Assembly: GCA_002070505.1 (NCBI GenBank)
Contig: MWDJ01000025.1
Coordinates: 1 to 50,785 of the forward strand
DNA from: Bacteroidetes bacterium ADurb.Bin145
GTDB taxonomy: Bacteria > Bacteroidota > Bacteroidia > Bacteroidales > VadinHA17
Length of the DNA: 50,785 nt
Direction: 5' to 3'
Part shown: positions 1 to 50,785 of the stretch, one piece after another
How the letters are laid out: each line of letters begins with the position of its first letter
Numbering within the stretch: the stretch's first letter is position 1
Translations under genes and position numbers: made by a program
The notes under the pieces: model-generated
Database searches by the model: none
Told to the model about the DNA's origin: nothing
The model's input: only the letters and a program-made list of their open reading frames with translations

Positions 1-68
1 AACAGAACAAAAGTAATAGATAAATACGGTAATACTCAAGTTTTTCGCAGAATATATTTATCCTTACC

Positions 69-2069
69 TCATAACCGGCTGTAAAAGGCTCCATCTTTCC
101 TTACATTAAATACATTGTCTGACCTGAGAAGGCCATAAGGCATCCTGAATCCGGATGACACTCCGGTGCTTATGATCAGCTTACAGGATCGGACAGTATA
201 TCCCGCATCCTTATCAATCAAAGGCTTTTTACCCCTGAGAATTATATAGTCGGGGTAAAGTTCAGTGAGCATTTTCGTTGTCAGGATTTCAGTTATCAGG
301 ATCTTCCTGCCTCCGGCCATAATAAGCTTCGGATTTCTGTCAAGAAGCAGCATCCTTTCTTTCAGGCCGAGAACTGCCTTATGCCTGCTGACTTCCTGTG
401 AGGAAATTGAGTCGGAATAAATGTTGAGCATGTAACCTGATCTTATTCCTACAGTTGTAGATCCGGCCGTGTTGTAGACGATGAGTTCACCTGTGGTTTT
501 TGTTTTTATGCTCTTGGCGGTTCCTGCAATAATGAGGAATAACAAAGATATCATCGCCAGAAGCGGTGGGACCGATCTTCTTTTAAGTAGGAGCGAGGTA
601 AAGAGGAATATAGTGATCATCAGCAGGATACATTCAGCTGTGATCATGCCTATATTCTCTATTGACGAAAACGGCAATGATGAAACTTTTTCAGTAAGCA
701 GCTGCGTAAAACCGGTAAGAAAGTCAAGAGCTCGTGCAATATACCATGAAATGAGTCTTAAAGGAAACGTAAGAGAGACCAGAGAGGCCGTTATAATGAC
801 AAGTGAGGAGACGGGTACTATAATTATATTCGACAGTATGAACCATGTCGGGAACCTGTTGAAAAGCATCACGGTAAATGGGAATGTACCGAGCTGGGCA
901 ATGACTGTAACTGCGGCAGACTGCCATGCAAAGTCTGTAACATGGCTGGTGAAACGCATTTTTGTATAAAGATCGCGATAGAACATTATTATAAAAATCA
1001 CAGCTGAATATGAGAGAAGAAAACCTGCATCGAAGATCACTGAAGGCCTTATAATTATGATTATATAAGCTGAAGCCAGGACTGAATTGCCAGCATTCAC
1101 AGGTCTTTTAAGGAGGTATCCTGCCTGCAGGAAAGTATACATAAGGGTTGCCCTGAGGACAGAAGAGGTTAGTCCTGTTACAAAAGCAAAGATCCACAGA
1201 ATAAGAATAGTGATAAGCACTCTGAAAATTTTCAGTTTTCCCTTCAGAAAAAAGAGCATCCTGAACACGAACAAACTTAATATAATTGCGTGAAGTCCTG
1301 AGACAGCCATTATATGCATTACCCCTGCCTTTATGAATTGCTGTTTCTGATCCTGATCCAGCATATTCTTCTGTCCCAGAGTAATAGCGGAAACAAGGGC
1401 GAGCCTCTCACCGCTTAAACCTCTTGCTTTATACATGCCAATGATCTTTTCCCTGATTATAAGCGCCATGTGAATCAGCTTCCGGTGTTCGGGAGAAACG
1501 TGTCTGATAATGTCGCTGCTGTCGGTAAACGCAAAGTATCTGATGCCATGGTTTTCCATGTAGAATCTGTAATCGAACTCAAAAGGATTTCCCCTGTTAA
1601 CGATCTCCACTGGTGAACATCTGACAATCATCCTGTCACCGGGACGGTATGAGATGACATCCTTACCTTTACTGTGATATAATAGAATGGAACCATTTAC
1701 AGATCTTGTTGTGTCTCCGGCCATCCTGCCTTCAAGACGGAGGATCATACTGAATGTATTCGGTTTTTCCCCGGGGAAATCGCTCAAAACTCCTGAATAG
1801 AAAGCATGGCCAGGTTCAAGAACAGAGATATTATCCTTTTCCGATCGGTAAAGAAATGATCCGGAGGCAAAAAGCGCTGTGGTCATGGCTAAACCATAAA
1901 CAGTATTTGTCAGAGATCGGTTGAAGAAAAGACCTGAAAAGAAAAGGAGTATGATGAGTGCTCCAGCCGAAACGAATACAATATCACCGGGAGTGAAATA
2001 TAATCCGCTCACAATGCCGGCACACAATGGCACAACAAAACGCATGAAGGGAATTTCCCTTATTAGCAC
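69..2069 (-). CDS. comEC: ComEC/Rec2-family competence channel protein, no nuclease domain
   Basis: Inner-membrane protein of the ComEC/Rec2 family, the channel that brings single-stranded DNA into the cytoplasm during natural transformation. The 666-residue product has hydrophobic helices at the N-terminus, a soluble DUF4131-like segment (about residues 75-190), then the Competence domain with the hallmark MHIMAVSGLHA motif (about residue 250) followed by many membrane helices. After the last helix only about 140 residues remain. They resemble a metallo-beta-lactamase fold remnant but show no HxHxDH motif, so the nuclease activity of long ComEC proteins is probably absent. The start used here is a GTG at 2067-2069; an ATG at 2043-2045, eight codons on, is an equal candidate. 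A helix-hairpin-helix (ComEA-like) protein is encoded at 47.3 kb, but no uptake pilus genes are visible. The family call is firm; active transformation is inference. Confidence 0.88.
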   Translation of the reverse strand: MLIREIPFMRFVVPLCAGIVSGLYFTPGDIVFVSAGALIILLFFSGLFFNRSLTNTVYGLAMTTALFASGSFLYRSEKDNISVLEPGHAFYSGVLSDFPGEKPNTFSMILRLEGRMAGDTTRSVNGSILLYHSKGKDVISYRPGDRMIVRCSPVEIVNRGNPFEFDYRFYMENHGIRYFAFTDSSDIIRHVSPEHRKLIHMALIIREKIIGMYKARGLSGERLALVSAITLGQKNMLDQDQKQQFIKAGVMHIMAVSGLHAIILSLFVFRMLFFLKGKLKIFRVLITILILWIFAFVTGLTSSVLRATLMYTFLQAGYLLKRPVNAGNSVLASAYIIIIIRPSVIFDAGFLLSYSAVIFIIMFYRDLYTKMRFTSHVTDFAWQSAAVTVIAQLGTFPFTVMLFNRFPTWFILSNIIIVPVSSLVIITASLVSLTFPLRLISWYIARALDFLTGFTQLLTEKVSSLPFSSIENIGMITAECILLMITIFLFTSLLLKRRSVPPLLAMISLLFLIIAGTAKSIKTKTTGELIVYNTAGSTTVGIRSGYMLNIYSDSISSQEVSRHKAVLGLKERMLLLDRNPKLIMAGGRKILITEILTTKMLTELYPDYIILRGKKPLIDKDAGYTVRSCKLIISTGVSSGFRMPYGLLRSDNVFNVRKDGAFYSRL

Positions 2070-2198
2070 TTAACACAGTATTTGAGACTTTATAAAGGTA
2101 ATATAAAGTGCTGAAAATCCCTATAGTCAGATAAACTTAATGCTAATTTTAGAATTACAGGCTGTCTCAGGATTTTTGCCCCATTGTTCCTCACTCCA

Positions 2199-2233
2199 AA
2201 CTTCGAACTTCGGACTTCAAATTTCAAACTTCA
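2199..2233. repeat. Heptanucleotide tandem repeat at the 3' end of def
   Basis: Five consecutive 7-nt units (AACTTCG, AACTTCG, GACTTCA, AATTTCA, AACTTCA), preceded by a degenerate one. The last three bases of the last unit, read on the minus strand, are the TGA stop codon of the deformylase gene. Confidence 0.8.
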
Positions 2234-2803
2234 AACACTTCTTCCCCTCTGCCCCGGCAGCACCGTCCTGTACTCTACCTCAAACTTACCCTTGCTGATC
2301 GCAGTCAGTTTGCCTTTAATAAGTCTTTTCCTGAGAGCGCTTACCCTGTCGGGAAACAGTATGCCATCGAGGTGGTCGTATTCGTGCTGGATTATCCTGG
2401 CCTGGTAGCCTTCAAAAACCTCATCGTGGAAGACCCAGTTCTCATCATAGTATTCGATCCTTATCCTGCCTTCCCTGCTTACCTCTTCCCTGAGGTTAGG
2501 TATACTGAGGCATCCTTCCGACATCAGTTCCAGGTCACCACTTTTCTCCTTTATCCGGGCATTTATAAATACTTTCTTAAAACCGGCGAGTGATGGTTCA
2601 TCTTCAGCGAGGGGTGTACCGTCAATAACGAATATCCTTACGGATTTCCCGATCTGGGGAGCTGCCAGACCCATCCCTTCAGAATTGTACATAGTTTCAA
2701 AAAGATCTGCAATAAGTTTCTGAAGATCAGGATAATCCCTGTCAATATCCTCAGCTACTTTCCTGAGAACCGGGTGGCCGTATACGAGTATCGGGTATGT
2801 CAT
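2231..2803 (-). CDS. def: Peptide deformylase
   Basis: Removes the N-formyl group from the initiator methionine of nascent proteins in the cytoplasm; a metal-dependent hydrolase. All three family motifs are present: GMGLAAPQ (residues 43-50), EGCLS (96-100, with the metal-ligand cysteine) and HEYDH (140-144, two metal-ligand histidines and the catalytic glutamate). The length of 190 residues is normal. The ATG overlaps the stop codon of ruvX by one base (TAATG), which indicates translational coupling in a two-gene operon. The C-terminus is unusual only in that its stop codon lies inside a heptanucleotide repeat. Confidence 0.97.
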   Translation of the reverse strand: MTYPILVYGHPVLRKVAEDIDRDYPDLQKLIADLFETMYNSEGMGLAAPQIGKSVRIFVIDGTPLAEDEPSLAGFKKVFINARIKEKSGDLELMSEGCLSIPNLREEVSREGRIRIEYYDENWVFHDEVFEGYQARIIQHEYDHLDGILFPDRVSALRKRLIKGKLTAISKGKFEVEYRTVLPGQRGRSV

Positions 2804-3222
2804 TAATTTTTCTTTCTGTCCAGAAATGACTGTAAAATTATCGATGCGCTTATCTTGTCAACAATTGTCTTATCCCGCCTGTCTTTCCTTGTCAATCCTC
2901 CGTCTATCATTGTCCTGAGCGCCATCCGCGACGTAAATCTTTCGTCGACAAGGTGGACCTGGATCTCAGGAAAGTTCTTTTTCAGGTTCCTTATAAAAGG
3001 ATCAATGTATTTAACAGAATCACTGGGCTGATTGTTCATCGTTACCGGATATCCGATCACGAAAGCATCAATAGTTTCCGATTTCATATATACTCTGATG
3101 AAATCGTCAAATTCAGCCGGGTGTATCGTATTAAGGGGAGAAGCAAACATCTTGAGCGGATCAGTGACCGCAATGCCTACTCTCTTTTTCCCGTAATCTA
3201 TTCCTATTAATCTGCCCATCAT
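2803..3222 (-). CDS. ruvX: Putative Holliday junction resolvase / pre-16S rRNA nuclease RuvX (YqgF)
   Basis: RNase H-like fold protein of the RuvX/YqgF family, linked in other bacteria to maturation of the 16S rRNA 5' end and, by fold, to Holliday junction resolution. The 139-residue product carries the N-terminal GIDYGKKRVGIAV strand with the first catalytic Asp, the central VIGYP segment, and the VDERFTSRMA motif with the second acidic site. It is the first gene of an operon with def. Two ATG codons are adjacent at 3217-3222 and either could be used. A good Bacteroidota promoter lies just upstream (3236-3265), leaving a leader of only a few bases. Confidence 0.95.
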   Translation of the reverse strand: MMGRLIGIDYGKKRVGIAVTDPLKMFASPLNTIHPAEFDDFIRVYMKSETIDAFVIGYPVTMNNQPSDSVKYIDPFIRNLKKNFPEIQVHLVDERFTSRMALRTMIDGGLTRKDRRDKTIVDKISASIILQSFLDRKKN

Positions 3223-3235
3223 ATTTTTCTGAATG

Positions 3236-3265
3236 CAAAATTACAAATAATAAACTAAGGTGCAA
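3236..3265 (-). promoter_or_regulatory. Predicted Bacteroidota sigma-A promoter for ruvX-def
   Basis: On the minus strand TTG (3263-3265) is followed by a 19-nt spacer and TAATTTTG (3236-3243), an exact match to the TAnnTTTG -7 consensus. The predicted transcription start is about 7 nt before the first ATG of ruvX. Confidence 0.55.
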
Positions 3266-3309
3266 GCAAAGGCATCACGAACACACAGCTGTATGACCGC
3301 ATTACATGG

Positions 3310-3333
3310 AAAAGGGCGTTGCATGCAACGCCC
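3310..3333 (-). terminator. Probable terminator after nifJ
   Basis: A perfect 20-bp palindrome (3314-3333, GGGCGTTG-CATG-CAACGCCC) lies 22 bases beyond the nifJ stop codon. On the minus strand it is followed by TTTT. The short T-run makes it a moderate call. Confidence 0.6.
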
Positions 3334-3355
3334 CATCCTGGTAATAAAAAAATAT

Positions 3356-6300
3356 TTACACAGTCTTTGCGAACTCCATGGCTGCAAGTCTTTTGTAGGA
3401 GTTGTAACGCCATTTTGCGTTTTCCTCGGCAGCTTTGAAGAGCACTTCAGCTTCGCCCGGGAACGCTTTGATCAGAGATGTGTAGCGTACTTCCGAATTA
3501 ATGAAGCTCTGGAATTTCGTCCAGTCAGGTTCTTTAGAATCAAGTGTGAACGGATTCTTGCCTTCAGCTTCAAGCTGAGGATTATAACGATACAGATGCC
3601 AGTATCCTGATTCTACGGCGAATTTCTCCTGAGCCTGGGTTTTACCCATTCCGTCTCTCAGTCCGTGATTGATACATGGAGCATAAGCTATTATAAGGGA
3701 AGGACCTTTGTAAGCTTCAGCTTCCTTTATAGCTTTCAGATACTGGGCATTATTTGCTCCCATTGCTACCTGGGCAACATAAACATAGCCATAGCTCATA
3801 GCCATCTGACCCAGATCTTTCTTGCGGATCTTCTTTCCTGAAGCTGCAAATTTTGCCACTGCTCCGGCCGGAGTAGACTTGGAGGCCTGACCTCCTGTAT
3901 TCGAGTATACTTCTGTATCCAGAACAAGGATATTTATATCTTCTCCTGCTGCAAGAACATGGTCGAGACCTCCGTAACCGATATCATAAGCCCATCCGTC
4001 GCCACCAAAGACCCAGTGAGACTTCTTGACAAGATATTGTTTCAGGCTGAGTATCTCGGCTGCCACTTCTGATTTATCTTTCCTGCATGCTTCAACAACT
4101 TTTTCAGATGCAGCCCTCGATGCTTCAGTATTGTGCATTCCTGCGAGCCATTCATTGAAAGCTATCTTAGTTTCTTCGTTGACTGAATTACCTGCTTCTT
4201 TCATCCTGAGGGCGATTCTTTCACGCATCTTGTCGGAACCGAGCATAAGACCGAATCCGTATTCAGCGTTATCTTCAAAAAGTGAGTTTGCCCATGCAGG
4301 TCCGTGTCCTTTTTTATTTATTGTATATGGTGTCGAAGGAGCTGATGCACCGTAGATTGATGAGCATCCTGTTGCATTTGAAATTATCATCCTGTCACCG
4401 AAGAGCTGGGTAAGAGCTTTTATATAAGGTGTTTCGCCGCAACCTGCGCATGCTCCGGAGAACTCAAATAAAGGCTGGGCAAACTGGCTGTTCTTTACAT
4501 TCACAAATTTGTCAACAATGTTGTCCTTGTATCCTACTTTTTCATGCATGTAGGTCCATCTGTCTGCTTCAGCAAGCTGTGTTCCGAGAGGTTTCATTAT
4601 CAATGCTTTGTTCTTTGATGGGCAGATATCGGCGCAGTTTCCGCAACCGGTACAATCGTATACACTTAACTGCATTCTGAATCTGTATTGCTTCAGGACA
4701 CCTGGTATACCCTGGATCGTCTTTGTTCCTTCAGGTGCATTCTTAGCTTCTTCATCAGTTAAAAGGAAAGGCCTGATTGCAGCATGAGGACAAACATACG
4801 AGCACTGGTTGCACTGGATACATTCATCAGGCTGCCATTCAGGTACATTAACAGCAATACCTCTCTTTTCATAGGCTGAGATCCCTGCCGGGAAAGTACC
4901 ATCCTCTCTACCGATGAATGCGCTTACAGGTACCTCATCACCCTTAAGGCCGATTATCGGATCAACAACATTGCGGTAAAATTCCGGTTTATTGCCATTT
5001 TCTTTTACTTTTTCAACTTTTATTCCTGCCCATTCTGCGGGTATCTCAACTTTTTCAACCTGACCACCCCTGTCGACCGCTGCATAGTTCATATTTACAA
5101 CATCCTCACCTTTCCTTCCGTATGTTTTGTAAATGGCTTTCTTCATTTCCTTTTCAGCCTTGTCGTACGGAATGATATTGGCCAGTCTGAAGAATGCAGC
5201 CTGCATGATTGTATTGGTCCTGTTACCAAGTCCTATCTCTTCAGCAATGGCTGTGGCATTGATTATATAAAAATTGATGTTGTTCTCAGCCATATACTTC
5301 TTCATGGAATCAGGGAGCCTCTTTTTTGTTTCTTCAGCATCCCAGAGAGAGTTGAACAGGAATATGCCATTCTTCTTCAAACCCTTAAGCATATTGTCAT
5401 ATTTATCAATATATGACGGAACATGGCATGCAACAAAATCAGGTGTGTTTACATAATAAGGCGATCTGATCGGATTATCACCGAAACGGAGATGAGAAAT
5501 TGTTATACCTCCTGATTTCTTGCTGTCGTATGCAAAATATGCCTGGCAGTATTTATCTGTTGTATCACCTATTATTTTTATTGAATTCTTGTTTGCACCT
5601 ACCGTACCATCAGATCCGAGTCCATAGAACTTAGCTGAATGTGTTCCGGGAAGGGCGACATTGATCTCCGGCAATTCAGGAAGGGATTTGAATGTAACGT
5701 CGTCGGTAATTCCAACTGTAAAGAAATCCTTTGGTTCTTTGAGTTTCATATTCTCGAAAATTGAAAGAACCATTGCAGGAGTTGTATCCTTTGAGCTTAG
5801 TCCGTATCTTCCGCCCAGGATGACCGGTTTTTCGCTGCGGGTATAGAACATATTTTTTACATCGAGGTAAAGAGGATCGCCTGGAGCTCCGGGTTCTTTC
5901 GTCCTGTCGAGAACTGTGATTTTTTTAACCGATTTCGGAAGGACATTGAAGAAATATTTATCGGAGAACGGACGGTAGAGATGAACTGTAAGTAATCCGG
6001 CTTTTTCACCTTTTGCATTGAGATAATCAATGACTTCCTTTGTTGTATCGGTTATGGAACCCATTGCTACTATAATATTTTCTGCATCAGGAGAGCCATA
6101 GTATGTGAATGGCTTGTATTCCCTTCCTGTTATTTTGGTTATCTCTGCCATATAGGCATTAACGACATCAGGGATAGGTTCATAAAACTTGTTTATAGCT
6201 TCTTTGGCCTGGAAGAATATATCAGGATTCTGGTTTGTACCTCTTGTGACAGGATGTTCCGGATTCAGGGCATTGTTGCGGAATTTCTCAAGAGCTTCCC

Positions 6301-6892
6301 AGTCTACAAGTTTTTTCATATCATCCATTTCAATAACTTCGATCTTCTGCACTTCAGCTGAAGTCCGGAATCCATCGAAGAAATGAAGGAATGGTATTCT
6401 TGTTTTGATTGCTGATAGGTGGGCAACTCCTGCCAGATCCATTACTTCCTGTACACTACCGGTGGCAAGCATTGCAAATCCTGTCTGTCTGGTGGCATAA
6501 ATATCGCTGTGGTCGCCAAAAATTGAAAGGGCATGTGCTGCAATTGTTCTTGCGCTTACGTGGAATACTCCCGGAAGGAGCTCAGCAGCAATTTTATACA
6601 TGTTCGGGATCATAAGAAGTAAGCCCTGTGAGGCTGTGAATGTTGTACAGAGAGCACCGGCCTGGAGAGATCCGTGCACTGCACCTGCTGCTCCGCCTTC
6701 AGATTGCATCTCAACAACTTTTACCTGTTCGCCGAACATATTTTTCAGCCCGTTGGCCGACCATTCATCAACGTATTCAGCCATTGTAGATGAAGGTGTG
6801 ATAGGATATATGCAAGCGACTTCGCTGAACATATATGCAATGTGCGATGCGGCCTGGTTACCATCGCATGTTATGAATTTTTTTGTTCCCAT
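3356..6892 (-). CDS. nifJ: Pyruvate:ferredoxin (flavodoxin) oxidoreductase, single-chain
   Basis: Converts pyruvate and CoA to acetyl-CoA and CO2 with transfer of two electrons to ferredoxin or flavodoxin, a central reaction of anaerobic metabolism. At 1178 residues it is the normal length for the homodimeric single-chain enzyme. Domains in order: N-terminal pyrimidine-binding domain (IYPITPSSTMAE near residue 35), transketolase-C-like domain, EKR domain (around 420-500), a two-cluster ferredoxin domain with CIQCNQCSYVCP (about 689-700) and CTGCGNCADICP (about 744-755), and a C-terminal thiamine-diphosphate domain with GACAGCGE (about 811) and GDGWAYD (about 961). The proximal 4Fe-4S cysteines, including the late one in YAPCINHG, are all present. 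It appears monocistronic, with a palindromic terminator behind it. Confidence 0.98.
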   Translation of the reverse strand: MGTKKFITCDGNQAASHIAYMFSEVACIYPITPSSTMAEYVDEWSANGLKNMFGEQVKVVEMQSEGGAAGAVHGSLQAGALCTTFTASQGLLLMIPNMYKIAAELLPGVFHVSARTIAAHALSIFGDHSDIYATRQTGFAMLATGSVQEVMDLAGVAHLSAIKTRIPFLHFFDGFRTSAEVQKIEVIEMDDMKKLVDWEALEKFRNNALNPEHPVTRGTNQNPDIFFQAKEAINKFYEPIPDVVNAYMAEITKITGREYKPFTYYGSPDAENIIVAMGSITDTTKEVIDYLNAKGEKAGLLTVHLYRPFSDKYFFNVLPKSVKKITVLDRTKEPGAPGDPLYLDVKNMFYTRSEKPVILGGRYGLSSKDTTPAMVLSIFENMKLKEPKDFFTVGITDDVTFKSLPELPEINVALPGTHSAKFYGLGSDGTVGANKNSIKIIGDTTDKYCQAYFAYDSKKSGGITISHLRFGDNPIRSPYYVNTPDFVACHVPSYIDKYDNMLKGLKKNGIFLFNSLWDAEETKKRLPDSMKKYMAENNINFYIINATAIAEEIGLGNRTNTIMQAAFFRLANIIPYDKAEKEMKKAIYKTYGRKGEDVVNMNYAAVDRGGQVEKVEIPAEWAGIKVEKVKENGNKPEFYRNVVDPIIGLKGDEVPVSAFIGREDGTFPAGISAYEKRGIAVNVPEWQPDECIQCNQCSYVCPHAAIRPFLLTDEEAKNAPEGTKTIQGIPGVLKQYRFRMQLSVYDCTGCGNCADICPSKNKALIMKPLGTQLAEADRWTYMHEKVGYKDNIVDKFVNVKNSQFAQPLFEFSGACAGCGETPYIKALTQLFGDRMIISNATGCSSIYGASAPSTPYTINKKGHGPAWANSLFEDNAEYGFGLMLGSDKMRERIALRMKEAGNSVNEETKIAFNEWLAGMHNTEASRAASEKVVEACRKDKSEVAAEILSLKQYLVKKSHWVFGGDGWAYDIGYGGLDHVLAAGEDINILVLDTEVYSNTGGQASKSTPAGAVAKFAASGKKIRKKDLGQMAMSYGYVYVAQVAMGANNAQYLKAIKEAEAYKGPSLIIAYAPCINHGLRDGMGKTQAQEKFAVESGYWHLYRYNPQLEAEGKNPFTLDSKEPDWTKFQSFINSEVRYTSLIKAFPGEAEVLFKAAEENAKWRYNSYKRLAAMEFAKTV

Positions 6893-6976
6893 TGTGATAT
6901 TAATATTATTGTATAATAAAGTAAATAATTGTTATTCAGTTAACAAATTGTGTGAACCTTAATAATTGCCTGTTTC

Positions 6977-8818
6977 TTATCCGCCATTCATTGAAACGAG
7001 GAACTCTTCATTTGACCTGGCCTGCATAAGCCTGTCGCGGAGGAATTCCATTGCTTCGAGTGAATTCATATCGGCAAGGTAGTTACGAAGGACCCATATT
7101 TTCTGCATTATGCTCTTATTGAGAAGCAGATCTTCCCGGCGTGTACTTGAAGCCGGAATATCTATTGACGGGAATATCCTCCTGTTCGACAGTTTCCTGT
7201 CGAGCTGAAGTTCCATATTACCTGTGCCCTTGAACTCTTCGAAGATCACATCATCCATCTTTGATCCTGTGTCAGTCAGAGCAGTAGCCAGTATTGTAAG
7301 GGAGCCTCCGTTCTCAATGTTACGGGCTGCCCCGAAGAATCTCTTCGGTTTGTGAAGTGCATTTGAATCAACGCCACCCGAAAGCACCTTACCCGAAGCG
7401 GGAGCTGTTGTATTGAATGCCCTTGCTAGTCTGGTGATGGAGTCAAGCAGAATGACAACATCATGGCCGCATTCAACAAGTCTCTTGGCTTTTTCAAGAA
7501 CGATATTGGCCACGCGGCAGTGTCTCTCAGCCGGTTCATCGAACGTCGATGCAATGACTTCGGCTTTTACATTCCTGGCCATATCGGTAACTTCTTCAGG
7601 TCTTTCGTCAATGAGCAGGATCATCAGGTAAACCTCCGGATGATATTTTGCTATAGCGTTGGCTATCTCCTGCAGAAGAATAGTTTTACCTGTTTTTGGC
7701 TGGGCAACAATAAGTCCGCGCTGCCCTTTGCCGATAGGTGTGAACATATCAATTACCCTTACCGACAGAGTTCCTTCTCCTGGCTGGCATAATGTGAATT
7801 TCTCATTCGGGAAGAGCGGAGTCAGAAAATCAAAAGGCACCCTGTCCCTTATAAAATCAGGACTTCTTCCATTTATCTCTTCGACTTTGATAAGCGGGAA
7901 ATATTTTTCCCCTTCCTTTGGAGGCCGTATAGTTCCTTTTATAGTATCACCTGTTTTGAGCCCAAAGAGTTTTATCTGTGACTGCGATACATAAATATCA
8001 TCAGGTGAATTCAGGTAATTGTAATCTGCTGATCTCAGGAAACCATAACCGTCGGGCATTATTTCAAGAACACCTGTGTTATAGATGATCCCTTCAAACT
8101 CATAGGGCTTCTCTTTTTTCTCCTCTTTAACAGGAGCCTCCTGTTGTATCACAGGGGGTTCAGCCGGAGCTTCAACAGGGTATAATTCATTTGTCATTTT
8201 AATATCGTCGACTATAAGATCGTCATTAACAACAGTGAGTGATGGCTCAGGCAGCAGCTCCGGTTCAGGGACAGGTTCGGTTTCAGGGACCTGTTCCTCT
8301 TTAATGCTCTCACGCTTTCTGTCAATAACGACCGTCTCTTCTTTCTTTTTAGTATCCCAGTAATCGTATGACCAAAGTGATTCTTTTTTCTCTTTGCCCG
8401 AAACCGGTTCAGAAGATTTGAAAAGATCTGGTTTATCATCAGGTTTTTCGAAGATTTTTTCAGGTTCCGGCTTGTCTCCGGAAGAGATATCTTTTCTCTT
8501 AAGGTCATCGGGAGAGACTGATATCACCGATTCCGGAGGACGGCTAAATACCGGTTTGTTTGTTCTGGGCCTTTTACCCCTTCTCTGGCCCTGATCACGA
8601 TCACGATTATTATTGAATTTATTATCTGTAGAACGTAGCAGTTCCTGCTCTTTCCTGGCTGCGCTCTTTTTTTCAGTGACCTCAATGGCCTGCTGATCAA
8701 GGATCTTATAAACAAGGTCCTGCTTTTTCAATGTCTCAGCCCTTTTAATATTTAATTCCTTTGCGATCTCCCTCAATTCAGGAAGGAGCTTTTTACTTAA
8801 CTCAAGTATGTCGTACAT
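6977..8818 (-). CDS. rho: Transcription termination factor Rho with long disordered insertion
   Basis: Hexameric RNA-dependent ATPase that ends transcription at Rho-dependent sites. The order is: Rho_N helical domain (residues 1-50); a charged, proline-rich, low-complexity stretch (about 55-235); the cold-shock-like primary RNA-binding domain beginning near KPYEFEG (236) with the DGYGFLRS motif; and the ATPase core with Walker A QPKTGKT (about 370) and the [13 protein letters not shown] Walker B region. At 613 residues it is about 190 longer than the E. coli protein; all the extra length lies in the insertion, a feature known for Rho of Bacteroidota and Actinomycetota. The core is complete and should be active. 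It is transcribed away from rpoD. Confidence 0.98.
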
Positions 8819-9161
8819 CTGAAAAATGAAAATTAACGAGGTTTTATTCTTATGGAAATCCGGGTCAGAATTTGATTATCAACCCGCTGGATTATGCAAC
8901 ACTAATATCAAACATATGAAAAACCGGTGCAATTATAAAAAAAAATGATCAAAAATCTCCTGTTAAAAGTTATTAAAATGCAACGGTCTTTAATCAAATT
9001 AAATTAATAATTTGATAATCAGCATGTAAAATATTGACGCAAGATAATAAGAAAACTTCTTATAAGCAAAAAAAAAGCTAACTAAATGTAAAACGAGTCT
9101 GATTTTTTACTAAAATTGTAATCTTGGCAGATTCTGTATTAAAGCGAAAAACGGCCGCCGG
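8819..9161. other. Divergent AT-rich intergenic region between rho and rpoD
   Basis: 343 bases without a gene; A/T-rich with several A-runs. It must hold the promoters of both rho (leftward) and rpoD (rightward). Two weak -7-like boxes in front of rpoD (TAAAATTG at 9111-9118 and TAATCTTG at 9119-9126) each differ from TAnnTTTG by one base and lack a good -33 partner. I see no RNA gene or strong hairpin. Confidence 0.5.
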
Positions 9162-10025
9162 ATGCGTCAGTTAAAGATTACTAAACAGGTTACGAACCGG
9201 GACACTCCTTCCCTTGATAAATATCTTCAGGAGATCGGGAGAGTAGACCTTATTTCGCCTGAGGACGAGGTAAACCTTGCAAGGCGCATAAGAGCGGGCG
9301 ATTCGGAGGCGCTCGGCAAGCTGGTCCAGGCAAATCTCCGCTTTGTGGTTTCAGTTGCAAAACAATATCAGAACCAGGGCATGAGTCTGCCTGACCTTAT
9401 AAACGAAGGAAATCTGGGCCTGATTAAAGCGGCCCAGCGTTTTGATGAGACACGCGGTTTTAAATTTATATCATATGCAGTGTGGTGGATACGGCAGGCA
9501 ATCCTTCAGGCTCTTGCAGAACAGGCCAGGATAGTCAGACTGCCGGTGAATAAAATAGGGTCCATCAACAGGATAAACAGGGCTTTTTCCAAGCTGGAGC
9601 AGGAGTTCGAACGCGAACCTTCTTCACAGGAAATTGCAGAAATGCTTGAAATGATCCCGGAAGACGTAAAGGAAGGGCTGAGGACCAATGGCAGGACTTT
9701 AAGCATGGATGCCCCCATCAGTTCCGAAGAGGACAATACAATGTATGATGTCATCCAGTCGGATGACACACCAAGCCCTGATAAAAACCTGATCAATGAA
9801 TCGCTAGCATACGAGATCGAGCGGGCCCTCTGTACTCTCTCACCACGCGAAGCAAAAGTCCTGAAACTCTATTTCGGACTCGGAATGAAACACCCTTTCA
9901 CACTAGAAGAGATTGGCGAGGAACTGAATCTCACACGAGAACGTGTCCGCCAGATAAAGGAAAAAGCAATTAAAAGGATCCAGTTTACAACAAGATGCAG
10001 GATCCTGAAAACTTACCTGGGCTGA
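9162..10025 (+). CDS. rpoD: Primary RNA polymerase sigma factor (RpoD/SigA, short Bacteroidota type)
   Basis: Housekeeping sigma factor that directs RNA polymerase to promoters. The 287-residue protein starts directly with region 1.2 ([20 protein letters not shown]) and lacks region 1.1, as is usual for the major sigma factor in this phylum. Region 2 contains [13 protein letters not shown] and the -10 recognition helix with [13 protein letters not shown]. Region 3 follows, and region 4.2 has the helix-turn-helix [19 protein letters not shown] (about 247-265). This sigma family recognises the TAnnTTTG/TTG promoters seen throughout the window. The ATG context shows no Shine-Dalgarno, typical of the phylum. 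Confidence 0.97.
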
Positions 10026-10071
10026 AATTTGTTCTTATCTTTGAAGCATTATTTTTCCAACAAGAATCCTG

Positions 10072-10725
10072 ATGAACCATCTCATTTCTTCCTCGATACT
10101 GTCTGCTGATTTTGGCTGCCTGGAAAAAGATATTTCTATGGTGAATGAAAGTGCTTCCGATTGGATACACTGCGACATCATGGATGGTGTCTTTGTTCCA
10201 AATATATCATTTGGTTTCCCTGTTGTGGAATATGTGAAAAAAGTGTCTGCCAAACCTCTTGACGTTCACCTGATGATAGTTGACCCTGACAGATACCTCA
10301 GACGATGGAAAGAAACTGGCGCTGATATCCTAACTGTTCAGTATGAAGCCTGTATACACCTCCACAGAACAGTTTCGGAGATTCGTATTCTCGGGATGAA
10401 AGCCGGAGTTGCTGTCAATCCCCACACTCCGGTTTCTCTTCTTAATAACATTCTTCCATATGTTGACATGATACTTATTATGACAGTCAATCCCGGATTC
10501 GGAGGTCAGACTTTCATTATGGAATGCTATAATAAGATAGCTGAGTTAAGGAAAATGATCGATGACAGGGGACTTGATGTACTGATTCAGGTTGACGGTG
10601 GTGTCGATACGGAAAATGCCTCCAGGCTTGTCAGAACAGGAGTCAATGTCCTTGTCGCAGGTAATACAATTTTCAGTTCAGACAACCCGTCAGAAACGAT
10701 CCGCCGGCTTAAATATCCGGAGTGA
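10072..10725 (+). CDS. rpe: Ribulose-phosphate 3-epimerase
   Basis: Interconverts ribulose 5-phosphate and xylulose 5-phosphate in the pentose phosphate pathway; a metal-dependent TIM-barrel enzyme. The 217-residue length is normal. Visible motifs are SSILSADFGCL at the N-terminus, the metal/catalytic segments HCDIMDGVFVPN and DVHLMI, the phosphate-loop motif VNPGFGGQ, and VDGGV with the catalytic aspartate near residue 175. The gene follows rpoD by 46 bases on the same strand and may be cotranscribed with it. Confidence 0.97.
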   Translation: MNHLISSSILSADFGCLEKDISMVNESASDWIHCDIMDGVFVPNISFGFPVVEYVKKVSAKPLDVHLMIVDPDRYLRRWKETGADILTVQYEACIHLHRTVSEIRILGMKAGVAVNPHTPVSLLNNILPYVDMILIMTVNPGFGGQTFIMECYNKIAELRKMIDDRGLDVLIQVDGGVDTENASRLVRTGVNVLVAGNTIFSSDNPSETIRRLKYPE

Positions 10726-10896
10726 TAATGAACACTTGTTTTTACCAATCATAAGTTACATACTATCAATTATATCCTGTAATTGATCAAAATAAACCTC
10801 TTTGTACACAATAATTAACCTTTTATTGTATTTATTTGTTATAGCAATATGTTTGTTTGGAATATCTTGTTTGACAATATTGTTTTGGCATAAAGA

Positions 10897-10925
10897 TTGT
10901 TTTTATTTTGAAAAGTTTATTTTTG
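10897..10925 (+). promoter_or_regulatory. Predicted promoter for the 41-aa lipoprotein gene
   Basis: TTG (10897-10899), an 18-nt spacer and TATTTTTG (10918-10925), an exact TAnnTTTG match, lie 24 bases before the ATG at 10950. The rest of the rpe-lipoprotein interval (10726-10896) holds a 7-bp dyad (10766-10786, TCAATTA/TAATTGA) without a T-run, and otherwise nothing recognisable. Confidence 0.55.
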
Positions 10926-10949
10926 TACTGTAAATAATTTGAATTCTGT

Positions 10950-11075
10950 ATGAAAAAAGTCGCTGTTGTACTTCTGTTAGCTTTTGTTACTATGCTGGTT
11001 GCCAGTTCATGTAACAGGAATGCTTGTCCTGCATACAGCAAAGCTGACACTGAACAGCCTGAACGGGTTGGCTGA
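10950..11075 (+). CDS. Small (41-residue) predicted lipoprotein
   Basis: ATG at 10950 opens a 41-codon frame ending in TGA at 11073-11075. The product begins MKK, has a hydrophobic segment (VAVVLLLAFVTMLVA), then the lipobox ASSC with the lipidation cysteine at residue 21. The mature peptide is only about 21 residues (CNRNACPAYSKADTEQPE...) and contains a second cysteine. A consensus promoter sits just upstream and the next gene begins 39 bases downstream, so this is a plausible real gene. Its function is unknown; I recognise no named family. The predicted location is membrane-anchored on the periplasmic side or at the surface. Confidence 0.7.
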   Translation: MKKVAVVLLLAFVTMLVASSCNRNACPAYSKADTEQPERVG

Positions 11076-11114
11076 TCTGATTATTCTTTTTCCCTTTTAT
11101 AAGTTGGCCCTGTT

Positions 11115-11921
11115 ATGAAAAAGCTGCTTATAATAGTGCTTCCGGTTTGGCTGATAACAGTCTCTCTCTATGCCCAGGGTGAAATTGATGAGCAGCAGAA
11201 GGTATTCTTCCGTAATGAAAGGTCATTGGGGATCCTTCTAAACTCAGATGGATTCGGTTTGGGTTACCGTGAAGGTAAAAGAGTCGATTTCCTTAATAAA
11301 AGATTCTTTGAGATTGATCTGGGCAACCTTAAACATTCAAAGGAATACCGTTATACCTATAATAATTACGGGGGCGGGAGCGGCTCATTTATCTTTGGCA
11401 AGCTCAATGCAGTCTATTTCCTCAGGGGAGGCATAGGCCGGCAGCATGAAATATTCAAAAAAGCGGATCTGGGTGGTGTGGCAGTAAGATACTTTTACTC
11501 GGCCGGACCTGTTCTGGCTCTGTATAAACCAATTTATTACAGGGTTCTATACCAGATTTCCGGTTCAGTTTACTATTTCGAGATAAGAGAAGAGAAATTT
11601 GATGTTTCAATACATGATCCGACCCTCATCTATAGCAAGGCTTCATTCTTCAAGGGCCTGGACGAAACAAAAGCATTACCAGGGCTTTATGCAAAAGCCG
11701 GATTCAATTTTGAATACAGCAGGCAGGACAAGATAATCCATGCAATAGAAATGGGAGCCCAGGTAAACGCTTTCCCGAAAGAAATCCCTATTATGGCAGC
11801 TCCTCACAATAAAGCTATCTTCTTCTCCTTATTCCTGAGCTACAGATTAGGAGTCATTGTCGATCCTCTTCACCCTGAAGACATGAGTATCCGTAATCTC
11901 TTCAGAAGGAACAGGCAATAA
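11115..11921 (+). CDS. Conserved secreted protein, probably outer-membrane beta-barrel, function unknown
   Basis: A 268-residue product with a clear signal peptide (KLLIIVLPVWLITVSLYA, cleavage before QGEIDEQ). The mature part is rich in aromatic and glycine residues in alternating pattern (for example FGLGYREGKRVDF, GGGSGSFIFGKL, YYRVLYQISGSVYYF), which suggests beta strands of an outer-membrane barrel. It resembles uncharacterised proteins that are widespread in Bacteroidota, but I cannot assign a name. It follows the small lipoprotein gene by 39 bases and could share its promoter. Role unknown. Confidence 0.8.
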   Translation: MKKLLIIVLPVWLITVSLYAQGEIDEQQKVFFRNERSLGILLNSDGFGLGYREGKRVDFLNKRFFEIDLGNLKHSKEYRYTYNNYGGGSGSFIFGKLNAVYFLRGGIGRQHEIFKKADLGGVAVRYFYSAGPVLALYKPIYYRVLYQISGSVYYFEIREEKFDVSIHDPTLIYSKASFFKGLDETKALPGLYAKAGFNFEYSRQDKIIHAIEMGAQVNAFPKEIPIMAAPHNKAIFFSLFLSYRLGVIVDPLHPEDMSIRNLFRRNRQ

Positions 11922-11938
11922 TTGAAATTTGCTCTGTT

Positions 11939-11968
11939 TTTGTAGTTTTCAGGAAATTATTATTTTTG
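11939..11968 (+). promoter_or_regulatory. Predicted strong promoter of gap
   Basis: TTTG (11939-11942), 18-nt spacer, TATTTTTG (11961-11968): full matches to both Bacteroidota boxes. The predicted start of transcription is about 30 bases before the gap ATG. Confidence 0.65.
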
Positions 11969-12000
11969 TGACGCGATTTATTAACCCTAATAAAATATAG

Positions 12001-13011
<1,011 letters not shown>

Positions 13012-13030
13012 TTCTTTTAGTATAGAAATT

Positions 13031-13066
13031 AAAGAGGGTGCCTGAAAAACACCCTCTTTTATTTTT
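13031..13066 (+). terminator. Intrinsic terminator after gap (bidirectional)
   Basis: A 10-bp perfect stem (AAAGAGGGTG at 13031-13040 with its complement at 13050-13059), a 9-nt loop, then a T-rich tail. The A-rich 5' side also allows termination of the convergent minus-strand gene ending at 13124. Confidence 0.88.
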
Positions 13067-13123
13067 ATCGCGGACTATGGCTTATTAATGCCAGTCATCT
13101 GATTAGCCAATGGTCTTTATAAC

Positions 13124-13501
13124 CTAAACTATCATCTCAATTTCAAGAGGGATACCTGCAGTGTCGCGGTAATGCTCACCAAGCTCGAGCATCGCTTCAT
13201 CATCCTCCTCATAACGCCATTTGATTTTAATAATTTTTCCTGTCCTGCCGTAAACAGTAAGCTTCTTCAGGATCTCATAAAGGTATTTTGACGATCCACT
13301 GTTAATATACTCAAGCTGTATATTAATACTCAATTCCTCATTCTTTTCAAAATGGAGGGTTATCCATTCATCAAGACGCCTGAATATCTGTTCCGGATTT
13401 TCAGGGATTGACCGTCCGACAAGCTCCAGCGTGTTGGAATCCGGGAGATAATAGATACCCGGACAGTTTTTTAGCTCTTCCTGAATAACTAGTTTTTCCA
13501 T
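13124..13501 (-). CDS. SiaC-family (DUF1987) regulatory phosphoprotein
   Basis: A 125-residue protein matching the SiaC/DUF1987 family, a SpoIIAA-like fold whose Pseudomonas member is switched by phosphorylation and controls cyclic-di-GMP-linked aggregation. Seen here: the N-terminal strand segment GIYYLPDSNTLELVGRSIPENPE, and the central YINSGSSKYLYEILKKL in which a serine of the SGSSK stretch is the usual phosphorylation site. No SiaB kinase, SiaA phosphatase or diguanylate cyclase is encoded nearby. It begins only 12 bases after the permease gene on the same strand, so the two probably share a transcript. The target here is unknown. Confidence 0.85.
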   Translation of the reverse strand: MEKLVIQEELKNCPGIYYLPDSNTLELVGRSIPENPEQIFRRLDEWITLHFEKNEELSINIQLEYINSGSSKYLYEILKKLTVYGRTGKIIKIKWRYEEDDEAMLELGEHYRDTAGIPLEIEMIV

Positions 13502-13513
13502 ACAGCAAAATAT

Positions 13514-14779
13514 TTATTCGTATCTTAATGCTTCAATGGGATCTATATTTGCAGCCTTCAATGCCGGGGCATATCCTGAGACAACACCCACAATAAAACA
13601 GATGATTATTCCCGTAACGACCCATATCCAGGGAACAACAAAACTTGATTTAAGTAAAGATGATACGATGTTCCCGATTAGGATGCCGAGTACTACTCCG
13701 AAGATTCCACCCAGCTGGCCGATCAGTATCGATTCAAAAAGGAACTGATTCTTGATCGTCCGGGGTTTTGCTCCAATGGCTTTTCTTACTCCTATCTCTC
13801 TTGTACGTTCTGTTACAGATACAAGCATTATGTTCATAAGACCTACCGCTGCACCGAAAAGTGTTACAAGACCAATCATTGTAGCTGCCAGTGTGATATA
13901 TTTAATGTTTTTCAGAAGCAGGGCAACGATATTATCACTTTTTGTTACATTGAAATCCGATTCATCCCTGGGATTAAGATTCCTGACAACCCTGAAAACT
14001 GCCTCGGCCTCACCTGTCATGATATCAAGATTGGCCGGATTCATAGGCATTACGGTAATGTTGAAATTCATATTCGGGCGTGAGAAGTACTGCCGGGCAG
14101 CAGTGATTGGCATGAAACAGATGTTGTCGCCGCTTGTCTGGCTTGTTCCCTTGCTTTTAAGGATGCCGATGACCTCAAGTTTAAGTCCTGCAACAGAAAC
14201 CTGCTTGCCGAGAGGATCAACTCCTGTTGTGAAAAGAGTATTAGCAACCTCCGATCCAAGCAGGACAGCCTTCCTTGTAAGCTGAAGATCATCAGGGGAT
14301 ATATTCCTGCCTGATGCGATTTCATATCCTGAAACATTGAGATAGTTCTCGTCAACACCGAGCAGTCCGATATTCGGATTAGTTTCCTCAGACCCGAATT
14401 TGACTGTTGCAAGACTCGATGCATTAAACGATACTGATACCCATGCCGGTTCAGTGAACATTGATTTAAAATCCAAAGCCTCACGGTATGAGATCCTCGA
14501 ATAATTTTTAGCCCGATACCTGTTTTCACCGATCTGGATATTCATTCCCCTTGAGCTTATTGTGAATGAATTGGCACCCATCAGTGTGAACTGATCAGTA
14601 AGTGATGACTTTATTGCATCAATTGCTGTGAGAATTCCAACGAGGGCCATAATGCCAAAGGCAATTATACAGATTGTAAGTATTGTCCTTACCCTGTTTG
14701 ACCGGATAGCCCTGATCGCAATCCTGAGGTTCTCCCTTATCAGAGCCAGTTGTTTGTATTTTGCCTTTATTGCAGACAT
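13514..14779 (-). CDS. ABC transporter permease, MacB/FtsX type, without adjacent ATPase
   Basis: Inner-membrane permease of the type VII (MacB-like) ABC superfamily, whose members couple ATP use to work in the periplasm or to export through the outer membrane. The layout of 421 residues is classic: one N-terminal helix (about 28-50), a long periplasmic MacB_PCD domain (about 55-280), then three C-terminal helices within the FtsX domain (VTERTREIGVRKAIGAK motif), ending in PIEALRYE. No ATP-binding subunit or membrane-fusion protein is present in the window, so the partner must be elsewhere. It is cotranscribed with the SiaC-like gene. Confidence 0.92.
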   Translation of the reverse strand: MSAIKAKYKQLALIRENLRIAIRAIRSNRVRTILTICIIAFGIMALVGILTAIDAIKSSLTDQFTLMGANSFTISSRGMNIQIGENRYRAKNYSRISYREALDFKSMFTEPAWVSVSFNASSLATVKFGSEETNPNIGLLGVDENYLNVSGYEIASGRNISPDDLQLTRKAVLLGSEVANTLFTTGVDPLGKQVSVAGLKLEVIGILKSKGTSQTSGDNICFMPITAARQYFSRPNMNFNITVMPMNPANLDIMTGEAEAVFRVVRNLNPRDESDFNVTKSDNIVALLLKNIKYITLAATMIGLVTLFGAAVGLMNIMLVSVTERTREIGVRKAIGAKPRTIKNQFLFESILIGQLGGIFGVVLGILIGNIVSSLLKSSFVVPWIWVVTGIIICFIVGVVSGYAPALKAANIDPIEALRYE

Positions 14780-14850
14780 CTTTCACGGAAAAATAAAGAC
14801 TAAAATTATAATTTTTTTGCTTAAGATTGATGTTGAGCGACAATTAAATG

Positions 14851-15180
14851 ATTCGTCGCATACATTAACGGCTCTGAATTTACATACCTTTAATATAATG
14901 TATCCCCGTAAATAATATTAATTCGTCGTAAACGATCCTGTATAGTAGGGAATGATAAGTGAATTGTTTTATCCCGTGCCACAAAACCATTCGTCGTAGA
15001 CGATATGGAATTGTAATAGAAGGATCCCCCCTGTATCTTTTTACCTCGCAGAGGTTAAAGAATTTCTTTATCCCCTACGGGGAAAATAACCTGGGAGGGA
15101 GATAATCCGTATTACAATACCGTAACCGCTACGCGGTATTCTTAATTCGTCGCAGACGATAGGGTATAGTAGGACGAGGA
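14851..15180. repeat. Cluster of miniature hairpin repeats with GTA/GCA triloops
   Basis: This is the body of the 577-base gap between the permease and blaI. It holds hairpins with 5-bp stems and a 3-base loop (GTA or GCA, or TAC on the other strand): 14923-14935 (one mismatch), 14991-15003, 15043-15055, 15071-15083, 15125-15137 and 15147-15159, plus a half unit at 14851. Stem sequences differ (TCGTC, ACCTC, TCCCC, ACCGC) but the plan is constant. The three TCGTC units are each followed by a related tail (for example TATAGTAGG). No open reading frame of note lies here. The interval 15181-15240 is A-rich and featureless. Confidence 0.75.
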
Positions 15181-15240
15181 AGGTCTTAATTATATGTATT
15201 TATCTGACAGGGGTAAAAAAAAATAAAAAAAAATAAGAAT

Positions 15241-15278
15241 TTAGTTGTATAACTAAGAAATTCGTTGTAACTTTGTTA
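15241..15278 (+). promoter_or_regulatory. Promoter and probable BlaI operators of the blaI-M56 operon
   Basis: TTG (15245-15247), a 20-nt spacer and TAACTTTG (15268-15275) form a consensus promoter. Two dyads overlap it: TTAGTT-GTAT-AACTAA (15241-15256) over the -33 box, and TAAC-TTT-GTTA (15268-15278) over the -7 box. BlaI/MecI/CopY repressors bind short dyads placed in this way over their own promoter, so autorepression is likely (inference). The leader also has a 6-bp hairpin at 15314-15330. Confidence 0.6.
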
Positions 15279-15356
15279 GTATATAGGTAAGTAAAAATTA
15301 AAAAACCGGTTTTTCCCCTTAAATAGGGGAGCTGTTAAAGAAAAAAAGAATTAGCA

Positions 15357-15737
15357 ATGAGAGAATTAACCCGTGCCGAAGAAGAAGTGATGCAGGTGCT
15401 CTGGAGAATAAAAAAAGGTTTCGTAAAAGACATCCTGGAGCACTTCGACGATCCAAAACCTGCATATAATACCGTGAGTACTATAGTCCGGATCCTTCAG
15501 GATAAAGGCTTTGTAGACCATAAAGCATACGGCAGGACCCACGAGTATTTCCCGCTCGTTTCGAAAAGCGACTATTCGAAATCGCATCTAAGCACTTTTG
15601 TAAATGATTATTTCTCCAACTCCTTTGGAAAAATGGTGAGTTTTTTCGCGAAAGAAAACACAATATCCGTCAAGGAGATGGAAGATATCATGAAACTGAT
15701 GGAAAAGGAAGTTAAAAAGCTAAAACCTGTAAAATGA
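15357..15737 (+). CDS. BlaI/MecI/CopY-family transcriptional repressor
   Basis: Winged-helix repressor of 126 residues. The DNA-binding domain covers about residues 1-75 (LTRAEEEVMQVLWRI, then NTVSTIVRILQDKGFVDH as recognition helix and wing), followed by a helical dimerisation tail. Family members are released from DNA when a membrane M56 peptidase partner triggers their cleavage. The partner gene overlaps this one by four bases (ATGA), so the two-gene sensor layout is intact. The promoter in front has two dyads likely to be its binding sites. In this phylum such pairs usually respond to unknown envelope signals rather than to beta-lactams. Confidence 0.93.
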   Translation: MRELTRAEEEVMQVLWRIKKGFVKDILEHFDDPKPAYNTVSTIVRILQDKGFVDHKAYGRTHEYFPLVSKSDYSKSHLSTFVNDYFSNSFGKMVSFFAKENTISVKEMEDIMKLMEKEVKKLKPVK

Positions 15738-17110
15738 CACCGGTTGCATTATATCTCATCAAGTCAGCATGCTACATAGCTGCTTTATACCTGGTCTATG
15801 ATCTCTTTCTGAGCAAAGATACCCAGTATGGCCGAAACAGGGCTTTTATTCTTGGTTCCATAGCAGTTTCCCTGATCCTGCCCCTGGTAACACTCAGTAC
15901 TTCAAAACCAATTGATATCCAGAATTTCAGCGTCTGGCTGAATGAGATATTCATCACACCATCTGAACGGCCAGCGCTTGATATCAGCAAGGGAATGATG
16001 TTAAATATCCAACTTTTGTTGCTTATTGTTTATATATCAGGAGCGTTGATCCTTTCAGTCAGATTACTGAAAACCCTTCTTGATCTTATGCTGATAATAA
16101 AAAAGGAAAAAGGTTCGCCGGACTCTGTCATCAGGTTCAGGGGACTTCATGCTTCTGCATTCTCTGCTTTCGGAAGGATCTTCGTCAGCAGTGATCTTGC
16201 AGATAATGAATCCGGACAGATCATAATACATGAGCAGAATCATCTCAGATACCTGCATTTCTATGACATTATGTTTATGGAGATAATAGTTATCATACAA
16301 TGGTTCAACCCCTTCGTCCACCTCTTCAACAGGTCATTGAGGGCAGTTCATGAATTTCAGGCCGACAGTGGGTGCATAAATGCCGGGATCTCTATCGTAA
16401 ATTACCAGAAATTAATTATCAATCACCTCTTTAAATCAAAGGTTTTTGAAATTCCTAACTCTTTTTCAAACCCAACACTAATCAAAAAACGAATGATCAT
16501 GATGACAAAGAAACGTTCAACCGTACTGGCAAACCTGAAATTACTGATGGTTTTGCCGGTGATCGCTCTCATTCTGATCGCATTCTCATCATGTAATGAG
16601 AAAACGAAGAATGATCCTGCTAAAGCCAGTATTGAAAACAAGGTCCTGAAAGGGGAAGAAATTCCTAATGATGCCCCGCCACCTCCTCCTCCGTCTGAGG
16701 ATAATAAAGTCATAAAAGGGCAGGCTGTACCTGCTGATGCTCCGCCGCCACCTCCGCCTCCTCCTCCATTCACTGTAGCTAATGGTGACACAACTTGGAA
16801 TGTGGTTGATAAAATGCCTGAATTCCCGGGGGGAAATGCAGCTCTGATGAAATATATCTATGATAATGTCAAATATCCTGAGTCAGCGAAACAAAATGGT
16901 GTACAGGGCAGGGTCATTGTAACTTTTGTGGTTACCGAAACCGGAAAAGTGACGAATGTAAGCTATGGAAGCAGAAGTCCGAATGCGGAACTTAATGCCG
17001 AAGCTCTGAGAGTTGCAAAAACCCTTCCTGATTTTGAGAGTCCCGGCATTGTCAAAGGCAGGGCAGTCCCTGTTTCATTCACATTACCAATCACATTCGC
17101 ATTACGGTAG
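15734..17110 (+). CDS. BlaR1-like M56 membrane metallopeptidase with TonB C-terminal domain
   Basis: Membrane sensor-protease of 458 residues. N-terminal membrane helices surround a cytoplasmic M56 peptidase domain with the zinc motif HEQNH (166-170) and a downstream HEFQADSGC segment carrying the third-ligand region. A further hydrophobic segment (about 268-286) is followed by a proline-rich linker with two near-copies of an 'APPPPPP' block, each introduced by a 'V(L/I)KG..(I/V)P.DAPPP' sequence. The C-terminal domain (about 362-458) is a TonB domain. There is no penicillin-binding sensor domain, so this is not a beta-lactam receptor. The TonB domain presumably reaches the periplasm and may touch outer-membrane receptors or sense envelope state (inference). 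It is translated by overlap with blaI. Confidence 0.92.
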   Translation: MTPVALYLIKSACYIAALYLVYDLFLSKDTQYGRNRAFILGSIAVSLILPLVTLSTSKPIDIQNFSVWLNEIFITPSERPALDISKGMMLNIQLLLLIVYISGALILSVRLLKTLLDLMLIIKKEKGSPDSVIRFRGLHASAFSAFGRIFVSSDLADNESGQIIIHEQNHLRYLHFYDIMFMEIIVIIQWFNPFVHLFNRSLRAVHEFQADSGCINAGISIVNYQKLIINHLFKSKVFEIPNSFSNPTLIKKRMIMMTKKRSTVLANLKLLMVLPVIALILIAFSSCNEKTKNDPAKASIENKVLKGEEIPNDAPPPPPPSEDNKVIKGQAVPADAPPPPPPPPPFTVANGDTTWNVVDKMPEFPGGNAALMKYIYDNVKYPESAKQNGVQGRVIVTFVVTETGKVTNVSYGSRSPNAELNAEALRVAKTLPDFESPGIVKGRAVPVSFTLPITFALR

Positions 17111-17131
17111 TGATAATTCAATCTTTCAGAT

Positions 17132-17166
17132 AAAAAGGGGGAAGCATCCCCCTTTTTTGTTTTTCA
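17132..17166 (+). terminator. Intrinsic terminator after the M56-TonB gene
   Basis: Stem AAAAAGGGGGA (17132-17142) with TCCCCCTTTTT (17147-17157) around an AGCA loop, followed by a T-rich tail. Confidence 0.9.
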
Positions 17167-17217
17167 TCTTTCTGATATATCCGTTATTCCTTAAATTTGC
17201 ACACTGCAATATTTAAT

Positions 17218-18261
17218 ATGGACCTTAAAGACCGAATACAATCCTTCGCGGAACTGGGCACTATTTTGAGAGATTCCCTTCAGGGAAAACAGACAGAATA
17301 TACAGACAGGTTAAATCAGCTGATTGAAAACCAGCAATTTAAAAATCCCTGGTTCACTCCTTCCAACGTGAGGCAGGCTTTCAGTTCAATCGCTGAGGAA
17401 CTTACATATGATAACCTTGTAAAATGGACCAGTTCCTATCCAGAACTGGAACAGCCTCGTAATCCGGTAAGGGCAGGTGTTATTATGGCCGGGAATATCC
17501 CCCTCGTAGGATTTCATGATTTTTTATCTGTCCTGATATCCGGGAACAGTATTATAGCTAAAACAAGTTCAAAGGATTCAGATCTTATCCGGTTCATTGG
17601 TCAGATCCTATGTGGAGTTGATCCCCGATTCGATGGAAGAATAGAATTCACTGATGGCACTCTTAATCAATTTGATGTAGTAATAGCTACAGGCAGCGAT
17701 AACAGCTCACGCTACTTTGAATATTATTTTGGCAAATACCCGCATGTGATAAGAAAGAACAGGAACAGTGTTGCGGTTCTGACAGGGGACGAAAGCGACA
17801 CTGAACTTGAAAATCTCGGGAAGGATGTTTTTTCTTATTTCGGACTTGGCTGCAGGAACGTGTCGAAGATTTATTTACCTGCAGGATATGATCTGCCTGC
17901 AGTTTCAAAACACTGGCAGGGATATTCGGATCTAATCAACAATGTTAAATACGCGAACAATTACGATTTTCACAAAGCTGTTTACTTGGTAAACAGGGAG
18001 GAATTTACCGACATTGGTTTAATATTACTAAAGGAAAGCAAAAATCTATCTTCACCGGTGGCAGTGCTTTACTTCGAATATTATACTTCTGATGAACAAT
18101 TAGAGCAGACCTTAAATGGACTTAAGGATAAAATTCAATGTGTCATCGGAAAGGATTTCATTCCTTTTGGACAATCGCAATCTCCATCTCTGTGGGATTA
18201 CGCGGATGGAATAGATACAATTGAATTTCTTTTAAAAAAAAATTCACCAGGGATATTGTAA
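17218..18261 (+). CDS. Acyl-CoA reductase (LuxC-family)
   Basis: A 347-residue member of the LuxC acyl-CoA reductase family (PF05893), which reduces acyl thioesters to aldehydes with NADPH. Seen: the nucleotide-binding stretch VRAGVIMAGNIPLVGFHDF, and GLGCRNVSKIYLP, whose cysteine is a candidate acyl-thioester nucleophile. I use the ATG at 17218. The frame is open from a TTG at 17197, but that codon lies inside a -7 promoter box (TAAATTTG, 17192-17199), so it cannot be in the transcript. No luciferase genes are present, so a role in luminescence is excluded. The substrate is unknown. The gene stands between a terminator and the pRiA4b ORF-3-like gene. Confidence 0.85.
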   Translation: MDLKDRIQSFAELGTILRDSLQGKQTEYTDRLNQLIENQQFKNPWFTPSNVRQAFSSIAEELTYDNLVKWTSSYPELEQPRNPVRAGVIMAGNIPLVGFHDFLSVLISGNSIIAKTSSKDSDLIRFIGQILCGVDPRFDGRIEFTDGTLNQFDVVIATGSDNSSRYFEYYFGKYPHVIRKNRNSVAVLTGDESDTELENLGKDVFSYFGLGCRNVSKIYLPAGYDLPAVSKHWQGYSDLINNVKYANNYDFHKAVYLVNREEFTDIGLILLKESKNLSSPVAVLYFEYYTSDEQLEQTLNGLKDKIQCVIGKDFIPFGQSQSPSLWDYADGIDTIEFLLKKNSPGIL

Positions 18262-18303
18262 AATAAAAAATACTATATTGCACCCATCGATTGAATAATA
18301 GTT

Positions 18304-18864
18304 ATGGTTTACAAATTTGTTGTGCTATCGGATGAAGATGAGTCGTTTGTGAGAGAATTTGAATTCCTTGACTCTCATACTTTAATGGATTTTCATAACA
18401 TGATCCAGGAAGAGCTGGAATTCGATAAGTCTCAGATGGCATCATTCTATCTTGCTACGGATAACTGGGAGAAGGAAGAAGAATTCACTCTGTTCGATAT
18501 GGGCACCGGCTCTTCAACAATGGAGGTAGCTGTACTGGAAGAAATAATCTTCAGGAAAAACCAGAAATTACTATATGTTTTCGATTTCTTCAATGACAGA
18601 GCCCTGTTTGTTGAATACACCGGCGAATCAAAGGAAGTAGACGGCCGTGAATACCCTGTTTGCACAAATTCGAAAGGAGTGCCTCCTAAACAGGTTGTCT
18701 TCGGAGCGAGCTCAAGGAAACTCTATAATAGCATTGTCGTCTCCGATGATGATGAGGATGAAGATGAACCGGAGGTTGATGATCTTTTTCTCAACGGTGA
18801 TGATGAAGAAACCCTCGATAGTTTAGGAAACGACGAAGTCCTGAACGAAGAAGAGGAAGAGTAG
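18304..18864 (+). CDS. Plasmid pRiA4b ORF-3-like protein with acidic tail
   Basis: A 186-residue cytoplasmic protein of the plasmid pRiA4b ORF-3-like family (PF07929-type fold); molecular function unknown. The N-terminal half has the family pattern (YKFVVLSDEDESFVREFE, then SHTLMDFHNMIQEE, then FYLATDNWEKEEEF and LFDMG). The last 40 residues are strongly acidic (runs of D and E). It starts 42 bases after the acyl-CoA reductase gene and ends 19 bases before miaA, suggesting one operon of three genes. A -7-like element (TATATTGC) just upstream differs from consensus. Confidence 0.82.
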   Translation: MVYKFVVLSDEDESFVREFEFLDSHTLMDFHNMIQEELEFDKSQMASFYLATDNWEKEEEFTLFDMGTGSSTMEVAVLEEIIFRKNQKLLYVFDFFNDRALFVEYTGESKEVDGREYPVCTNSKGVPPKQVVFGASSRKLYNSIVVSDDDEDEDEPEVDDLFLNGDDEETLDSLGNDEVLNEEEEE

Positions 18865-18883
18865 TCTTCGCAGGAAAATCCTG

Positions 18884-19789
18884 ATGAAAAAAATACTGAT
18901 TGTGCTTCTTGGTCCGACTGCAGTCGGCAAGACTGATATTTCCATTGGTATTGCAAAGCATTTCAGCTGCGATATTATATCTGCCGATTCACGTCAGTTT
19001 TTCCGTGAAATGAAGATTGGAACCGCCAGGCCTACCAATGACCAGATGGCAGAGGTTAAACACCATTTTATCGGGTTCCTTTCGGTAAACGACTATTATA
19101 GCTCCAATCAGTATGAAAGAGATGTCCTGTCCCTGCTTCCGCAATTATATGAAAAAAACAACCTTGCTCTGATGTCAGGAGGTTCAGCTATGTATATTGA
19201 TGCTGTCTGCCACGGAATTGACGATATTCCCGATACAGACCCGGGCGTCAGGCAGAAATTCAACCGTAAATACAGTGAGGAAGGTATTGAAGGACTGAGG
19301 ATCATGCTCAAAATCATGGACCCGGAGTATTATAGAGTGGTGGACCTGAAAAACCATAAGAGGATAATAAGGGCTCTTGAAATATGCGAAACAACCGGAT
19401 TACCATATTCAGCGTTCCTTAAGAAAAAAAAGCGTGAAAGAGATTTTAATATTATAAAGATAGGGCTTGAAAGATCAAGGGAGGAATTATACGACAGGAT
19501 AAACAGGAGGGTAGACGAGATGATCAGAATGGGACTGGAAGAAGAAGCCCGGTCGCTTTTCGAATTCAGAAAACTGAATGCACTTAACAGCGTAGGTTAC
19601 AAGGAATTCTTCGATTATTTTGAAGGTAAGATTTCAAAAGAAAAGGCAATCGAACTGATTAAACGCAATACACGCCGGTTTGCAAAAAGACAAATCACAT
19701 GGTGGACAAGGGATAAGGAAATAAACTGGTTTCAGGCCGATGATAGTAAAGGAATAATTGAATTCCTTGATACACAAACAATAGTCTGA
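18884..19789 (+). CDS. miaA: tRNA dimethylallyltransferase
   Basis: Transfers a dimethylallyl group to A37 of tRNAs that read codons starting with U. The 301-residue protein has the P-loop GPTAVGKTDIS (about 9-19), the conserved SADSRQFFREMKIGTARP segment with the catalytic Asp, the SGGSAMYIDA motif, and the C-terminal RRFAKRQITWW motif. Length and motifs are normal. It probably forms an operon with the two genes upstream. Confidence 0.97.
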   Translation: MKKILIVLLGPTAVGKTDISIGIAKHFSCDIISADSRQFFREMKIGTARPTNDQMAEVKHHFIGFLSVNDYYSSNQYERDVLSLLPQLYEKNNLALMSGGSAMYIDAVCHGIDDIPDTDPGVRQKFNRKYSEEGIEGLRIMLKIMDPEYYRVVDLKNHKRIIRALEICETTGLPYSAFLKKKKRERDFNIIKIGLERSREELYDRINRRVDEMIRMGLEEEARSLFEFRKLNALNSVGYKEFFDYFEGKISKEKAIELIKRNTRRFAKRQITWWTRDKEINWFQADDSKGIIEFLDTQTIV

Positions 19790-19846
19790 GTTCAACAATT
19801 CCGGAGTAAATTTGTTAATCATTCAGAAAGATCAAAATGATTAAAA

Positions 19847-20776
19847 ATGAAACGAATTATATCAAATTTTATAATAATAGCATTATCTGCCATGACTATC
19901 GAATCATATTCACAGGAGAAACTTCCTTTTAATGATCTCAGTAAAGCTGAGTCTAATGTTATCAATAACAAGGGGACAGAGACACCTTTTACAGGCAAGT
20001 ACGTAAATAACAAGGAAAAAGGAACATATATATGTAAAAAATGCGGAGCCGCACTTTATTATTCCTCTGATAAATTTGAGTCAGACTGCGGATGGCCGAG
20101 TTTCGATGATGAGATAAAAGGAGCAGTAAAGAGAACTCCTGACGCTGACGGTATTAGGACTGAGATAACCTGTACTGCGTGCGGTGCACATCTCGGTCAT
20201 GTATTCACAGGAGAAAGATTCACTTCAAAAAACATAAGGCATTGCGTGAATTCAGTTTCACTTGATTTTGTACCTGAAATCCTTGAACCGGGAAGATTCG
20301 GATCGGCCATCTTTGCCGGGGGATGTTTCTGGGGAGTGGAATATTATCTGCAGAAAGAGCCGGGGATTCTTTCGGTTACATCAGGATATACCGGGGGACA
20401 CGTTAAAAATCCTTCATATAAAGAGGTATGCACCGGCAAGACAGGCCATGCTGAGGCTGTTAAGATAACCTACGATCCCAGAAAGACGAGTTATGAAAAA
20501 CTGTTGAGACTTTTCATGGAGATCCACGATCCCACACAAATAGGAGGACAGGGACCGGACATCGGAGATCAGTACCGTTCAGAGATATTCTATTTAAATG
20601 ACAGCCAGAAGGCTATTGCCGAGAATAACATCTCAATCTTAAAGGCTAAAGGATATAAAGTGGCTACAAAAGTTACAAAAGCTTCTGAATTCTATGATGC
20701 AGAGAAATACCATCAGGATTACTATTTCAATAATGGCAAGTTGCCTTATTGTCATGGTTATACAAAGCGTTTCTGA
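19847..20776 (+). CDS. msrBA: Secreted bifunctional methionine sulfoxide reductase, MsrB-MsrA order
   Basis: Repairs oxidised methionine in exported proteins: the B domain acts on the R-sulfoxide, the A domain on the S form. A signal peptide (IISNFIIIALSAMTIESYS) is followed by MsrB (about 25-145), with zinc CxxC pairs (CKKCG and CTACG) and catalytic Cys133 in RHCVNSVSL. MsrA (about 155-305) follows with catalytic Cys160 in AGGCFWG and the GYTGG and GHAEAV motifs. The order B-A is the reverse of the PilB-type A-B fusion, but both active sites are complete. A -7 box TAAATTTG is at 19807-19814. Periplasmic location follows from the signal peptide; the electron donor is not in the window. Confidence 0.95.
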   Translation: MKRIISNFIIIALSAMTIESYSQEKLPFNDLSKAESNVINNKGTETPFTGKYVNNKEKGTYICKKCGAALYYSSDKFESDCGWPSFDDEIKGAVKRTPDADGIRTEITCTACGAHLGHVFTGERFTSKNIRHCVNSVSLDFVPEILEPGRFGSAIFAGGCFWGVEYYLQKEPGILSVTSGYTGGHVKNPSYKEVCTGKTGHAEAVKITYDPRKTSYEKLLRLFMEIHDPTQIGGQGPDIGDQYRSEIFYLNDSQKAIAENNISILKAKGYKVATKVTKASEFYDAEKYHQDYYFNNGKLPYCHGYTKRF

Positions 20777-20874
20777 TATTCTCTTAAAAAAACTTAAAAT
20801 TCAGAACCATTCTATTGTGCCAGTCAGATAATCAGTTAACTTTAAGCGGTTAAAATTGATCTCTGACCTTTTAC

Positions 20875-22413
20875 ATGAATTCTAAAAATACTCAAAGGAA
20901 GACTTCTGTCGGGCGGAAGACAAAAGTCTGGTTTTTTATTAGCGGGGCTGTAGTTTGCCTTCTTCTTCTTGTATCGGCCAATAAACTGATAAAATACACA
21001 TCGACAGATGAATTCTGTATGGTGTGTCATATTCATCCTCACGCTGAACAGGCCTGGATGCTCTCGACGCATCATAACAATAGTTCCGGAACCATAGTTC
21101 ATTGTACCCAGTGCCATATGCCTCCGGAAGGTGAGGGTTATGTATTCGCTAAGGCCAAGCACGGACTAAAGGATGCTTATGGTTATTTTTTCAAGGACAG
21201 TGCAAGCATTGACTGGGAAAAGAAAAAACTCCTGGAAAATGCGAAAAAGTTCGTTTATGAGAAATCCTGCCTGGACTGCCATGAAAATCTTTACCCTGTC
21301 ACACTATCAGTAAATGGTGGTAATGCACACCTTCAATATGAAACCAGTAACGATCCCATTAACTGTATTAATTGCCATCTGAATGTAGGGCATTATGATA
21401 AGGAAGCTGCTTTGCATGCCCAGGATACAGCTTTCGGAATAACGGTCACATCCACTGAGCCTCCTTACGAGTCTGCTGCAGTTGTAACCGAATTCAAGGA
21501 TTTCACCGAGACATTACCGGGGACAGGGGTCTCTTTTGACATGATAGCTCTTCCGGGTGGCACTTTCAATATGGGTAGTCCTGAAGATGAACCGTTCCGC
21601 GAACCTGATGAAGGACCTGTAAGAAAAGTGACACTTTCGCCTTTCTGGATGGCTAAGGTAGAGGTTACATGGAATGAATACCTTGCATTTTTCAGAGCTA
21701 CAGGCTCGCAGGGCAGGACAGAAGGAAAAACAGTGAGCACACAGAAGACCGACGCCATAAGCGGAGCCACTCCTCCATGGGGTGCTCCCGATCAGGGATG
21801 GGGTAAAGGATCAAGACCTGCTATTACAATGTCGTGGCATGCTGCTAATGTGTATTGCAGATGGCTCTCGCAGGTCACCGGTAAGAAGTATCGTCTGCCT
21901 ACCGAAGCAGAATGGGAATATGCATGCAGAGGCGGAACAGAAACTCCGTACTTCTTTGGAGGAAATCCTAAGAAATTCTCTTCTGAGGGATTCCTCAGGA
22001 AGCTTATCGGCCCTGATACATCAGTCATTGCGTCATATGCCGTATATAACGTTAACAGTTCATCAAAAACAGAGGAACCTTCATTCGTTAAGGAAAATCC
22101 TTTCGGTCTGAAAAATATGTCGGGTAACGTTGCAGAATTCTGTCTTGATTATTATTCAGCTGATTTTTACTCAGTCGATTCCATACGTGTTAATCCGAGA
22201 GGTCCGGCAAGAGGCCAGGAACATGTTGTCAGAGGAGGCTCTTTCAAGAGTGATGCAAAGGATATCAGGAGTGCGGCCCGCGATTTCACAAAGACCAAGG
22301 CATGGCTGGTCACTGATCCGCAGATGCCAAAGAGTATATGGTGGTATTCCGATGTTATTGACGTTGGATTCAGGGTTGTCTGTGAACCGGACCCCGGACT
22401 TATCGGTAAGTAG
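20875..22413 (+). CDS. Fusion: tetraheme NapC/NirT-type cytochrome c + SUMF (formylglycine-enzyme-like) domain
   Basis: A 512-residue membrane-anchored periplasmic protein. One N-terminal helix (about 18-36) is followed by a NapC/NirT/NrfH-like domain with four haem-binding motifs: CMVCH (48-52), CTQCH (77-81), CLDCH (132-136) and CINCH (164-168). Such domains take electrons from menaquinol and pass them to periplasmic reductases. From about residue 222 to the end lies a SUMF1/FGE-sulfatase domain (MIALPGGTFNMGSPEDEP, RLPTEAEWEYACRGG, NMSGNVAEFCLDYY, VVRGGSF, DVGFRVV). The segment after VVRGGSF reads KSDAKDIRSAARDF and lacks the two cysteines that hold copper in true formylglycine-generating enzymes. 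No sulfatase and no NrfA partner is encoded nearby. Role unknown; a redox protein with a binding domain is the cautious reading. Confidence 0.9.
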   Translation: MNSKNTQRKTSVGRKTKVWFFISGAVVCLLLLVSANKLIKYTSTDEFCMVCHIHPHAEQAWMLSTHHNNSSGTIVHCTQCHMPPEGEGYVFAKAKHGLKDAYGYFFKDSASIDWEKKKLLENAKKFVYEKSCLDCHENLYPVTLSVNGGNAHLQYETSNDPINCINCHLNVGHYDKEAALHAQDTAFGITVTSTEPPYESAAVVTEFKDFTETLPGTGVSFDMIALPGGTFNMGSPEDEPFREPDEGPVRKVTLSPFWMAKVEVTWNEYLAFFRATGSQGRTEGKTVSTQKTDAISGATPPWGAPDQGWGKGSRPAITMSWHAANVYCRWLSQVTGKKYRLPTEAEWEYACRGGTETPYFFGGNPKKFSSEGFLRKLIGPDTSVIASYAVYNVNSSSKTEEPSFVKENPFGLKNMSGNVAEFCLDYYSADFYSVDSIRVNPRGPARGQEHVVRGGSFKSDAKDIRSAARDFTKTKAWLVTDPQMPKSIWWYSDVIDVGFRVVCEPDPGLIGK

Positions 22414-22563
22414 CAGGGTTGATGAAGGTAATTCTAATTGAGGGGGTGATGAGGAGAAGGGGAGACATGCTTTATAGATTAACTCCGGGGAGACGTCCAG
22501 TGCAACTAAAGTGAGTGGTTGGTCTGAATTTAGAGAATGAATTGAAATACATAATATTTAGTA

Positions 22564-23901
22564 ATGAAAAATATTGACAGAAGAAAATTCATAGGTAAGA
22601 CGGCTCTTGCCGGGTTAGGTATAGCGGGGGCTGGTGCTATTTTATCATCCTGTAAAAGAGAGCCCGACAATAAGGAGCTTGGTCTGCCTCCCATCCTCAG
22701 GGGAGCTCCGAAAGGGAAGAAGCTCAAAGCCGCTCTTATCGGATGCGGTGCAAGGGGAACCGGAGCAGCTATCAATTTCATTAGCTCAGGACCTGATCTT
22801 GAGATAGTAGCCCTGGCTGATACTTTTCAGGATCAGATTGATGCATGCCGCGCCAGATTTGCATCCTTTAACCTGCCTATCCCCGCAGAGAACTGCTTCG
22901 CAGGGTTTGATGGGTACAAAAAAGTGATGGCCATGCCCGATCTTGACGTTGTTCTTCTGTGTACTCCGCCCCAGTTCAGACCTGACCATTTCCTCGAGGC
23001 TGTACAAACCAGGAAGCACGTATTCATGGAAAAACCGGTTGCCGTCGACCCCGTAGGAATAAGATCTGTCATTACATCGGGTAAGAAAGCAGCAGCAATA
23101 GGATTGAATGTAGTGACCGGGACACAGAGACGCCATCAGGAGGATTATATTGCCACTTACAAGAAGATCAAACAGGGAGCGATAGGGACCATAACATCTG
23201 CAAAAGCTTTCTGGAACCAGGACCATGTGTGGTTCAGGCTGCGCGAACCTGGATGGAACGACATGGAATATATGATCCGTAACTGGAATAATTTCTGCTG
23301 GTTGTGCGGGGACCATATTCTTGATACACACGTACATAACATTGACGTTATTAACTGGTTCCTGGGAAAATATCCCGAGAAAGCCATAGGTTATGGCGGT
23401 CGTGCAAGACGTGTCACCGGTGATCAGTACGATTTCTTCAGCATTGACTTTGATTACGGGAACGGCGTCAGCTCACACAGCATGTGCCGTCAGATAGACA
23501 GTTGTGCCAATGGAACAGGTGAAATAATCATGGGAACGGAAGGTTATACTAATTGCCAGAATACAATCTGGGATCTTAATGGGAAGGTTGTCTGGCAGTT
23601 TGAATACCCGAAAGATGAATTCGGCAATCCGATGAATCAGACCGAGATACCTCCCTATGTCCAGGAACATATGCATCTTGTTTATGCCATAAGGACAGGT
23701 GATTACGTTAATGAAGCTGAACAAACTGCTCTTTCGACTCTTACTGCAATAATGGGAAGAACAGCTGCTTATACCGGCAGGCAGATCACCTGGGACGAAA
23801 TATTCAAATCGGATATGGACCTTGGTCCCTCAAAGATGGAATTCGGACCGGTTGATATGGTCTTTGAAACACCAATACCCGGTACACCTATAAATATCTA
23901 A
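22564..23901 (+). CDS. Gfo/Idh/MocA-family oxidoreductase, Tat-exported lipoprotein
   Basis: NAD(P)-dependent sugar or glycoside dehydrogenase family protein, 445 residues. The N-terminus has a twin-arginine motif (DRRKFIGKTA), a hydrophobic stretch and a lipobox ending LSSC, so it should be folded with cofactor, exported by Tat and lipid-anchored. The Rossmann motif is GCGARGTGAA (from about residue 58), and the family's catalytic EKP motif appears in FMEKPVAVD. It heads a three-gene cluster with a second exported Gfo/Idh/MocA protein and a ThuA protein, spaced by 39 and 10 bases. Family relatives oxidise sugars at C3 among other positions; the substrate is not known. The 150 bases in front hold no clear promoter. 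Confidence 0.92.
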   Translation: MKNIDRRKFIGKTALAGLGIAGAGAILSSCKREPDNKELGLPPILRGAPKGKKLKAALIGCGARGTGAAINFISSGPDLEIVALADTFQDQIDACRARFASFNLPIPAENCFAGFDGYKKVMAMPDLDVVLLCTPPQFRPDHFLEAVQTRKHVFMEKPVAVDPVGIRSVITSGKKAAAIGLNVVTGTQRRHQEDYIATYKKIKQGAIGTITSAKAFWNQDHVWFRLREPGWNDMEYMIRNWNNFCWLCGDHILDTHVHNIDVINWFLGKYPEKAIGYGGRARRVTGDQYDFFSIDFDYGNGVSSHSMCRQIDSCANGTGEIIMGTEGYTNCQNTIWDLNGKVVWQFEYPKDEFGNPMNQTEIPPYVQEHMHLVYAIRTGDYVNEAEQTALSTLTAIMGRTAAYTGRQITWDEIFKSDMDLGPSKMEFGPVDMVFETPIPGTPINI

Positions 23902-23940
23902 GAATAACCCTAAAAAAAAGTTGCACTAATTACTATTAAA

Positions 23941-25254
23941 ATGACACAGAAATCAAACAGAAGAGATTTTGTTAAGCGCTCTGCTGCCGCCACTGCGGGA
24001 TTATTTGTATTCCCGAGCATCGTCAGGCCGTCAGCACTCGGACTTGGAGGTAAGCTTCCGCCAAGTGATCGCGTTGTAATTGGCTCTATAGGCGTTGGAT
24101 CTCAGGGGATGTCGAATATGCGTGATTTCCTTAGACTAAAGAATGCCGTTCAGTTTGTTGCCGTTTGTGACGTCGACTCAGACCGTCAGAAACAGGCAAA
24201 AGACGTGGTGGATGCCGCCAATAAGAACAAGGATTGCCGTATGTATGGAGATTACCGGGAATTTCTTGAAAAAGAAAAACTCGATGCGGTTTCACTGGCA
24301 ATACCCGATCACTGGCATGGTCTGATCTATACCGAGACTATTAACAAAAAGGTAGCCGTATATGGAGAAAAACCTATCAGCAGGACAATAAAAGATGGTC
24401 AGGCAATTGTTGCTGCTGCCAAAAAGAATAACACTGTATGGCAAACTGGCAGCTGGCAGCGTTCTTTACCAAATTTCCGAAGAGGAGCTGAACTGGCAAT
24501 TAACGGGAGAGTTGGCAAGATTAAATACATCGAGGTAGGGTTACCTGATGGAGGTAGAGGTGTGGGTACTCCTCCGATACAGGACGTTCCGCCAGCTATT
24601 AACTGGGATATGTGGCTTGGTCCTGCTCCGAAAGTTCCTTACCGCGGTACCTGTCATTACCAGTGGCGTTGGATCCTCGATTATTCAGGAGGCCAGCTTA
24701 CCGACTGGACAGGACATCATGTGGACATAGCTAACTGGGGAGCCGGTCTCGAATATACAAATCCGGTAGAAGTTTCAGGAATAGGCGTTTACCCGGCAGA
24801 AGGTCTGTACGATGCACCTGTGGAATATGATATCCTGTGCAAGTATGCCAATGGAATTGAGATGAGAGTTGCCAATTCGTCAAGATTAAAACTGGGAATG
24901 GGAACCACCTGGTATGGAGATCTGGGATGGGTACATACCGACAGGGGCGATGTACTTAGTGCTTCTGATCCAAAAATTCTTGAAGAAGTGATTGGCGAAA
25001 ATGAAACTCATCTATATAAAAGCGAGAACCATTGGCAGAATTTTGTTGATAGCGTCCGTTCGGGAAAACCTACAATTGCCCCTATTGAACCTGCTTTCAA
25101 TGCAGTTGTAGTAGCTCTTCTCGGAGAGATAGCCATGACAACTGGCCAGACAATTAAATGGGATCAGGAAAAACAGGAGATAATAGATAATGCCAGGGCA
25201 TCGCGCCTTTTAAGCAGGCCCTATCGCAAACCATGGGAATTACCAACAATTTAA
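23941..25254 (+). CDS. Gfo/Idh/MocA-family oxidoreductase, Tat-exported
   Basis: A second exported dehydrogenase of the Gfo/Idh/MocA family, 437 residues. The signal has a twin-arginine motif (NRRDFVKRSA), a hydrophobic region (ATAGLFVFPSIV) and no lipobox cysteine, so it is predicted to be soluble in the periplasm. Rossmann motif: GSIGVGSQGMSN. Catalytic EKP motif: YGEKPISRT. The bacterial family version with the DWTGHHVDIANWG segment contains the conserved histidines that line the sugar pocket. It is 39 bases after the previous gene and 10 bases before the ThuA gene. Why two parallel exported dehydrogenases are needed is unknown; they may act on different sugars or anomers. Confidence 0.92.
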   Translation: MTQKSNRRDFVKRSAAATAGLFVFPSIVRPSALGLGGKLPPSDRVVIGSIGVGSQGMSNMRDFLRLKNAVQFVAVCDVDSDRQKQAKDVVDAANKNKDCRMYGDYREFLEKEKLDAVSLAIPDHWHGLIYTETINKKVAVYGEKPISRTIKDGQAIVAAAKKNNTVWQTGSWQRSLPNFRRGAELAINGRVGKIKYIEVGLPDGGRGVGTPPIQDVPPAINWDMWLGPAPKVPYRGTCHYQWRWILDYSGGQLTDWTGHHVDIANWGAGLEYTNPVEVSGIGVYPAEGLYDAPVEYDILCKYANGIEMRVANSSRLKLGMGTTWYGDLGWVHTDRGDVLSASDPKILEEVIGENETHLYKSENHWQNFVDSVRSGKPTIAPIEPAFNAVVVALLGEIAMTTGQTIKWDQEKQEIIDNARASRLLSRPYRKPWELPTI

Positions 25255-25264
25255 ATGAAGCGAC

Positions 25265-26518
25265 ATGAAGAAACAATATAAGATTTTACTGTTGGCAGCA
25301 GCCCTGACTGCTTTAATTAGTGCCTGTCAGAAGGAAGGTGTTTACAAAACATTGATAATCACAGGCCAGGGTGAGCATAACTGGGAATACAGTTCTCCGG
25401 TTTTAAAACAGATTCTTGACGGATCGGGGATGTTCTCGGCAGAGATACTAAAAACACCTGCAAAAGGCGGCGATATGTCTGCTTTTAATCCGAAGTTCTC
25501 GAAATATAAGCTTGTTGTTCTTGACTACAGCGGAGATTCATGGAGTGATGCAACCAAAGCAGCCTTTGTTGATTATGTAAAGAATGGAGGAGGTGTCGTG
25601 GTTTATCATGCATCATGTTCCGCATTCCCTGAATGGAAGGAATATAATGAAATGACAGGCCTTGGAGGATTCAACGGCCGCGATGAATCAGCCGGCCCCT
25701 TTGTTTATGTCTCCCGCGACGGGGACGTTGTTGTAGATGATACCACAAAAGGAGCAGCAGGTAAAGTAGCTGAAAGAAGTGACTTTGAAGTGAGAACACT
25801 GAATACTGAACATCCGATAACAAAAGGATTACCTGTAAGATGGATGCAGGCCAGCGATGAGATGCTTGGCAATCTTCGCGGACCGGGCCTGAATATGGAA
25901 ATTCTTGCAACAAACTCACCCAGAATGCAGTTCAGAAGAGCTCCCGGTGCAGTCCCTGGCGGACAAAGGCAGGCCCCTCCTTCTCCAAGGTTTGAACCTG
26001 TTTTAATGGCCATAAAATACGGTAACGGAAGAATATTCAATACCCTTCTTGGTCATGCTGATGAGGGAGGCGGACCGGCAATGCAGAGCGTAGGCTTTAT
26101 AGCAACTCTCCTGAGAGGCGCTGAATGGGCAGCAACAGGCGCCGTCACCCAGGAAGTACCTTATGATTTCCCCACCGCAGCCGGAACAATGCTGCGCCCG
26201 GATTTCGTACCAGTTACAATCGATAAAGCTTTTAAAGAGATCATTTCTTATGATATAACAAAGAGTACAAAATACTATACTTTTATCAGGAGCCAGATTG
26301 CTGAAGCAGGCGATAACGAGCAAGTGCTTCTTGATATTGAAAAGAGAATGGTAAATGTGCTTAAAAACCCTGAAGCAACAGCTGAAGCAAAGAAACTTCT
26401 CCTCAGGGAATTAAGCTGGATGGGAACAGATTATTGTGTGCAGGCTGTTAAAGACCTCTCTTCCAACCCTGAACTGACCGAAGCTGTTGATTTTGCCCTG
26501 ACGCGTTTGCAAAAGTAA
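25265..26518 (+). CDS. ThuA-domain lipoprotein (sugar utilisation)
   Basis: A 417-residue lipoprotein (signal KILLLAAALTALISAC with the lipidation cysteine at about residue 21). The ThuA domain (class I glutamine amidotransferase-like fold) covers about residues 28-285, with characteristic segments LVVLDYSGDSW, GGGVVVYHASCSAFPEW and GRIFNTLLGHAD. In rhizobia ThuA works with the Gfo/Idh/MocA protein ThuB in the catabolism of trehalose through a keto form. The same pairing here supports a role in keto-sugar processing, now outside the cytoplasm. The last 120 residues form a helical extension without a recognised domain. A strong terminator follows. Confidence 0.88.
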   Translation: MKKQYKILLLAAALTALISACQKEGVYKTLIITGQGEHNWEYSSPVLKQILDGSGMFSAEILKTPAKGGDMSAFNPKFSKYKLVVLDYSGDSWSDATKAAFVDYVKNGGGVVVYHASCSAFPEWKEYNEMTGLGGFNGRDESAGPFVYVSRDGDVVVDDTTKGAAGKVAERSDFEVRTLNTEHPITKGLPVRWMQASDEMLGNLRGPGLNMEILATNSPRMQFRRAPGAVPGGQRQAPPSPRFEPVLMAIKYGNGRIFNTLLGHADEGGGPAMQSVGFIATLLRGAEWAATGAVTQEVPYDFPTAAGTMLRPDFVPVTIDKAFKEIISYDITKSTKYYTFIRSQIAEAGDNEQVLLDIEKRMVNVLKNPEATAEAKKLLLRELSWMGTDYCVQAVKDLSSNPELTEAVDFALTRLQK

Positions 26519-26538
26519 TTAACAAACTTTTATGTATC

Positions 26539-26574
26539 TTAGTGCGTATCATTACCGGTACGCACTAATTTTTT
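26539..26574 (+). terminator. Intrinsic terminator after the ThuA gene
   Basis: Perfect 10-bp stem (TTAGTGCGTA at 26539-26548 with TACGCACTAA at 26559-26568), 10-nt loop, then six T. Confidence 0.92.
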
Positions 26575-26592
26575 ATAGAAAACTAGATAACT

Positions 26593-27522
26593 ATGCTCTC
26601 ACTGGTCATTCCGATATATAACGAAGAGAAGCTTATAGATGAACTTGTCAGACGAACAGTAACTTCAATTGAATCTATCACAGATGATTATGAGATAATC
26701 TTTGTTGATGACGGAAGTACCGATAAAAGCATGGATGAATTGCTCAGGCACCGGGAACTGAACAGGAAAATAAAGGTTCTCTCCCTTTCAAAGAATTTCG
26801 GGCATCAGGCAGCATATACAGCCGGCCTTGAACACGCCAGCGGAGACATTATAGGAATGATGGACGGCGACCTGCAGGATCCGCCCGAACTGATCCCTCA
26901 GATGTTCAGGAAGATAACGGAAGAAGACTTTGATATTGTAAGCGGAAAAAGGACAGGCAGGAGAGGTCATGTGGGCCGCAATCTTTCTGCGATCCTTTTT
27001 CATCTGATATTCAGGAATATAGGCGATATAAAGAATATGGAGAACTACGGCAACTATTCACTTATGAAGAGAATTGCCGCAGATGCTCTGCTGGCGATGA
27101 AGGAAAAAGTGCGTTATCTGCCGGGGCTCAGGACTTTTATAGGTTTTAAGCAGGGTTCAGTAGAGTATGTAAGAGACGACCGTTTTAAAGGCAGACCCAA
27201 AATGACAATCAGAAAGTTATTCTCACTTGCATCGGATGCTATTTTTTCATTCTCAAGGTTCCCGATAGTTTTTTGTCTGATATTAGGGACAATAGGAACC
27301 CTTGTATTCATGGCAGCAGGAATATATGTGATTATTGCCAAGGTTTCAGGTTTTGCTATCCCCGGCTGGTCGTCTACTTTGCTCAGCATTTACTTTCTCG
27401 GATCAATTCAGCTTGTTTTTCTCGGGATACTCGGAGAATATGTTTTCAGGAATTATAAGGAATCACAAAACCGTCCTCTGTATTTTGTGAAAAAATTCTA
27501 TGATGACCTCCTTGAAAAATAA
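26593..27522 (+). CDS. Family 2 glycosyltransferase (dolichyl-phosphate-mannose-synthase/GtrB-like)
   Basis: Membrane-bound glycosyltransferase of 309 residues that most likely loads a sugar onto undecaprenyl phosphate for use at the outer face of the membrane. The N-terminal GT-A domain shows VIPIYNEE, the nucleotide motif FVDDGSTDKS and the metal-binding GMMDGDLQDPPE. Two C-terminal helices (about 235-257 and 265-290) are typical of the GtrB/DPM1 type. The stop codon overlaps the start of the next gene (TAATG), which encodes a GT-C-type polytopic enzyme: the pairing of a lipid-sugar synthase with an enzyme able to use that lipid-linked sugar. Confidence 0.93.
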   Translation: MLSLVIPIYNEEKLIDELVRRTVTSIESITDDYEIIFVDDGSTDKSMDELLRHRELNRKIKVLSLSKNFGHQAAYTAGLEHASGDIIGMMDGDLQDPPELIPQMFRKITEEDFDIVSGKRTGRRGHVGRNLSAILFHLIFRNIGDIKNMENYGNYSLMKRIAADALLAMKEKVRYLPGLRTFIGFKQGSVEYVRDDRFKGRPKMTIRKLFSLASDAIFSFSRFPIVFCLILGTIGTLVFMAAGIYVIIAKVSGFAIPGWSSTLLSIYFLGSIQLVFLGILGEYVFRNYKESQNRPLYFVKKFYDDLLEK

Positions 27523-29588
27523 TGAAAACCAGGTTACAGAAATATATTTTTTTCACCTGTTCAGCATTCCTTCTGATTTTTATGATTCTTATGAGCAGGA
27601 ATGCAGGGATCTCATGCGATGAAGTCCTACACTATGATCATTCAGTAGCAGTATATGATTTCTTTGAATCAGGGGGAAATGATCTTTCTGCCCTTGATAC
27701 TCCGGAAACAAATCTTAAATATTACGGACAGTCATTCGATAACCTTACCACATTAATAATAAGGATACTGAATATTGAAGATATATTCAGGTTCCGTCAT
27801 CTGATGAGCGCAATTGCAGGTTGGGCTGTTATTTTATTAACAGCACTTTTTGCTCTCTGGCTTACCGGTTTTGAGACTGCGATACTCGTAATGTTTCTCT
27901 TTGCGGTATCGCCAACCTTTATTGGCCATGCCATGAATAACCTCAAGGATGTTCCCTTTTCACTGGCTTATATTGCAGGGATCTTTTTTTCTGTAAGGAT
28001 CGTGACTTCAGAAAATGAATTCAAATGGGCCGATATCATTCTTCTTATCCTGAGTATTGCTTTCGCGATCAGCCTGAGGGCAGGCGGATTGCTTCTGGTA
28101 TGCTATCTGTTCCTTTTCTGTGTAATAACATTGATAACCAGGCATTTAATTAAGAGAAGTACTGACTGGAAGACCGAAATTAAAAGGGTAATTATTCTTA
28201 TATTCATTTCCTTCGCAGCATTCTTCCTCGGGATTCTTCAATGGCCCTATGCCTTGCAGGACCCCTTCAGGAATGTTCTTGAATCATATAATGTGATGGC
28301 ACACTATCCGCTGACATTCCGGCAGCTTTTCGAAGGATCTGCCCAGTGGTCGGATTTTATGCCATGGTATTTTATTCCCAAATCAATGCTCATAACAATA
28401 CCTCTTGTTGTCCTGGCAGGATTCATTATACTCTTCTTTTTCATAAAAAAAATCTGCTGGTCGGGAAGAGGTTTGCTTTTCAGTTTCCTTCTGATCTCGT
28501 TGTTTTTTCCACTCGTTTTTGTAATTTCAATTAAATCAAATGTTTACAGTTCCTGGCGTCAGTTCCTGTTTCTGTATCCTGTCATAATAATGTTATCGGC
28601 TTCCGGTATTATTTATCTGTTGGAAGTTTTGAAAAACAGGTACATGAAGTTTGCCCTGGCTGGTATTATTGTATTTCTGGCGTATCATCCTGTCAGGTTT
28701 TCGGTGAGCAATCATCCGTATGAATATATTTACTACAACCAGCTTACAGGCGGTTTGAAAGGTGCCTACGGGAATTACGAAACTGATTACTATTATACCG
28801 GTCAGACAGAAGCTTCAGAATGGCTGATTAACTATCTGAAAGAAAAAGATATTGATTCTGCCCTGGTCAGGGCCACTTTCTCAGTTGACTGGTCCTTTAG
28901 AAAACACCCGGGAATAAAAACCTCATATTTCAGGTATGAAGAAAGGAGTCAGTACGACTGGGATTATGCAATAATTACGAACCGGTACATACCACCTTAC
29001 CAATTGAAGAATAATATCTGGCCTCCTTCTAATTCAATTCATAAAATACTCGTTGATGATGTTCCGATATGTATTGTTTTAAAACGGGATACCAAGGCTG
29101 ATTACCTTGGATATAAGGCACTTACAGAAGGTAGATATTCAGACGCGATCAGATTTTTTCAGGAAGCATTGAATTTTAATGATCGGGATGAAATGATTTT
29201 TTATAATTTTGCCCGGGCGCTTAATGAGAATGGCTTGTCTCTTAAAGCAGATTCTGCTTTAAGAAAAGCGCTGCAGATCAATCCGGATTCTGAACCTGTA
29301 TTGATGTACTGCGGCAATCTGGCGGCACAAAGAAAAGACAGGGATAAAGCTGTGATGTATTATGAAAGGTTGTTAAGTGCTAACAGGAAATATTATGAAG
29401 CGTATGTTAAGCTTTCGGGATTGATTGTTGATAAGGATCTCTTAAGAGCCAGGGAACTGTTGAGGGAATGCCTGAGGTTAAACCCTCATTACAAGCCAGC
29501 GATTATTGCTCTGGGAGATACCTACCGGGAAAATGATCCCGTTATTGCTGAGAAATATTACAAAATGGCTGACACTATTATTAATTAA
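27522..29588 (+). CDS. Polytopic GT-C-like glycosyltransferase with C-terminal TPR repeats
   Basis: A 688-residue protein. About twelve hydrophobic helices make up residues 1-400. The first loop contains acidic residues (SCDEVLHYDHS) as in GT39/ArnT-type enzymes that transfer sugars from polyprenyl phosphate. SPTFIGHAMNNLKDVPFS resembles the second conserved loop of that superfamily. A soluble region follows, and three to four TPR-like repeats occupy about 530-685 (YKALTEGRYSDAIRFFQEAL; ADSALRKALQINPDSEPVL; AVMYYERLLSANRKYYEAY). The TPR part probably docks a protein partner or substrate (inference). It is translationally coupled to the GT2 gene upstream. The acceptor (protein, lipid or polysaccharide) is unknown. 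Confidence 0.82.
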   Translation: MKTRLQKYIFFTCSAFLLIFMILMSRNAGISCDEVLHYDHSVAVYDFFESGGNDLSALDTPETNLKYYGQSFDNLTTLIIRILNIEDIFRFRHLMSAIAGWAVILLTALFALWLTGFETAILVMFLFAVSPTFIGHAMNNLKDVPFSLAYIAGIFFSVRIVTSENEFKWADIILLILSIAFAISLRAGGLLLVCYLFLFCVITLITRHLIKRSTDWKTEIKRVIILIFISFAAFFLGILQWPYALQDPFRNVLESYNVMAHYPLTFRQLFEGSAQWSDFMPWYFIPKSMLITIPLVVLAGFIILFFFIKKICWSGRGLLFSFLLISLFFPLVFVISIKSNVYSSWRQFLFLYPVIIMLSASGIIYLLEVLKNRYMKFALAGIIVFLAYHPVRFSVSNHPYEYIYYNQLTGGLKGAYGNYETDYYYTGQTEASEWLINYLKEKDIDSALVRATFSVDWSFRKHPGIKTSYFRYEERSQYDWDYAIITNRYIPPYQLKNNIWPPSNSIHKILVDDVPICIVLKRDTKADYLGYKALTEGRYSDAIRFFQEALNFNDRDEMIFYNFARALNENGLSLKADSALRKALQINPDSEPVLMYCGNLAAQRKDRDKAVMYYERLLSANRKYYEAYVKLSGLIVDKDLLRARELLRECLRLNPHYKPAIIALGDTYRENDPVIAEKYYKMADTIIN

Positions 29589-29593
29589 ATATT

Positions 29594-29866
29594 ATGAAGA
29601 TGAAAAAGAAAATCAGGATTTTAGGATTATGTACTTTAATGGCAATCAGCGGATTAACAATGGCAAAAGCCCAGGAAGGTCCACAGCCTCAGAGAGATAC
29701 TGTCAATATGGATACCGATGCTGTTCCCACCTTCTATTACAACACTGAAGATGAGAATGCAGGTGCAGCAAAAGAAAAGAGTTCAACCGGTACCATAGCA
29801 ATAATAATAGGCGCAGTTGTCGTTGCAGGTGCTGTTGCATTTTTCCTGCTCAGGAAGAAAAAATAA
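29594..29866 (+). CDS. Small secreted protein with C-terminal membrane helix and basic tail
   Basis: A 90-residue protein: signal peptide (IRILGLCTLMAISGLTMAKA, cleavage before QEG), a short polar mature segment of about 40 residues, then one hydrophobic helix (TIAIIIGAVVVAGAVAFFLL) ending in RKKK. The topology is thus a type I single-pass protein with almost nothing in the cytoplasm. It lies 5 bases after the glycosyltransferase gene and before a strong terminator, so it belongs to that operon. The helix-plus-basic-tail end is reminiscent of sorting signals, but no sorting enzyme is visible. It may be a substrate or accessory of the glycosyltransferases; function unknown. Starts at codon 1 or 3 are equally possible. 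Confidence 0.78.
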   Translation: MKMKKKIRILGLCTLMAISGLTMAKAQEGPQPQRDTVNMDTDAVPTFYYNTEDENAGAAKEKSSTGTIAIIIGAVVVAGAVAFFLLRKKK

Positions 29867-29881
29867 TGAATCAAAAACCAT

Positions 29882-29925
29882 AAAGGCTGATTCAGGTGTT
29901 ATACTGAATCAGCCTTTTTCTTTTT
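29882..29925 (+). terminator. Intrinsic terminator after the glycosyltransferase operon
   Basis: Perfect 14-bp stem (29882-29895 with 29904-29917, core AAAGGCTGATTCAG), an 8-nt loop, then a T-rich tail. It sits between convergent genes and may also serve the minus-strand gene ending at 29974. Confidence 0.93.
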
Positions 29926-29973
29926 CATACCGTGCTGTCACTGCAATTCATTGCAGTAATGCCAGGTCAGTTG

Positions 29974-31107
29974 TCAGAGTTTTGTCCAGACGTTCCCTTT
30001 GGCATTCGAGTTAACAGCGGCATGAATGAATTTCATTCCTCTTACGCCGTCGTGAACAGTGGGGAATTCTCCGGGTTTGAATTTTTCTTTACGGATTGAT
30101 TTTGCAGCACCTTTGTAGATATTGGCAAGGGCTTCGTAAATGCCTTCAGGATGGCCGGCGGGCATCGTATGTCCTTCTTCAGCTGCTTTTTCATTATATC
30201 CGTGTGCCGGTTTATAAACTTTAGTCGGTTCGGAATCGCTGTACAGGTACAGGAAATTAGGTTCTTCCTGATGCCACCTGAGGCTTCCTTTTGATCCATA
30301 AACAGCGATAATTATATCATTCTCCAGTCCTGCGCAAACCTGGCTCGCGCGGATGACTCCTTTAAGTTTCTTGTTAAACCGGATAAGAACAGTGCCGTCA
30401 AGATCTAACTTGACACCGTCCTTCACATTATTAAGGTCTGCGAGTACCTCCTTCACTTCAAGGCCTGTTGTATACTCGATCAGATTAAAGGCATGGACTC
30501 CGATATCACCCATACAGCTTGATACACCTGCATGTTTTGGATCAAGTCTCCACACACCTGTTATCCTGCTGCCGGTGCCGTAGATTATCGCATTGATCCA
30601 TCCCTGATAATACTGGGCATCAATACGCTGAATAGTTCCAAGAACGCCTTTAGCGATGAGATCCCTCATCTGGCGGACCATAGGGTAGCCGGTGTAGGTA
30701 TGAGTCAGTGCGAAAGTAAGCTTGTTCTTAGCTACGAGTTTCTCAAGATCAAGGGCTTCCTTTACCGTAAGAGTCATCGGTTTTTCGCATATAAGATGGA
30801 AACCGTTGGAGAGTAATTTTTTAGCGAAAGGATAGTGGAGAGCGTTAGGAGTTACAATAGCGACTGCTTCCATTCTTTCTCCGGCCGGCAAAGCCAGTTC
30901 GGCTTTAATAAGGGCATCAACACTCTTATAAACACGCTTGAGGTCGATACCCTGATTTACTGCAAACTCCTTGCTCTTCTCATAATCGATGTCAAAAACA
31001 CCTCCGACGAGTTCATAATCATTGCATATACGCGAAGCGCGACGGTGGGCATCACCAATGAATGCACCTATACCACCGCCGATCATCCCAAATTTTATTT
31101 TTTTCAT
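29974..31107 (-). CDS. Gfo/Idh/MocA-family oxidoreductase, cytoplasmic
   Basis: A 377-residue NAD(P)-dependent dehydrogenase of the Gfo/Idh/MocA family without a signal peptide, so cytoplasmic. The Rossmann motif is MIGGGIGAFIGDAHR, the catalytic EKP motif is LICEKPMTLTV, and the substrate-pocket segment is SCMGDIGVHAFNLIEY with the conserved Asp and His. It is the last gene of a minus-strand set with the MFS transporter (32-base gap) and the epimerase-like gene. It could reduce or oxidise the keto-sugar imported by the transporter. The substrate is unknown. Confidence 0.93.
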   Translation of the reverse strand: MKKIKFGMIGGGIGAFIGDAHRRASRICNDYELVGGVFDIDYEKSKEFAVNQGIDLKRVYKSVDALIKAELALPAGERMEAVAIVTPNALHYPFAKKLLSNGFHLICEKPMTLTVKEALDLEKLVAKNKLTFALTHTYTGYPMVRQMRDLIAKGVLGTIQRIDAQYYQGWINAIIYGTGSRITGVWRLDPKHAGVSSCMGDIGVHAFNLIEYTTGLEVKEVLADLNNVKDGVKLDLDGTVLIRFNKKLKGVIRASQVCAGLENDIIIAVYGSKGSLRWHQEEPNFLYLYSDSEPTKVYKPAHGYNEKAAEEGHTMPAGHPEGIYEALANIYKGAAKSIRKEKFKPGEFPTVHDGVRGMKFIHAAVNSNAKGNVWTKL

Positions 31108-31139
31108 AGAAAGCTAATGTGATATTATTAAGTTATTAA

Positions 31140-32312
31140 TTATTTCTGTTTGCCTATTCTGCCGATGAACAGTGATATAATAAGCAGGATGGCAGCCATT
31201 ATAGCAGGGATAAGAAGACTCTGCTGAACTGTTGATCCAACACTTAAATTACCAATGAATTTCGGAACCAGGGTTCCGCCGAGCAGACCTATTGAGAAAG
31301 TAACTCCCAGGATACTTCCGTATAAGCTGGGATCAAATTTTGCAAATGTTACGCCAACGATTGTCGGGAATATCGGTGCAAAAGCCAGTCCTGCAAGCAT
31401 TACAGCAAATATTCCAAGTGCAGGTCCTTTAGCTATGATCATAAGTAATATTGCGATCAGTGCAAGCAGAGATGAGAAAGTGATCAGTTTTGAACCCATT
31501 GCAGTCAGGTTCTTTACGCCGGATACAATAAAACGGCCAACCATCAGTGCAACACCGAAAAGGCTGAGTACCAGCCCTGCTTTAGTTGAAGCATCAGCAT
31601 TACCGCTTGCTCCGAACAGTTCCTGCATAAGGCTTTTTACCCATGTTCCCATTGAAATCTCAAGAGCCATATAGCAGAAAAGAGCCAATGCAGCAATAAG
31701 GACAGCCGGTTTAACTGCAACCTGTGATGCTTTGGCAAAAGTGAAGCCGATCTGGACTTTCGGGAATGAAGCTGTGAACACAAATATCAGGAAAAGAGCG
31801 CAGAGTATTGCAAGGACAATAAGAGCGACCTTGTAGCTTAAGCCCATTGTCTTTATGATCAGTATGATGACAAGCGGGGTAAGAACATATCCCATCCCGA
31901 AGAAACCATTTCCCAGGTTACTGGCACGTGCCGGATCTTTTCCTTCAAAAAGTACCACCGGAATAAGTGTATTTCCGACAGTATTAAGTGCCATTGCTCC
32001 AAAACCAATAAGTATGCATGCGACCAGAGCTATGGAGAAGGAAGAAGCTACTGCCAGAAGGAGAAGGCTGACACTGGTAATAGTAAAGCCAAAAATAGCT
32101 ATAGGCTTATACCCGAACTTATCAACCATTGGTCCGATGAATAACTGAACAATACACATTGTAAGGAAAGCGACCATTACAAGGCTTCCCAGTTGGGCTT
32201 CATTAATACCCAGTGCAGCCATCAGTTCGCTGGAAATGGATCCAAGAATGATAAAACAGATGGCCAAGCTGAAAACAGCCATTAATGCTACGAGTGCTGT
32301 AGTCTTTTTCAT
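31140..32312 (-). CDS. MFS sugar transporter (FucP/GlcP-like fold)
   Basis: A 390-residue major facilitator superfamily protein with about twelve hydrophobic helices; no signal peptide cleavage expected. The segment after helix 2 (FIGPMVDKFGYKPIAIFG) matches the MFS signature loop D-x-x-G-R/Y-K/R-P. The gene lies between a Gfo/Idh/MocA dehydrogenase and a sugar epimerase-like gene on the same strand, with 32- and 42-base gaps, which argues for import of a sugar or keto-sugar that these enzymes then process. The exact substrate cannot be read from the sequence. Confidence 0.88.
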   Translation of the reverse strand: MKKTTALVALMAVFSLAICFIILGSISSELMAALGINEAQLGSLVMVAFLTMCIVQLFIGPMVDKFGYKPIAIFGFTITSVSLLLLAVASSFSIALVACILIGFGAMALNTVGNTLIPVVLFEGKDPARASNLGNGFFGMGYVLTPLVIILIIKTMGLSYKVALIVLAILCALFLIFVFTASFPKVQIGFTFAKASQVAVKPAVLIAALALFCYMALEISMGTWVKSLMQELFGASGNADASTKAGLVLSLFGVALMVGRFIVSGVKNLTAMGSKLITFSSLLALIAILLMIIAKGPALGIFAVMLAGLAFAPIFPTIVGVTFAKFDPSLYGSILGVTFSIGLLGGTLVPKFIGNLSVGSTVQQSLLIPAIMAAILLIISLFIGRIGKQK

Positions 32313-32354
32313 TATTTTTCTTTTTTGGTTAGAGTTATTAGAGAGTGTAAGTTA

Positions 32355-33347
32355 TTACTTTTCGAATGATGCATCAAAAGCTATTTCTGATGGCGGGAAG
32401 TCGATTTTCTTTACGAATGCACATGCTTCCGTTGCTCCATGCTCGCGGTCCATACCGTTGTCTTCCCATTCAACTGATAACGGCCCCTTGTAGCCAATGG
32501 CATTTAAGGCTCTTATTATTTTTTCAAAATTGATGCAACCACGTCCAAGACTCCTGAAATCCCAGTAACGTCCGAGGGTTCCGAATTCAGTATGTCCTCC
32601 GAAAACACCAGCTTCAGCCGGTGTATCAGACCATGCAACGTCTTTCATGTGGACATGGAATATCTTCTCGGCGAAAGTATAGATGAACTTCACATAATCA
32701 ACTCCCTGGTAACCAAAGTGCGAAGGATCATAATTAAATCCGAATGCAGGATGATTATTTACTGCTTTCAGAGCTCTCCTGGCTGATGCAATATCAAATG
32801 CAATTTCTGTCGGATGCACTTCAAGAGCATATTTTACTCCCAGCTTCTGGTAAGCATCAAGAATTGGTTTCCACCTTTTTGCGAATTCCTGGAATCCATC
32901 CTCTATCATCTGGGGAGATACAGGAGGGAACGAATATATCAGATGCCATATAGGGCTGCCTGTGAATCCGTTTACAATTGATATTCCCAGGCGTTTGGCT
33001 GCTTCACCCGTTTTAATGATTTCCTGAGCAGCACGCTGACGGACACCCTCAGGATCGCCATCACCCCAGATATATGGTGGCAGTATACTCTTATGCCTCT
33101 GATCGATACGGTCTGCCACACACTGGCCGACAAGATGTGTGGAAATTGCAAAAACCTTGAGTCCGTATTTGTCCAGGATCTTACGTTTTGCAGCGCAGTA
33201 GGCATCATCTGCCTTATCGACTTCAAAATGATCACCGACACATCCGATCTCAATTCCATCGTAACCAAAGGCCCTGGCTTTCTGACAGACGGTCTCGAAA
33301 GGAAGATCTCCGAATTGCAGTGTAACTAGTGTGACTGGTCTTTTCAT
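32355..33347 (-). CDS. Sugar phosphate isomerase/epimerase family protein (xylose-isomerase-like TIM barrel)
   Basis: A 330-residue protein of the AP endonuclease 2 / xylose-isomerase-like TIM-barrel family, which includes IolE, hydroxypyruvate isomerases and keto-sugar epimerases. Metal-ligand segments are visible: [12 protein letters not shown] (Glu), [13 protein letters not shown] (Asp/His), [10 protein letters not shown] (His) and [10 protein letters not shown] (Glu). The N-terminus ([16 protein letters not shown]) shows no signal. It is upstream of the MFS gene on the same strand. In the context of Gfo/Idh/MocA and DUF1080 genes, isomerisation or cleavage of a keto-sugar is likely (inference). 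Confidence 0.9.
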
Positions 33348-33523
33348 AATATTAGAATTAATGATAATTAATTAGTTAAGAGTTATTGTATCGACAAGAA
33401 TATTTTTAATTCGCTTCAAGTGCTAAGCAAGAATAAAAAACATTCTCCTAAAAAGCAATTTTATTCCATTATTTAATTATTATTTCCCGCTATCACAACC
33501 TTACAACCCCTTACCCCAATGCT

Positions 33524-33614
33524 GATTGCTCATTGTCCATTGCTCATTGCTCATTGCTCATTACTCATTGTTAATTGCTAATTGCTAATTGCTAATTGCT
33601 AATTGCTAATTGCT
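33524..33614. repeat. Heptanucleotide tandem repeat array
   Basis: Thirteen consecutive 7-nt units: variants of CATTGCT in the first seven, then six perfect AATTGCT copies. It fills the right part of the 266-base gap between the DUF1080 and epimerase genes. The last base of the array is part of the TGA stop (33614-33616, minus strand) of the DUF1080 gene. Confidence 0.92.
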
Positions 33615-34396
33615 CATTCCAATTCCCTCACCCAAATGTTCCTGAACGAAACCGGATTGCCATGTTCCTGCAGTGAGATAGGCAGCTTACTTTCATGAGC
33701 CTTGTATACCGGTATCCCGATATATTCTGTAGGTCCTCTCAGTGAAACATTATTAAGGATAAGAACTCCATTATGAAATACTGTGAAATAGGCTGGTTTT
33801 AAAAGTTCGCCGTTAGTCTGGAATTTGGGAGCAGTGAAAACAATGTCATAAGTCTGCCATACACCGGGGCCTAATGAAGCATTTACAAGTGGTATGTGTT
33901 GTTTATATATTGACCCGGCCTGACCATTATAATATGTCTCGTTATTGTAAGAATCAAGGACCTGTAATTCATAAAGCCCCATAAGGAATATTCCGCTGTT
34001 GCCACGGCCCTGGCTTGTACCGCTAACCACGGAAGGTGTTCTCCACTCGACATGAAGCTGACAGTTTCCGAATGATCTGGTGGTCTTAATACCTCCTGTT
34101 CTGGGGACAACTGTCAGTGCTGAATCAGCTGTCCATTTTACAGGTGCACTGCCGTTTTCATGGACCCAGTTAACAATATCCTGAGGTCCTCCGTAAAGTA
34201 TTATGGCATCAGATGGTGGAGCACCATATTTCCCCGGAGTCACAATTGCCGGTCTGCGCGACCAGTCTTCTGTCTCTTCTGGTTTCATCTGCTGTCTTTG
34301 TTGCTGCGGGGGTTGAACTGGCTGTTGTTGTGGTTGCTGTGCCATTATCTGAGTTGTCATAGCACCCATAATTAATAATAATGAGACCTTTTTCAT
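33614..34396 (-). CDS. Secreted DUF1080 (3-keto-disaccharide hydrolase-type) protein
   Basis: A 260-residue exported protein of the PF06439 (DUF1080) family, a concanavalin-like beta-sandwich found in hydrolases of 3-keto-glycosides. The signal peptide (VSLLLIMGAMTTQIMA) is followed by a glutamine/proline-rich spacer (about 20-40). Core segments are WRTPSVVSGTSQGRGNSGIFL with the conserved GNSGIFL motif, YELQVLDSYNN, and a C-terminal LQEHGNPVSFRNIWVREL with the family H-G-x-P-V-x-F-R-N-I-W signature. It is first in a minus-strand set with the epimerase-like, MFS and Gfo/Idh/MocA genes, although a 266-base gap follows it. Confidence 0.92.
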   Translation of the reverse strand: MKKVSLLLIMGAMTTQIMAQQPQQQPVQPPQQQRQQMKPEETEDWSRRPAIVTPGKYGAPPSDAIILYGGPQDIVNWVHENGSAPVKWTADSALTVVPRTGGIKTTRSFGNCQLHVEWRTPSVVSGTSQGRGNSGIFLMGLYELQVLDSYNNETYYNGQAGSIYKQHIPLVNASLGPGVWQTYDIVFTAPKFQTNGELLKPAYFTVFHNGVLILNNVSLRGPTEYIGIPVYKAHESKLPISLQEHGNPVSFRNIWVRELE

Positions 34397-34510
34397 TTTC
34401 GATTTTTTTGTCCTGTTTCAAGTATTGTGCTAATATATAAAAATACCAATTATTCTCTCCAGCGTTTTGTAATAAATTATATGATTATCAGGAATCATAC
34501 AAAACATTTC

Positions 34511-34597
34511 ATTGATTTTCTTCGTCTGCCCCGGCCCCAGGGGGAGCGAAGAAAATCAATTTACTCCCCTTGGGGTCGGGGTATATAAATTGATTTT
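34511..34597. repeat. Nested inverted repeat between divergent genes
   Basis: A perfect 14-bp inverted repeat (ATTGATTTTCTTCG at 34511-34524, complement at 34547-34560) encloses a G/C block (34526-34545). An imperfect complement of that block lies at 34563-34582, and a third ATTGATTTTC copy at 34589-34598. It occupies the 284-base divergent region between the DUF1080 and nitroreductase genes. Confidence 0.8.
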
Positions 34598-34680
34598 CAA
34601 GCGATTTTAGAAAATGTATTAATGATTACTGATACTCATAATTAATTATTTTCTTTGTTACTGATTTAAAAACTGTTGAA

Positions 34681-35436
34681 ATGACAATTCTATCTGATTC
34701 ACTTCTTAATCGCAAAACAATACGAAAATATTCTCCGGAAAATATTGATGATGAATTGCTCAACGAAATTCTTTTAAAAGGATGCAGAGCATCTACTACA
34801 GGGAATATGCAGGTTTACAGCATAATTATCACAAGAGATGCTGTAAAGAAAAAGGAACTTGCACCATATCATTTTAACCAGAGTATGGTTACTACTGCAC
34901 CGGTAATCCTGACCTTTTGCGCTGACTTCAACCGTTTTAACAAATGGTGCACACTTAGAAAAGCAATTCCGGGTTATGATAATTTTCTTTCATTTTTTAC
35001 CGCTGCTGTAGATGCACTTCTTGTCGCCCAGACTGTTTGCATTGCTGCCGAAGAAAAAGGACTGGGGATCTGCTACCTGGGCACCACCACTTATATGGCT
35101 CATAAGATCATTGAAGTCCTCAGGCTGCCAAAAGGAGTCGTACCGGTAACGACAGTCACACTTGGATGGCCCGGCGAAGATCCGGAACAGGTCGACAGGC
35201 TGCCACTCGAAGCCGTTATTCACAGGGAAACTTATGCTGATTATTCAGAATCAGATATTGATCGCATATATGCTGAAAAGGAAAAACGGGAGGATTCTGG
35301 AAAATTCATCAGGGAAAATAATAAGGAGACTCTGGCCCAGGTGTTTACTGATATACGATACACTGCCAAAGACAATATATTTTTTTCCCGCACCTTGTTA
35401 AAGGTCCTTGAAGACCAGGGATTCATGAATCAGTAA
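34681..35436 (+). CDS. Nitroreductase-family flavoprotein
   Basis: A 251-residue FMN-dependent oxidoreductase of the nitroreductase superfamily, with the N-terminal RKTIRKYSPENIDDELL motif (FMN phosphate contact) and EEKGLGICYLGTTTY with the conserved GLG segment. After the core (about 1-195), a 50-residue C-terminal part resembles that of NfsA/FRP-type enzymes (LPLEAVIHRETY...). No signal peptide, so cytoplasmic. The physiological substrate cannot be told. It is divergent from DUF1080 and is followed, after 75 bases, by a PLP enzyme gene on the same strand. Confidence 0.92.
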   Translation: MTILSDSLLNRKTIRKYSPENIDDELLNEILLKGCRASTTGNMQVYSIIITRDAVKKKELAPYHFNQSMVTTAPVILTFCADFNRFNKWCTLRKAIPGYDNFLSFFTAAVDALLVAQTVCIAAEEKGLGICYLGTTTYMAHKIIEVLRLPKGVVPVTTVTLGWPGEDPEQVDRLPLEAVIHRETYADYSESDIDRIYAEKEKREDSGKFIRENNKETLAQVFTDIRYTAKDNIFFSRTLLKVLEDQGFMNQ

Positions 35437-35511
35437 TATGCCGGAAGGAGGTTGTTTCCGTAGATGGGCGGATACTTAATAGCGAAAATCCCTTGAACAA
35501 AATCGGTTAAT

Positions 35512-36615
35512 ATGATGAACCGTACTAATACTATTGAAGTCCCTACCCTGTTACTCGACGAAAAGAAATGCAGGCTCAATATACATGTCATGGCTGAAAA
35601 GGCACGGAATAATGATGTTATATTCAGACCTCATTTCAAGACACATGCTTCACATGAGATAGGCCGCTGGTTCAGGGAGGAAGGTGTTGAGAAGATTACT
35701 GTTTCATCTCTCAGGATGGCACAATATTTTGCCTCGGACGGATGGAAGGATATCCTGGTGGCTTTCCCGGTCAACATACTTGAAACAGATCTTATTAATT
35801 CACTTGCTTCTGATATCGATTTAGCTCTTCTTGTTGAAACACCTGAGGTAGTTCTGATGCTATCTGAGAAAATTAAATCGGAACTATCTGTTTATATTAA
35901 AATTGACAGCGGTCTTAAAAGAACAGGTGTTCCGTTTGATGATGCGAATGCGGTGAATGAAATCCTCACTAAAGTTAAACAATCAAATCTCCTTTCATTC
36001 AAAGGTTTCCTCACTCATGCGGGCCACAGCTACACAGCCCGAAGCCGTGAAGAAATAGCCATGATTCATAACAGAAGTATAGCAGGAATGGCAGAATTGA
36101 AATACCGGTTCAGGAATGAGTTTCCGGAGCTGATAGTATCAGTGGGTGACACCCCTACCTGTAGTGTCATGGATGATTTAAGCATGGCCGATGAGATCCG
36201 TCCCGGGAATTTTGTGTTTTACGACCTGATGCAGACAATCATAGGGTCATGTTCTCCCGGGCAGGTGGCAGTTGCAATGGCTTGTCCGGTTGTTGCGGTG
36301 CACACAGAAAGGAGTGAAATAGTCATTTATGGAGGAAGTACACATTTTTCAGCGGAGAGTATCAGAACCGCTTCAGGGATGACAGTCTACGGTGTTGTTG
36401 TCGGTAATGGGGGAGAAGGCTGGAACGGAGTTGTAAAAGATGCTTATCTGACCAGGGTATCTCAGGAACACGGCATTGTAAGCATGCCGGCTGATATGAT
36501 CGGCAATTACAGGGTCGGAAACATTATAAAAATACTGCCGGTCCATTCCTGCCTTACCGCAAACCTGATGAAAGAATACCTTACAACTGACGGAAGAAGG
36601 ATCGCCAGGTTTTAG
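35512..36615 (+). CDS. D-threonine aldolase / D-serine dehydratase-like PLP enzyme
   Basis: A 367-residue fold-type III PLP enzyme of the D-threonine aldolase and D-serine dehydratase (DSD1) family, acting on beta-hydroxy-D-amino acids. PLP-lysine motif: RPHFKTHAS (Lys43). Metal site: the H-x-C motif in PVHSCLT (His345, Cys347), which in this family binds a divalent metal next to the substrate hydroxyl. GDTPTCS and YGGSTHFSAE are further conserved parts. Residues 1-2 are both Met; either may start. Exact activity, aldolase or dehydratase, is not decided by what I can see. It is convergent with an Ldh_2 dehydrogenase gene. Confidence 0.9.
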   Translation: MMNRTNTIEVPTLLLDEKKCRLNIHVMAEKARNNDVIFRPHFKTHASHEIGRWFREEGVEKITVSSLRMAQYFASDGWKDILVAFPVNILETDLINSLASDIDLALLVETPEVVLMLSEKIKSELSVYIKIDSGLKRTGVPFDDANAVNEILTKVKQSNLLSFKGFLTHAGHSYTARSREEIAMIHNRSIAGMAELKYRFRNEFPELIVSVGDTPTCSVMDDLSMADEIRPGNFVFYDLMQTIIGSCSPGQVAVAMACPVVAVHTERSEIVIYGGSTHFSAESIRTASGMTVYGVVVGNGGEGWNGVVKDAYLTRVSQEHGIVSMPADMIGNYRVGNIIKILPVHSCLTANLMKEYLTTDGRRIARF

Positions 36616-36728
36616 CAGGAGCACCTCAATTCATACTTCGGGAAGGAAGTTGGGATTCTGTTAACAGGAAGGAGGTTCCTCATTCCCCCTTATCCCTAAA
36701 GAGGCCGTGTCATTCTGAATGAGTCAAT

Positions 36729-36856
36729 CCTGAGTTTACGAAGGATTGACGAGTGAAGAATCTCCTTCCCATTCCACAAATATCATAAGCGGTTTCATCG
36801 AAGCGAATCTTCCCTGAGGGTTTACTAAGGAATGACGAAAGAGGGATCTCCTTCCC
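36729..36856. repeat. Two copies of a dispersed-type intergenic repeat, one running into the Ldh_2 gene
   Basis: A 42-44-base sequence beginning CCTGAG and ending ATCTCCTTCCC occurs at 36729-36770 and again, about 80% identical, at 36813-36856. The second copy covers the stop codon and the last ten or so codons of the minus-strand Ldh_2 gene. The remaining part of the interval (36616-36728) is non-coding with further purine-rich similarity but nothing definable. Confidence 0.75.
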
Positions 36857-37925
36857 TGCTGAATTCAATTCCCAGTTCATCGGCAATTTTCACCAGGTCA
36901 TCGATTACCGCAGGTACAAGCTTTATACCTTCTCTTCTGATCCTTTCCTCAGCTTCTCTTTCAGGATCACCGGGAATAAGGACACGTTCTTCCCCTTCAG
37001 CAGGCAAGGAGGAGCGGAATGTTGTGATCCACTCATCCATTTTTGCCTTGAATTCTTCAGCCGGCTGGAAGGAATCCAATCTCATTGCACCGAAGAAATG
37101 CCCCGTACCATCACCCGTTTTCTTATCAAGAACAGGAAGATACGCGACACTGGGAGGCACAAATGGTCCGAAGTTGGCGCCGCTGAAAACAGCTGAGAAT
37201 ATATCAACGATAGCCGAGAGGCAGTATCCTTTATGACTCCCGTGCAATCTGTCGCCGCCAAGGGTTACCATAGATCCTCCGGCTTTAAGTATTGCCGGAT
37301 CATCAGAGGGTTTACCTGTTCTATCCTGAACAAATCCGTACGCTACCTTTTCCCCTTTTTTTTCAGCAACCGCCAGCTTCCCGCGGGCAATCGGAGTTGT
37401 AGCAAAATCTGCGACAAACGGAGGCTGGTGCAGGGCAGGAACCGCAACAGCAATTGGATTCGTGCCCATCATCCTGCTGATCGACAATGCAGGAGCTACC
37501 AGCGGATTGGCATTTGTCAGACAAATCCCTATCATATCATGGTTCAGGGCCATCATTGCATAATAACCAGCTATTCCGAAATGATTCGAATTGCGTGTTG
37601 CCACCCACCCGGTCCCGGCTTTTTCTGCTTTCATGATTGCTAATTCCATAGATCTCCTGGCTGCTACCATTCCGACGGCATTATCACCATCAACAACAGC
37701 TGTACTTGGAGATTCATGCACGACTCTTATATCCGGACTAACATTTATCCTGCCCGCTTTCCAGAGCTCATAATAATCCTTTAATCTCAGCATACCATGG
37801 GAAGCATGACCGCGTAACTCAGCAGCAAGAAATACATCGGCAATAGTGTCAGCATGATCTTCCCTGCATCCCATCCTGAGGAATGCATTCTTTGTGAAAT
37901 CAAACAGGTATTTATAATTATACAT
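36825..37925 (-). CDS. Ldh_2-family (malate/L-lactate/ureidoglycolate-type) NAD(P)-dependent dehydrogenase
   Basis: A 366-residue cytoplasmic dehydrogenase of the Ldh_2 family (PF02615), which oxidises 2-hydroxy acids or reduces 2-keto or cyclic imino acids. Seen: GHASHGMLRLKDYYELW near residue 35, TRNSNHFGIAGYYA with the catalytic His near 115, FATTPIARGKL, and GSHKGYCLSAIVDIFSAVFSGA. The family usually ends soon after LVKIADELGIEF. Here the tail SREGDPSFVIP is encoded by an intergenic repeat, which replaced the original 3' end. The enzyme should tolerate this. Substrate unknown; the convergent D-amino acid enzyme suggests hydroxy/keto-acid metabolism. Confidence 0.92.
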   Translation of the reverse strand: MYNYKYLFDFTKNAFLRMGCREDHADTIADVFLAAELRGHASHGMLRLKDYYELWKAGRINVSPDIRVVHESPSTAVVDGDNAVGMVAARRSMELAIMKAEKAGTGWVATRNSNHFGIAGYYAMMALNHDMIGICLTNANPLVAPALSISRMMGTNPIAVAVPALHQPPFVADFATTPIARGKLAVAEKKGEKVAYGFVQDRTGKPSDDPAILKAGGSMVTLGGDRLHGSHKGYCLSAIVDIFSAVFSGANFGPFVPPSVAYLPVLDKKTGDGTGHFFGAMRLDSFQPAEEFKAKMDEWITTFRSSLPAEGEERVLIPGDPEREAEERIRREGIKLVPAVIDDLVKIADELGIEFSREGDPSFVIP

Positions 37926-37979
37926 GAAGCTTAATTTATTTGCCTGAACATATATCAGGTTGATAAATGATAACCCGGA

Positions 37980-38738
37980 TCAGATTTTTCTGTTAGTGTA
38001 ACCTACCGTTGCCTGGATAGCCGGAGTGATCTCCAGTTCATTTATGCAAACATGAGCGGGAAGATTAGCACAGTAGAAAATAACATCAGCAACATCTTCT
38101 GCTTTAAGCGGGTCCATTCCCTTATAAACATTCTTTGCCCTTTCCTTGTCGCCTTTAAACCTGACAAGCGAGAATTCCGTCTCAGCAAATCCCGGAGCTA
38201 TATTTGTCACTTTAATATTGTCTTTAAGCATATCTATCCTCATTGCTCTTGATAATGCATGAACAGCATGCTTTGAAGCGCAGTAAACATTGCCATTTTC
38301 ATATACCTCTTTCCCTGCAATTGAAGATATATTGAAAATATGTCCGGAATTCCTGCTCACCATCAGAGGGGCCACAGCCCTCGTGACATAAAGCAAACCC
38401 TTGACATTTGTATCGATCATCCTTTCCCAATCGTCTATGTTACCCTTGTCAATATGATCCATGCCTACAGCCAGCCCCGCATTGTTAACCAGGATATCAA
38501 TGTTTTTCCATTCGTCAGGCAGGGATCCGATAATATCTTCTACTTCATATCTTTTTCTGACATCAAAGTTCAGCGAGAGTACCTTTGCCCCCTTAGCGCT
38601 GAGTTCCTTCTCGAGATCATCCAGTCTCTCTTTTCTCCTTCCGGTGATTATTACTTTGTATCCGTTCTCAGCAAATTTTATTGCGGTAGCCCTGCCAAAT
38701 CCGGCAGTTGCCCCTGTTATCATAATTATTTTTTCCAT
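37980..38738 (-). CDS. Short-chain dehydrogenase/reductase, YdfG-like (3-hydroxy acid / serine dehydrogenase type)
   Basis: A 252-residue classical SDR enzyme. Cofactor motif TGATAGFGRATA (7-18) with an arginine pair after the second strand (TGRRKERLDDL), which favours NADP; NNAG motif; catalytic Ser in FNISSIAGK; and Y-x-x-x-K in NVYCASKHA. IAPGFAETEFS follows. Overall it resembles YdfG, the NADP-dependent 3-hydroxy acid dehydrogenase that acts on serine and 3-hydroxypropionate. The gene precedes Ldh_2 on the minus strand by 54 bases, so the two may be an operon. A -7 box (TATATTTG, 38771-38778 on the minus strand) is upstream without a clear -33. Confidence 0.93.
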   Translation of the reverse strand: MEKIIMITGATAGFGRATAIKFAENGYKVIITGRRKERLDDLEKELSAKGAKVLSLNFDVRKRYEVEDIIGSLPDEWKNIDILVNNAGLAVGMDHIDKGNIDDWERMIDTNVKGLLYVTRAVAPLMVSRNSGHIFNISSIAGKEVYENGNVYCASKHAVHALSRAMRIDMLKDNIKVTNIAPGFAETEFSLVRFKGDKERAKNVYKGMDPLKAEDVADVIFYCANLPAHVCINELEITPAIQATVGYTNRKI

Positions 38739-38884
38739 CGTATTTTTAGCTTGGGATAATGTAAAAATAACAAATATATTAATACTTACACCTTGCAGAG
38801 ACGCTTCAGGATGATTTACTTCTGATAGTGATTTTTACTCAATTTCTGAGCTGATCTGTAAAAGTTTTATCTTTAGCGCAGAAT

Positions 38885-39598
38885 ATGAGTAACGGATCAC
38901 AGCACAAAACGGGAAACATCGGATCAATGTTTGATTCGATAGCTCACAGGTATGATTTTCTGAACCATTTTCTTTCATTGGGGATTGACAGGTATTGGAG
39001 AAGAAAAGCTGTAAATCTGATATCAGTGACCCACAGGAATTGTGATATACTTGATGTTGCAACGGGTACCGGTGATATGGCAATTGCAGCAATGAAACTC
39101 GATCCTGTACACATAACCGGGATTGACATATCACCGAAGATGCTTGAAAGAGGGAGACAGAAGATTAATAAAAAAGGTCTTTCGGAGAAAATTGATCTGT
39201 TGTCCGGATATTCGGAGAACATGCCATTTGATGATAACAGATTCGATGTGGCAATGGTGGCTTTCGGCGTAAGAAATTTCTCTGATCCAGTAAAAGGCCT
39301 CATGGAGATGTACAGGGTTCTAGGCAGGGGAGGTCTTATTATGGTACTTGAATTTTCAAAACCGGATAAATTCCCTCTGAAACAATTTTATGGATTTTAT
39401 TTTCTGAGGATTTTGCCTCTTATAGGAAGGATTTTTTCAGGAGACAGGAAAGCATATAACTATCTTCCGGAATCCGTTCATAAATTTCCCGATCGTGAAC
39501 AATTCCTTGAATTACTCAGTAATGCCGGTTTCTCTGGTTTAAAATATAAAAGACTCACCGGAGGCATCGTATCTGTTTATACGGGTTTGAAATTTTAA
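38885..39598 (+). CDS. ubiE: Demethylmenaquinone methyltransferase (MenG/UbiE)
   Basis: SAM-dependent C-methyltransferase that makes menaquinone from demethylmenaquinone (and ubiquinone where present; Bacteroidota use menaquinone). The 237-residue protein has the family start SMFDSIAHRYDFLNHFLSLGIDRYWRRK, the SAM motif ILDVATGTGDMAI, and VAFGVRNFSDPVKGL, the UbiE signature. Its partner downstream is porT, 15 bases away; this menG-porT neighbourhood is frequent in the phylum. The quinone product could feed the tetraheme cytochrome encoded at 20.9 kb (inference). A near-consensus -7 box (TATCTTTA) is just upstream. Confidence 0.96.
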   Translation: MSNGSQHKTGNIGSMFDSIAHRYDFLNHFLSLGIDRYWRRKAVNLISVTHRNCDILDVATGTGDMAIAAMKLDPVHITGIDISPKMLERGRQKINKKGLSEKIDLLSGYSENMPFDDNRFDVAMVAFGVRNFSDPVKGLMEMYRVLGRGGLIMVLEFSKPDKFPLKQFYGFYFLRILPLIGRIFSGDRKAYNYLPESVHKFPDREQFLELLSNAGFSGLKYKRLTGGIVSVYTGLKF

Positions 39599-39613
39599 AG
39601 GCAATAAATTTTA

Positions 39614-40393
39614 ATGAAAGCAGTTTATTATCTTGTAGCCTTAAAAAAACAAAAAATAACAGGGTTGAGGAAAAGGGTCCGTTTCATATTTTTTATTTTC
39701 ATCTTCGTTTCTACTCATTCAGGTCTGTTTGCTCAGAAGCAGAAACCTAAGAATGAATCATGGTATGATGAAAAGCTGCTTCATTTTGGCTTCAGCATAG
39801 GATTCAATACAATGGATTTTAATATTACTCCTTCGCCATACTGTCTTGATCCCGATTCAGTCGACAACTATCCTTATCCGGAAGTCGCGATGCTAAAGCC
39901 TGGCATAAACATTCAGATAGTAACTAACCTCAGACCTGCAAGATATTTTGACATCAGGTTCCTGCCCGGTGTGTCATTCGGACAAAGAGTTGTCAGATAT
40001 TATAAAGACACTGTATTGTATAACAGTCATCAGAGACTCGAATCATCATATCTCGAATTCCCCTTATTACTGAAATACAAAGGAGAAAGGCTCAACAATG
40101 TAAGGCCTTACGTTATATCAGGTTTAAATTTCCGTTATGACCTGGCTGCAAAAAAAGAATTCGATGAGGAGCGCCCGGTGTATATAAGAATAAAAAAACC
40201 TGACCTGTATTTTGAAGCCGGTGCTGGCCTCGATTTCTATCTTAAATACTTCAAACTATCTGTGGAACTCAAAATGTCTAGCGGAATGAGTAACATCATA
40301 GTAAATGATTTTGTAAGCGGCCAGGAAGAATTCCGCAATTCAATCGAAAGAATGAGATCCCAGATCTGGATAATTGCTTTCCATTTTGAGTGA
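39614..40393 (+). CDS. porT: PorT-family type IX secretion system protein
   Basis: Outer-membrane beta-barrel protein required for the type IX secretion system, which exports proteins with a conserved C-terminal signal in Bacteroidota. The product has 259 residues. A positively charged start and hydrophobic segment (FIFFIFIFVSTHSGLFA) form the signal peptide, which would be more typical if translation began at one of the later codons. Then comes the family-specific FGFSIGFNTMDFNI, LRPARYFDIRFLPGVSFGQR and a barrel-like C-terminus ending in IIAFHFE (aromatic last residue region). Other secretion genes (gldK-N, sov) are not in the window. The start codon is uncertain. Confidence 0.88.
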   Translation: MKAVYYLVALKKQKITGLRKRVRFIFFIFIFVSTHSGLFAQKQKPKNESWYDEKLLHFGFSIGFNTMDFNITPSPYCLDPDSVDNYPYPEVAMLKPGINIQIVTNLRPARYFDIRFLPGVSFGQRVVRYYKDTVLYNSHQRLESSYLEFPLLLKYKGERLNNVRPYVISGLNFRYDLAAKKEFDEERPVYIRIKKPDLYFEAGAGLDFYLKYFKLSVELKMSSGMSNIIVNDFVSGQEEFRNSIERMRSQIWIIAFHFE

Positions 40394-41955
40394 TCATGCC
40401 ACAGCAGGTTCAGATCGTCCTTAATCCAGAAGCTGCAGCTGATATAAATACTGTAAGAAATACTGCTGCCAGGGCGGCGAAAACAGATCCTTCAGCGATC
40501 AGCGAGATAAGGATAATAAAGAGATCTGTCGATGCCCGCCAGAAAAATATCAGGATAATACTTACAATTGATATTACACTTCATGGGGAAGCACCTTCAC
40601 AGTCAGTGAGGCCATTTATTTCAAAAGATGTTTCCAGGCAGCGTGAGGTTATTATTATCGGAGCAGGTCCTGCCGGCTTATTCGCTGCGCTTAAGCTTAT
40701 TGAATCAGGTTTAAGACCCGTTATTTTTGAAAGAGGGAAGGATGTATCTGCCCGCAAAAGGGATATAGCAAGGATAAGCAGGGAGCATTATGTCGATCCC
40801 GACAGTAATTATTGTTTTGGTGAAGGGGGCGCAGGGACATTCTCGGATGGCAAGTTATATACTCGATCAAAGAAAAGAGGCGATAATTCAAGGGTTCTTG
40901 AACTGTTATGCTCTTTTGGTGCCGATAAAAGTATTTTGTATGAGGCTCATCCTCATCTTGGCACTGATAAGCTGCCTGCAATAATTTCTGCTGTCAGAAG
41001 AACGATCACCGAAGCTGGCGGGATAATCCTTTTTGAAAAACGGGTCACTGACATTATTGCTGAGCATAATGAAATTAAAGGAATAATTACAGCAGGAGGC
41101 GGGCAATATTTCTGCAACGATGTGATACTTGCAACGGGTCATTCGGCAAGGGACATATATTCAATCTGCGCCAGCAGGGGCATAACTGCTGAGATGAAAC
41201 CTTATGCGATGGGAGTAAGGGTCGAGCATCCACAGGAATTGATCAATGAGATCCGATACCATGGCTCAGGCAGGAATCCTTATCTTCCCGCAGCCTCATA
41301 TAATATAGCCAGACAGGTGGAGGGGAGAGGCGTATATTCGTTTTGCATGTGCCCTGGAGGCTTTATCGTACCAGCCTCAACATCACAGGAAGAGGTTGTG
41401 GTTAATGGGATGTCGCCTTCGGGCCGCAACTCTCCTTATGCTAACTCAGGGATTGTTGTGGAATTAAGAGCCGGTGACTTTGAAGTTTACAAGAAATATG
41501 GTGTGCTTGCCGGACTTGAATTTCAGAAAGAGCTGGAAAGGGAAGCCTGGATAAGAGGTGGCAAGACACAAAGAGCTCCGGCTCAGAGACTGGCAGATTT
41601 TGTCTGCGGCAAAAATTCCACGTCACTTCCGAAAGTATCATATTTTCCCGGTGTTACCGCGTCTCCACTTCATGAATGGCTGCCTGACACTATCGGTAAA
41701 AGGCTAAGGGAAGGATTCAGGCTGTTCGGATCGGCAATGAAAGGTTATCTGACAAATGATGCTGTAATCGTGGGTGTTGAATCAAGAACATCATCGCCCC
41801 TGAGATTGCCACGTAAGCCTGATACTATGGAACATATTTCAGTTTCCGGACTTTATCCATGCGGAGAAGGATCGGGATATGCAGGGGGGATAGTATCTTC
41901 AGCTGTCGATGGAATGAGAGCAGCTGAAGCCGTAGCAGCAAAATATCATTTATGA
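40390..41955 (+). CDS. FAD-dependent oxidoreductase, COG2509 type
   Basis: A 521-residue flavoprotein of the uncharacterised COG2509 'FAD-dependent dehydrogenase' family, common in Bacteroidota and Firmicutes. An N-terminal small domain (about 1-85) precedes the FAD-binding site EVIIIGAGPAGLFAA (about 90-104) with the acidic second-strand end IFERGKD. GGAGTFSDGKLYTR is a hallmark of this family, and VILATGHSARD is the second FAD contact. The C-terminal YPCGEGSGYAGGIVSSAVDGMRAA completes the FAD site. GTG at 40390 overlaps the porT stop; ATG at 40396 is the alternative start. Substrate and electron acceptor are unknown. Confidence 0.9.
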   Translation: MIMPQQVQIVLNPEAAADINTVRNTAARAAKTDPSAISEIRIIKRSVDARQKNIRIILTIDITLHGEAPSQSVRPFISKDVSRQREVIIIGAGPAGLFAALKLIESGLRPVIFERGKDVSARKRDIARISREHYVDPDSNYCFGEGGAGTFSDGKLYTRSKKRGDNSRVLELLCSFGADKSILYEAHPHLGTDKLPAIISAVRRTITEAGGIILFEKRVTDIIAEHNEIKGIITAGGGQYFCNDVILATGHSARDIYSICASRGITAEMKPYAMGVRVEHPQELINEIRYHGSGRNPYLPAASYNIARQVEGRGVYSFCMCPGGFIVPASTSQEEVVVNGMSPSGRNSPYANSGIVVELRAGDFEVYKKYGVLAGLEFQKELEREAWIRGGKTQRAPAQRLADFVCGKNSTSLPKVSYFPGVTASPLHEWLPDTIGKRLREGFRLFGSAMKGYLTNDAVIVGVESRTSSPLRLPRKPDTMEHISVSGLYPCGEGSGYAGGIVSSAVDGMRAAEAVAAKYHL

Positions 41956-42025
41956 AAATATCCCCGGATAGGGGAAAATAATTAAATTTGGTTTAAATCT
42001 GAGGCTTGTATCATATAATATAGGT

Positions 42026-43969
42026 ATGAATAAAAAAATCTCAAGAACTATGAAAAGAACTTTATTTTTCAGGAACGTACTCTTGATAATTCTGGTTTTA
42101 TCTTTTAGTTATCATGCTTATTCTCAATATCCAGGACAGTTTGCCGATAAGATCCGGGTTCAGGTGAAGGTCCCGGTAAAAGCTTACAGCTTCGATCTGA
42201 AGGACGTTAAATTACTAAACAGCCCCTTCTACCAGAACATGGAGCGGGATGGCAAGTGGCTTTTATCTCTTGATCAGCGAAGGCTTCTGCATAATTATCG
42301 TATCAATGCCGGCATCAGGACGAATGCAAAAGCCTATGGTGGATGGGAAGCTCTCGATGTCGAACTCAGGGGTCATACACTGGGCCATGTAATGTCAGGT
42401 CTGGCTATGATGTATGCTTCAACAGGTAATATTGCATATAAAAACAGAGGAGACAGTATTGTCATGGCACTTGCTGAATGCCAGAAAGCACTTGACCGTG
42501 ACGGCTATTTGAGTGCTTATCCGGAATATTTTATCGATCGTGTAATAGCAGGTCAGGGAGTATGGGCCCCATGGTACACTTTGCATAAGATATATGCAGG
42601 TTTGCTTGATATGTATCTTTATGCAGATAATCAGCAGGCACTGGAAGTATTGAATAAAGCCGCAGGCTGGGCATACAAAAAGATAGGATCACTTACCGAA
42701 GATCAGCTGGCAGTGATGCTCCGGACTGAATTTGGAGGGATGAATGAGGTGTTTTATAACCTCTATTCAGTTACAGGTAATCCTGATCATAAAAAGCTGG
42801 CGGAGTGTTTTTATCATCATGCCGTACTTGATCCTCTTGCTGCCAGGACTGACCAGCTTAATAAACTTCATGCTAATACCCAGATCCCAAAGATCACCGG
42901 AGAAGCCCGGGCTTTTGAACTGACTGGTGAAGAGAAGAGCAGAACCACAGCTGAATTCTTCTGGAAGACAGTTATTGAGAACCATACCTATGCCAATGGT
43001 GGAAATAGTGATTACGAACGTTTCTTTGATCCCGGGAAGCTGTCCATTCATATATCACCCCGGACTACCGAAACCTGCAACACATATAATATGCTGAAAC
43101 TGACAAGGCACCTGTTTGAATGGACCGCCGGTGCAGAATACGCCGACTATTATGAAAATGCACTATATAACCATATTCTTGCTTCACAGGATCCTGAAAC
43201 CGGGATGGTATGCTATTTCATGCCTTTTACGCCAGGGAGTTTTAAAGTGTACAGCACCCCGGAAAACTCTTTCTGGTGCTGTGTCGGAACAGGATTTGAA
43301 AACCATGCAAAATATGCCGAAGGCATTTACTACAACAATGACCGGACTTTATTTGTAAACCTTTTCATCCCGTCGGAGCTTGACTGGAAAAGCCAGGGCA
43401 TGAAACTGAAACAGGAAACAGATTACCCTGAATCCGATAAAACAACTTTTAGCATTATTAATGCTCCTGTTGAGGCAATAACTATTTCAGTCCGTTACCC
43501 TTCGTGGGCAGTCTCGGGGGTATCAGTAAAAGTGAACGGTCGAAACGTCAGAGTTTCTGCCAAACCAGGGAGTTATATTAATGTGACACGAAAATGGAAA
43601 AGCGGTGATAAAATGGAGGTCAGGTTCCCTATGAATCTGCGCCTGGTACCAACTCCTGATGATCCCCGAAAAGCAGTTATAGCTTATGGCCCGGTACTTC
43701 TTGCCGGGGCTATGGGAACGGAAGGGATTAAATCACCTGCTCCCTATGCAAATGATCAGAATGACTTTAACAAATATCCTGTTCCTGAGAACCTGATCCA
43801 TGAGCTCAGGTTAAGTAGAGAAAATCTAAATTCAGGACTTAAGCCTGTTACTGGCGAACCCATAACATTCATTACATCCTCTGGAGTTGCAGAAAAAGAA
43901 GTAAGACTGATACCTTATTATAAGCTGCACCATCAAAGATATGTTTTGTACTGGGATCTGAAGGAATAG
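42026..43969 (+). CDS. Glycoside hydrolase family 127 protein (beta-L-arabinofuranosidase type)
   Basis: A 647-residue secreted hydrolase of family GH127 (old DUF1680), whose characterised members release beta-L-arabinofuranose from plant glycoproteins. Signal peptide: ILVLSFSYHAYS, cleaved before QYPGQF. The (alpha/alpha)6-barrel domain spans about 55-460. The zinc-cysteine active site is complete: Glu349 and Cys351 in TETCNTYN, and Cys418-Cys419 in FWCCVG, matching Glu338, Cys340, Cys417 and Cys418 of the bifidobacterial enzyme. A beta-sandwich domain ends the protein. Translation may start at Met1 or Met9. A -7 box TAAATTTG is at 41983-41990. Sugar preference within the family is not decided. 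Confidence 0.93.
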   Translation: MNKKISRTMKRTLFFRNVLLIILVLSFSYHAYSQYPGQFADKIRVQVKVPVKAYSFDLKDVKLLNSPFYQNMERDGKWLLSLDQRRLLHNYRINAGIRTNAKAYGGWEALDVELRGHTLGHVMSGLAMMYASTGNIAYKNRGDSIVMALAECQKALDRDGYLSAYPEYFIDRVIAGQGVWAPWYTLHKIYAGLLDMYLYADNQQALEVLNKAAGWAYKKIGSLTEDQLAVMLRTEFGGMNEVFYNLYSVTGNPDHKKLAECFYHHAVLDPLAARTDQLNKLHANTQIPKITGEARAFELTGEEKSRTTAEFFWKTVIENHTYANGGNSDYERFFDPGKLSIHISPRTTETCNTYNMLKLTRHLFEWTAGAEYADYYENALYNHILASQDPETGMVCYFMPFTPGSFKVYSTPENSFWCCVGTGFENHAKYAEGIYYNNDRTLFVNLFIPSELDWKSQGMKLKQETDYPESDKTTFSIINAPVEAITISVRYPSWAVSGVSVKVNGRNVRVSAKPGSYINVTRKWKSGDKMEVRFPMNLRLVPTPDDPRKAVIAYGPVLLAGAMGTEGIKSPAPYANDQNDFNKYPVPENLIHELRLSRENLNSGLKPVTGEPITFITSSGVAEKEVRLIPYYKLHHQRYVLYWDLKE

Positions 43970-43989
43970 ATGATTATTATTGTATCTGA

Positions 43990-44769
43990 TCAGAAATCCC
44001 GCCCTCTGCCTCTTGTGAATTCTGAAAAGATCACTGAAGCGGCCATGCTTACATTCAATGAATCGATACCCGGTTTTTTGCCAGCAAGCTTCGGGATCAT
44101 GATCCTGTCAGTGATGAAAGGCTGAAGTTCTTCCGATATGCCTTTTGACTCATTGCCAAGGAATATTATTCCTGTTTCGCCCAGTTTCCTTGAATAGATT
44201 GAATCACCCTCAAGCATAGCGCCATAGATGCTAATTTTTTCAGCAGAAGCTTTTTCGAATAATACCCGAAGATCAGTGTAGAACACTTTTACATGAAGAA
44301 TGGCTCCCATTGTTGCCTGTATGACTTTGGGATTAAAGACATCCACACAGTTATCTGAACAGTAGATCTCATTTATGCCGAACCAGGCAGCTGCCCTGAT
44401 AATTGTTCCCAGGTTACCAGGATCCTGGACAAAATCGAGAGCGACAGTTAAACCCTTTCTTAGATGGGTATAGTCAATATCCTTGGGAGGCATATTTACT
44501 ATGGCAAGAGCATTATGCGGAGTCGTAAGAGAACTTATCTTCTTCAGTTCATCATAACTGGCAGGGATTATTTCACCAATTTCATTCTTATGTGCTGATG
44601 GAATTGAGTTAAGGAACTCAGGCTTTGCTATTAAGGTTCTCAAAGGTATACCCGACATGAGATACTCCTTTACGAGTTTATCGCCTTCTATAACATATAG
44701 TTTCTCTTCCTCCCTTACTTTCTTTTTCTGAAGGGAGGTGATGAAAGCCATTTTTGTTTTACTTAGCAT
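43990..44769 (-). CDS. TrmH/SpoU-family RNA 2'-O-methyltransferase
   Basis: SPOUT-class methyltransferase, 259 residues, that methylates a ribose 2'-OH in rRNA or tRNA. An N-terminal substrate-binding domain (KMAFITSLQKKKVREEEKLY to about 95) is followed by the knotted catalytic domain with the three motifs FVQDPGNLGTIIRAAAWFG, IIFLGNESKGISEE and IPKLAGKKPGIDSLNVSMAASV. This two-domain form resembles 23S rRNA G2251-type or tsnR-like enzymes; the target nucleotide is unknown. It is transcribed divergently from the BamA/TamA-like gene. Confidence 0.94.
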   Translation of the reverse strand: MLSKTKMAFITSLQKKKVREEEKLYVIEGDKLVKEYLMSGIPLRTLIAKPEFLNSIPSAHKNEIGEIIPASYDELKKISSLTTPHNALAIVNMPPKDIDYTHLRKGLTVALDFVQDPGNLGTIIRAAAWFGINEIYCSDNCVDVFNPKVIQATMGAILHVKVFYTDLRVLFEKASAEKISIYGAMLEGDSIYSRKLGETGIIFLGNESKGISEELQPFITDRIMIPKLAGKKPGIDSLNVSMAASVIFSEFTRGRGRDF

Positions 44770-44895
44770 GGGTTGTGTCTGTAAATGTACTTGTCGATAT
44801 TAATATCTCCTTCTCTGAAAGATAAACTGATGATCGTTTTCACAATTCGGAGTACGTTATATTTGATATATTTGCGTTATTCTTTTATACAAAAT

Positions 44896-47235
44896 TTGGA
44901 AAAAATAATATCAAATAAAAATATTGTATCACTGAGATCATCAATAACTCTCATAATTTTAGTTTCATTAATATCAGCTTGTAATCCAACTAAATATGTG
45001 CCTCAAAACGAATCTCTGCTTGATGAAGTTCGTGTCACCGTGAATAAAGAAGGCATAAAAAAAGCTGACCTGATGCCATATATAAAGCAAAAGCCCAATA
45101 AAAGGATTTTCGGAGCGAAGTTCCATCTGGGATTATATAATCTGTCAGATATTGATAAGGAAAAATGGCCTCATTCCTGGCTGCGCAATATTGGAGAGGA
45201 ACCTGTTATTTACGATCCTTATTCGACAGGAAAATCGGTTGAACAAATGCGTTCATATATAGCTTCTAAAGGATATTTCGACAGTAAAGTGAAGGATACT
45301 GTCGAGACTGCTAACAGAAAATCCAAAGTATTTTATAATGTCGATCTGAAATCACCATATATTATCCGCAATATCTACTATCAGTTTGCCGATACCACGA
45401 TTGAGAAGTTCTTCTATTTCGATTCAGTGAACTGCCTGATCGAAAGAGGCAAACCCTATGATGTTGATGTTCTTCAGGCTGAGCGGTCAAGATTTGAGCG
45501 GTTTATCCGCGACCGCGGGTTTTACAGTTTCTCGGGAGACCATATCTATTTCAATGTCGACAGTACTCCGGGGAACAGAAAGGTGGATATATATTATGGT
45601 GTAAGAAAAGCTATGAAACTGGCTGATGGGGGCAAAGTAACGCTTGTTCCTCATTCAATTTACAGGATCAGGAATATTTATATTTTCCCTGATTTTGTTC
45701 CAAAAGATGTACTTGAAGGAGGAGAAGCCTACAGAGAGAGTCTTGACACAACATTGGTGGATGGGTATTATTTCATAACTCCCAACATCAGACCTCACAT
45801 GAAACCTGACCTTATAGTACAGTCACTATATCTTAAGCCCGGAACAGCATTCAATGTGACTAATTCTGAGCAATCCCAGTCACACCTGATGTCATTGAAG
45901 ACCTTTCGCCTGGTGAATATTTTTTATAATGAAATTACTGAGACTGACGGAAAGCAGGGAGGGAATAACTGGCTTGATTGCACCATCCAGCTTACGCTGC
46001 TTAGTCAGCAATCATTCAGGGTTGAGGTTGAAGGGACCAACTCCGCAGGAAACCTCGGTGGAGCATTGAATTTCATATATCAGCATAAGAACCTTTTCCG
46101 TGGAGCCGAGCTATTCGATCTTAAGTTAAAAGGGGCATATGAAGCTCTTAGTCAGCAAGATACAATTCGAAGCATTCAGGAATACGGAGTTGAAACAAGC
46201 CTGAGATTCCCAAAATTCCTGCTTCCGTTCGTAAAGACAGAAGGATTTATCAAAAAATACAATCCATCAACAAGTCTGCTGGCTGCCTATAACTATCAGA
46301 ATATGCCTTTCTATACCCGGACAATGGCCAATGCAACTTTCGGGTACACATGGAACGGTAATACCTACACTACCCATATTGTCAACCCTGTTCAGTTCAA
46401 CCTTGTAAATCTGTTGAGGATCGATCCTGATTTCGAAGCCAGGATACTTTCATCGTCGTATCTGGCATACAGTTACAGGGATGTAATGATACTTGGCGGC
46501 AGTTACTCCTTCATATTCAATACGCAGAAAATACAGAGATCGCATGATTACTGGTTTGTCAGGCTAAATGCAGAAACTTCCGGTAATATCCTCGGTCTTA
46601 TCGGTAATCTTGCAAAAATGAACAAAACCGATGGAGTGTATAATATATTAGGCCAGGCTTTTGCACAATATGTCAGAGCGGATATTGATATAAGATACAA
46701 TGTTATCCTGAATGATGTCAGTTCGATCGTCTACAGGGGATTTGCAGGAGCCGGCATTCCTTATGGCAATTCAAGGGCAATACCTTTTGAAAAACAATAC
46801 TTCGGAGGCGGGGCCAACGGGATCAGGGCCTGGCAGGTGAGAACTCTTGGCCCCGGTTCTTACGTTCCTGATCAATCTAAATTCCTTAACCAGACAGCAG
46901 ATATCAAGATCGAGGCAAATGCCGAATACAGGTTCAAATTGTTCTGGATCCTTGAAGGAGCTGTATTTCTCGATGCCGGAAATATATGGTCGTTCAATAA
47001 TGATCCTACAAGGCCGGGCTCACAGTTCATTCTTAAAAGCTTCTATAGAGATCTTGCTGTTGGTACGGGAGCAGGACTCAGGTTCGACCTTAGTTTTGTA
47101 AGGATGAGAGTCGATATGGGGATGAAACTCCGTGATCCGTGGATAACAACAGGATCTCGATGGATCCCACTGAGCCGGAAATATGATTTCAAGGACGATT
47201 TTGCATTTGTTATCGCGATAGGATATCCTTTCTGA
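44896..47235 (+). CDS. BamA/TamA-family outer-membrane beta-barrel protein, lipoprotein-type N-terminus
   Basis: Omp85-superfamily protein. A hydrophobic signal with lipobox (ITLIILVSLISAC) is followed by POTRA-like domains (about 75-370 of the longest frame) and a 16-strand barrel with YFGGGANGIRAW, the equivalent of the family's substrate-exit loop, ending in FVIAIGYPF with a C-terminal Phe. The frame is open from 44785 (816 residues). I prefer the TTG at 44896 (779 residues): it leaves room for the divergent promoters, two -7 boxes (TATATTTG) lie at 44858-44865 and 44867-44874, and it gives a compact lipoprotein signal. Probable role: insertion or translocation of proteins at the outer membrane, in addition to the main BamA encoded elsewhere. 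The start is uncertain. Confidence 0.85.
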   Translation: MEKIISNKNIVSLRSSITLIILVSLISACNPTKYVPQNESLLDEVRVTVNKEGIKKADLMPYIKQKPNKRIFGAKFHLGLYNLSDIDKEKWPHSWLRNIGEEPVIYDPYSTGKSVEQMRSYIASKGYFDSKVKDTVETANRKSKVFYNVDLKSPYIIRNIYYQFADTTIEKFFYFDSVNCLIERGKPYDVDVLQAERSRFERFIRDRGFYSFSGDHIYFNVDSTPGNRKVDIYYGVRKAMKLADGGKVTLVPHSIYRIRNIYIFPDFVPKDVLEGGEAYRESLDTTLVDGYYFITPNIRPHMKPDLIVQSLYLKPGTAFNVTNSEQSQSHLMSLKTFRLVNIFYNEITETDGKQGGNNWLDCTIQLTLLSQQSFRVEVEGTNSAGNLGGALNFIYQHKNLFRGAELFDLKLKGAYEALSQQDTIRSIQEYGVETSLRFPKFLLPFVKTEGFIKKYNPSTSLLAAYNYQNMPFYTRTMANATFGYTWNGNTYTTHIVNPVQFNLVNLLRIDPDFEARILSSSYLAYSYRDVMILGGSYSFIFNTQKIQRSHDYWFVRLNAETSGNILGLIGNLAKMNKTDGVYNILGQAFAQYVRADIDIRYNVILNDVSSIVYRGFAGAGIPYGNSRAIPFEKQYFGGGANGIRAWQVRTLGPGSYVPDQSKFLNQTADIKIEANAEYRFKLFWILEGAVFLDAGNIWSFNNDPTRPGSQFILKSFYRDLAVGTGAGLRFDLSFVRMRVDMGMKLRDPWITTGSRWIPLSRKYDFKDDFAFVIAIGYPF

Positions 47236-47318
47236 TCCGGTCAGAGAAAATTTTTTATCTCTCCCAGTCATAATTCCCCGATGATTTCGTAAATTGCAGT
47301 TGTCTTGCTGCTGTTAAT

Positions 47319-47966
47319 ATGAAAAGAATTTTACCTGACCTGTTAAAAAACTGGTTTGGATATACAAGACGTGAAAGACGATCCTCATTTTTTCTGCTTC
47401 TTGTTACTCTGGCAATTGCTGGTATCAGGTTTATTGTTCCGGCACATAATCTCACAATTCAGGTGACTGATATAAATTCTTTTGGACCGCTCTTCGATTC
47501 AGCTGGAAAAACCAGTCAGAATTCAGGAATACAAAGCCATTATAATAAGAACTACTCTGTTCAGAGTGAGCGATTGCTTGAACTTAATAGCTGCGACTCT
47601 GCTTCGCTTGAATCCTTGCCTGGACTGGGTCCTGTACTGTCCTCCAGAATAATTAAATACCGGAATCTGTTAGGAGGATTTGTTTCGGTTGAACAGCTCA
47701 GGGAAGTGTACGGATTATCTGAAGAAACATACAAGCTCGTTTCAGTTATGTTGAAAGCCGACTCAGGGCTTGTTAGGAAGATCCCGGTTAACAGTGCTGA
47801 TTACCGGCAGCTGATCCGTCTGCCGTATTTTGAGAGGAGTGAAGTGAGTTCAATTCTGAAATACAGGGAGTTGATGAAGAAGGTTGAAAGTATTGGCGAA
47901 CTGGTTGAAAACAAAATCATTACTCCGGAAAAGGCAAAAAAAATTGGTCCATATCTATCGTTTTGA
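47319..47966 (+). CDS. Helix-hairpin-helix (ComEA-like) DNA-binding protein
   Basis: A 215-residue protein with one membrane helix near the N-terminus (about 23-42, SSFFLLLVTLAIAGIRFIV) and a soluble part outside. Helix-hairpin-helix units: ELNSCDSASLESLPGLGPVLSSRIIKYR (first), continuing with LGGFVSVEQLREVYGL, then PVNSADYRQLIRLPY...EVSSILKYREL (second). The pattern 'DSASLESLPGLGPVLSSRII' matches ComEA, the DNA receptor for competence. With the ComEC-like protein at the left edge of the window it could serve DNA uptake, but a general DNA-binding role is possible. The stop codon is directly followed by an inverted-repeat copy. Confidence 0.87.
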   Translation: MKRILPDLLKNWFGYTRRERRSSFFLLLVTLAIAGIRFIVPAHNLTIQVTDINSFGPLFDSAGKTSQNSGIQSHYNKNYSVQSERLLELNSCDSASLESLPGLGPVLSSRIIKYRNLLGGFVSVEQLREVYGLSEETYKLVSVMLKADSGLVRKIPVNSADYRQLIRLPYFERSEVSSILKYRELMKKVESIGELVENKIITPEKAKKIGPYLSF

Positions 47967-48002
47967 ATTCCCCCTTTGAAGGGGGTCAGGGAGATGTTTT
48001 AC
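47967..48002 (+). repeat. Repeat copy A of the DUF559 cassette
   Basis: 36-nt sequence with an internal hairpin (CCCCCTT-TG-AAGGGGG) followed by TCAGGGAGATGTTTTAC. It begins right after the helix-hairpin-helix gene stop codon. It is flanked by GAATTC, as is copy C in inverted orientation. Confidence 0.9.
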
Positions 48003-48056
48003 TGGAGCTCAAGAAGATGTCTAATAGTGCCGCAATTAAGACATTAGCACAAACAG

Positions 48057-48092
48057 ATTCCCCCTTTGAAGGGGGTCAGGGGGATGTTTTAC
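48057..48092 (+). repeat. Repeat copy B of the DUF559 cassette
   Basis: Same orientation as copy A and identical except for one base (GGGGGATG instead of GGGAGATG). It lies 29 bases before the nuclease start codon. Confidence 0.92.
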
Positions 48093-48121
48093 AGAGTGTT
48101 TAGAGAATGTAAAAACAAATC

Positions 48122-48508
48122 ATGTCAAAAAACAGAATCCATAAATATAATCCGAGATTAAAAGTGCTGGCCAGGCAATTAAGACAGAACAGTACACTTG
48201 CTGAAGTGATCCTTTGGTTAAATATAAAAAAGGAAGCATTGTCTTATGAGTTCCACAGGCAGGTACCAATAAATGAATATATCGTTGATTTCTATTGTCA
48301 TGAATTGGAATTAGCAATAGAAATAGACGGGTATACCCATGATTACAATTATGAAAAGGATATAAAAAGACAAAAAGTCTTAGAAGCTCTGGGAATAAGA
48401 GTTGTGCGTTTCACTGAGGAAGATGTAAAGAAGCATCTTAATGATGTAATAAGGGTTTTATTGGCGACAATAGAAGAAATTGAAAATGGGCATGATACCT
48501 CATTTTAG
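48122..48508 (+). CDS. DUF559 (Vsr/endonuclease-like) small nuclease
   Basis: A 128-residue protein of the DUF559 family, a PD-(D/E)xK/Vsr-like endonuclease fold. Seen: STLAEVILW with the conserved Glu28, the EFHRQVPI segment with Gln47, YIVDFYCHELELAIEIDGYTH containing Asp56, Glu67, Asp69 and His73 (the likely metal and catalytic residues), and GIRVVRFTEEDV in the C-terminal strand. All typical family residues are intact, so it is probably active, though its substrate has not been established for the family. The gene is bracketed by inverted copies of one hairpin-bearing repeat (A and B upstream, C downstream), and sits just before the highly conserved rpsU locus. That arrangement suggests a small mobile cassette. 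Confidence 0.87.
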   Translation: MSKNRIHKYNPRLKVLARQLRQNSTLAEVILWLNIKKEALSYEFHRQVPINEYIVDFYCHELELAIEIDGYTHDYNYEKDIKRQKVLEALGIRVVRFTEEDVKKHLNDVIRVLLATIEEIENGHDTSF

Positions 48509-48517
48509 TGCAACAAT

Positions 48518-48548
48518 ACATCCCCCTAACCCCCTTCAAAGGGGGAAT
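48518..48548 (-). repeat. Repeat copy C (inverted) of the DUF559 cassette
   Basis: The reverse complement reads ATTCCCCCTTTGAAGGGGGT-TAGGGGGATGT, matching copies A and B with one difference in the shared core (TTAGG for TCAGG). It begins 9 bases after the nuclease stop codon and is bordered by GAATTC on its outer side like copy A. Confidence 0.92.
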
Positions 48549-48717
48549 TCATCCTGGATATGTACTGGTAATTTTAAGAAATATTTAACTGCACATTTTT
48601 GGATAATAGCCGAATATTTCGTATCTTTCATATCTACTAATTCAAGGGTAAGAGAGTTGTATAATCATTTAAATATCAAATAATAAAAGTGTATGGATAA
48701 ATTATCTCCCTAATAGT

Positions 48718-48748
48718 TTTGAAAAGAATATAACTTTTCATAACTTTG
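48718..48748 (+). promoter_or_regulatory. Predicted strong promoter of rpsU
   Basis: TTTG (48718-48721), 19-nt spacer, TAACTTTG (48741-48748): exact matches to both Bacteroidota boxes, 27 bases before the rpsU ATG. The rest of 48549-48717 shows nothing recognisable. Confidence 0.7.
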
Positions 48749-48775
48749 CGCCTCGTTTAAACAGAAAAATTTACC

Positions 48776-48967
48776 ATGATCATTGTACCATTAAAAGAAG
48801 GCGAAAACATTGAAAGAGCTTTAAAGAAGTTCAAAAGGAAATTTGAGAAAACAGGAGTGATCCGTGAATTAAGATCACGTCAGGCTTTTGTTAAGCCTTC
48901 AGTTCGTCGCAGGGAAGAGATCAAGAAGGCTATATACGTGCAAAAGATGCAGGAGGACGAAGAATAG
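48776..48967 (+). CDS. rpsU: 30S ribosomal protein S21
   Basis: Small basic ribosomal protein bS21, 63 residues (MIIVPLKEGENIERALKKFK at the start; a C-terminal RRREEIKKAIYVQKMQ). It lies at the mRNA exit side of the 30S subunit; in Bacteroidota bS21, with bS18 and bS6, helps sequester the anti-Shine-Dalgarno, which fits the scarcity of Shine-Dalgarno sequences in the window. The rpsU - xer - hpf - tRNA order is conserved in the phylum. Confidence 0.96.
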   Translation: MIIVPLKEGENIERALKKFKRKFEKTGVIRELRSRQAFVKPSVRRREEIKKAIYVQKMQEDEE

Positions 48968-49019
48968 CCGGCCTTTCACTGTATCATCAGACTTTCGAAA
49001 AACATATAAGGGTTCCTTT

Positions 49020-49907
49020 ATGAATCATAAGGAATCGTTCTTGCAATTTCTGCTAAGCGGGAAGCGGTATTCACCGCATACTGTCCGGTCGTACCGGATT
49101 GACCTTGACCAGTTTTTCACATTTTTATCTGAAAATGACATGCCGTCAGGAGTGAATGATATCACTTCTCATCAGATAAGGGCATGGATTGTAAATCTGA
49201 TGGACAGCGACATTTCACCAGTTACTGTTCACAGAAAGATATCCTGCCTGAGAAGGTTCTATCGCTACCTGCGGAAAGAAGGAATTGTGCAGACCGATCC
49301 TCTTGAGAAAGTTGTACTGCCAAAACAGAAGAAGAGACTTCCGGTATTTGTCGGCAAGGAAGAGCTGGATAATCTCCTTGATGCTGTGGATTTCGGGGAG
49401 GATTTTAAGGGGCTGAGAAACCGGACTATAATCGAGATGCTGTATTTCACAGGGATGAGAAGGGCGGAGCTGACAGGTATCAGATATGATGATGTGAATC
49501 TGCCGGATGCTACTGTCAAAGTAACAGGCAAACGTAACAAGCAGAGAATCATACCACTTGCAAAACCATTCATTTCCAGGCTCCGGGAATATATCCGGGC
49601 GAGGAATGAAATCGTATCAGGGACAGAAAACAGCTGGTTTTTTATTACAGACAAGGGCAACAAGTTGTACGATAAATATGTTTATAATATAGTAAAAGGT
49701 TATCTGTCGATGGTAACAACAATAGAAAAAAAGAGTCCGCATATTCTTCGCCATACATTTGCGACACACATGCTCAACAGGGGAGCTGACCTTAATGCAA
49801 TCAAGGAATTCCTCGGACATGCGAATCTGTCGGCCACACAGGTGTACACCCATAACACATTTGAGAAGCTTAAGAGAATATATAAACAGGCTCATCCAAG
49901 AGCTTAA
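49020..49907 (+). CDS. xerC: Tyrosine recombinase, XerC/XerD type
   Basis: Site-specific recombinase of 295 residues, probably one of the chromosome dimer-resolving enzymes. N-terminal core-binding domain (FLQFLLSGKRYSPHTVRSYR...) followed by the catalytic domain with the tetrad R147 (in TGMRRAEL), H241 and R244 (in HILRHTFATHM), H267 (in FLGHAN) and nucleophile Y276 (in TQVYTHNTF). I take the ATG at 49020, 52 bases after rpsU; the frame is open further left into rpsU but that part is the rpsU gene read in another frame. Its place in the conserved rpsU-hpf-tRNA block argues for a housekeeping rather than a mobile-element role. XerC versus XerD is not settled. Confidence 0.93.
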   Translation: MNHKESFLQFLLSGKRYSPHTVRSYRIDLDQFFTFLSENDMPSGVNDITSHQIRAWIVNLMDSDISPVTVHRKISCLRRFYRYLRKEGIVQTDPLEKVVLPKQKKRLPVFVGKEELDNLLDAVDFGEDFKGLRNRTIIEMLYFTGMRRAELTGIRYDDVNLPDATVKVTGKRNKQRIIPLAKPFISRLREYIRARNEIVSGTENSWFFITDKGNKLYDKYVYNIVKGYLSMVTTIEKKSPHILRHTFATHMLNRGADLNAIKEFLGHANLSATQVYTHNTFEKLKRIYKQAHPRA

Positions 49908-49923
49908 ATTTTAACAAAAAAAC

Positions 49924-49930
49924 AGGAGGT
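49924..49930 (+). promoter_or_regulatory. Strong Shine-Dalgarno sequence of hpf
   Basis: AGGAGGT, a full match to the anti-Shine-Dalgarno, ends 6 bases before the hpf ATG. Most genes in this window lack such a sequence, so it stands out. Confidence 0.8.
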
Positions 49931-49936
49931 ACTGCT

Positions 49937-50236
49937 ATGAACATTCAGATTCATTCACTGAAATTCGATGCCGATAAAAGGCTGCTTGATTTTGTTCATC
50001 AGAAAGTGGGTAAACTTACCCAGTTTGGAGAAGATATTGTCAATGCTGAAGTTTATCTCAGACTCGACAAAGATCAGACTAAAGGGAACAAGGTCAGCGA
50101 AATCAAGGTTGACCTCTCGGGAAAACCATTATTTGCAAGGAGACAAAGCAAGACTTTTGAGGAGGCAACTGATAGTGCTGTAGATGCTCTTAAGAAGCAG
50201 ATTACCAAACATAAACAAAAAAAGAGAGGGATCTGA
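49937..50236 (+). CDS. hpf: Ribosome hibernation-promoting factor (short HPF/RaiA)
   Basis: 99-residue protein of the HPF/RaiA (sigma-54 modulation) family that binds the 30S decoding centre and inactivates ribosomes in slow growth. Seen: MNIQIHSLKFDADKRLLDFV, HQKVGKLTQFGEDIVNAEVYL, and the basic C-terminus KKQITKHKQKKRG. It is the short form without the dimerising C-terminal domain. It follows the recombinase gene by 29 bases and has a perfect Shine-Dalgarno sequence, unusual in this phylum, which could allow regulated or efficient translation. The tRNA array comes next. Confidence 0.95.
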   Translation: MNIQIHSLKFDADKRLLDFVHQKVGKLTQFGEDIVNAEVYLRLDKDQTKGNKVSEIKVDLSGKPLFARRQSKTFEEATDSAVDALKKQITKHKQKKRGI

Positions 50237-50267
50237 AAAGAGGCCTTTTAAAAATATTTTCATATAT

Positions 50268-50299
50268 TTTGATAAATAAAATTTTAATTCCTACATTTG
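50268..50299 (+). promoter_or_regulatory. Predicted promoter of the tRNA array
   Basis: TTTG (50268-50271), 20-nt spacer, TACATTTG (50292-50299), an exact -7 match, about 50 bases before the first tRNA. Confidence 0.65.
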
Positions 50300-50350
50300 C
50301 ACACCGTTTTTTAAGGGTGTAGTATGCACTCACGGGACGTTCTTTAAATT

Positions 50351-50424
50351 GCCGATGTAGCTCAGTTGGCCAGAGCAGCTGATTTGTAATCTGCAGGTCG
50401 GGGGTTCGAATCCCTTCATCGGCT
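50351..50424 (+). tRNA. trnT: tRNA-Thr (anticodon TGT)
   Basis: 74 nt. Acceptor GCCGATG pairs with CATCGGC, discriminator T; T-loop TTCGAAT; anticodon TGT at 50385-50387 in a TTTGTAA loop. The anticodon stem GCTGA/TCTGC has a central T-T mismatch. First of four tRNAs. CCA is not encoded. Confidence 0.96.
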
Positions 50425-50472
50425 CTTGAAGGAGTTGTGAATGAGTGTCTAGGAGAATACTCTGTTTCAAGA

Positions 50473-50555
50473 GGGGAGATACCAAAGTGGCCAACTGGGG
50501 CAGACTGTAAATCTGCTGGCGAATGCCTTCGTAGGTTCGAATCCTGCTCTCCCCA
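50473..50555 (+). tRNA. trnY: tRNA-Tyr (anticodon GTA)
   Basis: 83 nt, class II with a long variable arm. Acceptor GGGGAGA pairs with TCTCCCC, discriminator A. Anticodon GTA at 50507-50509; stem GCAGA/TCTGC is perfect. T-loop TTCGAAT. CCA is not encoded. Confidence 0.97.
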
Positions 50556-50625
50556 CTTTAAGCAGAATGTACCGGACTTGCAAATGTAAGCGAACGGTAT
50601 TTACAGACCTCTTTGGACGATATAA

Positions 50626-50698
50626 GCGGGAGTAGCTCAGTTGGTAGAGCATTAGCCTTCCAAGCTAAGGGTCGCGGATTCGAGCTCCGTCTCCCGCT
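50626..50698 (+). tRNA. trnG: tRNA-Gly (anticodon TCC)
   Basis: 73 nt. Acceptor GCGGGAG pairs with CTCCCGC, discriminator T; anticodon stem TTAGC/GCTAA with loop CTTCCAA, anticodon TCC; T-loop TTCGAGC. CCA is not encoded. Confidence 0.97.
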
Positions 50699-50709
50699 CA
50701 CTTTTTGAT

Positions 50710-50781
50710 GCCAGAGTAGCTCAGGGGTAGAGCACTTCCTTGGTAAGGAAGGGGTCAGGGGTTCAATTCCCCTCTCCGGCT
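50710..50781 (+). tRNA. trnT: tRNA-Thr (anticodon GGT)
   Basis: 72 nt. Anticodon stem CTTCC/GGAAG, loop TTGGTAA, anticodon GGT at 50742-50744; T-stem AGGGG/CCCCT. The acceptor GCCAGAG against CTCCGGC has one A-C mismatch at the fourth pair. In Bacteroidota this tRNA is usually followed by tuf, which would lie beyond the window. Confidence 0.95.
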
Positions 50782-50785
50782 CAAC

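What the first reader, a model, noticed from the sequence alone, without database searches (positions are those of the whole stretch)
47967..48548. DUF559 nuclease gene bracketed by inverted hairpin repeats: a possible minimal mobile cassette
The 128-residue DUF559 endonuclease-like gene is enclosed by copies of one 31-36-nt repeat: A and B in direct orientation upstream, C inverted 9 bases after the stop. Each copy contains its own 16-nt hairpin (CCCCCTT-TG-AAGGGGG). A and C share the outer bases GAATTC, so A to C (about 580 bp) is a candidate unit with terminal inverted repeats, and B to C (about 490 bp) is an alternative. The unit has nothing but the nuclease. It sits between a helix-hairpin-helix gene and rpsU, a locus otherwise conserved in the phylum, which implies insertion. 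A single-strand hairpin end plus a Vsr-like nuclease suggests a nuclease-driven mobility or retention mechanism that does not match known transposase families. The link between nuclease and repeat movement is inference.
Basis: partly seen in the sequence, partly recalled or inferred. Interest (0 to 1): 0.78.

Follow-up and report, generated by a model that had tools for sequence, protein, structure and literature searches.

The report
Nuclease partner of triplex-forming DNA repeats
A tiny nuclease gene in this genome sits between two inverted copies of a repeat whose sequence could fold into three-stranded DNA, and in many bacteria such nucleases and repeats come in matched pairs, which points to an overlooked kind of small mobile DNA.

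Summary
A DUF559 gene (48122-48508) lies between inverted copies B (48057-48092, +) and C (48515-48551, -) of a repeat; A (47967-48002) is a degenerate extra copy. The exact core occurs at 21 places in the genome, which has one DUF559 gene. The repeat is a hairpin plus a G-rich tail that mirrors its purine arm by the purine-triplex code: a class II intrastrand-triplex motif (BoxC/PIT/TM), published without a mobilising protein. The link is general: motif by 109 of 139 DUF559 genes, 14 of 311 control ORFs; nuclease clade predicts repeat type (8 changes on the tree, 36.7 shuffled). One Pontibacter site holds the unit in either orientation, remnants, a palindromic scar or nothing; gene-less inverted pairs of near-fixed length exist. 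Best reading: a REP/REPIN-like mobile system driven by a Vsr-like nuclease that recognises triplex-coded ends. Co-evolution is shown by comparison; folding, cleavage and movement are inferred. Against: 16 of 22 core-bearing congeners show no listed nuclease beside an exact core, and no recent copies were seen.

The parts
48057..48092 (+). Repeat B, left end of the unit: Y arm 48060-48066, loop TG, purine arm 48069-48075, spacer TCA, triplex tail GGGGGAT 48079-48085 pointing at the gene
   Evidence: code tested across loci
48122..48508 (+). DUF559 nuclease gene, 128 aa, Vsr/EDxHD-like fold
   Evidence: PF04480 E 4.5e-30; AF2 mean pLDDT 91.1; Foldseek 3hrl NGO0050 2.8e-6, 3r3p I-Bth0305I 4.6e-5
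48515..48551 (-). Repeat C, right end, inverted: tail (plus-strand ATCCCCC 48520-48526) points at the gene, hairpin 48530-48545
47967..48002 (+). Repeat A: extra direct copy 90 bp upstream of B with a degenerate tail (GGGAGAT); probably not the unit's end
47319..47966 (+). Flanking helix-hairpin-helix gene (context only)
   Evidence: PF12836
48776..48967 (+). Flanking rpsU (context only)
   Evidence: PF01165

Best explanation
The unit is a small mobile-element-like system: one DUF559 (Vsr/EDxHD-fold) nuclease gene between two inverted copies of a cognate intrastrand-triplex repeat. I propose that the repeat folds as hairpin plus third strand when it is single-stranded (lagging strand or repair), that the nuclease recognises arm plus tail and nicks there, and that the inverted pair is excised or copied and set into other single-stranded or broken sites. 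Single repeats and gene-less inverted pairs would spread as non-autonomous passengers or persist as relics. Shown by comparison: physical linkage, matching of nuclease clade to repeat type, the triplex code in the sequence, dispersed copies, units at different sites, and unit, inverted unit, remnant and no unit at one site. Inferred: folding in the cell, cleavage, strand transfer, and that this nuclease is the mover.
For: Linkage: 39 of 57 stand-alone DUF559 genes share a repeat between their flanks against 7 of 292 control ORFs; motif of at least 7 triplets by 109 of 139 against 14 of 311; intergenic gaps near the gene 119 of 184 against 20 of 309. Code: blind arm-tail test, 95 loci, 178 of 264 positions obey it (67%) against 46% permuted, 0 of 5000; one row per distinct pair (62) 115 of 194 against 44%, 0 of 5000. 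Matching: five repeat types need 8 changes on a 68-nuclease tree, shuffled 36.7, 0 of 200; nearest nuclease outside the genus has the same type in 58 of 68, shuffled mean 17.2, max 32. The four order nucleases beside the window's core form one clade, 98/98, bootstrap not settled. Units: seven in the genus, three at HHH-rpsU and four elsewhere. One Pontibacter site over nine genomes: unit, inverted unit, two remnants, one palindromic scar, four without. Gene-less pairs: listed type 4 neighbours under 150 bp are +- 22, -+ 2, ++ 0, -- 0. A single DUF559 goes with 14-22 cognate cores in Pelosinus, Tannerella and two Capnocytophaga.
Against: No biochemistry. 30 of 139 genes had no motif of 7 triplets, 18 of 57 no flank repeat. 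In the genus 22 of 62 genomes carry the exact core but only 6 show a listed DUF559 beside an exact core; G149 (13 cores) and G190 (5) do not, and G154 and G186 (1 core each) have no DUF559 (the DUF559 list was cut). No near-identical copies: three P. aydingkolensis units are 75-79% identical and two share duplicated surroundings. The inverted P. populi copy has an internal stop. No short target duplication at 20 gene-less pairs. The nuclease sits at HHH-rpsU in three congeners, so it can be resident. A DUF559 protein of Caulobacter was studied as a Vsr-like repair enzyme (PMC12907096, one passage). The repeat types were defined after seeing the flanks.
Confidence: 0.62

Rival explanations
1. 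Homing-like spread: the nuclease cuts its cognate repeats elsewhere and the unit is copied in by homologous repair using repeat or flank homology, without transposition chemistry.
For: Closest solved folds include homing endonuclease I-Bth0305I, and a paper assigns a DUF559 gene to the EDxHD homing family (PMC9403480, one passage). Long direct repeats (26-544 bp) span the gene in 53 of 145 loci, often holding a motif, as repair-linked duplication might leave. A different DUF559 with a different repeat sits in the same HHH-rpsU interval in two congeners.
Against: A homing gene splits its target; here both end repeats are whole and inverted. Gene-less pairs of near-fixed length would need their own way of spreading.
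Confidence: 0.18
2. Housekeeping or defence: the nuclease is a structure-specific enzyme that removes or repairs triplex obstacles, or attacks foreign DNA, tuned to its genome's repeats, and is not a mover.
For: Vsr-like fold; weak partial PADLOC hits to DpdF, mREase_II and PDC-S69, E 3e-6 to 2e-5; published instability at E. coli motifs (PMC4666352, abstract and first part of the discussion).
Against: Does not explain why the gene itself lies between two inverted repeats, occurs at different places and in both orientations, or the gene-less pairs.
Confidence: 0.11
3. Another enzyme, such as a RAYT/Y1 transposase, spreads the repeats, and the nuclease gene is cargo.
For: An IS200-like protein (identified by eye, no family search) is encoded about 1.9 kb from one unit in G163 (L287:572-1033).
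Against: No core lies by that gene in the fetched stretch. Repeat type follows the DUF559 clade. Y1 transposases were not surveyed in any genome.
Confidence: 0.07
4. Chance or shared composition: G-rich hairpins gather in loose intergenic DNA where small genes also survive.
For: Copies lie in variable, low-complexity intergenic DNA; decoy codes also find some motifs near DUF559.
Against: Intergenic control and clade-type matching.
Confidence: 0.02

Closest known systems
BoxC / PIT / TM intrastrand-triplex repeats (Holder et al. 2015, PMC4666352, citing Hoyne and Maher)
   Same: Class II order Y arm, R arm, tail; G*GC with A*AT or T*AT; dispersed copies. E. coli BoxC fits the same code, and one copy lies about 170 bp from ycjD, a DUF559 gene
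   Different: No partner protein was named: the authors write that around the E. [quoted passage not shown] Here the repeats have a matched nuclease and inverted-pair units
REP / RAYT / REPIN systems (PMC2817692, PMC3116915, PMC8266576; abstracts read)
   Same: Gene between inverted repeats, cognate dispersed repeats, co-evolution, gene-less inverted doublets
   Different: Enzyme is DUF559, not an HUH/Y1 transposase; the repeat has a triplex-coded tail and no GTAG/CGTC tag
Vsr-like EDxHD homing endonucleases (I-Bth0305I, PDB 3r3p)
   Same: Fold (Foldseek E 4.6e-5; profile E 7.4e-8)
   Different: Whole inverted repeats bracket the gene; it does not split its presumed target
YcjD of E. coli and NGO0050 of Neisseria (PDB 3hrl)
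   Same: Same family (NF007294 PRK09767 E 8.2e-16, far below its cut-off; profile E 3.3e-33 to 3hrl). That PRK09767 is YcjD is recalled
   Different: No function for them in the passages I read

Membership tests
Class II purine-motif intrastrand-triplex repeat (TM/PIT/BoxC) | Hairpin followed by a tail that mirrors the purine arm, G at G and A/T at A | tested here: met
   Window B and C by sequence; across loci 0 of 5000 permutations as good
Class II purine-motif intrastrand-triplex repeat (TM/PIT/BoxC) | Many dispersed copies | tested here: met
   21 exact plus 5 one-mismatch places in the genome; reversed-pattern control 0
Class II purine-motif intrastrand-triplex repeat (TM/PIT/BoxC) | Isolated strand folds as a triplex | not testable with these tools
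   No spectroscopy here; reported for the E. coli motif in PMC4666352 (abstract)
REP/RAYT (REPtron) | HUH/Y1 (IS200/IS605-like) transposase | tested here: not met
   Only DUF559 and MTES_1575 Pfam hits; Vsr-like fold
REP/RAYT (REPtron) | GTAG or CGTC tag beside the palindrome | tested here: not met
   All 26 genome copies have ATT before the hairpin; nearly all have a G-rich tail after it (by eye)
REP/RAYT (REPtron) | Gene between inverted repeats that co-evolve with it | tested here: met
EDxHD/Vsr-like homing endonuclease | Vsr-like fold | tested here: met
EDxHD/Vsr-like homing endonuclease | EDxHD catalytic residues | tested here: inconclusive
   E28, E67, D69, H73 and D80 invariant and D56 at 90% or more in 53 sequences, not matched residue by residue to I-Bth0305I
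EDxHD/Vsr-like homing endonuclease | Gene interrupts its own target site | tested here: not met
   Both end repeats are whole in the window; in some relatives one end is diverged (L288, L291, L292). The true cleavage target is unknown
Classical insertion sequence | DDE transposase in the unit | tested here: not met
   The unit's only gene is DUF559
Classical insertion sequence | Short target-site duplication | tested here: not met
   None above shuffles at 20 gene-less Pontibacter pairs; not tested at the window's unit

The most novel reading that the evidence does not exclude
DUF559 nucleases are the engines of a new class of mobile DNA whose ends are recognised as an intrastrand triple helix, spread over many bacterial phyla; the long-known BoxC/PIT/TM repeats, those of E. 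coli included, are its non-autonomous offspring and relics.
Probability: 0.48. Interest if true: 0.93.

Novelty: new variant of a known kind. Interest (0 to 1): 0.85.

Why it matters
[quoted passage not shown] coli copies (PMC4666352). A matched nuclease makes the question of how such repeats spread testable in laboratory E. coli (ycjD and BoxC). It would also add a restriction-like nuclease to the enzymes thought to spread palindromic repeats, and suggest a biological use of triplex-coded DNA as a recognition tag.

Tried and rejected
A-to-C as the unit: set aside, A's tail is degenerate and relatives have B/C-like spacing. Inverted flanks as the only pattern: direct repeats were commoner (31 of 57 at score 16 or more, inverted 14), which led to the duplication analysis. 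Decoy codes: with one mismatch allowed, decoys also find motifs near DUF559 (A:CG 60 of 139, A:G 52, A:C 12, real 109), and a direct instead of mirror reading 78 of 139; so that count alone does not prove the code, and the blind permutation carries it.

Copy number by type: T1 cores number 9-62 in all 14 Pontibacter genomes, also where the fetched nuclease was of another type; other DUF559 genes there may explain it (2-6 per genome in the 7 searched). Two T1-typed genomes have only 2 T1 cores (L158, L171). Typing: of 139 loci 65 fitted none of my five type patterns, 3 fitted two, 71 one; 3 of these had too short a protein, leaving 68. L218 is typed T4 by one flank although a T1-like hairpin lies nearer.

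Set overlaps: L106 and L153 are one contig (identical nuclease), so the 139 hold one locus twice; in the 145, L148/L288, L150/L290 and L151/L291 are the same places too (equal contig lengths), and L150/L290 both count among the 53. The 58 order loci are my choice (near full length, short frame, no internal stop); partial, broken and a few contig-edge hits were left out. The 80 named loci are the best of 518 and lean to the window's clade.

E. coli: the fabI-sapF interval of strains without ycjD that I opened holds an efflux operon (eefRABCD in PMC12817139, passages): a replacement, not an empty site. That ycjD is the only DUF559 gene of K-12 is recalled. Plasmid collection: 39 records matched, 25 listed, 12 fetched, one dropped (L394, a 1,600-residue fusion); 6 of 11 have a motif, and 3 of 11 also in a control stretch. 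Literature: 9 searches. DUF559 is in 14 papers of the library; by title and abstract opening none concerns these repeats, and I read passages in two. Most subscription papers and preprints are not held.

Full report
What is there. Repeats A, B and C and the DUF559 gene are as described. The core CCCCCTTTGAAGGGGG occurs at 21 exact and 5 one-mismatch places in the 3.95 Mb genome, reversed-pattern control zero. The genome (92.5% complete, 218 contigs) holds one DUF559 match, this one. Aligned, the copies read ATT-CCCCCTT-TG-AAGGGGG-(T)YA-GGGGGATGT with small variations. Some lie in pairs 67, 100 or 101 bp apart.

Association. In 149 genomes of the order, DUF559 is in 59 and the exact core in 4; all 4 have a core within 100 bp of a DUF559 domain. 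I took 59 stand-alone genes (the window's and 58 others; both flanks usable in 57): 39 share a repeat between their 300-bp flanks, against 7 of 292 control ORFs in the same loci; 0 of 5 long-frame (692-1202 codons) DUF559 genes do. A named set of 80 close relatives spans Bacteroidota, Calditrichota, Zixibacteria, Bacillota, Planctomycetota, Chloroflexi and other phyla by record title (flanks).

The repeat is a triplex motif. Reading the flanks I saw that the tail after the hairpin mirrors the purine arm: G stays G and A becomes A or T. Examples: arm AGAGGGG, tail GGGGTGT; GGAGGGG, GGGGTGG; AAGGGGG, GGGGGAT; AGGAGAAGGGG, GGGGGATGAGGT. That is the antiparallel purine-motif code (PMC4666352, introduction part 1). 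With hairpin and tail chosen blind to the code, 178 of 264 scored positions obey it against 46% in permutations, 0 of 5000 reaching it; with one row per distinct arm-tail pair, 115 of 194 against 44%, again 0 of 5000. The blind choice takes a wrong hairpin at some loci, which lowers the agreement. Motifs of at least 7 triplets lie by 109 of 139 DUF559 genes and 14 of 311 control ORFs; in intergenic gaps, 119 of 184 near the gene against 20 of 309 elsewhere.

Matched pairs. The nucleases beside the window's core (window, L103, L106, L111) are one clade with 98/98 support among 59; the second DUF559 of one of those genomes (L079) has another repeat and lies elsewhere. With five repeat types on 68 nucleases, 8 changes are needed, shuffled mean 36.7, 0 of 200 as low. 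The nearest nuclease outside the genus shares the type in 58 of 68, shuffled mean 17.2, maximum 32. Pontibacter has three types in three groups of the tree. The tree has few columns and many weak forks, and the types were defined after seeing the data.

Units at different places. In the genus, DUF559 is in 48 of 62 genomes and the exact core in 22; only 6 of the 22 show a listed DUF559 beside an exact core (my count; the DUF559 list was cut). Seven units have the nuclease between inverted repeats with tails inward: the window, L289 and L291 in the HHH-rpsU interval, and L287, L288, L290 and L292 at four other places; one end is diverged in L288, L291 and L292. L290 lies just before xseB (named by eye), whose start is repeated on both sides of the unit (40 bp, 90%). 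In 22 other congeners the HHH-rpsU interval has no DUF559 in 19, a different DUF559 with a different repeat in 2 (one with an internal stop) and is unresolved in 1. Long direct repeats span the gene in 53 of 145 loci, with the overlaps told under Tried and rejected.

One site over species. Downstream of the same Pontibacter gene (71-90% identical DNA), nine genomes show: the unit (L313), the unit inverted (L319, its nuclease with an internal stop), decayed nuclease ends recognised by eye (L316, L317), a 32-bp palindrome made of the unit's two outer ends (L318), and no unit (L314, L315, L320, L321; in L321 a hairpin lies just past the interval). Seven weaker matches, in five further genomes and a second place of one, were not examined. 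Inversion by recombination between the ends, or two insertions, would both explain the flip.

Gene-less pairs. Type 4 copies in Pontibacter form inverted pairs with tails inward: among neighbours listed, under 150 bp, +- 22, -+ 2, ++ 0, -- 0, spacings 59-97 bp, mostly 73 and 93-97; from 150 to 700 bp, +- 6 and no others, five of them (444-567 bp) holding a DUF559 gene. The listing was cut, so this concerns listed copies only; 20 pairs were read. Around the gene itself, 45 of 139 loci had a strict motif on both sides: +- 32, ++ 6, -- 5, -+ 2. Five Pontibacter units with longer hairpins have tails outward (L369-L371, L376, L378).

Copy number. Pelosinus has one DUF559, between T2 cores, and 17 T2 cores; Tannerella one and 22 T1; two Capnocytophaga one each and 14 and 15 T1; these four have 0 cores of the other types among T1, T2 and T4. 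T1 cores number 0-2 in the Muricauda/Allomuricauda, Winogradskyella, Flavobacterium, Xanthomarina and Zunongwangia genomes searched, whose fetched nucleases are T4, T2 or untyped. Pontibacter breaks this pattern.

The protein. AF2 mean pLDDT 91.1. Best folds are NGO0050, I-Bth0305I and, weakly, Vsr at E 0.025. E28, E67, D69, H73 and D80 are invariant in 53 sequences. YcjD was placed in the PD-(D/E)XK superfamily earlier, with Vsr as a relative (PMC1189080, passages).

E. coli. BoxC fits the code. One of the 23 MG1655 copies tabulated in PMC4666352 (passage) is at 1351205-1351240, about 170 bp from ycjD, with a further hairpin overlapping the 3' end of ycjD. A pair at 3.046 Mb has tails inward. 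The ycjD region is at least 80% covered in 3362 of 5426 genomes. In other phyla, 6 of 11 plasmid-collection DUF559 genes have a motif (3 of 11 also in a control stretch); Sinorhizobium has BoxC-like motifs on both sides.

Verdict. A nuclease and a triplex-coded repeat form one co-evolving, REP/REPIN-like system. It fails the defining enzyme and tag of REP/RAYT, so it is not a member. The repeat half is a known kind; the partner, the units and the matching appear new as far as could show. Folding, cleavage and movement are inferred.

Noticed in passing
L329:3706-3919 (E. coli K-12, 1351205-1351418): A BoxC triplex motif about 170 bp from ycjD, a DUF559 gene, and a second hairpin that overlaps the 3' end of ycjD.
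   Followed up: partly
L293-L312: Gene-less inverted pairs of the type 4 repeat in Pontibacter with spacings mostly of 73 and 93-97 bp, like REPINs.
   Followed up: yes
L318 (Pontibacter G240): A 32-bp palindrome made of the two outer ends of a unit, at a site where two relatives carry the unit: looks like an excision or deletion scar.
   Followed up: partly
L290 around the unit: The start of xseB (named by eye) is repeated on both sides of the nuclease unit (40 bp, 90% identical).
   Followed up: partly
alignment A1: L103, L111, L108, L090: The C-terminal tails of several nucleases seem encoded by the repeat itself (for example ...HPPNPLQRGN), so the right repeat overlaps the gene end.
   Followed up: no
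L152, L154-L156, L159, L162, L169: DUF559 open frames of 266-270 or 445-450 codons: apparent in-frame fusions with a downstream neighbour in Flavobacteriaceae.
   Followed up: no
L287:572-1033: An IS200-like (Y1) transposase by eye, about 1.9 kb from a nuclease unit; no core beside it.
   Followed up: partly
L005/L006, L010/L011, L020/L021 (own genome): Repeat copies in direct pairs with 67, 100 and 101 bp periods, some with duplicated neighbouring DNA.
   Followed up: no
L369, L370, L371, L376, L378: Pontibacter units with longer hairpins have tails pointing outward, not inward.
   Followed up: no
L119, L125: A different DUF559 with a different triplex-coded repeat occupies the same HHH-rpsU interval in two congeners.
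   Followed up: partly
window 50351-50781: Four tRNA genes in a row.
   Followed up: no
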